The notes under the pieces were generated by a model that ran no database searches, was not told the origin of the DNA, and saw only the letters and a program-made list of their open reading frames with translations. Position numbers and translations under genes: made by a program. Source: Corallium rubrum (taxonomy: Eukaryota; Cnidaria; Anthozoa; Scleralcyonacea; Coralliidae). Taken from it: DNA of 64,000 nt. The stretch is from NCBI GenBank assembly GCA_964035015.1, contig OZ035997.1, positions 88,975,965-89,039,964 on the forward strand, given 5' to 3'. Below are positions 1 to 64,000 of the stretch, in pieces; positions within the stretch are counted from its first letter, which is position 1, and every line of letters begins with the position of its first letter.

Positions 1-175
1 AGTATTTTATATGACGTTTTTTAACCTTTAGAGTCTGTAAAATCTTCCTCCAAAAGCCAGGAAATGGCATTTCAGCGACTCTCGATTTCCAAATTTCCCG
101 GGGGAGCGTGCCCTGGACCCCCTAAAAATTTATTTTGATTTCGGCTCCCCCCTTTCAAAATCCTGGCTACGTCCC
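1..175 (-). repeat. Fragment of a dispersed G/C-rich hAT-like MITE
   Basis: The stretch carries, in reverse orientation, the phrase that recurs near 18.6, 21.9, 24.4 and 41.0 kb: a run of C/G, a 'gcatgctcccccgg'-like block, then 'ctgaaatggcatttcc'. It ends in 'ggctacgtccctg', whose reverse complement begins CAGGGACGTAGCC, similar to the CAGGGGCGT / CAGTGGCGT termini of the MITEs at 40914 and 21637 that have 8-bp duplications. The other end lies outside the window. Confidence 0.45.
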
Positions 176-213
176 TGACAACGTTTACAACACTCTTGTA
201 GTCATACAATAAA

Positions 214-318
214 CTACTTATTGACCCCCCTTGTTCGGTCTGTACTAGTGTCGAACTTTACTAAAAACGTCGGTCCAATATTTCACTAGTACAGACCTCA
301 CGCTGGGTCAATAAGTAG
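214..318. repeat. Short inverted repeat
   Basis: The arm 'ctacttattgaccc' is repeated inverted as 'gggtcaataagtag', with inner arms 'ggtctgtactagtg' and 'cactagtacagacc'. It could fold into a hairpin or be a tiny MITE. No coding sequence is seen around it. Confidence 0.5.
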
Positions 319-899
319 TAAATCCAAATATATCAAATATTTAGCTGTCATACAAACACTTTTTTCCTACTCTAAAATAACGACCTCCTAAAAGTAATGG
401 CTACTCGAAAGTATATAGCGCTCATGGATGTGTGCTAATCCAGAAAGTATCGGGGCGGGGCTCAATATTTTAAGTAGTCAGTAGCCGGCGGTAATATGAG
501 CGGGAGATCTTTATGGGCATTTACAATGGCAAGCCAAAACTTACTTATCAAATTGTAAGTGTGCATGATGAACACTTTGTTTAAGAGTCGTAGGAAATGT
601 TAGCTGATAAGATAATTTTAACTAGAAATATATAAATGCAATAACCCCTCGCCCGCTTTTACAGCAACCCCCCTTGCGCTCTTTTTATTGGAGGCCTGGA
701 AATAGCTACTCCTGTTGGAACGATGAAAATATAGTTTTAATTATGGTAGAATATTTGAAATAAAAAAAACAAACTATTTTTTTGAAGAAAAATGCCACAA
801 AGAACAAAGAAAAATTTAAGGATGATATTTCGTAAAATATATTGAAATGAAATAACTACATACGTTTCATGGAACAGCAGATGTCTGTACTAGTTTGAT

Positions 900-2000
900 A
901 GAACAGATTCACTGTTTTATGGAGCACATGGAGTTTTTCGCTGTTCCGAGAAACAGATGAAGATATTTTTTGTTACGGAACGCATTTGTTATTCACTGTT
1001 CCAGGGAACACATGGAGTTATTCATTGTTCTATAGAACACATGGAATTATTCACTGTTCCATGGAACACTTGGAGTTATTCACTACTCTATAGAACACAT
1101 GGTGAATTATGGGACATATGGTGTTATTCGCTGCTCTAAACTATAGAACATGCATGAAGTTATTCACTGTTCCATGGAACACATGAAGTTATTCGCTATT
1201 TCATGAAACACATGGAGTTATTCACTGTTCCATGGAACACATGGAGTTATTCCCCGTTCCATGGAATGCATGGAGTTATTTACTGTTAATTCCATGGAAT
1301 GCGTGGAGTTATTCACTGTTCCATGGAATGCATGGAGTTATTCCCCGTTCCATGGAATGCATGGAGTTATTTACTGTTCCATGGAAAGCATGGAGTTATT
1401 CACTGTTCCATGGAATGCATGGAGTTATTCACTGTTCCATGGAATGCATGGAGATATTCACTGTTCCATGGAATGCATGGAGTTATTTACTGTTCCATGG
1501 AATGCATGGAGTTATTCCCTGTTCCATGGAATGCATGGAGTTATTCACTGTTCCATGGAATGCATGGAGTTATTCCCCGTTCCATGGAATGCATGGAGTT
1601 ATTCACTGTTCCATGGAATGCATGGAGTTATTCCCCGTTCCATGGAATGCATGGAGTTATTCCCCGTTCCATGGAATGCATGGAGTTATTCACTGTTCCA
1701 TGGAATGCATGGAGTTATTCCCCGTTCCATGGAATGCATGGAGTTATTCACTGTTCCATGGAATGCATGGAGTTATTCCCTGTTGCATGGAATGCATGGA
1801 GTTATTCACTGTTCCATGAAATGCATGGAGTTATTTACTGTTCCATGGAATGCATGGAGTTATTCACTGTTCCATGGAATGCATGGAGTTATTTACTGTT
1901 CCATGGAATGCATGGAGTTATTTACTGTTCCATGGAATGCATGGAGTTATTTACTGTTCCATAGAATGCATGGAGTTATTCACTGTTTCATGGAAGACAT
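900..2000 (+). repeat. 29-bp minisatellite, block 1
   Basis: Tandem copies of a unit of the form GTTCCATGGAATGCATGGAG + TTATTCACT (29 bp). Copies are degenerate on the left edge (900-1190) and near-perfect from about 1190 to 1990. The unit contains no stop triplet in any plus-strand frame, so all three forward frames stay open for 170-220 codons. The resulting proteins (periodic MECMELF/VPWNAWSY) are by-products of the repeat. Variants alternate between 'ttcactg', 'tccccg' and 'ttactg'. Confidence 0.9.
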
Positions 2001-2023
2001 ATATGTTTATTTACCAGCTGGGA

Positions 2024-2124
2024 GGTCCGTATAGAGAAATATTTCCCGAGGTCTCAAAAACTGCCCGAGGCCACAGGCCGAGGGTCGTTTTTGAGACCAA
2101 GGGAAATATTGCTCTATACGGACC
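2024..2124. repeat. Hairpin element with CCCGAGG...CCGAGGG core
   Basis: An inverted repeat with arms of about 37 bp ('ggtccgtatagagaaatatt' and its complement) closes on the core 'cccgaggccacaggccgagg' at 2064-2084. The same kind of core (CGAGGC-n-GCCGAG) sits at the centre of hairpins with unrelated arms at 5.6, 25.4, 43.15 and 43.3 kb. Confidence 0.8.
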
Positions 2125-3084
2125 GACCAAAACGGTGAATAACATATTTATTTTTTTTATTAATCGTACGATTTATAATTTACCTAATTAGGTAAATTAA
2201 TATAATTGAATTGCGTAATCGAGATGACATATTCACGCGATATTCAAAAGTCCAAAGTTTATCGTTCGACAGTAAACAACCGCCGACATGCAGTCTGACA
2301 GGGAAGCTTGGAACCTCTTTTGTGATAAAAAACAAATAGTCAAAACTTGAAGATCTAGTTACGAAGGGAAGTCAGAATGCAGTCCTAGTGTTTTTAAAGT
2401 TTAGTTGATAAAGATTCTTCGTCGCTTGCTCGTTTTTGGCTGTTCGCTTGGAAAATCGCTTGCATGCAATACTCGGCTAACTACATGGAAATTGAAAGTG
2501 GATCGTTCGAGTTTGAAGACGAAAATGCTTGTAGTAAGCCATTTGTAACTCTTTTCAAAGATATGACACAATGGGGTTGGCATGTGGAAAATATTTGACT
2601 AAAGGATGAAGACTTGTAGCGGTTTTGTTGAGTATAGTTGGACAACAGAAGAATGACAGTTTAGTATCAAAAGGTTTCAGCTTTTCTGTCTTCTCGTGGT
2701 ATGTTTTTTTTTATATATATATACTTCTATATAGTTTCATTTAGTAATTCAAAATACTGTGTTCACAAGTTTATGTATGTTTTGCCTACTGTTTTAAACT
2801 GTTTTCATACGTCGACGAGTCGCAATAATACTTTAAAACTGTATAAATTTCGCTCGCTGAAATTTTGCTTTTACACAGTTTTCTCGCGTTTTTTTTTTAA
2901 ATTCGCTGTTTTCACATGAACTTGTCAAAGCCATTTGGATAATAAAACTCATTTGCATCCCCGTAGCTCTCTGTTGAATACATTTTTTTCTGTGACAAGC
3001 GAAATAGTTATGAAAATCGATCAATTTTAAATGACAGAATGTAAAAAAAATTTTATTTTGTTTTTGTTTTTAAATCCGCCAACG
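2125..3084. other. Spacer between minisatellite blocks, no gene seen
   Basis: AT-rich sequence without recognisable coding, RNA or transposon features. The short open frames here have no family resemblance. Confidence 0.5.
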
Positions 3085-3965
3085 GTTTCATGGAACACAT
3101 GAAGTTATTCCCTGTTCCATGGAATGCATGGAGTTATTCACTGTTCCATGGAATGCATAGAGTTATTCACTGTTCCATGGAATGCATGGAGTTATTCCCT
3201 GTTCCATGGAATGCATAGAGTTATTCACTGTTCCATGGAATGCATGGAGTTATTCCCTGTTCCATGGAATGCATAGAGTTATTCACTGTTCCATGGAATG
3301 CATGGAGTTATTTATTCACTGTTCCATGGAATGCATGGAGTTATTTACTGTTCCATGGAATGCATGGAGTTATTCACTGTTGCATGGAATGCATGGAGTT
3401 ATTTACTGTTCCATTGAATGCATGGAGTTATTCACTGTTCCATGGAATGCATGGAGTTATTCACTGTTCCATGGAATGCGTGGAGTTATTTACTGTTCCA
3501 TGGAATGCATGGAGTTATTCACTGTTGCATGGAATGCATGGAGTTATTCACTGTTGCATGGAATGCATGGAGTTATTTACTGTTCCATTGAATGCATGGA
3601 GTTATTCACTGTTCCATGGAATGCATGGAGTTATTCACTGTTCCATGGAATGCATGGAGTTATTCACTGTTCCATGGAATGCATGGAGTTATTTGCTGTT
3701 CCATGGAATGGATCGGAGTTATTCACAGTTGTATGGAACACATTGAGTTATTCGCTGTTTCAGGGAACACATGAAGTAATCGTGATATGTGTTCCATGAA
3801 ACAGTGAATAGCTGAATGTGTTTCCCGAAACAGTAAATAACTCCATGTTTTTCATGGAACTGTGAATAACTCAGTGTGCTCCATGGAACAGCGAATAACT
3901 GCATATGTTCCCGGTATAGTTAATAGGTAAATGTGTTCCATAAAACAGTGTTTGCTAACATGGCT
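3085..3965. repeat. 29-bp minisatellite, block 2, with orientation switch
   Basis: The same 29-bp unit as block 1 runs in plus orientation from about 3085 to 3775. It then appears inverted from about 3780 to 3960 ('tccatggaacagcgaataac'). Some units carry GCATAG or TGCATGG variants, including the higher-order pattern 'gttgcatgg...gttccattg', which occurs twice and suggests local duplication of a multi-unit block. Confidence 0.88.
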
Positions 3966-4129
3966 TCTCAAATCATTAACAATTTATGAGCTAATTAGCC
4001 AATTAAAGAAAAATATTTGGTCATATATTATAAATCAATCTAATATGCATCAATATCACCAAATCGCTGGCGAATTCTACTGTAATAGACAATTAAGAAG
4101 CTATTTCATAAACGCGTGTATCGTGTTTT

Positions 4130-4390
4130 ACCAAGGGTTAAAACACTCGAGAACAACAAAAATCACTCGGTCTATTACGGTATCACCTCGTAATTTTCAA
4201 TGTTCTCTCGTGCTTGTAAAACTTTCGAAAACAATAAAACTCACCCGGCATGCAGTCTCGTGATTTTCGTTATTCTCTGATGTTTTACAAACACTCGAGA
4301 ACAATAAAAATTATTCTGTTAACGGCCTCGTGATTTTCATTGTCCTCTCGTGTTTGTAACCCCTGGTAAAACACTTCCACTCGAAATATT
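4130..4390. repeat. Tandem degenerate hairpin units
   Basis: Two to three tandem units of about 80 bp each read 'cactcgagaacaa...aaaatcac', then a C/G core, then 'cctcgtgattttcattgt...tctcgtg'. Each is a hairpin on its own. The core (ACTCGG-n-CCTCGT) is the reverse complement of the CGAGG-n-CCGAG core of the other hairpin elements in this window. Confidence 0.55.
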
Positions 4391-4499
4391 ACATCATAAT
4401 CCATTCGCACCGGACATGCTTCTTTTATAGAAATTGAACTTTCTCAATTTTAATAAAAGTAGCATCCTGCGTAGGCAGTGCAGAAACAACAATCGAATT

Positions 4500-4650
4500 A
4501 TAGCAAGGTTAGATATACTGCCGAAACAGAGAACGTAGGAGTCTAACGTTTCGAGCGAAGGCCCTTCGTCAGTTAGTATGTTTAGTATATTATTAAACTC
4601 CAACAATCCAATTCTAAATTTATAATACGGTTTCTCTCTCTGTCTCACGA
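4500..4650 (-). repeat. Penelope-type retroelement fragment with hammerhead-like core
   Basis: On the minus strand the sequence reads CTGACGA (4572-4566), a short stem (AGGGC/GCTC), then GAAA (4552-4549), followed by an ACGT...ACGT self-pairing segment. This is the order of the hammerhead ribozyme core (CUGANGA, stem II, GAA, stem III). Hammerhead motifs are known in the terminal repeats of Penelope-like elements, and a Penelope GIY-YIG fragment occurs at 38.6-39.1 kb. A degraded related copy lies near 48.9 kb. Cleavage activity is not implied. Confidence 0.5.
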
Positions 4651-5499
4651 TTTAAGGCCAAAAATACTTCTGGACGTTCTGGTTTAACTTTATGATGCAC
4701 TTATTCTGTCTGAGACATTTTCTGAGCATCCAAGTCTGACAAACCTCTAACAAACGCCTGCTACTAATTGACCGCACCGAAAAAGGTGGCGACTTGTAAA
4801 TTTAACTGCAATCCTTTGTGTGCAGTAAATATTGTTTCTTGCAGAATTATCGGAAGATATGGTATTAAAACGACCAACCTTGGTAGAAATGAAGTTCTTG
4901 CTTACTTAATCCATTTTAGCAGGATGAACAATGCTTAGTTGTTATCTGAGCCGATTTGAAGTCGCAAAGCATTGTGGTTAAATGTACCGCCGCCATCTTC
5001 TTCGGTACCGTCATGCAATTCTGTTTTTCATTTATTAATTTGTCCAGATTAAGATGATATAGGTGCTGCAGCAACCATGTGATATTATTTAACCTATTTG
5101 TTAGAATTTATAGGAAATTGTTTTATTAAATAAAAAAAATTATATAATTTTTAATTGATAAATCCATTCTCGTTATCTCAGTCATTAAAGTTTGTATTAG
5201 TTCTTTAAAGACTTTAATATCGTATCATTACTATGCATGGTATTGGCCATTTACTATAGTTAGTATAATTACGTTTTTCCAGCATTATTTATGTAATGTT
5301 TAAAACACGAACAGCAGTGTTTTATACCTGATAAATCTTATTGACGTCCGAAAGGATACTAATGGTCATATAATTTTATATAAAAATACTAATCACTAAT
5401 AAACATAGAATTTTATAAAAAATTGTTATCCTAATTTGCAATTGAATGAATCAAAGCAAAAGCAACCAATAACAGAACGTTTTTTAAGATGCGCGCTCG

Positions 5500-5885
5500 A
5501 ATATTTATTAACAAATAAAACATAAAGCTCCGTGCATATGTACTCTTATAAAGGCACGTTTGACGTCATTTGAACACGAAAGAAGTTGAGTAGAGGCACG
5601 AGGCGATAGCCGAGTGCCTTTACACTTCTTTCTTGTTCAAATGACGTCAAACGTACCTTTATAAGAGTACATATGCACAGGAACGATATGTTTTATTTGT
5701 TTTATAAAATAAGAAGAAGAAAATTCAAACTAAAAGGGAGGTAGTTTTAGAATTTGGCGGGCTTTCCGGCCAGCTGACGCCATTCTACGCCACTTTACGT
5801 CATTCATGATCTATGTTCTCTTATAAATGCACGGAACCCAACCAATCAGAGCGTGCGTAGAGGGCACCTTATTTTATAAAACTTG
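5500..5885. mobile_element. Hairpin-type non-autonomous element (CGAGGC/GCCGAG family)
   Basis: A near-perfect inverted repeat (5532-5678) with arms of about 60 bp ('gtgcatatgtactcttataa' and complement, including TGACGTCA-like 'tgacgtca') encloses the core 'gcacgaggcgatagccgagt' at 5596-5617. Downstream comes 'caatcagagcgtgcg' and then 'ttattttataaa', the same right-hand order as in the copies at 25.3-25.8 and 43.3-43.8 kb. It is interpreted as one family sharing core and right end but not arms. Confidence 0.6.
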
Positions 5886-7550
5886 ATAAAACCGCCGACA
5901 CAGCACTGACTTCCTTTGTGTTTTCCTCATGAACAAGACGCCTGCTTAGGCGTTCACTCGGGCTACTCTATGCACGAAACAGCGCAACAGTGTGCACATT
6001 AAAGCGTTTGTTAAAAAGTACAAAAGAGCCTACAGTGCAATTTACCGGTAGATTCAAGCTATCATTAGACAACCCCATGCAGTTAGCTGCCAGTTCGCCA
6101 GCCATTAGTGAAAAAGTTGGATTGAATGAGCTACAAGACCGGCAAAACATTGGTGCACCGTTGAACTGGAAGCAGACTGCTGTCTGTCTGAATGCACCTA
6201 TCATAACGGCCATCCCTGGGGGTACAACCCCGGGACATACCAGGGGGAAATAGGGGGATACAGGGGGATCCGAAGTGTGCTTTGCCCGGGGACCCAGGGG
6301 GAATCACAGAATTCGCCAAGGCGATTTGGAGAGAGGGAGAGGGGAGGGGAATTTTTTCCGCAGATACACAAGTTTCGCGGGCTCAGCTATGCGCAGCGTG
6401 TAGTCTTTTGTAAAATGTCTTCGGAAATCGAGGTAGGTTTAAATCTGTATTGTTACGATAAATTGATGAAATAACGTCTTAATAATAACGCAAGCTGCAA
6501 GCTCAACTGTAATACACACATAGAATCTACATTTCTAACATTGTATTTGCAGTTAAGGTCATAGGCACTTCAATGACATTCTAATAAAATACGACATTTA
6601 AACTACTGTTTCATTGTAGTAATATATAATCTTGCCATGGGGGTGGGGCTATTTGTTTGAAGGCTTACCCTGGGGAGGGAGGGGAAATGAGGAACTTTTA
6701 TACCTGTTTTTGCAAAATCCCAGGGTTGTACTCCCAGGGACGGCCGTTGATAGGTGCGTAACTTCACGGCGTTATCTAGATGTGCAAAGTAAAACAGTTC
6801 AACATCACGTTTATCATTATTTTTTGCATTACTTAGTGCTTTAATTAAAATTACTTGCGTTTTCAGTTGTAGTTGTTGGACTAAGCAGCAAGCCATTACT
6901 CAGTAAGCAGTATATTACCCAGACGATTGACAAAAAGCGAACGTACCCAGGAACTATTAAAATGCATACACTCACACTCAATGAAATTATATTAAAGCTA
7001 GTGAAGCTGTGAAGCAGTCGGAATCACATGGAGTTTATTTGGCACAGCTTTATTAACACAACAATACATAATCCCGGCAATAACAAAGCAAATTACAAAT
7101 ATTAAAATTACCTCAATACATTTAAAGTTTTCCCATTTAACGTAAACAGCACGAAATGTCAACACAGCATAAATGGCTATTTGGCACACACGCACGATCG
7201 GAAATCGCATAGAAAATCGGCCACTTTCATGGGGCAGTTCGCAGTCCATGTGCGTGCTGGCTCAAGTGAGTTCTGGGTATTTGGGTTCGTACATCGCGAA
7301 AATCCAACGAGTTGTCAACAAACCGTATTCTATGGCAAGCCCACCCTTCGTGCTATGTGCTCGTGGAAGAATTATGGTCGAGCGACGATTTTGAGCGGAG
7401 ATGTTTGACTTTGAGCTCGTGGTGTCCTCGCTCCTGTTGGCCGTGTATTGATGACGTTTACACGCCAGATATTCGTTCTACGCATGTGCAGCTAAAACAG
7501 GTCAGCCTGGATTAGGTCCCCGTCGACAGCCGCAATTTCCGATCGTGACT
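5886..7550. other. Unassigned stretch
   Basis: There are open frames of 60-97 codons on both strands (for example 5990-6253 and 6603-6896), but none resembles a family I recognise. A run of C/G-rich 'ccctggggg' and 'acccaggggg' phrases at 6210-6310 and 6640-6740 is inverted and may be a degraded MITE. One possible first exon is listed separately. Confidence 0.4.
6415..6432 (+). CDS. Possible first coding exon (6 codons) of an unknown gene
   Basis: An ATG in good context (aaaATGT) is followed by five codons (MSSEIE) and a canonical donor GTAGGT at 6433. The two nearest acceptor-like sites downstream (after 'tttgcag' at about 6550 and 'ttttcag' at about 6865) run into stops in the required phase, so no continuation was found. 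This is a weak call from start context and donor only. Confidence 0.15.
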
Positions 7551-8499
7551 CCAAATTAAAGCTTATTATTCCATTCTGGCCCAAGACTAACGGCATTTCT
7601 TTGAACAATTTATAAAGGAGAAAAATAACAATTTACTAGAAAGTACTCGGTCTTGGGGGAAACATTTCGATGGCTTCTTTTAATTTTAACTGGCTTTCCT
7701 ATATGGCTAAACTGTCAGTTACAAATAATTGTGGTTGGCGACTTAGACTTTGGGGGGAAAATTTCGATGGCTTCTGTTATTTTTTACCAGCTTTCCTATA
7801 TATCAAATTGAAGCTCATTCTATCGTCTTGTTGGCCCAAGAAAAATTAGAAGTGGCCCAGATCTGGTTTAAGAGTTATTCGCATACGCCGAAACTGTGAA
7901 GGTATCACCACATTCATTGGGGGAAAAATTTCGATGGCTTCTTTTAATTTTAACCGGCTTTCCTGTATATCAAAATGAAGCTCATTCTCAGAAATTCGCT
8001 ACGTCCTACTCAGTACGTTTCAGGCCGCGCTGATACTGGAATCGATTGCCGGACCTTTAGTTTTGCTTGAACGAATTCCGGTAAATTTCGATGGTTTCTG
8101 TTATTTTTTTACCAGCTTTCCTATATTTCAAATTGAAGCTCATTCTATCGTCTTGCTGGCCCAAGAAAAATTAGAAGTGGCCCAGATCTGGTTCAAGAAT
8201 TATTCCCTTTTAAAGCGAGACGCCCATATTGTTTATAATTACACAGCGCGCTAAAAATAGAATACTTTATTATTAATTCCTTGGGATGGTTTTGGGGGAA
8301 ACATTCCGATGGGTTCTTTTAATTTTAAGCGGCTTTCACATATATCCAAATGAAGCTCATTCTATCTTCATGCTGGCCCAAGAAAAATTAGAAGTGGCCC
8401 AGATTTGGTTCAAGAGTTATTCGCTTTTAAAGCGAGAAGCCCAAACTGTCAATTACAGCGCGCCGGAAATAGAAAGCTTTAATAATTGTGGTTGCCCGG

Positions 8500-9006
8500 C
8501 GAAAATTTAAGCGGGATCTGAGCCACGTTTGACTTTAAGCGGGCTTAAAATGTCCGTGTAAACAGATCGGCGTAAATTAATCGCGATGAGTTTGCACAAC
8601 CTCAAGAAGGTGGATTAAACTGAGCACGATCAGTTAATCGCGCTTAACTTGGCCGTGTAAACGCAACGGGATTGAAAAACGCTTGCTATTAATACGGTGT
8701 TATTAATACGATAAAATGCATTTTTTTGCCCAGCTACAGAAGCTTCCATCTCGCTATTCTTTGTTCCTTTGTTTGTTTGTTTCTTTCTTTCTTTTAGCTA
8801 CTACTCTTTCTCGTGCGCCAAAGAACAACGGAAGACATCAGTACACGCTACCCATACGAAGTTTCCAAAACCAAAACGTCCGCCATGTTGAATAATGATG
8901 TACGTGGTTTAGTAAGGGATTATTAAAAGACCGTGTAAACGCACCAAGGTGGCGCATTTTAAGCACGCTTAAACTTAAGCGTGCTTAAATTTTGGCCGTG
9001 AAAAAA
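8500..9006. mobile_element. MITE inside the foldback array
   Basis: The ends 'aaaatttaagcgggatctga' and 'gcgtgcttaaattttggccg' are imperfect inverted repeats, with subterminal 'ccgtgtaaacg' phrases facing inward. No open reading frame of note lies inside. Confidence 0.5.
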
Positions 9007-9934
9007 CACGGCTTTAGACTTTGGGGAGAAAATTTCGATGGCTTCTGTTATTTTTTACCAGCTTTCCTATATATCAAATTGAAGCTCATTCTATCGTCTT
9101 GCTGGCCCAAGAAAAATTAGATTCACATATATAAGAAAGCCCGTTAAAATTAAAAGAAGCCATCGAAATGTCCCCCCCCCCCCCCCCCCCCCAAGTGAAT
9201 GTGGTGATACCTTCACAGTTTCGGCGTTATGCGAATAACTCTTAAACCAAATCTGGGCCACTTCTCATTTTTCTTGGGCCAGCAAGACGATAGAATGAGC
9301 TTCAATTTGAAATATAGGAAAGCTGGTAAAAAAATAACAGAAACCATCGAAATTTACCGGAATTCGTTCAAGCAAAACTAAAGGTCCGGCAATCGATTCC
9401 AGTATCAGCGCGGCCTGAAACGTACTGAGTAGGACGTAGCGAATTTCTGTTCTATCATAGATTCTATCACTAGCACTATCCGTCGCTCAAAACGTCAGCA
9501 TTTCTTTACTAAAATTTTGGCAGTTTACAAAAGTAATTTGCTTTGCTATTGTCATATCGAAAACAGTGTCTATGCAGCAGCCTACCTTTTACATTCGACA
9601 TTTATTATCTCTTAGTTTAGAAACCACTTCCTTTATATAGACGGAATGAGACAAATTAAGGCAAACCATCACGCTTCCCATGTAAACATGTAGTTTCTTT
9701 ATAGTCTTTGTAAGGGGCTGTTTACATGAGCCGGACTTGTTTGGTTAAAATCGTACTGTTGTTTTGACCACTGACCGATGAGAGAATTTCGTGACATGAG
9801 TTAGCTCACTGTTAGCCGGGATAGCCGGCTGATCGGTGAGGTTTTACCTTAGGTTCAAGATTATTAATATGAATTAAACTGACATTCTCATAACGTAAAA
9901 GAAGCTTTGTTGATCGATGCCATCACACATTCAG

Positions 9935-10068
9935 GTCACGTCCACACGTATACGTTTTCCTAGCGTTTTCATATTGTTTCAGGTAATGAGACCATTGTTT
10001 TCTGCTCCCTTGAGGACCGAGAACAATATAAAAACGCTATGAAAACGCATACGTGTGGACGTGGACTT
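9935..10068. repeat. Palindromic MITE
   Basis: The arms 'cacgtccacacgtatacgtt' and 'aacgcatacgtgtggacgtg' are inverted. The inner arms 'cgttttcatattgttt' and 'aacaatataaaaacg' extend the pairing. Confidence 0.7.
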
Positions 10069-10521
10069 AAAGGCCATTTCCACTCAGGAGAATTTTCATC
10101 GGACAGGAAATTTCCCTTTGTCTTGTGAGCTCTTGGGCAGGACTAATGAGTTTGAGACAAAAGAAAATGTCCTGTCCGAGGAAAATTTTCCTGAGTGGAA
10201 ATGGGCCTTAAGGCTAGTTTCCACTCAGGAAAATCTTCCCCAGGATAGGAACGGACAGGAAAGTTTCCTTTATGTTGAAATCATTAGTTCCGACCGAGAG
10301 CTCACAAGACAAAGAAAACTTCCCTGTCCGTTCCTGTCCCAAGGAAGATTTTCCTGATGGAAACTAGCCTTCAGTTAATGGCCCATTTCCACTCAGGAGA
10401 ATTTTCCTCGGACAGGACATTTTCTTTTGTCTCAAACTCATTAGTTCTGCCCAAGAGCTCACAAGACAAAGGGAAATTTCCTGTCCGAGGAAAATTCTCC
10501 TGAGTGGAAATGGGCCTTAAG
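10066..10521. mobile_element. Three adjoining palindromic MITEs
   Basis: Units at about 10066-10211, 10206-10376 and 10378-10521 each begin and end with complementary 'tttccactcagga(a/g)aat' termini (AAGGCCCATTTCCACTCAGG on the outside). The first and third units are inverted copies of one another. The middle unit is a different subfamily ('aaggctagtttccactcagg'). The whole is a palindrome made of palindromes, consistent with one family member inserted into another. Confidence 0.75.
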
Positions 10522-10708
10522 ACAACAAGAAAACACGTGATAAGACAGGTGTGTAATGGCTGCCCTGGTACTGGAACCGATTGCCGGACCTTTAGTTTTT
10601 CTTGAACGAGTTCCGGATACCGGACCTATTAGCCACTTCGTTAAAGATTTCTATTTCCGGCGCGCTGTAATTGACAGTTTGGGGCTTCTCGCTTTAAAAG
10701 CGAATAAA

Positions 10709-11107
10709 GGCCCGGTCAAACGAGGATGAGAATTGATGAGAGTCGATGAGAGTTGCAACTCTCGGTCGCGTTTGACCACCAACTCTCATCGACTCTCATG
10801 CACTCTTATCAACTTTCATCAACTTTGAGCTGGTTCAAATTTTAATGAGAATTGATGAGAGTTTTTGCTCGTTTGACCGGTCATGAGAGTTGGCATATGA
10901 GAGTTGATGAGAGTTTAGTACTTTGTTTACCTCGAAATTCGTTCCAAGTCTCCCTGCTACGCGCGGTAAATCCTACAACTCTCGTCAACTCTCATGGTCA
11001 ACTCTCATCAACTCTCATCCTCGTTTGACCGGGGCATGAGAGTTGAGAAAACTCTCAGACAAACTCTCGCTTGCCTCTCATCAACTCTCATCCTCGTTTG
11101 ACCGGCC
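10709..11107. mobile_element. MITE with GGCCCGGTCAAACGAGG termini
   Basis: The left end 'ggcccggtcaaacgaggatg' and right end 'catcctcgtttgaccggcc' are inverted repeats. The interior is filled with 'gagagttgatgagag' in both orientations, so it is internally repetitive. A second 'tcctcgtttgaccgggg' end at about 11020 suggests a nested or truncated second copy. Confidence 0.7.
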
Positions 11108-11951
11108 AGCGAGAAGATAGAATGAGCTTCATTTTGATATATATGAAAGCCGCTTAAAATTAAAAGAACCCATCGACATGTTTCCCCCAAGACCATCCCG
11201 ACGAATTAATAATAAAGTATTCTATTTTTAGCGCGTTGTGTAATTATAAACAATATGGGCGTCTCGCTTTTAAAGCGAATAACTCTTGAACCAGATCTTG
11301 GGCCACTTCTAATTTTTCTTGGGCCAGTATGTCCTAATTGTAGGACAATTAACAGACCTTTTTGCTGCTGAGATTTTTAGGCAAGATTCAGGAATAGCAG
11401 GATGCGTCTTTTTCAGTGCTTGACGTCGGGATCAGCCCTTTGAATACTTCCATTATTCGTCTATTTCAAACTAAATCGTTTTGATTTCGGGAGAGGGGGC
11501 TGAGTTCAGCGTCAGGTGCGGATCATGGCGCATTCTGTATAGTAGTAAATAGTGGACCATTATGTGTATTGTCATGAATTTATTGATTTATGTACGGGGT
11601 TTGCCTAGTTGGGACCTCGTGTCCGTTCGCTAGCCCCTTATCAAACTCATCTTTTACTGTTTGTAATGTATTGTGATCTGTTGTTATTATTGTAGTACTG
11701 TATTACTTAGTGAGTTTGATTAAAGCTTCTATTACTATTATTACTTACTCTTAGTAAGGATAGAATGAGCTTCATTTTGATATATAGGAAAGCCAGTTAA
11801 AATTAAAATTAAAAGAAGCCATCGAAATGTTTCCCCCAAGACCGAAGAGCGAGTACTTTCTAGTAAATCGTTATTTTTCTCCTTTATAAATTGCTCAAAG
11901 AAACGTCGTTAATCTTGGGCCCGAAAGATGGAATAATAAGCTTTAATTTGG

Positions 11952-13240
11952 TGTATCATAGGTGCCGATCGGTTGATTATTGAAGGAATTATTGAAGGTG
12001 AAATATTTGCTTTGGGAATTTGGTTTGTTTAGAATCAGTAGAACATTTATTATACTTTTCGATGATTATATAGTCTTATATAGATTTAATAGCCTTTTAA
12101 TTAGAGTTTTGTAATTGTAGTATCGTGTGACTAAACAAATAATGGAATAGTTGATTAATTTGTTTTGATGGCACGAAACCTCAGCTAGAATAAAATCCTA
12201 AAAGGACGTCGAGTATCCACAAAGTATTTATCTAAATTACATATCGCCAAAACTTCAAATTTTATTTAAGTTAGTTTCCACGGAAAAGTTGTTTCTTATA
12301 AGACATGGTCATGAAATATTTCATATATACGAGATCAGAAAGTGTGTTCTTTAATTTTCTAGTAATCAGCGGGTTGACGACATGACGACATGTAGCTTCT
12401 GAAACGTCTCTGTACTTTAAGAAAAATTTGAGGTAAAACTTGTCAATACAATTACAATATTAACTCATTCTTGCCGAAGAATAAGTATACATGTAAAACT
12501 CGTCAGATACCATATAATATAGGGATTAAGACTCCATTTCACTTCTGCTTTCTTCGAGAAGTCTGACATGAAATCATAAAATTTTCTTTCCATAATAAAA
12601 CTTTCATCCGTAATATTCGAAACGTCCAATGTGGAAAAAAGTTATAAATAAATGAAAGAAACAAGCAATATTATATATAATATGTTATATATAATTGAAA
12701 AAAAAAATTACCCGGCCTGACTATTATATACATTGCGTAAAATTTCCGCAGATAAGATTGCTACAATTTAATGTTCTTCCTATTACGCCCACCCAACTAA
12801 CCCGTATGTTTTAATATATAATATCTATACAATCGCATTTGCGCAATTTTATACAATTATTCAGTCAGACCAAAGAACTGGGACGTAGTTCATGTGTTTA
12901 AATCACCCAGACATCATAGAGTAGCGATATGAAAGAAACACTGTTCTGCAGTTCAAGCTTTCGTCTTTGGTGTAAATTAGCAGATATATATGTTGTGGAC
13001 CAAACACGATGGATTTGAAGCCGCATTTTTGTACTTCGCAAAGTGACATATGTGATATGAGAGCAACATCCATGCATGCTTAAATGTTGTGGGTTTTCAC
13101 GTCATTTGAACGCTTTAGAGTGATGCAATACCGTGCAGTGTATTTCATGGTTTGTAAAGAAGTCAATTGTTTACTTTTGTTTTTTATAGTTTCCAGCAGC
13201 AAACGTGCCCCAGTGCCTTTAATCTCATGTTGTGTCTGTC
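11952..13240. other. Non-coding stretch 3' of HAND
   Basis: AT-rich sequence with a short TA-rich tract near 12670-12700. No exon, RNA gene or transposon was recognised. It may include the HAND 3' untranslated region, since HAND reads toward it on the minus strand. Confidence 0.5.
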
Positions 13241-14856
13241 TCAGCGCAAATCCAGAGCCCAGACGTGTTGGGGCCATCCTGTTCTGCAATGTCTGTTTGG
13301 CAGTGCTTGTTTCTTCTCCTTGTCTTCCTATATATAAAGACGAAAAATAGCGATATGACGTATAACAATATAACATAAAGCGAACTGTATAACGATATCT
13401 AGAACAACAGGACATAATGAACACTAGATTAAGTCACGGTGTTTCAACGCACGAACTAGTAGACCACCATGTTTACTCGACCACCATAGCAGGCTAAGAG
13501 GACGGCGGTGTTGCTGTCAGATTAAAACTATACTATACCTGCATTATTAAAATAAACCACAAATCATAGGGTTGGGATCATATCTCATAGCAATTGTTTT
13601 AGAATATCTTAACCTAAGTCTTTTTATATTTCTACCCAAAATCTAACTAGTTAACTTCAAATCTAACTAACATATATTCAGGCTACATGCACTACGCTTC
13701 AGTGTGCAGCTCTGAGTGCGAAGAATGCTGTCAATAACGACTGCGTTTCCAAAAGGTACGAAGACAACAACTCCGTACAAAAATAGGCTAAAATAGAATT
13801 CACTTTGTCTAACCGTCGTTCATACGGTTCAGTAAAGTCTGTAATTGCTGTCCCTTGAACTCTGTCTTAGTTGAGCACTGCCCATCGACGTTGCTAACGT
13901 CGATTAACGTATTCGAGAATGAGCTGTGCATAAAGAAGTAAAAGACTGATCGGTTTTACAGTAGAATGCAGTTATCTACAGAAATCTCGAACCTTGCGCT
14001 ATCGCTATTTGAAAAGCATTTCCTTGCCTATAGATTCTTCAGTATCTATATCTCCTAATATCTCGATCAAGTTCTCGTTTGATTTCGTACTATTAGCGAG
14101 AGTCTGCAGTACTTATACAGTACGCCAGCCAAATCAGTGAAACTAGCGCCGAATATTTTCCCTATTATTTCCCTAACTATTTGCTGGGTGCAAAGTACTG
14201 ACTGCGCGAAAAGAAATTCTAAATGTTTGTTTATGCGCAAATTTCTAAATGTCCATTCTCTACTATATCACAAACCCTTGTGAAGTATTTGGCTTACATG
14301 TTTTGTAAGGTAATGTGAATAACGTAACTATTTTGACGGCGTAACACGCCGGAACCCGTACGATAAGCGCCCTGCATCTTGGCATTGATAAGCTCACACT
14401 GAAGCCCCAAGGAATGTTTTGAAAACGTGCAAGTGGAATAAAACCCAAGCTAAGTCCATTGTCGCTAAGTTAACTTTATAAGAGAAATTACGTGTTGCCA
14501 TAAACTTAAGATATGGTAGAAGCACTTACACTTTTTATATTAACTCTCTTGCGTTTAGCCACGCTGTCGTTTTTACTTGCGATTTCATAAGCTATGATCT
14601 TGGCTTTGCGCATTCCGTCTTCTTCCATATCTAGAACTTCAGTCAGGTATTGAATATAACTTATCGCTAAACGCAAAGTTTTTATCTTGGAAAGCTTCGT
14701 ATCCGTGGGAACGTTCGGGATGCATTTGCGAAGTTCGCCAAACGCCAAGTTAATACAGTGGGTCCTTCTTCTTTCCTTGCGGTTGGAGCTTACCGGAGTC
14801 ATTTCCAGTGGCTCTTCTTTAATGGAGCATTTCTCAACAGCAATAACCGACTCCAT
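13241..14856 (-). CDS. HAND: HAND-family bHLH transcription factor (two exons)
   Basis: Exon 1 is 14856-14530 (109 codons) and exon 2 is 13327-13241 (28 codons plus TGA). They join in phase 0 across a 1.2-kb intron with donor GTAAGT (14529-14524) and acceptor 'tatatatag'. The 137-residue product has a short acidic N-terminus and a bHLH domain at about residues 25-75. Its basic region is [11 protein letters not shown] and its loop/helix 2 is [18 protein letters not shown], as in HAND proteins. The tail has [13 protein letters not shown] (about 124-136), the diagnostic HAND C-terminus, which is what fixes exon 2. HAND factors bind E-boxes as dimers and pattern mesoderm derivatives in bilaterians; the role here is not visible. 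The sequence shows no damage. The small size is mainly due to the lack of the long N-terminal region seen in vertebrates. Confidence 0.9.
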
Positions 14857-14889
14857 GTTAACAGAATGTTTTCCTGCTCAGCGATAGGT

Positions 14890-17440
14890 TTGTATCCGTA
14901 ATAATATTGTTGCCGTAATTTATGAGTACAGTCCTTCTTCCTACGACTTCAAGTAAAAAAGCGTGGTAAAATATATCAGGTTGTCTGACGCAAAAAAAAC
15001 AAAACAAACAAACTAGAGGTTTAGTACTCGGCAAAACGCAGTGCCATTATCGTTTCGGCTGAGATGATAATCTGCCGTGCGCCACAAATCCAAGGATACC
15101 AAACTAAATATAAAATCCCATTGTTGACGGATATAATTGTTATAACCTGATATTAAGTTTGCCTTTAAATCTGTTTATCAAATACCGGATGTTGTCAGTT
15201 CGCGCCTCTCTTTGGCTTTCAAAAAGGATTTGAGAAAGGCACTTCTAATATATTTTTGGTGGTTTTTCTTTTTCTTGGCTGAAAATATCACGTACGTTCT
15301 GGTTTTGTAATCGCTAGTTAATGATCGGGCCAGGTCATAAATAGCTCCGACGAGCTTCGTGTGAGTGTTTAGCTAAAAGCCTAATTGGCAAAAAAGGGAA
15401 GGGAGATAAGCAATTTAACAATTAACGCCCACCTTTGCCTACTTCCTTTGCTAATTACCAGTAGTCTTTCTCATTGTTTGTTTTTTTCTAAATGTTCTAG
15501 CAAATAGCCAGCAGGCATCCATGCAGGATCTGTTCAACCAATGCAACGTGGCAACGAGTGAAACTGATTAGCCGAAGATTTTCCTTTCCGGTAATTTTGC
15601 TGGTCTTTAAGTTTTTACAAAATTACAAAAAGAAATCACAAATTTATCTTGTCGTCTCTTTTCTCGATGACATTTCTAGATGAGTTGAAGGCCAACAAGG
15701 TCTGGCACGGTGTGCGAGTGTGAACCTGTGGAATGACATCTTGCAGCTTTCACCATATACATGCAGCTAGCTGTCATCAAATATTGCCCTAATAATAATA
15801 TATTTACTCAACCAAGTGGGACGCCGTTTTCTTACATGTCGTTTTTTGTTTAAACGACTATTTGTCGGCAAATTGCGCAACAGAAATTTATCTTTCGATA
15901 CTTGAAAACGACCTCACCTGTGGCCAAGCAGACTGGTAATGACCATGTGGAGAGCCCAACGTTTTCTAGGTGAGTTATTGATAGATCTATAGTCCATTGT
16001 AGAAATCTACCAATGCAGGTAATGCATTGGTAGATTGTATATGCATATATTTAAGTACCAGAAGCTTGATCTCTACCGCGACCGGCCGCCACACACCGTT
16101 GCTTGCAAGGATCAGAACTAAATTAAGATCAGAATAGAATAGCTCGGCACAGATTTTTCGTTTCAAAAATGTCACTGCATATGCAGCTGGTCAGTACGAA
16201 GCAATGTCTTTGACGTCATAATCCTATGGAACAGGAAACAAGTGCCAATTCGCAATTAATCAAACTTGCGATAAGTTGCTTAAAATATTTAAGTATATAT
16301 AAACTATAATCTTTTCGAAATATCGTTGCGAAGACGTTTGAACTTCTTTTGGATTGTTTCTCTACAAACGTAAAAAATGTTTTTCGTATTTGCGCTTCTT
16401 TTGTTTAAGGCTTTCATTTTTTCTTTTTCATTTTTGGACTACTGAAGTAATACTGCATCTTGCATTCTAACAAGTAACAACAACGGTTAAAGAACTGATT
16501 TATAAACGAGTTTAATTAAAGTCTTTAAGAACAAGAGCGTCCAATCTCTAGTTTATTATGTTACAGTGTTATAGATATGGTTTAAACCGGAAGATTACCT
16601 CATTGTTTGTAGACTTGCCCAAATCCGTTAAAAGAAATCAAGAGGTAGACTTGGAGCAAGTGCACATTGCTTGCAGTATAATCGTCTCGGTGTGAACCGA
16701 AGCTCTCTGATAAATTAGTATATAAATAAGTGCACACCCATCGGCCCATATAAACTGTTCCTTCAAGTTCGAGGTCCAACTAGCCTCCTCCGCAGGCAAC
16801 TCTGTGTCTTCCCAAACTCTGCCGCTCCCAATCCCTTGCTGTCCCTTCGTGCTCAGCCAAAACATTGAAAAGCTGCCGTTTGGGAAGACACAGATCTAGA
16901 GTTGCCTGCGGAGGAGGCTAAGAATTTATATATATCGGAAATGTTAATCTGTTGCTACGAGTGTGGTAGACTGATTTAATATATAATCCTGGCTTTGACA
17001 AATATTTGCTTTGAGCTGTGCCTTTCTAGTTTAAATATACGTAGATTAAGTACGTGTTAGGTTTATGCCGTTTATTGCTTTTCTAATTCCGTTTCAAGAA
17101 AAGAGAAAGATTTTAGCATCCCCATGCAGTGTTGTTTATATAAGTTTAGTATAAATACACAGGTGATTATAGAAAATCGAACGCACTGATTGGTCGGGCT
17201 ACTTTGGACTAAGTAATAGATCAATTCCGAGAACGAGGGATGTATGCTTAATTTATTATTGAGGAGATTTTCCAACAAAGTTTTGTCTTTTTTTTCCACC
17301 TTGGACAAAGATTTTCCTTGTTTTTTTCTTCATTCGTTTCTAATTATTATTCAAGGGCTTTATGCAATATAAATCCCTCGAAAGAACAAAGAAAACCGAC
17401 TCAATAATAAATTAATTCTGATAATCACCTACAGCGTTTA
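14890..17440. other. Upstream region of HAND, no further gene seen
   Basis: Presumed 5' flank and regulatory DNA of the minus-strand HAND gene. No unambiguous TATA box or coding exon was seen. Short splice-like signals occur around 15910-15970 on both strands, but no coherent exon could be built. An inverted repeat at 16783-16922 is listed separately. Confidence 0.4.
16783..16922. repeat. Inverted repeat with conserved 'gttgcctgcggaggaggcta' arms
   Basis: The left arm 'tagcctcctccgcaggcaac' and right arm 'gttgcctgcggaggaggcta' are inverted, extended by 'tgtgtcttcccaaac' and its complement. A related phrase ('acagagttgcctgcagagtg') follows the minisatellite near 59.44 kb, so this is a dispersed element. 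Confidence 0.6.
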
Positions 17441-17446
17441 TTCAAA

Positions 17447-17584
17447 ATGGCCGCCTGGCAATTTGTCAATTCAACAGACGGGGAAATTAACAATTTCAAA
17501 GAAAATGTTGTTCCTAATAGTACGAAAACGTGTATTTTTCTAAAACAATTATTCACCTCAGGCTCAGTGAATATTGGTGAATGA
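17447..17584 (+). pseudogene. Short ORF resembling the N-terminus of a DUF3504/tyrosine-recombinase-like domesticated protein
   Basis: An ATG in strong context (caaaATGGCC) opens 45 codons that include VNSTDGEINNFKENVVPNST. From memory, this 'EIN...E..VPxNT(K)' pattern resembles the start of cnidarian proteins with a DUF3504/Crypton-like domain. The frame runs into the hairpin at 17535-17655 and stops. If correct it is a truncated remnant. The family assignment is tentative. Confidence 0.25.
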
Positions 17585-17655
17585 TATCCTCGATTTCGTC
17601 TCGGTTAATATTCATCGATATTCACCTCGCCTTCGGCGAATAATTGTTAAATAAC
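17535..17655. repeat. Hairpin element
   Basis: 'aaacaattattcacctcagg' pairs with 'cgccttcggcgaataattgt', with further inner pairing ('gtgaatattggtgaat' / 'attcatcgatattcac'). Its ACCTCG...CGGCGA segment recalls the C/G core of the other hairpins. Confidence 0.5.
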
Positions 17656-18058
17656 AGACACAAGTGATAACAGAAGTTGCAAGATATTTTTTATATGGTT
17701 AAACGAGTAAGAATGACTAAATTTATTATGTTGCAACTAATATATTCCCCTAATTCCTAAAATATCAATTACCAATATAAATTTGATTAGGACCATGCAC
17801 GACGAGATCCTTTTCAATTTTTGGAATTTTCTATATATGAGATTGGTTGGAAATGGATAAAGCGCTCACAATGTAAAATCTTAATAAAACTGATGACGTG
17901 CATCAGAAGTTGCCAAAAATATAAATCTACTATTTTAATTTAAATTTAATTTTAATTTAATCAGCTTTACCATTCACATTATTACAAATGAGAATATAAT
18001 AGCATACATTGAGGGTTAAATTTAAAATAGAATTCAAGATTCCTTAACATAAACCTCC

Positions 18059-18060
<2 letters not shown>

Positions 18061-18128
<68 letters not shown>
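18061..18128. repeat. (TA)n microsatellite
   Basis: About 34 uninterrupted TA dinucleotides. Confidence 0.97.
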
Positions 18129-18130
<2 letters not shown>

Positions 18131-18579
18131 TGTTCTCACGAAGCTGCCGGCTAGCCCGGTTGTGACTGACCTTAGTTGTCATGAAAAGCTGTCAGGAAAA
18201 TCTTTCTTTGTATATAACTTATTATCATTTTGCTTTTCTCAAATAGTCGTATTAATATTAAGATTTTCGTGACGTAAAATCCACGTGGTTTAACTGACTA
18301 ATACGAAATAAATTTTATATTTTTGCGCATTTGTGACAATGTATCTTTGTTCTTTATTTTATTATTTAATTTAATTGGCATTACAATCATCTTGTATGCA
18401 GTATATTTGTATCTGTCACAGTTTCCACAAAATCTTCCTGCAGGCCTTATTACCATGGCGGTAAGCATACCAATTGCAATTGCACATATAACATACAAAT
18501 CTCAATACGGTGATAGAGATCGGAGCGCTCGGCAGGTCAAGACCAATGCATCGAAGAAGGAGTGACGTGGGTGTGACTG

Positions 18580-18725
18580 CCGGTGCGAGAAAAAAATTTG
18601 GGCCCCTCTCCCACAAAGTGACGACATATGTAAGGGGGAGGGGTCCGGGGGGATTCTCCGCCGGAAACTTTTTGTATTTATGGTCTCTGAAATGGCATTT
18701 CCTGCATTTTGAGAGCACTTTTGAG
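18580..18725 (+). repeat. Dispersed G-rich hAT-like MITE fragment
   Basis: It has the 'ggggtccggggggattctcc' then 'gtctctgaaatggcatttcc' order shared with copies at 21.9, 24.4 and 41.0 kb. Terminal repeats were not found for this copy. Confidence 0.5.
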
Positions 18726-19020
18726 TAAAATGAGAGTCGTTGACTGTTGAGTATGCTTAGGAGTTAGGAGCGACGAAGGTGCAGTCTGTTCGGTTTGGGG
18801 CTTGGATGAGCCGATGGGCCCCCTCGGCCCATGGGCCCCCGACACTGAGAAGGACCCAAAATAAATTTGGATCAGTGTGTTGTATATTATGACTTCAAAA
18901 TGCCTTTACTGCTAAAAGATTGATTAATGAACCAGGCAATCTTTAAAAAGAAATTCAATGAGATTATAAGTGTAACATATAACATTTAGATGAGTACTTT
19001 TTGAAATGTGCTACCGCTAT

Positions 19021-20211
19021 AATAGGGGAGTTCAAGGTTTTTTTCGCCATATTGCAAGGGGTGCAAAACCATTGGGGCGAGCGCGCGGCCATGCCTATAT
19101 ATCCTTCTTAAAATCATGGCGAAACTCGCGAAGCAAGAAGGATATCGCTTCGTGTTTTGTCGAATTCATCTTTAATCGTCGTTTGGATAGCTTTTCTGTG
19201 GTCTGGTATGTTCGTTCTTTGATTTTAGACCATTATCGCTGATAACCAACGCGTAGAAACGCTATAATACGAAATTTTCCTCAACTGAGGGGTGGCTGCG
19301 CTGTTATGACGGGCACGCCGACTGACGATTTCAGCAACGCTTTGTATAACTTTAGCTCCAACTCTCTTGTAAATCACTCAAACTTCAAGCATATAGTAAC
19401 GTAAGTAACCAGAGTTCATCTTCGTCATCTGAAGTCTGAAATATCCTCTTTCTCGTTATCAAACGAAGTGTATTTATATAATGTATATCTCCTCGCAGGA
19501 AAGGGATACGTTTCGGGTTATGCGTGTTTACTTCTATATACACGTTCTTAACTGGCATATACAGGGAAAAATATAGATAAATACAGTTTAAGTCTAACTA
19601 TTAAGTATAAAGATAGAATCGTACATATTGATTGTATTTTTGTCGAATTAAAAATCGTGTAATTATTTTGAAGCAATTTTATTTGGGAAATTTGACACCA
19701 TTGGCATTGAAGGCTAATATACGGATATTCTAGACAAATGTTTGCTTACGCCAAGTTTCTGCCGAAATCTGGTGATTTGGCCGCTTATTAAGGACCAAAA
19801 TTTTAAGATAATACCTCTTCACCCAACATAGACTGCGTTTGTTGTTATCGCAGTATCCCACTACACAGCGAAGCGTTTTGTCTCTGCTATAAAAATAGAC
19901 AAACAGCCGCGTCCCGTGTCTGCCACAATGGCGCAGCCACCCCTCAGTTGAGGAAACTTTCGTATTATAGCGCTTCTACGCGTTGGTTATCAGCGATGAT
20001 GGCCTGAAATCAAAGAACAAACATACCAGACCACAGAAAAGCTATCCAAACGACGATTAAAGACTAATTCCATAAAAACCGAAGCGATATCCTTCTTGCT
20101 TCGCGAGTTTCGCCATGATTTTAACAAGGATAAATAGGCATGGCCGCGCGCTCGCCCCAATGGTTTTGCACCCCTTGCAATATGGCGAAAAAAACCTTGA
20201 ACTCCCCTATT
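19021..20211. mobile_element. Non-autonomous DNA transposon with ~280-bp terminal inverted repeats
   Basis: The left arm, from 'aataggggagttcaaggttt', reads inverted at the right end ('aaaccttgaactcccctatt'). Pairing continues for about 280-300 bp per arm (19021 to about 19310, and about 19925 to 20211) with only scattered mismatches. The single-copy middle (about 600 bp) has no transposase. Apparent 78-80 codon ORFs in both arms (RGVQGFFRHIARGAKPLG...) are the same sequence read from each arm and are not evidence of a gene. No clear target duplication was seen. Confidence 0.8.
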
Positions 20212-20256
20212 GGCGTACGCTGTCGCGGCCACCCTGCCATGTTTCTAACATTTATT

Positions 20257-20431
<175 letters not shown>

Positions 20432-20846
20432 CATGATCGCACTTGTAATTTAGCAGTGGCAAATAACTGGGAGATAAACGTTTGTATATATGCGTCATTT
20501 CGGAGAGGAAAACAGTGAGTTCTAGTCTTCTAGAGTATTATTAATTACTGCGAGCCGTAGGCGAGCAGCTCACTTGACGAGGCCTGGGCCGAGTTTATAT
20601 GCGTTAACAAACTCGATTCTCAGGATTTCGTTGGCGATGATCTTCGGTATACGTAATGTCTACCGATCAGCGGCAGGCATTATTAAATTGCGCGCTACGC
20701 TACACCACGTCTTTCTTCCTCGAGGACTTTTCTTGGCAAGTTGGCATTGTTTGGCGCTGGAATATATTGATTTATTAAAGTGAAGTAAGTGTATTTTTCT
20801 ACTATACTATTATATCAAACACAACTCTATTTGTTGCTGGAAATTC

Positions 20847-21001
20847 ACGTCACGCGTACAAAATTGAGCCATTAAAGATGGCAACAGCCGTTATTGCTGC
20901 AAATCAACAACCTAAAACTGCATAGATTGCCGTTCTTCACTTCAAGCAAGAGTGCTGACGCCATCACTCTTTAATGGCTCGATTTTATACGCGTGACGTC
21001 C
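20847..21001. mobile_element. Small MITE
   Basis: The ends 'cacgtcacgcgtacaaaatt' and 'gattttatacgcgtgacgtc' are inverted repeats that continue through 'gagccattaaaga' / 'tctttaatggctc'. Total length is about 155 bp. Confidence 0.65.
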
Positions 21002-21204
21002 ATGTTGAGGAAAACGTCGCATGCTTAAGCTCTTTAATTGAAAATGCTTCGGACGATAACAAGTATTTTACTACTAAATAGTAAATGGTAGCAATTCGCA
21101 GCATTTCACTTTTGATAAAAACTTCTAGTTATAGTGACTATATGGATTGAATGCAAAAACCAGACATAGTAGCTAAAAAGTGGTGCCCTGTGGCGTTCAA
21201 AATA

Positions 21205-21256
21205 TCGTGTTAAAAATGTCGTGTCAAAAATGTCGTGTCAAAAATGTCGCTTGCTA
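21205..21256 (+). repeat. Short tandem repeat
   Basis: Three to four copies of an approximately 16-bp unit 'aaaaatgtcgtgtcaa'. Confidence 0.75.
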
Positions 21257-21636
21257 TTGATTGCTCACGAACGAACCGCTCACAGACTGCTGCGCGGCTA
21301 ACTTTCAGGGCATCGCAATTTTTCTTCATGTACATTCCAAAATAACTTAATATTAAATGGTGACGACAGCTAACCTAGAAACCCACGAAAACTTAAAATT
21401 TGCCCTGTTTTTTGACACCACATTCTGTATTGTCCAGTTGGAACACATGTATTTTTCTACTATGCATGTATAGCTTTCAAAATGTCGATTTTTGGCTTAA
21501 TTGTTTTAATAAAGAGTGACATCTGTGGATTTAGTTTTGTTTTGGCAAAACTCATACTGACACAGTGGTTAGCTCGATTCCGGCACATTAAAATTCTACC
21601 TTGACTGCATGCATGTGAAAAGAATGCTTTCAGTAT

Positions 21637-21854
21637 CAGAGGCGTAGGAACCGGGGAGAAAACGAGGCATGTGCTCCCCCCCCCCTCCCCCCCCCCCAAC
21701 TTTGTCACGGTGCCCTTTCTGCAACAGAAAAGTGCCCTTTTTATAATAAAACATGTGTTTCAAGTGTCCTTTTGAAGTCCTACCCCCTGAACAAAGTGTC
21801 CTTTTGAAACTGTGCCCCTCTACGGTGAAGATGAACTTGCTTCCTACGCCACTG
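21637..21854. mobile_element. hAT-type MITE with exact 8-bp target duplication
   Basis: The terminal inverted repeats CAGAGGCGTAGGAA and TTCCTACGCCACTG bound a 218-bp element rich in C/G runs. The 8-bp direct repeat TTCAGTAT lies immediately outside both ends (21629-21636 and 21855-21862), the length expected for hAT transposition. Confidence 0.85.
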
Positions 21855-21889
21855 TTCAGTATGACGACATTGACAACTGGTTTCCAGGA

Positions 21890-22065
21890 CCGTAGGCAGG
21901 ATTTTTAGTCAGGGGGGCAGTAATACTGCCAAATTTCAAGGGGGGGGGGGGGTCCGGCGGTATGGTCCCCCGGAAAATTTTTGAAAATCGAGTCTCTGAA
22001 ATGGCATTTCCCGCGATCTGACATATTTGAGCAAAATTTTGAACATTTTAAAACATATTTTTCAC
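21890..22065 (+). repeat. Second G-rich MITE fragment
   Basis: It contains 'ccgtaggcaggatttttag', a G-run, 'ggtccggcggtatggtcccc' and 'gtctctgaaatggcatttcc'. It is a member of the same dispersed family as the elements at 1-175, 24.3 and 40.9 kb. Confidence 0.5.
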
Positions 22066-22119
22066 ATTTTTACAAAAGATTGTGTCTAAAACTACAGTAT
22101 TACACTACTGTCATTTGCA

Positions 22120-22279
22120 ACTCACTTGTCACTTTCACTAAAATGTTCAGAAGTTCGTTTGTAAGTTCAAAGTTCGTTTTGAACTAGGCAATTGATTGTC
22201 AGTTACTAAGAACCAAGAAGGCAAGAAGTCTTCGGAACGAACTTCCGAACATTTTGGTGAAAGTGAGTAGCAAGTGACT
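22120..22279. repeat. Inverted repeat / MITE
   Basis: The arms 'cacttgtcactttcactaaa' and 'ggtgaaagtgagtagcaagt' pair, as do the flanking 'atgttcagaagttcgtt' and 'gaacttccgaacattt'. Confidence 0.6.
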
Positions 22280-24320
22280 GTAAAATAATAGTTACTCTAA
22301 CGGGATAAAGCGCGAACACAACGCGAAAATTCATTGTCAGAGTTATGATATTAATTAAACGAGTAGTTAGTTCTTTATTCTGTGACTCTGGGAACAAATG
22401 TAATGTGTGACATGGCCCTGCCGGTTTCCTTCTGGCAGTAACAGTAACCCTAGTTTCCTCCTGTAGTGACACTGCAGGGCCATAAAGATAAATATAGATA
22501 TAACTGCAGATAGAGTTTTACAAGGGGGTTCAATAATCGATATTTTTATACTTTTATGTATCTCTTGTATCTCTTTGCATATTGAGTATATTTTTGGAGA
22601 CGTTCGAAGGAGATAAGGCATGCACCCTTATTGATATGACTGAAGATGTGCAAACGACAGCGCAAGTGAACATAACATGCAATCACAGAAATTTGCCGTT
22701 CGCATATCACGCCTGTACATGTTCACGCGTGAAAGAATATAAATTGTTATACTCTTGCTTTATATGCAGTTAAATTAGCTTTTTCAGCCTCGTTATTGTG
22801 TAAAAGTTCTTCAATAGCGTACCGTCGAGCTTCTATAGCGCAAAAAGTGGAGAAACAAAGCAAAATTGACTTTCAAATTATTGCAAATGAGCCATTATCT
22901 ATTGTTCGGACTGCACGAATTGTGGATAAAAGCGAATAAACGTCATCACGACGGAGACTAGACGCTAATTTAAATAATTTAAAAACTCATTAACATAACA
23001 TATCTCGGTGGTTTCAGTTATACCTAATAAAACTCATAAGTCAAACGGCAGAAACAACTAAAAACATTGTAAAACACTCTTGTTCGTGTTTTAAACATTA
23101 CAAAAGAAGATATAAATTGGCGGCCATCTTTATATGAACACGGTGAATAGAGTACATTTTGCAGAAGTTGTTTATTACTTAACCTTTCAAATACGATCAA
23201 ATATAGATAAACCTCTATGCAAAGATAAATATATTGTAACCCCCCACGCAGAATCATCAACAAAAAAAAACAGATCTCGCGGGGGAACGTTTTCACATGC
23301 ATCGTGACTGACCAGATGTTTCGTCAGGCGGCTGCACATGGTAATAGATTATAAATACGATCTGTCGGTCAACTTGTGAATTATCAACACTGCTTATCCG
23401 CGTATAATCACAGTGTAATCTTGTTTGACTGGTACATGTTGTGTTATCAGAGTCATGCGGATATCTCTAATTCTCTTTCAAATGTACTAAAAGATGGGAC
23501 TAATGTTATTTGTTACTATTAATGTCATTGTTGGTTCCGATTTTGTATATATAGTCTTCGAGGTTATCCAGGTGGACCTGCATGCTTGCTTGCAAAGTTA
23601 TCTTGACTTAGACCGCGGCGTCTCCGCAGGAAATCCGGTTGTGTCAATAATAGTCCCAAAAGGTGTAAAATATTTTTATAAACATTTTTGTCGCCATCAA
23701 GCACTAGATGGATAAGAAATAAGAATAACACGATTAAGAATGCGTCGTTCTATACCGCCAAACTTCAAAGCGGTTACCTGAAGGTGCACAAATCCTTTGT
23801 TTTAGCTTTGGTTTTGTTTTGTTTTAGCTTTGTTTTTGCTTTGTTTTATCTTTTGTTTAAGTTTAATATTTAAACAGTACGGTTGAGCGATTGAACCCAG
23901 ATGTTGCTATTGGATGATTGCCTATTGATTGGATGATTGCTTCATTATACAGAAAACACAATATGTTCAGTAACCGTAGAAGTGCACAAATTTCCATAAA
24001 CCTGAACAATAACACAAAACAGTGACTTCCTTGAGCTTCCAAAGTCCAAACCATGTTTATTTTTTCATACATCTCATGTAATTAATGCGACGTCACGTGT
24101 GTAAAGTTACTATGGTAAATGCCCAGTAAAATGAGGGTCTTAGTCGGCTTTTCAATCCTGAATCCGCTCGGAGGGGGACATTGGGGGGTACCCACCACCG
24201 CAATACCAGCGAAATAAATCAACGGAATACCGAAACCGCATTTAGTAAATGCTAGGTAGTTATACTGAGGCATTATTGGCCATGCTTTGCACAGAACTTA
24301 ACCTTCTGTTTGAGCTGTGA
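22280..24320. other. Unassigned stretch
   Basis: Open frames of up to 92 codons (for example 22582-22773 and 23494-23715 on the plus strand) show no recognisable domain. The segment around 23745-23890 resembles part of the MITE at 36721-37030. No convincing exon was found. Confidence 0.35.
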
Positions 24321-24324
24321 CTGA

Positions 24325-24480
24325 TGATTAGTGGCGTAGCGAGAGAATTAGTGACGCCGGGTCCGGGGGCATGCTCCCCCGGAAAATGTTTGAATTTTGG
24401 GTCTCTGAAACGGCATTTCCTGCATTTTGAGGCCGCTTTTCTCGTATTGTCGGTTGCGGAAATTTTTATTTTGGTCTCGC
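24325..24480 (+). repeat. Left part of a G-rich hAT-like MITE
   Basis: It starts 'agtggcgtagcgagag' (compare CAGTGGCGTAGGAA of the 21637 element) and carries 'gtccgggggcatgctccccc' and 'ctctgaaacggcatttcc'. A right terminus and duplication were not resolved. Confidence 0.5.
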
Positions 24481-25074
24481 ATTATTTAAAGTTTATCATA
24501 TTTATATTCAGCCTAGCTGACGCCCGGGCACAAGTAATGAAGAGGAAGTAAGAAAAGCTTACAATCTTGAATAAGGTATCAGTATATTTTTTGTAAATAA
24601 AGATGTAAACATTAGTTTCGTATATGCGCAGAACGGACTGTACGTCACCTTTAAGAAACAGACAAACAAACAAACAGCTGGCAAACACAAGTGATTTATT
24701 GCGAAAACATAACCACACACACGCATGTCAAAAACACGCCAATTTTATAAACGCCTGGCATTTCGGCTTGCTTGATGCTTTACATTTTTAAAATATGGCA
24801 AAAATTTTGTCACAAAAAAGTTTGTCACAAATGAAATATGGCAAAGTAAAATACTTTTTTAGCGCTTTGATTTCTGACTATCGAAGTCCGGAAGTAAGTA
24901 ACGAAGGACAAAATGATAGGCATACATGAAGTAATAGGTCAGTCTTGGGATACAACAAATTTAACAAATATTCTGTGCCACGTGAAAGCGATATATTGAT
25001 AGAGTTTTATACTTTTATAACTTCAAAATCGGTGCTGATAGATGTGCTATTGACTGTACAACTTAACGTACAAA

Positions 25075-28000
25075 ATGTTGCAGCCGATATTGGAAAGTTT
25101 GAACAAAAAGAACATAATATTAGCAAGTGGTTCGCCGCGAAGGAAAGAAATTCTGACAGCATTGGTGAGTGCGATAATTGTAAAATTCTGTAGATTGGGG
25201 ATGGGACTGAATATGATTGGCTTCTTGGAAGGTCTTTAATGTAGCTTCCACGAAAGACGATGTAATGGCGTATTTGACACACTTTTGTGTGCCACACGTA
25301 AAATACATAATTTAAGAAATAAAAAACGTGTCGCGTGCGATTATCGAGTTATAATGCACGAGAGATGCGTGTAAAGCACGAGGCGATAGCCGAGTGTTTT
25401 ACTAGCTTCTCGAGTGCATTATAACTCGATAATTGCACAGCGACTAAGTTTTTTATTTCTTTTATAAAATAGTGACTTTAAATTGTCAATAAACCCAATA
25501 AAAGTAAGCAGAAAAACAGATTACCTGTCTCAGGACGAGTTTGTTACCATTTAGCGCCACGCGTGGCCCCGTATGACACGTCGGGGATTTTAGCGATGAA
25601 AATGCACTTAAAGTTGCACTGAAAACATTCTGCTGTGTTAATTACGTGATTAGACATATATCCAAGTAATTTTTGACTTTCGTTGATGATTAAATCCACA
25701 TAAAATTCATCAAAAACGACAAAATCGTCGCGAAGTATCTCGTTTGCCGTGCCGTTATGGAGTTATAATGGCACGCTTGTTTGACCCAATAGCCAATCAG
25801 AGTGCGTGTTGTCGTTCATTTACTTCCGGTTATTTTATAAATTGTTATATACCAAAGACATTTCGTTTGCCAAAGATGAAATCCTATTGGTCAAATCATG
25901 GTCACGTGTTGTTCAAGAAACTCAATGTTTCTTTCTGTCGAGGAAACATTGCATACACAATGATTATTGCATCAGATCAAGAACTTTGGACTCTTTGGGG
26001 CATTTGAAAACAAGAGCTTGTTTTGAGCTTGTGTGGTATCCAAAAGAATCAGAATCGAGTGTCAATTTCCACATATAATACAGTTTGAACTGAGTATAGT
26101 TCTATACTGACTTGATGAAACAAGTATGTTTTGGAATTCAGTATTAAAGTCCCTTTTGCTCAACCTTACCCAACCTTGACCATGTAGGTCAGTTGGTACA
26201 GTACTAGTGCACCTATCATTTATTTCCACCACCCTTGGGATGGTCAGTCCCTCGAGGATTTGAACTTAACTTTTGAAAATTTTCTCTGTCAAATTTCCCA
26301 CTCACAAGTTTAAGTCAGTTGTCAAATACCCCTACCAGGGGGCAAAAAAAATTGATCTATTAAGTGTGTGACGAGCAAGAAGTTGGCTATTTCTTCTTTG
26401 GGACGTTTCTCCATCTTTTAAAGAATCTATTTTAATATCGCAGACATTGAAGCAACGTAAGCATGTAACTAGTCTCCAGGGTCTTCTCGGTTTTAGTGCA
26501 CCATTATTAAAATATGAACCTGGGGACAAGGTTGATCAATTCCCCTGACTCTCAGTACATAATTCTTCGTCAAATGCTCTGTAAAGGTCAACTAAACCTT
26601 TTAAAGTTATATTTTCTTCTGAAAGCACTCGGGAAGAAAATCTTTGTCAAGTCCCCCATGGTTTCCCTCCCTCCCAGGGGTGGTGGAAACAAATGATAGG
26701 TGCACAGGGCCTCAGACTAGTAAACTGAAGGTTGCACAAACTCTTGGATTTGTGAAGGTCTATGCATATTAGTCCTTACAAATTCTCTCAACTCACTCTC
26801 CTGACAATGCATCAGCCTATATGTAAACACAGGCAGCCATATCTTTTTAAAGATATACCATTACAGTATATATTACATACTGTGCCATCAAGGTATCAAT
26901 TAAATTATAATACCAGCAGAATAAGAATCAAACTAATAATTCATAAAAAATGTTTGTTTCCAATTACAATTACAATTACCAAAAGTACTGTATGCCTACC
27001 AGGTGTGGCACTAGGAATTCCCCAGCACAAGGGCTAAGGTCCCTGACAGGGGGGCTAGTAGGGGGGTAGGGGTATCCTCTCTCTGAAAAATTTTAAAAAA
27101 TTGAATGTCTAGAATGCCTTTTCCTGTCTTCTCAGTGTGAAATTATTGCAGTAACCAACAAGCTATGTACAGCATTTATTTTTAAGGTATCAATAAGGGA
27201 AAATCTGTTGAATGGATGTACCTAGTGGTGGGTGATTAACTTTGCCATCTTTTTGTCCAATTTTGAATTCAGAAAATGACATTTTGTGTGTTATAATTAT
27301 TATCACTATCACTTTTGGCTTCTACACAACATATACTGTATACCTTATTCTGTGTTTCTACAGGAGTTTTATTTCACTATTACTGTAAAGCATTAATTAC
27401 TACTGACTTGTCTGGCTTTATCAGTTAAAAGTTCTTTGCCAATTGATTTTTTCTTCCAGATCATTGAATGATTCACCAACAAAATTGGTAAATTTCCCTA
27501 ATGGGGTGGGGATGGGGGAGAGTTAGGGTTCACTGACAGAGGGGTGAGCTAGGGTTCACTGACAGGGGGCTGTAGCCCCCCCCCCCCCTGCCCCCTTGCA
27601 CCTTCTTCACCATCTGCACCTTTACCATTTGCACATCATCTGCACCATCTACACCATCTGTACCAGCTGCACTATCTGCACTTTCTGCATTATTGGCACC
27701 ACCAGCACCTGCATTATTTGCACTTTCTTTACCGTCCGCACCATCAGCACCTTCTTTGCCATAACATCATCGCACCTTCTTCACCATCTGCATCTTCTTT
27801 ACCATCTGCACAATCCACACCATCCTCATCGTCTGCACCTTTCCATTTGCATCTTCTTTACCATCTGCACAATCCACGTCATCTGCACCTTCACCATCTG
27901 CACCTTCTTTACCATCTGCACCATCTGCACCTTCTTTACCATCTGCACCATCTGCACCATCTGCACCATCTGCACGGCCTTCTTTACCATCTGCACCATC

Positions 28001-30619
28001 TGCACCGTCTGCACCTTCACCATCTGCACCTTCTTTACCATCTGCACCATCTGCACCTTCTTTACCATCTGCACCATCTGCACCTTCTTTACCATCTGCA
28101 CCATCTGCACAGTCTGCACCTTCTTCACCATTTGCACCATCCATACCTTTCATACCTTTTTTGCACTTTCTTCAGCATCTGCACTATCTGCACCTGGATG
28201 GTGTGGATGGGGCATATGCCGGGTAATGATCTGCACCATCCACACCATCCGCATGATCTGCACCATCTGCATCTTCTTTACCATCTGCACAATCCAACCC
28301 ATGTGCATCATCTGCACCTTCACAATTTGCATCTTCTTTGTTCATGAAAGATTAGAAAGTGATGATAACCTAAGTTCTAGCAGAACCGATTTATTCGTTG
28401 ACAACATTAAATTGTTTTATATTTTGTATTAATTAAAAACTTTTTCAATATACGATTTAAAACATAGTTTTTACGCATACAAAAGAACATTATATATATA
28501 GTAAAGAAATATTTAATTGTGCCATGGGGTCATCTGTAAGTTCAGCGATTTTAGTAATAATCTTGTGATGCAACCCATTGAAGAAAGAGTCATTTAGTCA
28601 GCTCCTAACACACCTAAATTGTAGCACAGATTCGTGAATGCATCGTCATTCAAAATATTGTCTGGAAACTCAGCTAAAGTCTTTGTTCTATCTTTTTGTT
28701 CGCCTTTATGCATTTTTGTGCACGGTCACTGAACCCATTGTATTTTAGTATAATGAACGAGTTATTCAGTAGCAACGTTTCTGTCGTTTCAATTCAATGC
28801 GGTTTAATAAACGCAACATATATATAAACCTGATAACATGTAGGGATTAGAAAAAGTATCATGTTGAATGCCTAAACCACTTTCATATAATAACGACAAA
28901 TTTTACATTCTTTTAGTGCATCTTAATAAGCCTGAGTCGCCTCGTTTTTGTGTCTGAAATTAAAAAAAGGATCTTTGCTTTGTAACGAGGCCAGCAGAAA
29001 AGCGCATTTAGATGCACATACATGAAAGAATATTATAAATTGCGGCCTTTTAGCAACTGACAGTTATAAAGTCTTTAAACAGTATACTTGTAACGTATAT
29101 ATAATAATTAATGAAAAAAAAAAGAAGTTAAATCAATTGTTGAATCCTCTTGCAGATTTACATAAACATTTCGTGTGATTTTCTCAACTAAAATCATTTT
29201 ATGTCTAGAATTTTCGACAAATATGAACATGAATACCACAAGCTATCGAGTTTGTCAAGTTTGTTAAATATATACCAATACGATACGGCCGCCTGTATTG
29301 TAATATACTAAATCGGCTATGCGGTATATGATGTTTATATGAAAGCGAATAAGTATGATGGGGACCTGGGGCGAGCTCTGCTCGAAGGGCCAGTGACGTT
29401 TTCCTTAAAATTTAAGGCCGCTGTTCTGAGAGCTTTTTAAACGGATGGCAATGTGCTAATTGCATACAATATCAGATTAGTTTTGCCGTTCTAACGGAAG
29501 CTGTTAGTTGCAACTTATCTTATCACTTTATATGTTATTTTGAAAACCCTAGGTGATTGAGTTTTGTTAGTACTATATAATGACATTGTGTAGTGCTAAA
29601 GTTAGTGTTGACAACAAAGCTTGACGTCACACAGGCACAGTATAGGCTCATGGTGATTCGTTACACATGATCAATCTCGTTCCCAGGGCCTTTTTCCACT
29701 CTCCCAATTTCAAAAAGACTCGTGCAATCTGGCACCCAGACCCTGCGATCCTTTTGGTCATTATCAAGGAACTGAACCTCCCTCCGTTCCTTGGCATTAC
29801 CAAAAAGAGTTGAAGACTGGTAAAGGGCATTGAGCGCTGGTAAAGAGCATAGAGCGCAGTCTGTACGGACAGCTTCATTGTGCTTACGCTACAAAGCATG
29901 AAATCTGTCCCTCCAAGCGATCCCAAGTACTCTAGCGTTCCTAACTCGTCAACTCTTTTGGGAAATGGCGAATTCCGAAAATACTGAGAAAATTTCGTAG
30001 TATTGGCGAAAATTAATTTTAGTTTCTCATCTTTTTTGCATGTTGTAAACAATATATAACTAACTCCTTGTTTATCGACATTTTATAACTCTATATTAGT
30101 TAGCTATAAAATTAGTGTTTATGTTAGAGTTATAATTACGACTATACTGAACAATTATTGGATGAGAGTTTTGTCATGTCAAGAATTATCGAGGGCGAAG
30201 TTTGTGTTATCTGCCGAAGCCGAAGGCTGATGCAGTGAAGCTGATAATGCGGTCTGAGACCTTTTGAAGCTTGATAATGAATGAAATTACTTCGTGTAAT
30301 TTCAGATATATATGATGAATGAAGTTCTCTCTAACCCACCAACATAGTACTCAGGTCAGCAGCATGTTGGTGTAAAACATACTTCAAATAGTAATGAAAG
30401 ATAATGTTAATGTTAATGACCATCGATGACAATAATGTTGTTAATATTAGTATTACTGTTGACGTGATGATGATGATAATGATTCTAATAATGATGATAA
30501 TGTGATGGTGATGGTGATGATGATGATACTAATGACGACGACGACGACGACGACGATGATGATGATGATGATGATGATGATAATGATGATGATGATGATG
30601 ATGATGATGATAATGATGG

Positions 30620-30671
<52 letters not shown>

Positions 30672-33225
30672 AATCATGATATAATGATAACGATAAAAGT
30701 AATAATAAAAATAGAAATAATAATAGTAATAATAAATTAACCTGTTGGATAGATACCAAATCTTGTGGGACTGGTCAACCGTGAAATCTCCACCAAAAAC
30801 CTATTTGCTCCCTGCCGTAATTTTTATTAAAGAAAGAATAATAACTTGCATTTCAACTTTGTATATTTAATTACATTATCCAAGACACAAGTAACGTCGT
30901 ATGAAAAATACTGACATGCAGCCCAAATACCAATATTTTAAATAACTTCAATAAACTGTGTTGATAGTACGGATCTCATTAATGTCTTTGCAACGAAACT
31001 GAAAAGCTAAAATACTTCAAGTCACGCTTCATGTGAGTAATTTGTTTTATATTGCATCTTTGCGCCCTGCTTCCTGCCGAGATTGCTTTGTATCGCTGTT
31101 TTAAAAGCACATACTGAAAATAGAATATAGATCTATTTTGACTGGATGGACGAAGTACACCGTAAAATAAGGAAGCTCTGTGAAATCGATTCATTTATTT
31201 CAAATGAAATAAAATATCTAGGAGAATGCTTGACCAAAACGTTATCTGCTGGAAATGTATCCGAAGTTCAGGCGAAGTGTAAGTCTGTAACTCCAGGAAT
31301 TGGTCTTTGGTTCAGACGAACATTTGCAACTGGTAGTCCGGAAGAGGGAGCATGGTTGGCTAAATGCTTTCGACTTGATGACGTAGTTCACATACTAGAA
31401 GGTGATTTTATGGCACCAATTGGAAAAATAGAAGACGCTACAATAAGAGAGAAACTTGAACCTATTGGTAACTCGCCAGGATTTTTTATGTTAACAACCA
31501 ATGACTTATTGCAATCTATGAATGATGACATTAGAAATAGATATCACAACTGGACTAAAACTGATCCAAAGAACCAAACTAAAGATGTTTGCCGTTCTTC
31601 AGTGCCAGAATTCATCGCAAGCCAGTGGACTACATCAAAACGATTTGAAAAAAGTTGTGAGTTTATAGAAGACATACTGCTCCAACGTGATGAACCAAGT
31701 AAAGCAGAAGTTATGTTTACAACTGATGGTCCATCAGCATTAACAGTGATTAAAATAAAATCAGCAGAAGCAGTTGTAGGCGAAGTACAAGTTGACACTG
31801 TGCCCTGTATTAAATTATCTTCATGGCCTGATCAGTTGCAATATCAACAATGGGTGAATCGTAAACGAAAGTGGCCCAATCCTCAACTTGTTTTACAAGC
31901 TCAACATTTCTTATCTATTGTAGCTAAATCGCCTCCTGGTGTTGAAAACGAAATCGAAGCAAGCAACGCTTGGCGATTATCATTTTCCAAAGTTGACATG
32001 CTTTATACATCCACATACACAGAATCAACGAAATATCTATTATCTTTTTAAGATTATGTTTTGCGCTAACATAAAAAAATTCGAAAGTAGTGGTAAAACA
32101 ATGCCATCTTACTTTTACAAGACAACGATGTTGTGGTTGATGGAAGAAGAAGGAGACGGATTTGGTGAAGTCGATTTCGAAGAAGCCATTAAAATGCTTT
32201 TCCAAAAATTGAATGAGTTTTTGAAGAATGCTTTGTTACCCAATTTTTTTTATCCTTCAATCAATTTGCTTGATGGTTATCCTGAAGAATTAATTGCTAT
32301 CTGTAGCTACATGATCAAAGAACTGATAGAAAACCCATTACATTATGTTCCTCGAACTTTAGATAACGAGTTTTTTAAAGAATATGCAGAAGTTCTTGCT
32401 GAGCCTGTTGCTATCATCCTTAATTCCTCCTACCAAGAGCAGAAATTACCTCCAGATTGCAAAAGTGCTAATGTAACTCCAGTCCCTAAAGAATCACCAG
32501 TTCGCGAGATAAACAAACACTTGAGACCCATATCCTTGACGCCAGTCATCTCAAAGATCGCCGAAGACTTTGTGGTTGAGATGTTTGTTGCTCCTGCAAT
32601 TTTAAAGATAATAAATCCTGCTCAATTCGGTGTAATTCCTAGATCTTCAGCTACCCAGGCTTTAATCAGCATGATTCATTCACCACTATCGCAAAGCCTA
32701 TCGGGATGATGCAATAATTGCAATTTGTCGCCAGAAAAATAATAATAATACAGGAAAGCCACCGAAACCTAGACTCGGCTACGACAAGCAGGTAGCCCGA
32801 GTAATAAGTGTACACTGGAACCCCGCCGTATTACTACCACATTTTTTTGGTCCGGCGGTGATCGTATTAACGGGGTTCCACTGTATTTAGAATAAGAAGT
32901 ATATAAAAATGATCTACACCAGGCTCTAGAGAAAGACAGCTTGTTAGCCAAACAGCTGACACGATTTTATTTAATATATCGACACTTCAAAACATGACAG
33001 CATGCACTGTTGTCATTGTTATCAAGTGTTTCCAGTGAAATACGGCTTTGCTGATTGGCTTATGAATTACAAGAGGAAATGCATGAATTGAGCAAATAAC
33101 AAAAAAAGAATTCCAGCGCAGAAAAAGTAGAGAAAAATATCATGCACAGCAAATCAATAGGAAAAAATTGAGCAACCTCTCTATTAGGGTTTGGTTCAAA
33201 GTACGGATCAATGGATAAGTCCTAT

Positions 33226-33308
<83 letters not shown>

Positions 33309-36300
33309 CCCGCCATGGTTTTCTTTAAAAAAGAATAACAACTTGCATTTCAACTTTGTAAATTTAATTATAATAGTAGTAACCGAAATAGAAATTAGAA
33401 TCTATTTTTAATTTTAATCATCTTATGATCTGCAACTATTAAATTACTATAGTATTCGTATGAAAAATTCCATGCCGCACAAATACCAATCTTTTCGTAA
33501 TAACTTCAATAAACTGTATCAATAGTACAGATCTGTTCAATATTTTTTTGCAATCGGCACTTGATGAAAACTTAAAACACTTCAAGTCACGCTTCATGAG
33601 AGTAAGTAGTGTTTACAACACGAACGACCGTGTTGTATGAAATATACAATCTCTAGCCAAAAATTGTGAAATGATTTGAGTGTTTGTATCAGGAGGGTAT
33701 ACATGCACTAGTGGGGCGCTATTTTATATGGATCCATGTGACCGTGATGTGGCGTATTTCTAAAAATTGGATTGACTGGAACATGAATTTAAAGTACCTA
33801 TGAAACGAAAATTAAGTTTGTTGAAAGAACACTTAAAGTGACAGAGTAACATCTGAGTAACATTTCTTTGATATGCAAATTAAACATTTTGACGTCACAC
33901 GTGCATAATGAGTTATCGCAAAACGTTCTATATCTTTGGTATTGTCAAATATAATCACTTGAAAATCTACATGTTTAGTGTTGTGGGCGAAACACACCCA
34001 CATGCTTCATTCAAATTAATTTGTTTTGATAATAGCAAACATATATAACTTTTTTCAATAACTCATTATGCACATGACGTGACGTCAAAATGTTTAATTT
34101 GTATATCAAATAAACTGAAATATCTCAAGAACGAAGCAAGAAAACGAAAAACTGCAAAAGACGTTACTCTGTCATTTTAAGTGTTCTTTCAAATAAGACA
34201 AACTTAATTTTCGTTTCATAGGCACTTTAATGATTTCACAATTTGTTATACCGGATACCGTATATCTTTGCGCCTTCCTTCCTGCCAAAGAGAGATTACT
34301 TTGTATCGCTGTTTTAAAAGCATATTCAGAATATAGATGTCTTTTGTCTGGATGGACAAAATACACAGTATAATAAGAAAGCTTTGTAAAACTGATTCAC
34401 TTATTTCCAATGAATTAAAAAGTATAATAGAATGCAGAACTACAATTAGGTTATCTGCTCGTATGGGTCTTTGGTTTGACCAAACATTTGCAGCTGGTAG
34501 TCTGGAAGAAGGAGCATGGTTGGCTAAATGCTTTCGACTTGATGACGTAGTTCACATACTAGAAGGTGATTTTATGGCACCAATTGGAAGAATAGAAGAC
34601 GCTACAATAAGAGAGAAACTTGAACCTATTGGTAACTCGCCAGGATTTTTTATGTTAACAACCAATGACTTATTGCAATCTATGAATGATGACATTAGAA
34701 ATAGATATCACAACTGGATTAAAACTGATCCAAAGAACCAAACTAAAGATGTTTGCCGTTCTTCAGTGCCAGAATTCATCGCAAGCCAGTGGAGTACATC
34801 AAAACGATTTGAAAAAAGTTGTGAGTTTATAGCAGACATACTGCTCCAACGTGATGAACCAAGTAAAGCAGAAGTTATGTTTACAACTGATGGTCCATCA
34901 GCATTAACAGTGATTAAAATGAAATCAGCAGAAGCAGTTCTAGGCGAAGTACAAATTGATACTGTGCCCTGCATTGAGTTATCTTCATGGCCTGATCAAT
35001 TGCAATATCAACAGTGGGTGAATCGTAAACGAAAGTGGCCCAATCCTCAACTTGTTTTACAATCTCAACATTTGTTATCTATTGTCGCTAAAGCACCTCC
35101 TAAAGTTGAAAACGAAATCGAAGCAAGCAACGTTTGGCGATTATCATTTTCCAAAGTTGAGATGCTTTATTCATCCACATACACAGAGAATCAACAAAAT
35201 ATATATTATCTTTTTAAGATTATGTTTTACGCCAACATCAAAAAATTTGAAAGTGGTGGTAAAACAATGCCATCCTACTTTTGCAAGACAACGATGTTGT
35301 GGCTGATGGAAGAAGAAGGAGACGGATTTGGTGAAGTCGATTTCGAAGAAGCCATTAAAATGCTTTTCCAAAAATTGAATGAGTTCTTGAAGAATGGTTC
35401 GTTACCCAATTTTTTTTATCCTTCAATCAATTTGCTTGATGGTTATCCTGAAGAATTAATTGCTATCTGTAGCTACATGATCAAAGAACTGATAGAAAAC
35501 CCATTACATTATGTTCCTCGAACTTTAGACGACGAGTGCGAGTTTTTAGAAATTGCGAATGAAAGGTTCAAACGTTTTGAACTTTTGATGGAAATGAAAA
35601 AAATAATATTTAAACGTGATTAATGACGGGAAACTATTTGGCCCTTGTTGGGGCTCGTCAGCATGGTGAAGCTTTTGACTTACACACATGCATAACAAAT
35701 TTTTGCCCAGAACAAATTTTCTTAAAAAAAGTTTTTCCTATCGAGGTGCTGCGTCTTGGAACAGAATACCGATCGACAAACTACAGAAGATTAACTCTAC
35801 AGAATTGTCTATGAATAATACTCGAAAAATACTTGACGACCTTTTTTGATGTATATAGATTATTTAGCTTTTGAATCCTTTTAGTGTTTATGTAAATAAC
35901 TGTATATTATAAATTGTAGGTATTTGTGTATGAAGAGGACATTTTGTGGTTCTCTCAATAGAGAATCATAAAGTTGGGTTTTTTTCTTCATATTTTTAAA
36001 AATATTTTTCCTATGTGTAAATACCCACACGGCCCTTTGAAAATCACTGTGGTGAAAGGTCACCGTGTTTAAATAAGTTTAATAATTTAATAATTTAATA
36101 ATAATAATAATCATTTTTTTTTAAAACATGCTACAAAACAACGGAAACTCCCAAAAGTGAAACTGCAAACATTTTTATTTTCAATATTTAAATCGTTTAG
36201 TATCTTAACATTGCCATTATCAAAATTTTCCTTTTAAGCGTAATAATGCATGTACAGCAGCCAAAATAATACGCCTTCCCGGAAGTCCTGTGAAAACTGA

Positions 36301-39300
36301 AATATATTAAGCTCATGGAATGTTTATTATTGGAAGTTGACGATATTTCATATTTGGAAAAGCAATTGAAAACATGTTTGTATTACATCAGAAATATTTT
36401 AAATGTATGCATATATAAACCAAGGGCAAGGCAAGAACGACAGGCGGGAAGAACATGCATGATCGATGGAAGATCTACACAGTACAATTAAAAACTTGCC
36501 ATCGCGCGATTCACGTTTATCTGGACCATTCAGAATGTATCCGACGTTCAAACGAAGTGTAAGTTTGTAACTCCAGGAATTGGTCTTTGGTTTAAACAAA
36601 CATTTGCAACTGGTAGTCTGAAAGAATGAGCGTTGTGGGCTAAATGCATGCTTTCGACTTGATGATATACTCCCATATAATTTTTTTATAGAATACTAAT
36701 GAACATAGAATTTTATATAAATTAAGTCATAGTCAATCGAGATATGGTCTGGAAACTCAGCTAAAATCTTTGGTCCATCTTTTTGTTCGCCTTTATGCAT
36801 TTTTGTGCACGGTGCACGGTCACTGAACACATTGTATTTTAGTATAATGAACGAATTGTCCAATAGCAACGTTTCAGTTCAATCACTCAACCGTGCTATT
36901 TAAATATCAATAAACCTAAAACAAAGGTTGTGCACGGTGTAAGGTACGGTTCAACATAAAATCCCGGCTCATTATAGGCGCTTTGAAGTTTGCCGAGTTT
37001 CCAGACCATATCTCGATTGACTATGATTAAGTATAAGATGTTCAAAACACTCACGTCACGTGTTTTATAATTATATCAACTCTAAATATTGTCGCGCTCC
37101 ACGTAACTAACCTAACCTAGGCGTTCATTTCTTTTCCGCCCGTGCCTTTCCGCCCCCGAGCGTCTGTGGATAGAGCATCCGGTGCTCGCTGTGAAGTCGG
37201 AATTATTAGTGGCTACCATTTCAAGTGGGACCCACTTGGTTTTCATACAGCCACTTTTAAATTCTCCCATAGCGACAGATACATGTTACAAAAATTTAGC
37301 TGGTTTTCGTTAAAAACCCAATCATTCAAAGCGAAAACCAGAGGCGAAAACTATGATTCAGCAATATTGTGGGTCCCACCGGACATGGTGGCCGCGAGAT
37401 TTTTAGCCTCACTTCCGACTTCAATTTTTGCCACACGCGAAACAATAGATGCTCTATCCAGTATAATGAGTATATTATTTGAGATCAGTGCGTCTGTGAG
37501 GCTAATTCTTAGCCTAGCTAGAATTTTTTTGATAAAATACTGCTGTTCGTGTTTTAAAATTGCATAAAGTCATTAGTTCTGCTCGAGAACTCACAAGACA
37601 AAGGAAAATGCTACGTTTCGTTACGGTACGGTTGAAGTGAAGCTTTCACCTTTTATCTCGTAAGCTTTCAGGTAGAACTAATCAGCCAAGACAAAAGCAA
37701 AAGGTCGCTTCGCTCCAAAATATCGCTTAGTAGAAAACAGCCTTAAGACAAAAAGGAATAGTCTTTCGCGCGAAAAAGGTCGCCAACCTTGGCCTTGGTC
37801 TGGTAAACTATTCAATATCTGGCAATTGATTAATTAAGGTAGTGAAGTCGGCACAAATTAACGAGGAAGTGACGGGGAGTGTATAGCCTATAGGGAAATT
37901 GAAGAATGTCTATATTCGTGTGAGGGAGATATAGTAAGCCTAAGATATTAAATTAAGGAACAAAGCAAACGAGACACTGCATAGGATAGAAGAAATTCTC
38001 ACGGGATAAAGCGGATCCAATCATTGCCAAATATAAAATATCCTATAAGTAGGAAGTTGATTTTTACATCGTTTTGTTAACTATATAAATTGTTTCCGAA
38101 GATATATAAAAACTCTGCAAAAGAAAGAAGCAAATAACCTACATTTGCAACAAGCGTAGATGACCTTATAATAATGACCTTGTATTAGTGTGAAAAATAG
38201 CGAGAGACAAAGGGATTTTATGACCGTGCAAAAAATCTCACACGCAGCTTGTCACTCAACGAGGTATGTTCGCAACAGGCTTGTAACCGTATGCATGTGG
38301 AGAAGTTGAAACAATGTTATGAAGGTTTTGAGACTTAGTAAAACAAAATGTTTGCGGTTATACACCATGTTTAATTGACGATAAAATTCGCTGAGCTTTT
38401 CTGACCAAAGCTCGATAGGCAAGTTTTTATCGTTCATTATCAAATTCATTAAAAATTCATGAAGAAAATTCAAAAGAAATAAAATTAATCAATATCTGTA
38501 AGTCGCGATAGAAATGCGATAGAATTCGTTCAAGGTTTGTACAGCTGAAATACCCTGAAGCACTGGTTAAGTCCGTGATTTTGGAGTTAATGACAGTGGA
38601 TGCTACAGATAATGCTCCTGGTTCACAAGACAGCGTCCCTTCTAGTAAGCCTGACACAGGTGACAGTATAAACGTCAGCCTACCTTTTAAAGATCAGAAG
38701 TCAGCAAGAGTTGTCAAGCGGCAGCTGTCTGATCTATCCAACAAAGTGGGAAAAAAGTTGTAAGAAAGTTGGAGAGCAGCTCAGAATACGTGAAAGGAAA
38801 CCGGTGTTACTATCTCAACAGTGCGTTGTTTACCACTTCAAGTGTGACCAGTGCGATGCTGGTTATGTCGGATATACGTGCCGACACCTATACCAACGTG
38901 TTGATGAGCACAAAACCACGATTGTTGGAAGGCATGCCAAGGAAGCGCACGGACAGGCTTTGGATGACTTGCTTGGGAGGTTCTCGGTTCTTCGAAAATG
39001 CAAAAATAAGTTTGATTGTCTGGTTTTTGAAATGCTTTTCATTAAAGATATGAACTCTGCCTGAAAAATTTAAGATAAGCTTTTCCTTATATCCTTTATT
39101 GTCGTAGACGTGCCACATGTTGTATTCGGCACTGTAGTTTGTTTTGGTCTGTTGCCGTTTTGGCATGCAGCACGATCCCAGTGATCTTGTTAGGCTAGAC
39201 TGTTAAATATTTGGCAACGAAATGACCAATTTGAGGTGATTGATAAAGTCAACACAAGTTACAGAAGAAATCACGAGAAGAGGTAAACAGGAAATTTAAG

Positions 39301-41234
39301 AATGTCTGCTCGTGCGAGGGACGGATTAAATACGGAAATTAAAGGCCCTGTTACACGTAGTCTTTTGTTACAACGTAGTTAAAAAAAAGGCCCTGTTACA
39401 CCAGGGCCGGCGCGAGCTTCTATAGGAGTTGGGAGGGTACGATTTCCGAAGGGCACGTTACGTGGATTGCGCAATCACACCGCGTAAAACCAGTTTCAAG
39501 AAGAGGCCATTTGATCAGGGTTTTTAACTTTAGGTGTATATCGAAACAAAAAAGGCAAAACAGTAGGTTTATTCTACTAAATCGTTATTTAGAAATTATT
39601 ACAGATTCCTACATGCAATAATATATAAAGTAATATGACAAAATGAAAATTATGAGATTCAATATGTTGCAAAGAAAACATTAACTACCTATATCCCTGA
39701 AATATAATACAGTCACTCACTATAAATTACAGTAAAGGAAAACAACATCATGTCCGCTAGCTGGAGTTTGTTCGCATAAAAAACACAAATTCGAGAGCTA
39801 GTTAAAAGAACCAAACAAGGACATTCTGCCTTCACTACCATTCACAAAATCCTGAGCAATGGAGGTAAGATCCAAAAGGTCCAATCTGTTTTTGTAAACA
39901 TACAACACCATTAGGTTGTTAAGACGTTCCTGGAACATTGTAGTGCGGAGATAATTCTTTATATACGTCAGTGTGCTGAACGCCCTTTCGCTCGAAGCAT
40001 TCGTTGCCGGTATGGTCATTATAGTAGCTTGACCAGTTTTATAACCTCGCCCATCAAAGCTTTCTTTGCAGGTGTAAGGCTACGGCAATACGTAAACACG
40101 TCATGGATGTTGGCTTGACCTTTCCCATCGTAATTGGTGCGCAGGATTTCTAGATGGGTACATAGACATTCTTCTATTCTTACGTGGGGCTTTTCTTCTT
40201 CGTGGTAGTTGTGGCTCATTCACTCCTTTGCTCTCACTCTCTGCGACGACTCTCTGCCAAAATAGATGGAATGAATCATCGTTCCGTATGCTATCGAGAG
40301 TCTTCACGGTCATATCGGCAATTTCCTGAGCCTCACATGCTGATAGATCCTTCATCTGGAGAGTGGTGCTTAGCGCATCTGCGTGCTTCAAGATTCGAGC
40401 ACCCAATGACAAGCCAAAAAAGAAGTCGAATTTCTCCATCTGAGAACTTACACCTTGAACACGAGCTTTTGTTTCGGTATCAGTGTACTCTTCTAATGAC
40501 CATTCCCACAGTTGAAAAAGGCATGCATGCTCTGCGCGCACGCGTTTTGTTTAATATCCAGGGCTTGGCTAAAAAAGGGCACTTTTTCGCCAAATTATTG
40601 GGGGGGGGGGGGGGGGTAAATACCCCCCTACCCCCCTGGTCGCGCCGGCCCTGTGTTACACGTAGCCTTTTGTTACACGTAGTTAAAAAAAAGGCCCTGT
40701 TACACGTAGCCTTTACACGGAGCTGTGAGCCTGTTTCTGCGATGAGTGAAAAAGTTAAATGTGGCTTTACGCTCTGATGTTTACCGTCCGAATCGGTCTT
40801 TAGTATTTTTTTATGTGTGACAATTTAATTCCCAATTGAAAACGGCATTCAGGCTCTGTTTAAATAAAGCGGATTGAGTGTTCGAGTCAAATCTCGCTTG
40901 TTGTTTCTCCTTGCAGGGGCGTCGGAGCGACACTAAAAGTGGGGGGGCCCAAAATTTTTAGGGGGGTCCGGGGGCATGCTCCCCCGGGAAATTTTGAAAT
41001 CTAGAGTCTCTGAAATGCCATTTCCTGCATTTTAGGACAAGGATTTACATAATTCTAAAGGTTCAAAAACGTCACAAAATACTCAAAAGACAACACTTTC
41101 CCGGACATTGAATATCTGCATTCAAATTTGTTATTATATCTTTATTCAAAGTCGTGGGTTAGCTAGGGTTAGTGATTTTGTTAATCATAACTGTATTACT
41201 GGCCTTGTTTATTACTGGTCTTTTTAAAAAGTGT

Positions 41235-41265
<31 letters not shown>

Positions 41266-44200
41266 GGAACATATTCTGCCCCCCCCCACCAAAAAAAGTG
41301 TGGGGGGGCAGGCCCCCCCGGCCCCCCTGCTTCCGACGCCCCTGTCTCCTTGTTGTGTTTACATGAAGAAGATTGAAAGTTTCCGATCTGATCGAAACGG
41401 ATGATTTGAAGTCAGTCCATGACGTTGAGTGGATTCAGTGACTTGGGATTCAAGTCGTTGAATGTCTCCAATCTGATTCATCTAAACACTGTTTGACTTG
41501 AAAATGACTTGATACGCATGAGTGAAGTTGGTACGTGTCGTGCTAAATGGCAGACATTGGGGGAAGTACAGAAAATAGTGTTCCAAAACCGAAAACAATG
41601 TTCCGAGCAATTCGGATTCTCATGTATTGACTTCACTGGCGTTTTTCGATACGATTGGACTGTCAATCCGCTTCATGTAAACAGGCCCTTATAGTTGACA
41701 ATATATTATAATGTAATTTGGGTTCTTCGTTTTTAAGGGCATAAAATATACTTCAGTCCCATCATCATTCGAGGAACATCGAGACAAGTCTTTCAAGACC
41801 ATGTTTAGCGAACCTAGTGAATATGCGAAGGAAACGGCGACACGAAAAGCTATGGATGTGTACAGCAAAGTTCAACAAGTAGGTGGAATATTCTCTCAAT
41901 CTCTCTGGAGATAATTCTTGTATACTATAGGCTACAGTAAAATATTGGGAATAATGACTATATAATCAGTGCATTTCTCCAAATTTCTTTAATCTTTAAG
42001 GCACAATATATAGTAACACCAATTACTGTGCCCCCAAGATATATAAAGGCGGTGGTAGTTCAAAGTTACAAGTACACAAAAAAGAGAAAAAGATTTTAGA
42101 AAATTAAAGTGAATTGGATTAAAAACAACAATGGGGCACTTAATTTAAGAGGCGCGAGTTTTATTTTTGTGTAATATAAATTCCGTTTTCCAAGTTCTGT
42201 AGTCGTCAACGTCATATAGGTGTTTTTTAAGGCGTCAGTATTGTAGTATGAATTTACGAGCTGTCTTGAAACGAAGAGTTTGCTTTTCCAATGTTAAATC
42301 GCTTCGTAAGATGTTCCATAGTTTAGCTAGCTCATATAACTGAATATACTGTTTTGATAAGTGGTACTTGTAGTTCTGCACTTAGCTACCTCCTGCCATT
42401 GTTTGTGCTGCTACGTGTACGTTTTACTGCAACGTAAAAGGCTGCACTGGGCAAACGTGGTGGCCGGAGGTAGTGGAACGCGCATTATGCACCAGGTATA
42501 TAGTATATGGTTTATGATGGTTGTATAAACTATTTCAATAGAGTATGATCTAAAAGCGTGTTGATGTGACATCCCAGGGTGTTTGAAAAAGTAGTCCAGG
42601 GCGCCGCCATCTTGGATTTGACGTATACGCTAATCTAATCCACTAGCAGATTTCCAGTAATTCGAACATTTTAACTAAAACTAAACTACAGAATGCTAAA
42701 CCCTAAAAAAAAAAAGAGCACGACCTATAATTCAGGAGTATTCCGAATTGTGAAATGGCTTAGAATTCAGAATAATTCTGAATTATAAACGGAGCAACTA
42801 GGAACGAAGCAACTCTCTTTATTTCCTTCAGTTGGGGATCCCTTTACATGGCATGGTTGCCATTTGGCAACTTATTATACTTTTACTCCGGCTAACGCCA
42901 GACGATATTACTCGTCAAGTGGAGACCTCCTGGTAATCTGCTGGGCAAAGCCTTAAAGTGCACCTAACTCCTAAAATGAAATTTGTTTTTCTGGGAAGGG
43001 TGTTAAAAATTGTGAACGATGGGACAGTTTCATTGTGTTTGTTCTTCCACGCTTGACATTTGATATCTCATATCTGTTCTGCTAAACCGTCCCATGTAGT
43101 GGTCGACTCATTTAAAGCACGAGCAGTAGTGTTTTATCAGATTTAAAACCACGAGGGCGCAGCCCGAGTGTTTTAGATCTGATAAAACACGTGATGCGAG
43201 TGTTTTGAATGGCTTAAAAAACGATTCGTTATTGGATGTTATGTTAGTATTTTTTATTTAAGAAATAAAAAACGTGTCGCATGCGATTATCGAGTTATAA
43301 TGCACGAGAGATGGGTGTAAAGCACGAGGCGATAGCCGAGTGTTTTACTAGCGTCTCCAATGCATTATAACTCGATAATCGCACAGCGACTAAGTTTTTT
43401 ATTTCTTTTATAAAATAATGACTTTAAATTGTCAATAAACCCTAGAAAAGTAAGCAAAAAAACAGATTACCTTTCTCAGGACGAATTTGTTACCATTTAG
43501 CGCCACGCGTGGCCTCGTACAACACGTCGGCGATTTTAGCCATGAAAATGCACTTAAAGTTGCACTGAAAACATTGTGCTGTGTTAATTACGTGATTAGA
43601 CATATATCCAAGTAATTTTTTACTTTCGTTGATAATTAAATCCACATAAATTTCATCAGAAACGACAAAATCGTCGCGAAGTATCTCGTGTGCCGTGCCG
43701 TTATGGAGTTATAATGGCACGCTTGTTTGACTCAATAGCCAATCAGAGTGCGTGTTGTCGTTCATTTACTTCCGGTTATTTTATAAATAAAATTGTATGT
43801 TCATTAGTATTCTTTATATAAAATTGTATGTTCATTAATATTCTTTCTGACGTCAAGAAGTTTTATCGGGCCGCATAAAACATTGACATGGTACTGATTT
43901 CCTTTGTGTTTTTCTCGTGAATTATTAATGAGTTTTTGAATTAATAGTTGAGTCGGTTTTCTTTGTCCCTTCTACAGTGTGTATTAAGAAAAAACCTGGA
44001 ACCCTTTTTAATTAGTATTCTGTTCAAACAACCTATTGTAGTGGTTTACACCTCTGCATGAGCCTGGGAAATTAAGATAACGTGAAGTGTATGCATGGTG
44101 AAAATATTTAAAAGTTTTTTCTCTTCCTGTTTAACTTATGTGCTGATTAATTTATAACGCAGCGCTTTTAAAAAGAATACTAATTCATTTTTTAAGGGTT

Positions 44201-47200
44201 CCGGGTTTTTTTTATACTCTGTACAGTAATTATATGTTTTTCCGAAACCCTCCTCAACTATTAAATAAGTCAGTTAATTACTCGATCCTCAGCTTGACTA
44301 AAAGCCTCGGTTCTCGGTAATTAACTCTTACATAACGCGAATGAGCTGTTCTTCCGTCCAAAAGCTCTGTATCACACAATCTTAACAGTGACTTTTCTTC
44401 TTTAAAAGACAAGTCAGCCAGATTTGGTTGTTGCCGTGGACACAGTTGTTGTAAGTACATACTTTATAATATTAAGGCGGCGAAGTTTGTCACGTGTTCT
44501 TAAAGTTGCGGGTGGATATAAAATTACGCACAACAGGCATTATATATGGAGGCTCGAACATAGGCTCACATTCCAGCCGTTGGGTCTCGGTGCGCCCGCG
44601 ATCCTTCGCCCTGCCAACGCCTGATATATCACAAGGCGTGTGTGTAGAACATGTGATTTTAAACCACAATCTTTGTTCTAATACATGTTTCTCTTGTGAG
44701 AACCGTTGCGAGAACCGTGGACAGAACAGTCGCACAACAGGGGAGCATTTTGACTATTAAACTCTCATATTTCCTTGCTGAATTTTGCACAGAAACAGTT
44801 TGGCCTACTATAATACTGCTTTAGCTTTTTTAGATTTAAAGTACGGTCCTTAGTTGCTTGTAACGGCATTTTTTTACAATATAAAAAATAGCTTTTCAGA
44901 CAATCAGTGACAAAATACCTTGGGAAACCTCGCATTGTTGGTACTTACCCAAGATTGCTTTCAATTTCTTTCGTAATAAAGTGTATCCCTCCCTCCCCCT
45001 CTCTATTCAATGTTGAATTTAAAGTAAGGAAGTCAGTAAACGTTGAACAGGGGTGCCGGGCGATATTTAGAATGGAAATAATGTCGTTTAGGTTGTAGTG
45101 TCCCAACACTTTTGTCACTGATTGTAGTTTGTTTTTGTTAGCAACAAAAAATGTAGTGAATTCAAATTCGTTTTTCTTCAATCATTCACTGTTTTTAATT
45201 ACTAGGAATGTTAATAACTAACTTTAATAACTACTTTTGCCACAATAGACCTTATCAAATATGGTGGACACTTTATAATTCTTTCATGTGCATATAAATT
45301 AGCCTTAATTATGACTTTATTTTAAAATAAAAAAATATTTTGAAATTGAGTTTATGAGGGATACTAGAAATACATGATCGCAACAACCCCTCGCCCACTT
45401 TTAATATATACATTTTTGTAAACCACCCCCACCACCATACACACACTTTCTGGTTTTGGTTGGGGTTTTTTTTGTATTTAAGTCTACCTGTATTATAGTT
45501 TTTATATTTAGTCTATGTAATAATAAAATTAACAGCCTGAAAAATTTTGAATAGAAAGAGAGAAACAAACCAGTAAAACATCAAAGAAAATTCATTGGCA
45601 AAGTTCACCCGGCTGTAGTCATGTACTGTAGTATTAAGTATTGACACACTGAAAGAGCATACAATGTCAATATTAAAAAAGAAACCATAGCCCTAAACTA
45701 AGACTATAGTCCTATAAGTCTAAGACTGTAGTCGTAAGACTAAATTTATAAGACTATAGTCCTAAGACTAAATTTATAAGACTATAGTCCTAAGACTAAA
45801 TTTATAAGACTATAGTCCTAAGACCAAATTTATAAGACTATAGTCCTAAGACTAAATTTATAAGACTATAGTCCTAAGACTAAATTTATAAGACTATAGT
45901 CCTAAGACTAAATTTATAAGACTATAGTCCTACGGCTAAATTTATAAGACTATAGTCCTAAGACTATAAAATTTATGAGACTATAGTCCTAAAACTAAAT
46001 TTATAAGACTATAGTCCAAAGGCTATAGTCCTTAAGACTAAGACTATATAATTATAGTCCTAAGACTAAGATTATAGTCCTAAGGCTATAGTCCTAATAC
46101 TAAGATTATAGTCCTAAGACTATAGTCCTAAGACTAAGATTATAGTCCTAAGACTATAGTCCTAACAACGAGATGAACCAAATAACAAATTTTCATTCAA
46201 AATAGATAATAGTGGCCAAGAAAAGACACAAGGCCACGTCCTAGCGTCCAAAGACAACTGTAGACAACAATATTATTTTATATATTGCATGATTTTCTTT
46301 TTCAAGACTCAGCTAAACTGGTAAATATGAATCTCCTACCGTTAAACTTTCTTCTGCTTTTGTCACCACAAACACTGCCAATTCAGTCTATACTCTTTTC
46401 AGAATTCATATTGTTTTTCTTGTTCGGTTTCTTTCGGTTTCTCCGTGACCAGGCATGATTCAGTTCTCTTCAATATCTAAAAAGCCGTTTGTTTCAAACT
46501 GATTTCTTCATCCTTCTCCCTCGAGTTAAGTAGAATACACCAGAGCAGATTTATTTACAGGCTTCGGCCAGTTTCAGGACACAGTGTAGTTTTCGGTCTA
46601 CCAGTAACCCTGCTATTCGAATTCCAAACTGCGAAAGTTGCGGATTTGTTGACATATATATATATATATAAACATCTCGCAGAATTTCTTTCCCATTTGC
46701 TGTAATTTCGCGTGTACTCCACGCGTGTCGAGATTAGCACCCTCACCGGGCTCCGGGCCTTCGGCCCGTCGCCCGGCTCGGGGAATATATATGTGTGTAA
46801 AATAATACCAAATCAGACTTGACGAGACCGCGTAGAAGACTGGAACTTACGTACTTCAGGCCCAAAAGGATCGCGGGCTCTGGGAACAAGATTGCCGCAA
46901 AGATATCATTCCAGTTATATATAGAGCTCACTGGGCTTGTCAGTCCTGTTAGAAAGATAGCGATTTCGTTCTTTTTAAGAGGGGTAATCTATAATTATCT
47001 ATTTACTCGTTTCTGTGCGGAGTCTCCCAAAGAGAAATATAATCGAAGTTTCTTATTGTTCTCATTTTCTTGGATCGTCAGTTTTTAGATAATAAGATAA
47101 TCGAGAAGCCAACAGACGAAGACGATGCATGTCGGATTTTAAAAAGGTTAGACATGGAGGGCAATTGGATTATTAATTGTCGAGATATTAAGACAATGTC

Positions 47201-47924
47201 AATTGATTGGAAGAGCGGAGAGGTGGCAGCGTTTTTGTTGTATCTATATTTCAGTCAATCTCAATTCATCCCATCGCATCGCATCCCATCCCATCCCATC
47301 CCATCCCATTCCATCCCATTCCATCCTATTCCATTCCTTTCTATCCTATTTCTTTCCATCACATTGTATTGCATTCCGTCCCATTCCTATCCTACCCTAC
47401 CCTCCCTTCCCTTCCTGATTCCCCTCCCACCCCCACCCCACCCCCTCCCTTCCCCTCCCTTCCCCTCCCTTCCCCTCCCTTCCCCTCCCTTCCCCTCCCT
47501 TCCCCTCCCTTCCCCTCCCTTCCCCTCCCTTCCCCTCCCTTCCCCTCCCTTCCCCTCCCTTCCCCTCCCTTCCCCTCCCTTCCCCTCCCTTCCCCTCCCT
47601 TCCCCTCCCCTCCCCTCCCCTCCCCTCCCTTCCCCTCCCTTCCCCTCCCTTCCCCTCCCTTCCCCTCCCTTCCCCTCCCTTCCCCTCCCTTCCCCTCCCT
47701 TCCCCTCCCTTCCCCTCCCTTCCCCTCCCTTCCCCTCCCTTCCCCTCCCTTCCCCTCCCTTCCCCTCCCTTCCCCTCCCCTTCCCCTCCTCTTCCCCTTC
47801 CCCTCCCCTTCTCCTCCCCTTCCCCTCCCCTTCTCCTCCCCTTCCCCTCCCCTTCCCCTCCCCTAACCTCCCCTAACCTCTAATTTCCCCCTAATTTCCT
47901 TTCATCTCCTGCCATTCCCCTAGT

Positions 47925-47964
<40 letters not shown>

Positions 47965-50900
47965 TTTTCTTACTTTAGTTTGAGTGGAAAGACTCATTCT
48001 GTACATAGCGGAGTGGCCTTGCTTAGACCTAACCCAAGCGGCTCCGAAAAAGGTATGTTGCGCATTTTTTACTGCCACACTGGCGTATCAGTAAATCTCT
48101 GTTTCCCTTTATGTAGTATATGTGCCCATAATAATGAAAAGATAACACGCTGAAATAATTAAGCATTCCATGCCTAAATGTCTTTGTGTTAACTAACTTG
48201 GTTTGAAATGCTAACAATGTGTTAATATATAACTACCGAGGTTTTTGGTAACGGAAAACTGATGTTTCGATAGTTAAATGTGCCGGTTATATAACTACTT
48301 TATATGTATATACACGTAAAAATCTCACAGGCGTGTTAAAGGTCTTTTTAAGCAAGTTGATAAACATATTGTACTGTTTGTTTCATAAAGTTAATGTTAC
48401 AATTTTTCTAACGGCAAACTTGTAACACGTTGTCTTGGTGCACAAATGTGTAAATCATGGCGCGTATATTTGAGATTTGAAGGAGCAACTTGAACACGCC
48501 GACGGAGCTAGGAACATCATTAAATCTACATGTTTCAACATGCCAGAACCAGTGAATTCCATTCTCCATATCTGAAACAGTCCAACTTCGGTCACTAGCA
48601 CGCTTTAAAAATGAAGTCAGGATTTTTATGAATCACGTCGGGTTCTGTTCTCTACGCCGTCTGTTACCCGCTTTGACCGCGTAGGAAGCAGTTTGTCGGA
48701 AGGCTGAACTGAGGAGACGTAATATAGCTGACTTTACGTTGTGCAGTTGGCGTTCCAATTATGAGAATTAAGTTCACTGGCCGAAACATATACTGCATGG
48801 CAGTCCACCATTTGGCTTCGAACATCAACTTGACACAACTGTATATGTAAAAAAAAGTCGAGTGCTACGTAGGCAATTTTTTGGATAGAGCAAAGTGAAA
48901 AGGTGGTAAACTGCCGAGATTTCGACATTAACGAAATACTGACATTTCGAGCGGAGCTCTTTATTAGAGCCTTTCAGGAGTGGAACACATGACTTAAAAT
49001 AATCTATATTTAAACACGTCGTGAACAATTTATAATTAGAGAATAGAGAGCTTACGCACGCACGACTTCATCCGAGGACGTCGCCTCTTACACAGGAAGT
49101 GACGTAAAAAATTTAACCGAGCATGCGTCGTCGTTGACTTGAAGGCGTCCTTCGGCCGTCGACTGCTCGAAGAAGCTGTTTTCGAAGGCGTCGACAATAC
49201 TGGTACGTATTTTTACAATTTTATGTTAGATATCATTCAAAATAAACATTTTTTTTGAATTAATACTGGTTGTAGTTAGAAATACTCCGTTTCTTTGACT
49301 TGTAGCATCATTCGAGTCCTTGGACTGAACAGCGCTGAACTAAATTCATAAAATTATCTATTATGGCAACAAATAGCTCGACAAATAGTACAAGCACAAG
49401 GAAGTAAGTATTTATTTTCTTTTGTGTTTAAACCGTAGGGTGGTTGAAGTACTCTCAACATTCTGCGTTATCCAATTCGGGCCTAGGTCAAACGTATTAT
49501 GATAATGAGCTAAAGTCTTTGTTTATGAATGAAGTGTTTACACTTTTGAAACCACATTTAAAGATAGAAATACAAACCAGGCTGCTTTGAAACCTTCTTA
49601 TATATTGTAATACCAAAGGTTTATATTGTACTGTATGTATTTGCTGTTTGTTATCAAATTTATTGTCAATTGAGTGAGAATTTTTAAAGAACGAGATGGT
49701 TGTGTGTGCGAGTTGTACTTAATATAAATTCTTAAATTTTCTGTAATTTAACCCTGATATACAAATGGTGAAGGTGGATGAGTATTGTACCTCTTGCTTT
49801 TTAATTTAATTTGTTACTAATATATTTATTTTTTATTACAGTACACCCATGAAATGGACTGAGCAGCATGATGTAATGCTGTGCAGAGAGATTTTGCTCA
49901 TACAACCTCATAAATATCGCCTAAAATCAACAGAAAGGGGTAATGCATGGACAAGCATTGCAAATGATCTTAATGCGATTCAGGAATTGCGGTTTACAGT
50001 GACCCAGAAGGCTGTAAGAGATCGGTTTAAGCTTTTGATTGCACGTTTCAAAAGGAAAACAAATGAAGAAGAAGCTGCTAGTGGAATTTGTCCAGAGGAA
50101 TCTGAGCTGGATCAGGCACTTGAGACTATAGTTGAATTGATGGGTGAAGCTGAGCAGCAGTATGACAAGGATTCTTACGAAAAGCAAAAAAAGTTGGAAA
50201 CTGATAGGAAGAATGCTGAAACTCAGGACTAAGGCAATGGAAACCTTTGGGGAGAGCAGAAAAAGACAATCTGATACTGAGGAAAGCCAAGCTTCAAATA
50301 ATAGGAAAAAGAGAGCAACTGGTGGAGAAACATTGGTATACTTACAGAACAAAGCTGAACAAGAATTTGAGACTCGGAAGGCTGAACTAGAATGTAAAAA
50401 AAAGGAAATGGAGGGCAATAAAGAAGCTGAGCTTTCCATGCAGAAACAGCAACAACAGCAGTTTATGGAGTTTCAGAAAACAATGATGGAACAATGTCAA
50501 CATCAACAAGCCATGATGCAGCAGCAAATGCAGCAACAGGCTCTTCGTCACCAGCAGATGATGGCAAACCAAGCACAGCAACAACAACAAAATAATCAAC
50601 TTTTATTAGTCCTTCTTGAAAAACTTACAAAAAGTTAACACTGAACATTTTAAAACATTCTTAGTTTACAGTTAAACATTTTTAAAACTTACTTGTTCAT
50701 GTTTATACTTCAGTTGCCAAGTTTATAATTTAAAATGTTGAAACTAGTGAAGGGCAGTCGATATGTTTACAAAAAAATACAAACATTTTACAGACTTGTT
50801 TAGGTTTAAATTACAGTTTCAATCTATGTAAAGTACTCATTAAGTGATGGTGGGTTTAAATTAAAATATTCTGAAGTTACGGAACCATAAAGACATGTGC

Positions 50901-53900
50901 GAGCATTTGTGAGCAATGAACAAACAATGTACATCTTACCTACTGCACTTAAGTGAATCTTCAGATTTTTTCTAAAATCTAAAAACTTAAAAAAGTTCAC
51001 AATATCTCCAAATACCCACTCCACACTGACTCTTGCAGCACTCATTGCCCTGTTGTATGCAATTTGTTCGTCCGTAAGTCTAACTGCTCTAAATGGAGCT
51101 TGAAGTTGGGGTCTTAGAGGATATGCTGGGTCACCATAAATGCATAGTAAATCTCCTGTAGGCGAATAGCTGTAGTTTTCCAAGTTTGCTAACAAACCTG
51201 ATGCTGCTAGCATTCCACTGTCATGTTTTTTCCTTTCATAGGGCCCTGATAAGTTTGCAATTAAGCCATTGGGAATTACAACTGATTGAAACTTTATTGA
51301 ATGAATTCTTTTGTGCCCATTGTACAAAATTCCTGTTGCCTACCAGGTCTGCATATAGGTCTGACTGTTCCATCTACAAAGCCCCAGCAGTTCTCCAAAG
51401 GAGTGCCAGCTTGATGAATTACTTCAGCATAACTTAATAAATTGGCGGGGGAAAGCAGTGGTTGCATAAAGCTTGTGAGACGATGACCATGCCTTTCATA
51501 GATAAGATTCATAACATGGGTTGTAATAATACTGTACTGTGGTACAGGTCTGCCAAACCTAGGAATCATGTCACTGTATCTAATAGGGTATGGAAAACGC
51601 TTTAAAAGAATACATAGAGCTTCTATTCCATCCACTACCAGCCTGTTATAGCACTTTATTTCCTCAGGAATACCGAGCATCTCTTGTAAATTGTATATGT
51701 CGCTCTTAAGAAAGCGAAATTCTGCTTTGCATTCAGCATCCCTCATTTTGTCCAAGTCAAAGCTGTCATAACTCCAATAAGGAAAATCTGGATTTTTCGA
51801 TGTGTTCAAGTCGTACAGGAGAAGAAATTCTTCGTCGTCAATAATTTTTAGATCGTGACAAAGAAGCAAACAATCTCTTATCTTTCTTAATTTCGGCATA
51901 TAGATAACAAAAAATAGGCACGCAATGCGTACATGCGTCTACGTTTAGGGCTACATGCACCAGGAGGAAAATTGAGTCCAGTTAATCAGATTATGTGAAT
52001 GGGCCTTTGGTTGCAATAATCCTCAAAGACACTGACAGGCAGTGTAAATGTGTAAATGTGTAATTAATATAACAGAGGACATAGCAATATACCAAATCAG
52101 GAAATAGCCAATTTAATTTGCTAAAATATATATTAAGAACTTTTCAGAATGTTTGTTGATATTTGACTAGTTTAGCATGAGAATGTTCTACTATGTGTAT
52201 ACACATGCAGAAATAATACTATCATAATAAGTTACATACTGGTTACATCCTGTCTGCATATCATTGCAGTCAACAACAGAGACAGATTGTTTGCCCTCAC
52301 TGAAACTCGCAGATTTTTGACCTCGGTCAATTACATAAACAATGGATCCAGGATTTTCCTCAATGTTAGTTACATTCCTCAGTAATAATGCAACATACGT
52401 ACACGATATATAACAGACATTTGGACTGCAACCTTCTAATGACTGGTTAGGTGCTCTAACCATTCAGAGGGTCAGATGGAGAGCTACAATAAGGTTGCAA
52501 ATTCAAATTCATAGTCATAGCATTCCTAACTGGTAGCGTTTGCATATGAGATGTAGTTAAAGTGATCTGATGAGTTGTACATGTACATATACATGCAGTG
52601 GATGTGGTACATTTACGAGCTTAAACGTACTGCATGTGTATACTACACACACTTCACTTAATAAATGAAGTTTGTTTAGTTTGAGTTATGCGATAATTCA
52701 CTACACAGATAACGTCTGATCAGAATGTCACCACTAACACATTGGTCCCTGTGCAACAACTGTCACAAGCTATGAACACATGTCAGTCAATATTTCTAAA
52801 ACAGAAAACAAAAAAATCGGTCATTTAGGGAAGAATACTGTATATAGAAGTATCTATGAAGCAAAAAGTGTTATTAATAATAATCGTGGTAGGAGCATTT
52901 ACTAAGAGTTTAATATTTGATTCCATTTTTGAAGAAATGGATCGCTTGGTTGGACTGCTTTATAGCATATACAGTTGTACATTTAATAAAATATAAGCTT
53001 ACAGTACAGTGTATACTATTTTGACGCATATTAATGCGACAATGGCTTTTAGAGTATTAAAATCCCATAAAATGAATCAGGGTGTCATTTCTATATTTAT
53101 TTTTGGAACTATAAACTGTTTTGTCTGTAACTGTCGGGCTTCAATACAGTAACATTGAGGACAAAATGCCTTGAGTTAAAAGTAAAACAACTGCAAAAAG
53201 ATATTTCCTTTTAAACAACTATTTCATGAGTCTGATGATATTGATATATACAACCTAAAAGATAGCCCAGTACAACAGGCAATTTACATCACGTTTCCAC
53301 AAGTTCCATAGAGATTAACGTTAATCAATGATGTGACACAATATAAGTTATAATTACTTCCTTACCTTGATAAAATCTCCCTGAAATCAAAAGAAACAAC
53401 TCGTTTTCAATGACTCAATCGGTCGCAAACAGATGGACGAAGCAATGAAGCAGAAAGCACTCGACGCCATATTCACTAAATCACATTACACACATAGCTA
53501 CATCGGAAAACATCGGCACACCTTCGCTTATGTTGGCTATGTAATTCGCTCCGAACGTTTCGCGCGCCGATGAATCTGATAGAGGAAAACCTATTACGTC
53601 ACAAAAGTGACAATACACAGCCAGACGGTCAGATAGGTTTTTACGGGTACATAACGTCTACGTTGCTATAGCAACGTAGACGCAAAAATGGAAAATCTAA
53701 GAGAGCAAAGAACTTCTCACTGGCGACGGCGTCCTGTTTCCCACCGCTTTCGAATCGATTTGCATAACAATCGATTCAAAAGCGGCGGGAAACACGACGC
53801 CGTCGTCAGTGATGACGTAATTAAGACGGCGTCGTCCAAGAAAGTCTTGAGTGCGTAAACTCTCTACTTACGATGTACGACGGCAACTTCAACGACGACG

Positions 53901-54434
53901 TCTTTTAAACAAAAGAATTCTAGTTGTGGAACAAAGAGAATGAATAATTTTAGTCCCTAGAGCAATCTCAACACCGTCCTTGTTCTTTATACAACGCCAC
54001 TTAGAGCATTTTCACGTCTTGCAAGACGACGTCAACTCACCATGCAAAATATGAGAACTGTTGCGTAAGATTTACTTCAATACGGAGACTACAATCATTT
54101 TAGCAGTACTGGGGTATGGTTTGGAGAGGTATGTCCAACATTGGCATTGGATGACGGATCGTAACGATCGGTGAAAGAGCATTAGCATTGTGCATGCCAT
54201 CTGTATTCGGATGGTCACGGTCCGACATCACCGAGATACAGATGGTTGACACTTAGTAATAAACGTCGCTCACAGATATTATATTTAGGATTGTACCGAT
54301 GGTTCAGTTGGTACGGATCGTACGGACCATGCCATCTGTATTACTTGCATGGCATTATGCCGTGTATAATGCTCGAGTCACGAACATTTCGTATACTTGA
54401 CGTACGCCGGATTTTTATAAAGAGCGAGGCACAT

Positions 54435-54487
<53 letters not shown>

Positions 54488-57242
54488 GTGGCGTACGTCA
54501 AGTACGAAATATTCCTGACTCGAGCATTCCACGGCATAATGCCGGAGTTTTATAAAGAAGGAGGCAACATTGTGGTAAGAGTCCCGAATATATCGTACTT
54601 GACGTACGCCGGAGTTTTCTAAAGAACGAGGCAACACTGTGATATACCTGTGGCATCATACCGTGTAATCCTCGATCGAATCGTGTAATCCTCGAATTTT
54701 ATAACGAACGAGGCATGTCGACCTTCTGTATCATGTGATATCGATCCGTGACCATCCGAATGCAGATGTCACGGTCCGTACGATACGTACCATCTGAACT
54801 ATCCTGGAATATCTGAGACGAACGTATATATTTACTAAGTGTCTACCATCTGTACCACGTGATGTCGGTCCGTGACTATCGGAATACAGATGGTATGGTA
54901 CGGTACGGTACGATCTGCAACGCCCTTTTACCGATCGTTACGATCCGTCATCCGATGCCTATGTTGGACATGTGAAGAAGATTGAAAGTTTTCGATCTGA
55001 TCGAAACGAATGGCTGAAGTCAATCTACGCAGATTCAAGCAAGGATCGACTTGAATGTCTACAATCTGATTTATCGAAACACGGTTTACTTGAAAATGAC
55101 TTGATACGCTTGAGTGAAGTTAGTGCGTGTCGTGCTAAATGGCAGACATTGAGGGAAGCAAAGAAAATAGTGTTCCAATGTGCCCGGATTGACGTTTTTC
55201 GGTCGGATTGGACTGTCAATTTGCTTCATGTAAACAGGGCCTAAGGCTCAGCTGCCCCCACAGGCCGGTCAATTCAGTAATAAATTCCTTAATGAGAAAA
55301 AGGTCGGCGGTTGCTATTATGGGACAAAATTGGACAAATGACTCATAAACCGCCATCTTGAATTGTTCACCTATTGTCAGGGTAGAAGTAAGTGACGTAT
55401 TGAACTATATACTGCGCATATCTAACCTCTTCCTATTGTCAGTCATTGATATATTGGAGATCTTTCTTTTCTTCTTGCAGGAGAATACGTAATTCACCAG
55501 TTCCACGAGGTCACAAAAGTCACATTCGGTTCTTTAACAGACGAAATTATTAAGATGTATGTTGCGACCAAAGAACCCTTGTAAGTCATTTTAAGTTACG
55601 ATTATGTATATACAGTATAATGGTACAGTGTGAGCGACTGAAGTGTATGGGGATTTACAAGGTGAGCTGAAGGCAAGCCGTTGTAAATGCCACACAGTTT
55701 GGTCGCGAATATTGTATCTTGCTTAAACTATATACGGATGCATCTAAATAACCATGTTTACTGATTATTTTGAAAATTCAAGTCATTTTATCTGAGTAAA
55801 TTGAAGGAAATTGTTTATGCAAACTATAAGACGATGTTGTATCCGATTTACAGCGTACTAATCAGGACTCGTTTCTTTTGTCTTTTCTTCATTCAATGAT
55901 ATTTTAACCTCAGATAACTGGACATGAAGAGATTACTTTATGATTTTTCGAAGTCAACTCGAGTAGGGTTTGAACTCGACGTTTGGGATACGGGTCCGCG
56001 CAATTCTTTCTTTTTTTACATTTCAAACTTATTAACAATTCATGAGATAATCAGGTATAATTACTTATACAATCGTTCATTCAATCACCTGATTGAAGTT
56101 GGGTACTCCAGTAAAACACCTCAAAATCATATACCACCCAAGATATTAGATGAAAACCATACACTGTTCATCTAATTCTTAAGATCTCAATAGGCGAGTT
56201 TCAGGGTGTTGCGCGCGCATCATTTTTCAAAAAAACTGGCAAGCTCCACTCAAAGTAAACATACTGTTTAAAATAAACAAAGTGTAGATACAGTTTCTGG
56301 ATATAAAACATTGTTATTCTGCTGTTGTTGGCTCGCTAGCAAGTCTGTTTGCCATTCCTTACTTTGTGGGGAGCCGGCCAAGAGCCCGCCAATTCCTTTC
56401 CAAAACGATGCGCACGCAACACCCTGAGACTCGTCTATAATCTATATGTGCAAGATCAACAAGTTGGTGTATAAATAAGTTCTACACACCCGCAATCGCA
56501 TTTCATCTCATCTCATGTTATTTTATTATTATTTTAGAGACAAGGCTGGTGGATATCCTTTTATTCTATGTAACAAACACACAATAGTATTATGTAATAT
56601 ACGTAATTATAATTACACGTAATATACATGCACAAACATGTGGGCAAGCCTAAGAAATCCGGGGGGTAATCATCCGTAGTAGCATCGGTGACTGCATGGA
56701 TTGCTGAGGTTGCAGATCAACGTTGCCTAGTAGTAGACGTATCAGAGCGCCCTTAGGCAGCCATCACACGACACATGTCAGACCACTATCGAGCTAAGAT
56801 TTTTTTAGAGAGAGAGGAAAATTAATTGGAGAACTTGGCGAAAAGCCTTCGAAGCACAGGAGAGACCAACTACAATAACCTTATGTATATATATATAGGG
56901 ACGTTATTACCGAGCTTAAGAACGCGGGATTATTCCCAGGAGGTCAGCAATACAAGTACTAACCTCAGGCTTTACTTTGGATTGCAGCGGTACGAGACAG
57001 CGCACTAACAGCACCCGCCACCCGTGCTTCCCACAAACATACTAACATGTTGTTTAGTTGTATCATTTATGCATAAACTGCCCGGTGATGATCCTTAATC
57101 ATTTCTTATATATGGCATACAGTCAACAAGTCTTGGTGGTACTCTGGTAAAGAGCATATCTGGAGATTACTTTAATGTTATTGGGTTTCCTCTTCATCGA
57201 TTCTGTGTAGAAATGCAAACGATATTTAATACAAAGACTTGA
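25075..57242 (+). CDS. Maf/ASMTL-type nucleoside triphosphate pyrophosphatase, 8 exons
   Basis: Exons: 25075-25164, 41738-41878, 44409-44450, 47082-47146, 47979-48052, 55481-55580, 56538-56552 and 57110-57242. They total 660 nt, giving 219 residues plus TGA, and all phases match. Maf enzymes hydrolyse dTTP, UTP or modified NTPs to the monophosphate, a house-cleaning role in the cytosol. Visible family motifs are the phosphate-binding LASGSPRR (16-23), EYAKETATRKA, VVAVDTVV (84-91; the family consensus is GADT, with the catalytic Asp kept as D88), IIEKP, LSGKTHSVHSG and DKAGGYGIQ (172-179). The length fits a stand-alone Maf; there is no methyltransferase domain. Introns are swollen by transposons (intron 1 is 16.6 kb, intron 5 is 7.4 kb). 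Exon 7 has 15 nt, and the intron after it looks U12-type. The model rests on splice-site reading. Confidence 0.9.
25316..25842. mobile_element. ~525-bp hairpin-type element, copy 1
   Basis: A near-identical copy lies at 43256-43790. It begins 'aagaaataaaaaacgtgtcg', followed by a hairpin (25328-25445) closing on the core 'gcacgaggcgatagccgagt' (from 25377). It ends 'agccaatcagagtgcgtgtt' then 'ttccggttattttataaa'. It lies just inside Maf intron 1. There is no coding capacity. Confidence 0.8.
26190..26725. repeat. Element with inverted ends 'ctagtgcacctatcattt'
   Basis: 'actagtgcacctatcattta' followed by 'tttccaccacccttggga' (26203-26240) recurs inverted at about 26655-26715 ('cccaggggtggtggaaacaa', 'atgataggtgcacagg'). 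The left copy is preceded by 'aggtcagttggtacag', which resembles a tRNA A-box, so the arms could be a tRNA-derived SINE pair. No B-box of good quality was found. Confidence 0.45.
27596..28345. repeat. CTGCACCATCTGCACCTTC tandem repeat
   Basis: Interspersed 9-bp modules (ctgcaccat, ctgcacctt, ctttaccat) make a 750-bp array with no stop in several frames. On the minus strand (28153-27767) the repeat reads as Gly-X-Y triplets (GADGADGKEG repeated), superficially collagen-like. It lacks proline at X or Y, a signal peptide and flanking domains, so it is best treated as a repeat. Confidence 0.85.
28650..28850. repeat. Diverged copy of the 36721-37030 MITE
   Basis: It shares 'tctggaaactcagctaaa', 'ttgttcgcctttatgcattt' and 'gtattttagtataatgaacg' with the intact element at 36721-37030. 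The right end is lost. Confidence 0.6.
28851..30109. other. Maf intron 1 sequence, no gene seen
   Basis: There is a 134-codon minus-strand frame (30052-29648) without recognisable domains. Part of it ('aaaaggatcgcagggtctgg', minus-strand sense shifted) resembles a phrase near 46.86 kb, so it is probably an old repeat. Confidence 0.4.
30110..30310. repeat. Degraded hairpin element
   Basis: 'acaattattggatgagagtt', 'tcaagaattatcgagg' and 'tgtgttatctgccgaagccg' match the intact hairpin at 60340-60490. The right arm here is diverged. Confidence 0.55.
30460..30690. repeat. (GAT)n microsatellite
   Basis: Interrupted GAT/GAC triplets over about 230 bp. The poly-Met, poly-Ile and poly-His frames are artefacts. 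Confidence 0.95.
31146..32370 (+). pseudogene. cGAS-like/Mab-21 protein, copy A (frameshifted)
   Basis: This is a close tandem duplicate of the intact gene at 34337. It keeps the nucleotidyltransferase motif ATGSPEEG, the acidic pair in ILEGDFM and the third acid in VQVDTVP, then SSWPDQLQYQQW and WRLSFSKV. Against copy B it lacks two bases ('GA' of 'acagagaatc') near 32025, so the first frame ends at 32051 and the Mab-21 C-terminal half continues in another frame. Homology to copy B stops abruptly at 32370, where a reverse-transcriptase fragment begins. Copy A has about 20 N-terminal residues (around AGNVSEVQAKCKSVTPGI) that are missing from copy B, so neither is a simple derivative of the other. 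Confidence 0.85.
32371..32709 (+). pseudogene. LINE reverse-transcriptase fragment fused to copy A
   Basis: Immediately after the copy A homology, in frame with its Mab-21 tail, come about 110 residues of the N-terminal part of a non-LTR reverse transcriptase. Landmarks are VAIILNSSYQEQKLPPDCK, NVTPVPKESP, LRPISLTPVISKIAED and QFGVIPRSSATQALI, matching the RT block 'W K.A.V.PI.K....RPISL......K..E'. It ends before the catalytic FADD region. Confidence 0.75.
32813..32883. mobile_element. Tiny pogo/Tigger-like MITE
   Basis: Ends CACTGGAACCCCG and CGGGGTTCCACTG (one mismatch at the terminal CACTGG/CAGTGG) lie within TA dinucleotides on both sides. CAGTGGAACC-type termini with TA duplication are characteristic of pogo-like elements. 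Length is 71 bp. Confidence 0.6.
33231..33305. repeat. (TA)n microsatellite
   Basis: About 37 TA dinucleotides immediately precede the second copy of the cGAS-like duplicated segment. Confidence 0.97.
33326..35536 (+). repeat. Segmental duplication, copy B (partner 30826-32370)
   Basis: Homology between the two copies starts upstream of the genes ('acttgcatttcaactttgta') and runs through 'aataacttcaataaactgt' and 'cttcaagtcacgcttcatg' into the coding regions. It ends at 'cctcgaactttaga.(a/g)acgag'. Copy B carries an extra segment of about 600 bp between 33606 and 34240 that includes a MITE. The duplicated unit is about 1.55 kb. Confidence 0.8.
33789..34230. mobile_element. TTAA-ended MITE in the copy B upstream region
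   Basis: The terminal inverted repeats TTAAAGTACCTATGAAACGA and TCGTTTCATAGGCACTTTAA continue for about 60 bp per arm ('aaagaacacttaaagtgaca', 'gagtaac'). The element (442 bp) is absent from the corresponding position of copy A. TTAA at both borders fits a piggyBac-type target, although the tetramer could also be part of the terminal repeat. Confidence 0.75.
34337..35623 (+). CDS. cGAS-like receptor / Mab-21 domain nucleotidyltransferase, copy B (intact)
   Basis: A single 428-codon exon. By alignment with copy A the start may be the internal ATG at 34352. The N-terminal nucleotidyltransferase fold shows AAGSLEEGAWL (GS at 54-55), the metal-binding pair E76 and D78 in ILEGDFM, and the third acid D208 in IDTVPCIELSSWP. 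The helical half has WRLSFSKVEML, MPSYFCKTTMLWLMEEE and LPNFFYPSINLLDGYPEEL, typical of Mab-21/cGAS. All three catalytic acids are present, so it may be an active enzyme. Members of this family in animals sense nucleic acids and make cyclic dinucleotides for STING. A cGAS-type zinc ribbon is not visible. It is nested in intron 1 of Maf, on the same strand. Function and ligand are inferred. Confidence 0.85.
   Translation: MSFVWMDKIHSIIRKLCKTDSLISNELKSIIECRTTIRLSARMGLWFDQTFAAGSLEEGAWLAKCFRLDDVVHILEGDFMAPIGRIEDATIREKLEPIGNSPGFFMLTTNDLLQSMNDDIRNRYHNWIKTDPKNQTKDVCRSSVPEFIASQWSTSKRFEKSCEFIADILLQRDEPSKAEVMFTTDGPSALTVIKMKSAEAVLGEVQIDTVPCIELSSWPDQLQYQQWVNRKRKWPNPQLVLQSQHLLSIVAKAPPKVENEIEASNVWRLSFSKVEMLYSSTYTENQQNIYYLFKIMFYANIKKFESGGKTMPSYFCKTTMLWLMEEEGDGFGEVDFEEAIKMLFQKLNEFLKNGSLPNFFYPSINLLDGYPEELIAICSYMIKELIENPLHYVPRTLDDECEFLEIANERFKRFELLMEMKKIIFKRD
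35824..36530. other. Flank 3' of the cGAS-like gene
   Basis: AT-rich with a short (AAT)n stretch near 36070-36113. No further exon seen. A polyadenylation-type signal was not pinned down. Confidence 0.4.
36533..36668 (+). pseudogene. Third, relic copy of the cGAS-like gene (136 bp)
   Basis: The sequence closely matches copy A from 'aatgtatccga.gttca' through 'taactccaggaattggtctt' and 'catttgcaactggtagt' to 'gctttcgacttgatga'. It covers the segment with the GS motif but has a TGA straight after it ('aaagaatgagcg'), then loses homology. It includes the stretch that copy B lacks, so it derives from a copy A-like ancestor. Confidence 0.8.
36721..37030. mobile_element. MITE with ~38-bp terminal inverted repeats
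   Basis: The ends 'catagtcaatcgagatatgg' + 'tctggaaactcagc' and the complementary 'gccgagtttccagaccatat' + 'ctcgattgactatg' bound 310 bp with no ORF. Diverged relatives lie at about 28.65 and 23.75 kb. Confidence 0.8.
37800..39345 (+). mobile_element. Degraded Penelope-like element
   Basis: A Penelope C-terminal coding remnant (38575-39064) is flanked by two weakly similar direct segments: about 37810-37930 ('aaattgaagaatgtctatat', 'tcgtgtgagggaga') and about 39210-39320 ('aaatttaagaatgtctgctc', 'gtgcgagggacgg'). Direct terminal repeats around the ORF are usual in Penelope elements. The outer borders are approximate. Confidence 0.45.
38575..39064 (+). pseudogene. Penelope-like RT/GIY-YIG C-terminal fragment
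   Basis: The first part (38575-38763) ends in LPFKDQKSARVVKRQLSDL, the linker typical between RT and endonuclease of Penelope elements. After a frameshift near 38755, the second frame (38711-39064) gives the GIY-YIG endonuclease module: CVVYHFKCDQCDAGYVGYT, CRHLYQRVDEHK, IVGRHAKEAHG and FDCLVFEMLFIKDMNS. The RT domain itself is missing, so this is a broken 5'-truncated copy. Confidence 0.8.
39402..40653 (-). mobile_element. hAT transposon copy (1252 bp) with exact 8-bp target duplication
   Basis: The terminal inverted repeats CAGGGCCGGCGCGAGC and GGTCGCGCCGGCCCTG bound the element. The 8-bp direct repeat TGTTACAC lies immediately outside (39394-39401 and 40654-40661). The interior encodes the C-terminal part of a hAT transposase on the minus strand. 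A G/C-rich subterminal block (40600-40640) resembles that of the hAT MITEs nearby. It is inserted in a repeat containing 'aaggccctgttacacgtag'. Confidence 0.9.
39798..40541 (-). pseudogene. hAT transposase C-terminal region (ZMYM1-like), broken
   Basis: Three minus-strand segments join across two frameshifts (near 40200 and 40020). First comes MEKFDFFFGLSLGARILKHA...LSTTLQMKDLSACEAQEIAD...LPRRRKAPRKN (40541 to about 40205), then YHEEEKPHVRIEECLCTHLE...LTPAKKALMGEVIKLVKLL, then the hAT dimerisation motif PATNASSERAFSTLTYIKNY with LNNLMVLYVYKNRLD. The order and motifs match the hAT family C-terminus. The N-terminal zinc finger and the first catalytic regions are absent, so the element is non-autonomous. 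Confidence 0.85.
40852..41693. mobile_element. MITE interrupted by a younger hAT MITE
   Basis: The left end 'ctctgtttaaataaagcgga' + 'ttga' and right end 'tcaatccgcttcatgtaaac' + 'aggccc' are inverted repeats. The interior after the insertion ('gaagaagattgaaagtttcc', 'gatctgatcgaaacg', 'cgtgtcgtgctaaatggcag') matches the repeat at 54971-55245. A hAT MITE splits it at 40914-41344. Confidence 0.65.
40914..41344. mobile_element. hAT MITE with exact 8-bp target duplication
   Basis: The ends CAGGGGCGTCGGAGC and GCTTCCGACGCCCCTG are flanked by the perfect direct repeat TCTCCTTG (40906-40913 and 41345-41352). The interior has G/C homopolymer runs, (GT)n and the 'gtccgggggcatgctccccc' / 'gtctctgaaatgccatttcc' phrase that identifies the dispersed family seen six times in this window. 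Confidence 0.9.
43109..43211. repeat. Hairpin element with CACGAGGGC/GCCCGAGTG core
   Basis: The arms 'catttaaagcacgagcagta' and 'gtgatgcgagtgttttgaat', with inner 'gtgttttatcaga' / 'tctgataaaacac', close on the core 'ccacgagggcgcagcccgag' (from 43149). Confidence 0.7.
43256..43790. mobile_element. ~530-bp hairpin-type element, copy 2
   Basis: Near-identical to 25316-25842 over its full length, with scattered substitutions ('tcgcatgcg' for 'tcgcgtgcg', 'gatgggtg' for 'gatgcgtg'). The core 'gcacgaggcgatagccgagt' starts at 43322. It lies in Maf intron 2 beside another hairpin (43109-43211). The high similarity suggests recent mobility. Confidence 0.8.
45690..46166 (+). repeat. 28-bp minisatellite in Maf intron 3
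   Basis: About ten near-perfect copies of a 28-bp unit (TAAGACTATAGTCCTAAGAC + TAAATTTA), then shorter 15-21-bp derivatives lacking the 'aaattta' part. The unit contains the perfect palindrome GACTATAGTC. Confidence 0.93.
47265..47880 (+). repeat. Pyrimidine-only tandem repeat filling Maf intron 4
   Basis: 'catcccatcccatcc' units grade into a perfect 10-bp repeat (TCCCCTCCCT) for about 370 bp, then 'ccccttcccct' variants. The coding strand is almost pure C/T over about 450 bp, and the intron (47147-47978) is little else. Long proline/serine-rich frames here are artefacts. A (TA)n tract follows at 47931-47962. Confidence 0.95.
48735..49025 (-). repeat. Degraded Penelope terminal-repeat-like segment
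   Basis: On the minus strand it carries 'cctgaaaggctctaataaag', 'ctccgctcgaaatgtc' and, further on, 'caaaaaattgcctacgtagc'. This resembles the hammerhead-containing segment at 4.5 kb but with a damaged core. Confidence 0.35.
49363..50638 (+). pseudogene. Harbinger Myb/SANT-like accessory protein (frameshifted)
   Basis: Exon 1, 49363-49403, encodes MATNSSTNSTSTR and splits its last codon at a GTAAGT donor. Exon 2 starts at 49842 after 'tttttattacag' and continues NTPMKWTEQHDVMLCREIL, a trihelix/Myb-like DNA-binding domain (to about residue 75), then an acidic linker. One base too many (or two too few) near 50225 ('gctgaaactcagg') breaks the frame: the first frame ends at 50232. The expected continuation LRTKAMETFGESRKRQ...KKRATGGETLVYLQNKAEQE is in the next frame to 50638. 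The tail is a Gln-rich coiled coil. This protein normally brings the transposase to the nucleus and the element's ends. Confidence 0.85.
50824..51899 (-). pseudogene. Harbinger DDE transposase (one frameshift)
   Basis: The minus-strand frame from 51899 (MPKLRKIRDCLLLCHDLK) runs about 200 codons to GFVDGTVRPICRPGRQQEF. A single indel near 51325 then shifts to the frame YNGHKRIHSIKFQSVVIPNG ... LCIYGDPAYPL ... SVEWVFGDIVNFF, ending at 50824. The catalytic triad is all present: first D in GFVDGT, second D in YGDPAYPL, E in VEWVFG. Total would be about 365 residues, full length for the family. Apart from the indel it looks young. Confidence 0.9.
52191..52463 (-). pseudogene. 90-codon frame with a 2A-like NIEENPGS motif
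   Basis: It lies upstream of the transposase in the same orientation, inside the Harbinger ends. It reads ...YVALLLRNVTNIEENPGSIVYVIDRGQKS. The hydrophobic run followed by (D/N)IEENPG(P) resembles 2A peptides that precede proteins in some marine invertebrate retroelements and receptors. Here the invariant Asp is Asn and the final Pro is Ser, so ribosome skipping is not expected. It may be a passenger fragment or an older insertion. No conserved domain was recognised downstream. Confidence 0.35.
53662..53675. promoter_or_regulatory. Perfect palindromic X-box-like (RFX) site
   Basis: GTTGCTATAGCAAC, centred in a 28-bp perfect palindrome (CGTCTACGTTGCTATAGCAA + CGTAGACG), matches the RFX X-box consensus form GTTGCYATRGCAAC. 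It lies about 190 bp from the Harbinger right end, upstream of the minus-strand transposase. Binding is inferred. Confidence 0.4.
53717..53806. repeat. Subterminal hairpin of the Harbinger element
   Basis: The arms 'actggcgacggcgtcctgtt' + 'tcccaccgcttt' and the complementary 'aaagcggcgggaaacacgac' + 'gccgtcgtcagt' are separated by a GAATCGATT...AATCGATTC inner stem. The arms are about 42 bp. Confidence 0.75.
54132..54970. mobile_element. Foldback element with (TA)n centre
   Basis: The ends 'tgtccaacattggcattgga' + 'tgacggatcgtaacgatcgg' and 'ccgatcgttacgatccgtca' + 'tccgatgcctatgttggaca' are inverted. Inward, 'acttgacgtacgccggattt' / 'ggcgtacgtcaagtacg' and 'ccatctgtattcggatggtc' pairs are also repeated. 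A (TA)n run (54437-54484) sits in the middle. It abuts the next repeat directly. Confidence 0.75.
54971..55245 (+). repeat. Dispersed repeat (partner inside 40852-41693)
   Basis: 'gaagaagattgaaagttttc', 'ttgaaaatgacttgatacgc' and 'cgtgtcgtgctaaatggcag' through 'catgtaaacagggcc' match 41365-41690. The 90-codon frame here is closed by many stops in the other copy, so it is not a conserved protein. Confidence 0.7.
56553..57109 (+). other. U12-type (minor spliceosome) intron of the Maf gene, AT-AT termini
   Basis: The 5' end ATATCCTTTT is a perfect match to the U12 donor consensus (RTATCCTTT). The branch-site consensus appears as TCCTTAAT at 57092-57099, with its A at 57098 lying 12 nt before the exon, in the window used by U12 introns. 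Only this junction restores the conserved DKAGGYGIQ motif across exons 7 and 8. The intron then ends in AT instead of AC or AG. The next AC (57119-57120) would delete YGIQ and shift the frame. Confidence 0.75.
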
Positions 57243-57442
57243 GAGAAAGAGAGAGAGTATAATATATACACCAGTAGCCAAAATTTACGAGCCACCTATA
57301 TTTCTGCAAGTTTTTTATTTTTTATTTTTATAATCCAATAATAAAAGTTCCATTAAAAGTTCTATTCCTAGATCTCAAAGTGTATGAAAACAACAAAGAT
57401 TTTGATTTCTAGTCAATTTCAGTATTGTTTTGTGAATATATA

Positions 57443-57895
57443 CAGGTGGTGGACAAAGAAAAATGGCCATCATTAAAAATATGGTTAATGTGGAGTAACT
57501 ATTATTCGAAAAAAGAAACATATGTAAAGTGATATATATTTTAGAATGCATGTGTCAATATCTGCTCAAATATGATATCCAATTGTAATTTTGTTATTGT
57601 TTTAAAAAATACATTAACTTTGAAAGCATGCCACGCTGTGAAGCTGTAGTGAAATCAAGTCAATTGGCAACAAAATATCAAACTATTTTGCTGTTATAAC
57701 ACTTTCATAGTTATACACTTCATTTGTTACAAGATTGAAAATCATGAAAAAGTAATATATTTTTTAAATCAATGGATAAAATTATCATATTTGGGCAGAT
57801 CTTGACGCATGCATTGTAATTCTGTACTCTAATAAAAGTTATACAATGCACATTAATCATACTTTCAATGATGGCCACTTTTTTTTGTCCACCCC

Positions 57896-57898
<3 letters not shown>
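57443..57898. mobile_element. Tc1/mariner-type MITE
   Basis: The ends CAGGTGGTGGACAAAGAAAA and TTTTTTTTGTCCACCCCCTG, followed by ATGGCCATCATT / AATGATGGCCA, are inverted repeats of over 40 bp. Each end is flanked by TATATA, consistent with TA target duplication. Length is 456 bp with no transposase. Confidence 0.85.
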
Positions 57899-57939
<41 letters not shown>

Positions 57940-58024
57940 TGAACACATAACAAGGATGACTGAACCCAGTTTAAGTGTCTGGTTCTCTTCCAAATACTCT
58001 ATCATAAACATAGAAATGTCATTG

Positions 58025-58413
58025 TTAAAGCCTGGTTCTCACTTGTCGTAAGAATCGGGGATTTTTTCTGTCCCCAACCGTTTGGGATCGTTACGACAGG
58101 TGTGAACACTGGTTGAAGTAATAACGTCCTAGACAGTCGCCGACGATCTGATCGGAAGCATCGGAATCATTTCTATTTGCAAAATGCATCCCAGATAATC
58201 GCCGGCGATCGGGGATTCGTACGATACGACATGCATGTGAACACTGAAGAACACGGAAACCCGCACTCGTCTGGGACGATCGGGGACAGGAAAAATCCCC
58301 GATTCTTACGACAAATCACGACAAGTGTAAACGTGGCTGTCGAAAGAATCGCCGACATGCAATCGGGGATAAAACTGTCCCCGATTCTTACGACAAGTGT
58401 GAACTAGGCTTAA
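58025..58413. mobile_element. MITE with TTAA borders
   Basis: The ends TTAAAGCCTGGTTCTCACTT + GTCGTAAGAATCGGGGA and the complementary TCCCCGATTCTTACGACAAG + TGTGAACTAGGCTTAA bound 389 bp. Internal copies of 'cgattcttacgaca' occur in both orientations. Confidence 0.8.
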
Positions 58414-58627
58414 ATATGATTTTTTCTAGACATTGGCTGAAAATAAAATTCTTTGCACTTTTTGATTGATTTTGCCTGATATCAATCTTTTCCTTTGGGC
58501 GGGTCATTAATTTTGGTTGCTAGTGTAGGTGTAACTACTAGTAATTATTCTTTTTATTAAATTTTCTTCTTTCTATTTTATCTTGTTTAATTCGAACTGC
58601 TTATAAACCCAATACGATATTTATGGT

Positions 58628-59400
58628 GAAATGAGAAAACTTGGGTGGAGTGGGCAAACTTGGGTGGAGTAGGCAAATTTGGGTGCAAGAGTAGGCAAAC
58701 TTGGGTGGAGAGTGGGCAAACTTGGGTGGAGAGTGGGCAAACTTGGGTGGAGTGGGCAAACTTGGGTGGAGAGTGGGCAAACTCGGGTGGAGTTGGCAAA
58801 CTTGGGTGGAGTGGCAAACTTGGGTGGAGAGTGGGCAAATTTGGGTGGAGTGGCAAACTTGGGTGGAGAGTGGGCAAACATGGGTGGAGCAGGCAAACTC
58901 GGGTGGAGTGGGCAAATTTGGGTGGAGTGGGCAAACTTGGGTGCAAGAGTAGGCAAACTCGGGTGGAGTAGGCAAACTCAGGTGGAGAGTGCGCAAACTT
59001 GGGTGGAGAGTGGGCAAACTTGGGTGGAGTAGGCAAACTCGGGTGGAGAGTGGGCAAACTTGGGTGGAGTAGGCAAACTCGGGTGGAGAGTGGGCAAACT
59101 TGGGTGGAGTAGGCAAACTCGGGTGGAGTAGGCAAACTCAGGTGGAGAGCGGGCAAACTTGGGTGGAGTAGGCAAACTTGGGTGGAGAGTGAGCAAACTT
59201 GGGTGGAGTAGGAAAACTTGGGTGGAGTGGTCAAACTCGGGTGGAGTTGGCAAACTTGGGTGGAGTGGGCAAACTCGGGTGGAGTTGACAAACTTGGGTG
59301 GAGTTGGCAAACTTGGGTGGAGTAGGAAAACTTGGGTGGAGTGGGCAAAGTCGGGTGGAGTGGACAAACTCGGGTGGAGTGGGCAAACTTGGGTGGGGTG
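58628..59400 (+). repeat. ~19-21-bp minisatellite (AAACTTGGGTGGAGTGGGC)
   Basis: About 38 units in 0.77 kb, with 'gagagtgggc', 'gtaggc' and 'caagagtaggc' variants. It is open in several frames on both strands, so Pro/Ser-rich and Trp/Gly-rich frames are artefacts. It is flanked by a 56-60-bp direct repeat (58501-58560 and 59513-59568). Confidence 0.95.
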
Positions 59401-59569
59401 GGTCAAGGGAGTGTCACGTTGGCCACTGACTGCACAGAGTTGCCTGCAGAGTGGGCTAAAAGCTCTCATCTCATTTGAGCCAGCACTTCACTTACGATAG
59501 TACAGTAACTTAGGGTCATTAATTTTGGTTGCTAGTGTAGGTGTAACAGTAATTATTCTTTTTATTAAT

Positions 59570-60340
59570 GATTTTATCAAGAAGTACTTTCCGTATGAGG
59601 AAGTATAGCGTTCTTATTAAATCAAGATCTCGTAATTACTTCCCAAATGAGGAAGATATCAAACAATAACTGTGCACATTGCAATGTACCATGCATTCGT
59701 ATTAGAACAGCTTCAAGGTTTCAGCACAATCTACGTATTATTTCCGTAGATATTCCTCCTTCACGGAATTAGTGGAGATGACATCATAAGGTATCTATTT
59801 GCATTTTTTCAAACGTTTAAACCAAAATATATTTGGAACAAGATGAGAAATTGAACAAGCGAAGAGGCTCTTTTATTTTAACACTCTTCTCAATAAAATC
59901 AAAATTGGGAAAGACAATTTTGCCGTCTTACTGCTTCTTTAAATGTCAAGTAGAGGTCGCGGATAAAGACAGTGGCAGCCAACTAGAAGCACTAAGTTTT
60001 AGTATCAATAACCACATAAATGAAATAACTGTCATGTTTTACATTCTTGTATTTTCCCGTGTTTTAATGCAAGACAAGGCCGCTATATATACCTGGCAAA
60101 TTTTGGCGTCCTCGATACAAGATATCTCAATATTGAGGAGCCAAACACTATTCACCTGCGAGGTTTTTTAATCAGAATAAAACACTCGCATTCTCATGTT
60201 TTGTATATTAAAAGTTGACCCTTTGGTGTAGTTAAAAAGCGAGCGCGGACCGCGATCTGGCAAACTGCAGAATGGCAAACATAATTTCGTACCCAGGTTG
60301 ACTGGCAAACTGCTGTAAATTTGGTCCACATAATATACAA
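59570..60340. other. Unassigned stretch
   Basis: A 112-codon plus-strand frame (59833-60171) has no recognised domain. Nothing else could be supported. Confidence 0.35.
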
Positions 60341-60354
60341 TTATTGGATGAGGT

Positions 60355-60475
60355 TTGAGCATGATATCAAGAATTATCAAGGCCTCTGTTTGTGTTATCT
60401 GCCGAAGCCTTCGGCTTCGGCAGATAACACAAACCTCGGCCTTGATAATTCTTGATATCATGGGATAACCGATCG
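60355..60475. repeat. Near-perfect long hairpin
   Basis: 'catgatatcaagaattatca' + 'aggcct' pairs with 'ggccttgataattcttgata', continuing through 'tttgtgttatctgccgaagc' / 'gcttcggcagataacacaaa' to a 2-base loop (stem about 55 bp). A degraded copy lies at 30.1-30.3 kb. Confidence 0.85.
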
Positions 60476-60651
60476 CGAATTCAATAATTGTTTTATTATA
60501 CAATTATAAATGTAGAAGCCTTTAGAAAGTTTTTTACAAAGTTAGGGTGAAAAATAGTAAATATTCATACCGTCTTCAGTTCGCGGTTCGCTAACTTTTT
60601 TCTTTCAAATACAATTTTCTCTTTCAAACACTGCTTTAAATGCTTTAAACT

Positions 60652-60768
60652 CTAACAGCTGTATGCGTGGCTTGCTTGTTTTTCCTTGGTGGTTTTAGCG
60701 TAAACAAAACGTGCCAAATCCGCCGGATTAATCCGCTTCTGATCTTCACTCCTAAGGACGGCCGCCAT
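60652..60768 (-). CDS. Possible N-terminal exon of an unknown gene
   Basis: The minus-strand ATG at 60768 in ideal context (aaacATGGCG) opens MAAVLRSEDQKRINPADLAR and reads 38 codons to a stop. A GTTAGAG donor-like site overlaps the last codons, so the stop may be intronic. The product is not recognised. It would be divergent from the possible exon at 61691, with only about 60 bp between them if the inserted MITE is removed. Confidence 0.3.
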   Translation of the reverse strand: MAAVLRSEDQKRINPADLARFVYAKTTKEKQASHAYSC

Positions 60769-60827
60769 GTTTGTTTTGTTCAAACCGCAGTGGGTTTTTT
60801 TTTTGGTTTTTTTTTTGTCAGCGCGTC

Positions 60828-61679
60828 TCTCTCCTCCGCAGAGGCTCGGAGGGGCAGGCGTGCGGGTGAGGGAAGACGCGCGGGGAATGATGGGAAGAGG
60901 GAAAGAAAATGAGCCTCTGCCAGATAATGATGTCAATATGGCGCCCAAATTCCGTGATGGACTAGGCGCCAGACTCGGGATTTCATTATATAATCAACAA
61001 ATCTACTACGCAAAAGTCGGAAATCACTAAACTGTGGACAAAAGACACATTTAAATCGCTGATACTTCTCAACTCGACAATGTTACTGCAACACAAGGAC
61101 AGGATTTTCCGGTTTTGAATTTATGCAAATAAAAGTATAAAACAAACGCTACATGAGAAAGTTTATCATTCATCTCAAAGGACGAACTGTTGTAAACATA
61201 GATCTTACCATTATGTCGTAGAAAGTTAGCACCGAGAATATTTCTAGCGCTGTTCGTCGGCTTTGTTTATCAAGTTAATACTTAATCAGGAGTGGAAAGC
61301 TTCCAGGCAGTTGACAACGTTCGATGAAACGTTTGTCAGTCTGGCAGCGTTTCGAATTTTTCGACCCGTTCGGCAGGTGATTCCATAGAAAAATTCAGAA
61401 TAACATCCAGAAGTACATTCTAGACTTAGATCTTGAAGAAAACAATGTACTTCGTGCAAACTATCGTCGCTGTCTGCCATGACCAGAGAACCGCGGATTT
61501 GTCCAGAGAACGGCACATTATCTGGCAGAGGCTTCTTTTCTCGTTTTCCGTCTTCCCAGGGTCCACCGCACGCCTCTGACCTTACGCCCACGTTTCTTCC
61601 ACTAGCGGTTTTCCCTCGTAGCACGTAGCTACTTCATGTTAGACCTCATTATCCACGCAAAGCCTCTGCGGAGGAGAGA
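60828..61679. mobile_element. Mutator-like MITE with 11-bp target duplication
   Basis: The termini TCTCTCCTCCGCAGAGGCT and AGCCTCTGCGGAGGAGAGA are perfect 19-bp inverted repeats. Immediately outside lies the perfect direct repeat GTCAGCGCGTC (60817-60827 and 61680-61690). Looser inner pairing includes 'gcctctgccagataatg' / 'cattatctggcagaggc'. Total is 852 bp with no transposase. Duplications of 8-11 bp point to the Mutator/MuDR superfamily; this is inferred from length only. Confidence 0.85.
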
Positions 61680-61690
61680 GTCAGCGCGTC

Positions 61691-61739
61691 ATGGCAAATA
61701 ATACATGTAGTTTGGATACATCAAGTGCTGACCCTGACG
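61691..61739 (+). CDS. Possible first coding exon with GC donor
   Basis: An ATG (gtcATGGCA), directly abutting the MITE target duplication, opens MANNTCSLDTSSADPD. It is followed by G|GCAAGT, a typical GC-AG donor. If unspliced it stops after 27 codons. The family is unknown and no downstream exon was identified. Confidence 0.2.
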
Positions 61740-62043
61740 GCAAGTACTTGTTTTCGTCTATCAAACTGATATGACGTCTATTTTCGCTTTACTTAGTTTT
61801 CTTCTTTTCTTGGAGTTTTTTCGTGGGGTATATAGGGTTAGTTTCGTGGTTAGGTTTCTGGTTGGGTAATGATTAGTATTTGGAATTTAAATGTTCATGA
61901 ATTTTTTTGATAAAATTGATGTAATATCAGTTTGAAAATTGGCACTTTTGAAACAAGTGCCATCCAACCGAAAATATGTGAACCAAACGTCCAAACATGC
62001 ATGAAGCAAGACGGGGGAACGAACGATTATAATAACTGAGGGG

Positions 62044-62051
62044 TGACGTCA
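62044..62051. promoter_or_regulatory. CRE palindrome upstream of PGM2
   Basis: A perfect TGACGTCA lies 280 bp before the PGM2 start codon, with a second half-related site 'taacgtcacg' near 62210. Such sites bind CREB/ATF factors. Use here is inferred from position. Confidence 0.35.
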
Positions 62052-62329
62052 TAGCCTGTGTGCTGGCAAAATTATTCGTCTTTTTCATCTTTATGTTTAT
62101 CTCCAAATTTAAGAATGCAAATTAAACCAAAGCCAATTACGGAGATTGCATTACAATGTGTAGTTGTTTTCATTTGCTCATTTAAACCTTGCGGGAAATG
62201 CCGCGAGAGTAACGTCACGATTCGTTAGACCACTGACAACATACTGTGGGCGGCGTTAACTTCGAGCTTGCAAAATTAAATTTTGGATTCTTGCTTTGGG
62301 ATTAATTGAGCAGAGATCGAGCGCTTTTC

Positions 62330-62422
62330 ATGGAGGGAGACAATTCAGCTTCCGCGTTAGTGGAAAGCACTGGTAACGTGGAAATCGATAGGAAAATCGT
62401 GGAGTGGCTACGTCTTGATAAG
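62330..62422 (+). CDS. PGM2: Phosphoglucomutase-2 / phosphopentomutase, first exon
   Basis: The ATG in 'ttttcATGGAG' opens 31 codons ending IDRKIVEWLRLDK at a GTACGG donor (62423), phase 0. The pattern D-x3-x-x-WLR-x-DK followed by an intron is the N-terminus of PGM2/PGM2L1 proteins (human form QWLRWDKN). PGM2 interconverts hexose and pentose 1- and 5/6-phosphates in the cytosol. The catalytic domains lie beyond the window. A LINE fragment occupies the following intron. The call rests on a short exon, so it is good but not certain. Confidence 0.7.
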
Positions 62423-63336
62423 GTACGGCAGATTCTAGCTTTAAAAACGAACATGGACGAAGGCGGCGGTTGTGCGAAAGTTCATTAGCCAAATATTTAT
62501 AGCGCCGGGCATGACTTTTTGACTTTCCAGTTTATGCATGCAGTCACCTGACTTTTGCCTTGCTGCTGGATCTACTGAACGCTCAACCTTTAATTCTGAA
62601 CGTTTGGTTTTGAAAGCAGAATAAGTTTGAGTCGAAGTTCAGTTGCTGAAGTGCATCGTCGATTTAAAGTCAGTCGATAAGCAAATTAGTAATTACATTA
62701 ATTAAGTTTCACAATTGATTTTTTTGTTTATTCTGTGTACAATAACAGTACTGCTTGAAGTAACTGTAGAATGATGTACAACTGGCTACAAGTCAGTATA
62801 GATCAATTTAAATATACATGTGATGTATCCATTCCCCCAGTATGCATTTGAAGCTTTGACTTTGAGTGACCTTGTTTATACAACCCCAAGAACTTCCACA
62901 TACTTGAAACCTTAATTGGCACACTAACCCGTGAAATTTTCGGCAAATTATAAATTCACCACTGCGTGGCACAGTAATTTTGCTCCTTATGTAAAATTAA
63001 AAACTTTTCTTATAAATATTTACTCAACAGTCCACATATCACAAATGGCAAATTTCCCCCCTCTACCCAGTAGCATTGGGGGGGGGGGGGGGGGTCGGGG
63101 TAGGGGTAGGGTAGGGGCATGTAACTTTTAGTCTCCATGCAAGCAAGTGCACATAGATATTTAGAGATATGTGATAATTAAGCTAGTGCGTGTGATCTGA
63201 TCCCACTGCTCTCTCATCTCTTGTTGAAGTACACCCGATTTGTGTACTTGTCCACAGCTACCAGCTGAGAAAAATGTTGCTGATTGCTCTGCTACCAGCT
63301 GGGCTGTACTATATAAATGCTATCTATGCTATATAA

Positions 63337-64000
63337 ATGGTAGAGGCAACCAATGGAATGGGGTCTACTGTAAGAATTGCACTGTTGGACTATTACTATA
63401 GAAAAACATTTGACATGGTGGATCATAATTTGCTCATTGGCAAATTGTTCATTCTTGGTATGAAGCCTACTATCATATTAAACTGGATAGTGGGCTTCTT
63501 GAACAGAAGATTTCAGAGAGTAAGGATTAGCCCAGATTGTTAATCTAGCTTCATGCATGTTCCTGCTGGAATTCCACAAGGCACCAAAATTGGCCCATGG
63601 CTCTTCCTGACAATGATCAATGACCTGGGTATAGCAGGTTTATCATCAGAAATGTGGAAATTTGCAGATGATACCACAGCTTCAGAAGTGTACTTAGAGA
63701 TAGTGTAAGTGAGCTGCAACAACCAATACAAGAAATTACTGATTGGACAAATTTAAATAGGTTCCTACTGAATCCAACAAAGTGTAAAGAAATGAGAATA
63801 AGTTTTACAAAGTGGCCGTGCGTCTATGCTCCACTAAATGTAAACAACCAATTATTTGAAGTTGTGAGTGAAGCAAAACTCCTTGGTGTAACTATTACAC
63901 AAGGTCTTAAATGGCACATGCATGTTGAGAACATTGTTAAGAAAACTGCTAAGTGCATGTATTTGTTAAAACAACTTAAACAAGCTGATGTAGATCCCAG
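63337..64000 (+). pseudogene. LINE (CR1/L2/jockey-type) reverse transcriptase fragment
   Basis: The RT palm is recognisable: RIALLDYYYRKTFDMVDHNL, LGMKPTIILNWIVGFLNRRF, VPAGIPQGTKIGPWLFLTMI, the catalytic KFADDTT (codons at 63661-63672), then LNPTKCKEMRISF and KLLGVTITQGLKWHMHVENI. An in-frame TAA at 63541 and a frameshift near 63700 disable it. It is truncated at its 5' end and runs off the window. It is distinct from the RT piece at 32.4 kb, which covers the preceding region of such a protein. Confidence 0.85.

Follow-up and report, generated by a model that had tools for sequence, protein, structure and literature searches.

A probable U12-dependent intron with AT-AT termini in the Maf nucleotide pyrophosphatase gene of Corallium rubrum

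The closest described counterparts of the intron reported here are the A-type (AT-AN) U12-dependent introns of the AT-AT subtype, as treated in passages of PMC8280824 and PMC10639083. In a pan-eukaryotic survey, AT-AT ranked second among the non-canonical minor termini of animals; such introns are rare but already described, and they constitute no new class. In the portion of PMC3584512 drawn on here, the optimum branch-to-acceptor distance of U12-type introns is given as 11-13 nt, and efficiency at non-canonical minor termini is described as often reduced, which counts against the reading preferred below. Further points of reference were the AT-AC U12 intron in D1S1 of voltage-gated Ca/Na channels (PMC6259924) and the Maf/ASMTL nucleotide pyrophosphatases (PF02545; PDB 2P5X). 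The terms 'ASMTL' and 'minor intron' occurred together in no paper in a literature search.

The window, a stretch of 64,000 nt from the C. rubrum assembly GCA_964035015.1, contains an intact Maf gene of eight exons on the + strand (25075-57242; Table 1), which form one continuous open frame encoding a product of 219 aa that matches Maf over its full length (Pfam Maf, E 7.7e-57). Inspection of the protein by eye identified the signature residues as well as the YhdE-subfamily motif R-T-Q. The product ends after the Maf domain, whereas ASMTL runs on into a methyltransferase (according to the PDB title), and compared with Maf homologs it has two additional residues after YGIQ, which weighs against the preferred reading. 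From sequence, the gene is judged, with a probability of roughly 85%, to be functional and to encode a YhdE/ASMTL-type dTTP/UTP pyrophosphatase, its last intron being A-type (AT-AN) and U12-dependent with an AT 3' end.

Table 1. Coordinates of features of the Maf gene, with predicted splice signals and further in-frame acceptors
Feature	Position	Strand	Description
Exon 1	25075..25164	+	ATG start; ILASGSPRRKEIL
Exon 2	41738..41878	+	
Exon 3	44409..44450	+	DLVVAVDTVV; by-eye alignment with catalytic Asp region
Exon 4	47082..47146	+	IIEKPTDEDDA
Exon 5	47979..48052	+	LSGKTHSVHSGVAL
Exon 6	55481..55580	+	Phase 2 at its end
Intron 6	55581..56537	+	GT-AG, GTAAGT ... ATTTTAG, major type
Exon 7	56538..56552	+	15 nt, AGACAAGGCTGGTGG, source of DKAGG; phase 2 at both ends
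Intron 7	56553..57109	+	557 nt, U12-type, AT-AT termini, phase 2
U12-type donor, intron 7	56553..56562	+	ATATCCTTTT
U12-type branch site, intron 7	57092..57099	+	TCCTTAAT, branch A 57098; pairing with U12 element
AT 3' terminus, intron 7	57108..57109	+	11 nt past branch A
Exon 8	57110..57242	+	Begins A-TATGGCATACAG (YGIQ); TGA at end
In-frame AC	57126..57127	+	Would give AT-AC intron, exon from 57128; YGIQST would be lost; 29 nt from branch A
In-frame AG	57129..57130	+	Would give AT-AG intron, exon from 57131; YGIQSTS would be lost; 32 nt from branch A

Introns 1-6 are all GT-AG. Intron 7 is very probably excised by the minor spliceosome at its AT acceptor, judging from signals that it shares with the AT-AT subtype: a full-consensus AT donor, a U12 branch site, a short branch-to-exon distance (11 nt lie between branch A and exon 8, which starts at 57110) and the AT 3' end; the intron here sits in a Maf gene. 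An order-2 Markov model built on the window gives a chance of about 1.2e-7 (8.5e-7 over seven introns) for RTATCCTT at one fixed place together with TYCTTRAY at the right distance. An exon-intron repeat allows five equivalent placements of the intron with identical mRNA, and only 56553 gives ATATCC at intron +1. The assembly shows no enrichment of the exact donor, which occurs at 1549 places whereas the reversed pattern occurs at 2134; this counts against the preferred reading. The original prediction that a Maf gene contains a U12-type AT-AT intron is supported in its coordinates, donor, branch site, AT end and phase-2 junction, as is its description of a 15-nt exon preceded by an ordinary GT-AG intron; its view of the AT 3' end as an unusual substrate was right as to rarity and otherwise overstated, since AT ends are established for minor introns.

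No cut other than that before 57110 places YGIQ, the conserved base-pocket motif, immediately after DKAGG. Across this junction, DKAG[GAS]-YGIQ is gap-free in Maf homologs (4 PDB alignments listed of 8 matched sequences, and two bacterial homologs). Exon starts at 57098, 57101, 57104 and 57107 would keep YGIQ with one to four added residues, from introns ending in TA, TC, TT or CT. A single C-to-T change separates intron 7 from a textbook AT-AC intron, and the AT end may have been derived from AC in this way. It is improbable that the true site is AT-AC, with C at 57109 in most alleles and the T due to a minor allele or to an error in sequencing or assembly. Base 57109 is known from one assembly, where no second Maf copy was found for comparison (all 6 matches to the protein at E 10 or better were exons of this gene), and it lies within a short AT repeat (TTATATATGG), a context that favours some kinds of error; but only a base substitution could account for an erroneous T here, the site is no homopolymer, the assembly is long-contig (C1 of 96 Mb), and introns of the AT-AT class are known from nature.

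The original prediction had taken the AT acceptor as the only in-frame join, which holds for direct joining of DKAGG to YGIQ and overlooked the further in-frame AC (before 57128) and AG (before 57131). Both keep the frame, and 3' splice-site choice in U12-type introns is described as error-prone in the cited part of PMC3584512. That the minor spliceosome takes either of them, for a main or alternative product without YGIQ, is nonetheless highly unlikely: they lie well beyond the optimum distance given there, AT-AG combinations are termed disfavoured in the same source, the conserved motif would be lost, the bases just 5' of these acceptors code for YGIQ exactly, and an out-of-frame AC (57119-57120, 22 nt) and AG (57121-57122, 24 nt) come first. 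Skipping of exon 7 or retention of intron 7, with little full-length product or a gene turning into a pseudogene, is scarcely credible: skipping preserves the frame because exon 7 has phase 2 at both ends, and basal retention of A-type introns is relatively high (abstract of PMC8280824), but all eight exons are open and match Maf full-length, skipping loses DKAGG and retention leads to an early stop.

The same assembly carries the conserved D1S1 minor intron of Cav, which has the donor ATATCCTTTT and phase 2 in common with Maf intron 7 and differs in its branch site (CCCTTGAC) and in its AC end, 10 nt from branch A; its junction gives a gap-free match to Cav, and both AG ends within 12 nt lead to a stop. 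Four copies of U12 snRNA, one of U6atac and two exon matches to the CENATAC family (PF14968), a factor for AT-AN minor introns, were found in the assembly, each with no match in 14 control genomes. The proposed check for minor-spliceosome snRNAs succeeded for U12 and, with an odd element, for U6atac; U11 gave no match to its Rfam model in the assembly, a point against the preferred reading, though not evidence of absence. Unexpectedly, the only U6atac gene found has GCC in place of AAG at positions 12-14, which lie in its 5' splice-site pairing element, although both donors examined (Maf intron 7 and Cav) are canonical. Its best duplex with the Maf donor has a shifted register and an energy of -4.1 kcal/mol, while the consensus element reaches -6.8; this weaker pairing counts against U12-dependent splicing of intron 7.

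In the proposed mechanism, the 15-nt exon 7 and the major-type intron upstream of it would probably be defined together, and U11/U12 would recognise the donor and branch site of intron 7. The A-type reaction would be supported by the U4atac/U6atac.U5 tri-snRNP with CENATAC, which presumably acts on this intron. We infer from the sequence that splicing uses the AT at 57108-57109, so that the second step would cut 11 nt from branch A and join DKAGG to YGIQ. The Ile and Gln of YGIQ correspond to Ile152 and Gln153 of BSU28050 (Gln position recounted), which are proposed to bond the base in the part of PMC3899018 cited here; the AT cut would restore both of these residues proposed for base recognition.

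The Maf gene was rebuilt manually on the plus strand from reading frames, splice signals, and homology, and is complete, encoding 219 amino acids followed by TGA with consistent phases throughout. Introns 1-6 all have GT-AG borders. In a Pfam search, PF02545 covered residues 13-212 of the product (E 7.7e-57), and among the eight PDB sequences matched the closest solved relative was the Maf domain of human ASMTL (2P5X, E 1.4e-51). The PF02545 match, together with the S-R-E-K-D-K signature and the R-T-Q residues read by eye on the PDB alignment, places the protein in the YhdE subfamily. A scan of prokaryotes for Maf relatives returned two loci, which are informative for conservation only. A retrocopy or second haplotype that could serve as proof of the junction was sought in the assembly and none was found, all six matches being exons of the Maf gene itself. 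Intron 5 contains, at window 49810-51938, two sets of long ORFs in opposite orientations, which judged by eye may represent a DNA-transposon transposase together with a Myb/SANT-like partner; immediately downstream of the gene, at about 58630-59400, a CAAACTTGGGTGGAG-like unit is repeated in a long array.

Coordinates of the Maf gene features (window numbering) and of the minor-spliceosome snRNA genes located in the host assembly
Feature	Location	Strand	Remarks
Maf exons 1-8	25075-25164, 41738-41878, 44409-44450, 47082-47146, 47979-48052, 55481-55580, 56538-56552, 57110-57242	+	manual rebuild
Maf intron 7	56553-57109	+	557 nt; U12-type signals, predicted AT-AT ends
U12 genes	L009-L012, C1:81.806-81.809 Mb		four copies in tandem over about 3.2 kb
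U6atac gene	L024:1501-1628 = C25:6502880-6503007		only one found; element altered, promoter and rest apparently intact

The extended U12 donor that the original prediction had placed at 56553 was borne out, since the sequence there, ATATCCTTTT, fits RTATCCTT. The branch site TCCTTAAT at 57092-57099 agrees with TCCTTRAY at the expected spacing to the 3' end (about 11-13 nt), and 11 nt separate the branch A from exon 8; a branch-to-3'-end distance of 11-13 nt is described as optimal in PMC3584512. Counting both strands, the window contains eight exact copies of RTATCCTT and six of TCCTTAAY, and one of each brackets exactly intron 7. A Markov estimate puts the probability of such a pair at fixed places at about 1.2e-7, rising to 8.5e-7 when seven introns are allowed for. 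Where DKAGG meets YGIQ, neither the four displayed PDB alignments nor two bacterial homologs have a gap. An ATAT repeat at both borders of the intron permits five placements with identical mRNA, among which the one picked out by the putative donor's consensus is AT-AT, and the conserved DKAGG-YGIQ motif and the reading frame would require the spliced intron to begin and end with AT.

Alternative acceptors were evaluated by scanning every exon start from 57086 to 57179. The claim that only the AT acceptor joins DKAGG to YGIQ in frame stood for the direct join, which is given by 57110 alone, and failed in its wider form, as other in-frame starts exist. An in-frame AC before 57128 and an in-frame AG before 57131 would delete YGIQST and YGIQSTS, respectively, and their distances from the branch A are 29 and 32 nt; the AT-AG combination is moreover listed as disfavoured in PMC3584512, which also describes non-canonical minor termini as often reduced in efficiency. 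With exon starts at 57098, 57101, 57104, and 57107, YGIQ is preserved and one to four residues are added, and the introns so defined do not end in AC, AG, or AT. The nearest downstream AC (before 57121), 22 nt from the branch A, shifts the frame. In Bacillus Maf, Ile 152 and Gln 153 of the YGIQ-equivalent motif (the position of the latter obtained by recount) have been proposed to bond the base (PMC3899018). Because the alternative in-frame AC and AG ends remove this motif, the reading of intron 7 predicted to preserve enzyme function is AT-AT. Relative to the homologs shown, the protein has two extra codons after YGIQ, within 57123-57131; this stretch, downstream of the AT end, also holds the in-frame AC and AG acceptors.

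Components of the minor spliceosome were searched for in the host assembly (474 Mb, 312 contigs), which contains the window; only the best candidates were scored, so that copy counts for the snRNAs and CENATAC are lower bounds. Of the two snRNAs whose presence was to accompany the intron, U12 was recovered with at least four matches over the cut-off (91.5-108.6 bits), and U11 gave no match at E 0.001 in the model search, a result that, according to the warning issued by the tool, does not imply absence. The branch-pairing element GAGUAAGGAAAA is present in both of the U12 copies displayed (of four), and the four genes have in common a CCCACAAT element at -58. For CENATAC (CCDC84; PF14968), at least two exon matches, located at C1:39.80 Mb, exceeded the cut-off. 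U11, U12, U4atac, and U6atac have all been reported in Hydractinia (PMC11067881).

U6atac was found with at least one match (109.6 bits), in which the 5' splice-site element is changed. The first 29 positions equal the Rfam consensus except at 12-14, where AAG is replaced by GCC (AAAGGA to AGCCGA); the stem formed by 53-56/61-64 carries paired changes at 53/64 and 55/62, and upstream of the gene are a CCCACAAT element (-64) and a TATAAA (-31). At about 1209-1400 of the same region, upstream, is a degenerate tandem copy of gene and promoter with the same element also altered. Suppressor assays have shown base pairing between U6atac positions G14 and G15 and nucleotides C5 and C6 of the 5' splice site (PMC4980772). 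The best predicted duplex of the altered RNA with the Maf donor lies in a shifted register, at -4.1 kcal/mol compared with -6.8 kcal/mol when the consensus element is used. Despite the alteration, ATATCCTTTT is retained in the two A-type donors examined (Maf and Cav). A canonical U6atac gene may be either absent from the assembly or missed by the searches: the canonical 29-mer with up to three mismatches matched the altered gene alone, the 20-mer gave 48 matches with up to three mismatches vs 67 in the control and none with fewer than two, and three regions (L024, L066, and L067) held no additional full copy. It is improbable that the altered RNA is the sole working U6atac and that minor introns, the AT-AT one in Maf included, are spliced without the standard helix between U6atac and the 5' splice site. 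If confirmed, the alteration would bear directly on recognition of minor 5' splice sites during activation.

The D1S1 minor intron of Cav and Nav channel genes, which according to PMC6259924 is conserved across animals, cnidarians among them, was used as a positive control from the same genome, and was identified in one of seven channel regions. Its donor is ATATCCTTTT, in phase 2, and its branch site CCCTTGAC is followed at 10 nt by an AC end; the two AG ends no more than 12 nt from the branch A each lead to a stop. With an E-value limit of 0.01, the joined peptide matched 18 PDB sequences, calcium channels on top, and it aligned to Cav2.2 without a gap across the junction (single alignment shown). 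A second channel gene (region L074, about 776-810, on C49) has in its D1S1 intron a U12-like branch site, TCCTTAAT, 13 nt upstream of a CAG end, and the 776 nt available contain no donor. The D1S1 exon was not identified in the remaining five regions, for which motif lists and the final 130 codons per frame were inspected. Exact ATATCCTTTT occurs at 1549 places in the assembly vs 2134 for the reversed pattern. Forty regions were drawn from the first 42 of 100 listed places among these 1549, eight being inspected closely, and no minor intron was confirmed among the 40; 13 have some TYCTTRAY with AC soon after, with coding status established for none. The clearest coding exon of the survey (SH3-like by eye) was rejected as a minor intron donor, its own frame running through.

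The AT-AN class of minor introns is already established as a subtype, and CENATAC promotes it (PMC8280824); a 5' A can splice to any 3' nucleotide according to the summary of mutational work in PMC4176328, and U2- and U12-type introns are known to engage in exon definition with one another (PMC3584512). Maf intron 7 would therefore be, its neighboring 15-nt exon notwithstanding, a further example within the known AT-AN/AT-AT class. Predictors restricted to GT-AG, GC-AG, and AT-AC would probably miss or misplace its junction. On the sequence evidence, intron 7 appears to be a well-supported natural AT-AT minor intron, adjoining a 15-nt exon, in which the choice of 3' end would determine whether the base-recognition motif of the enzyme is retained.
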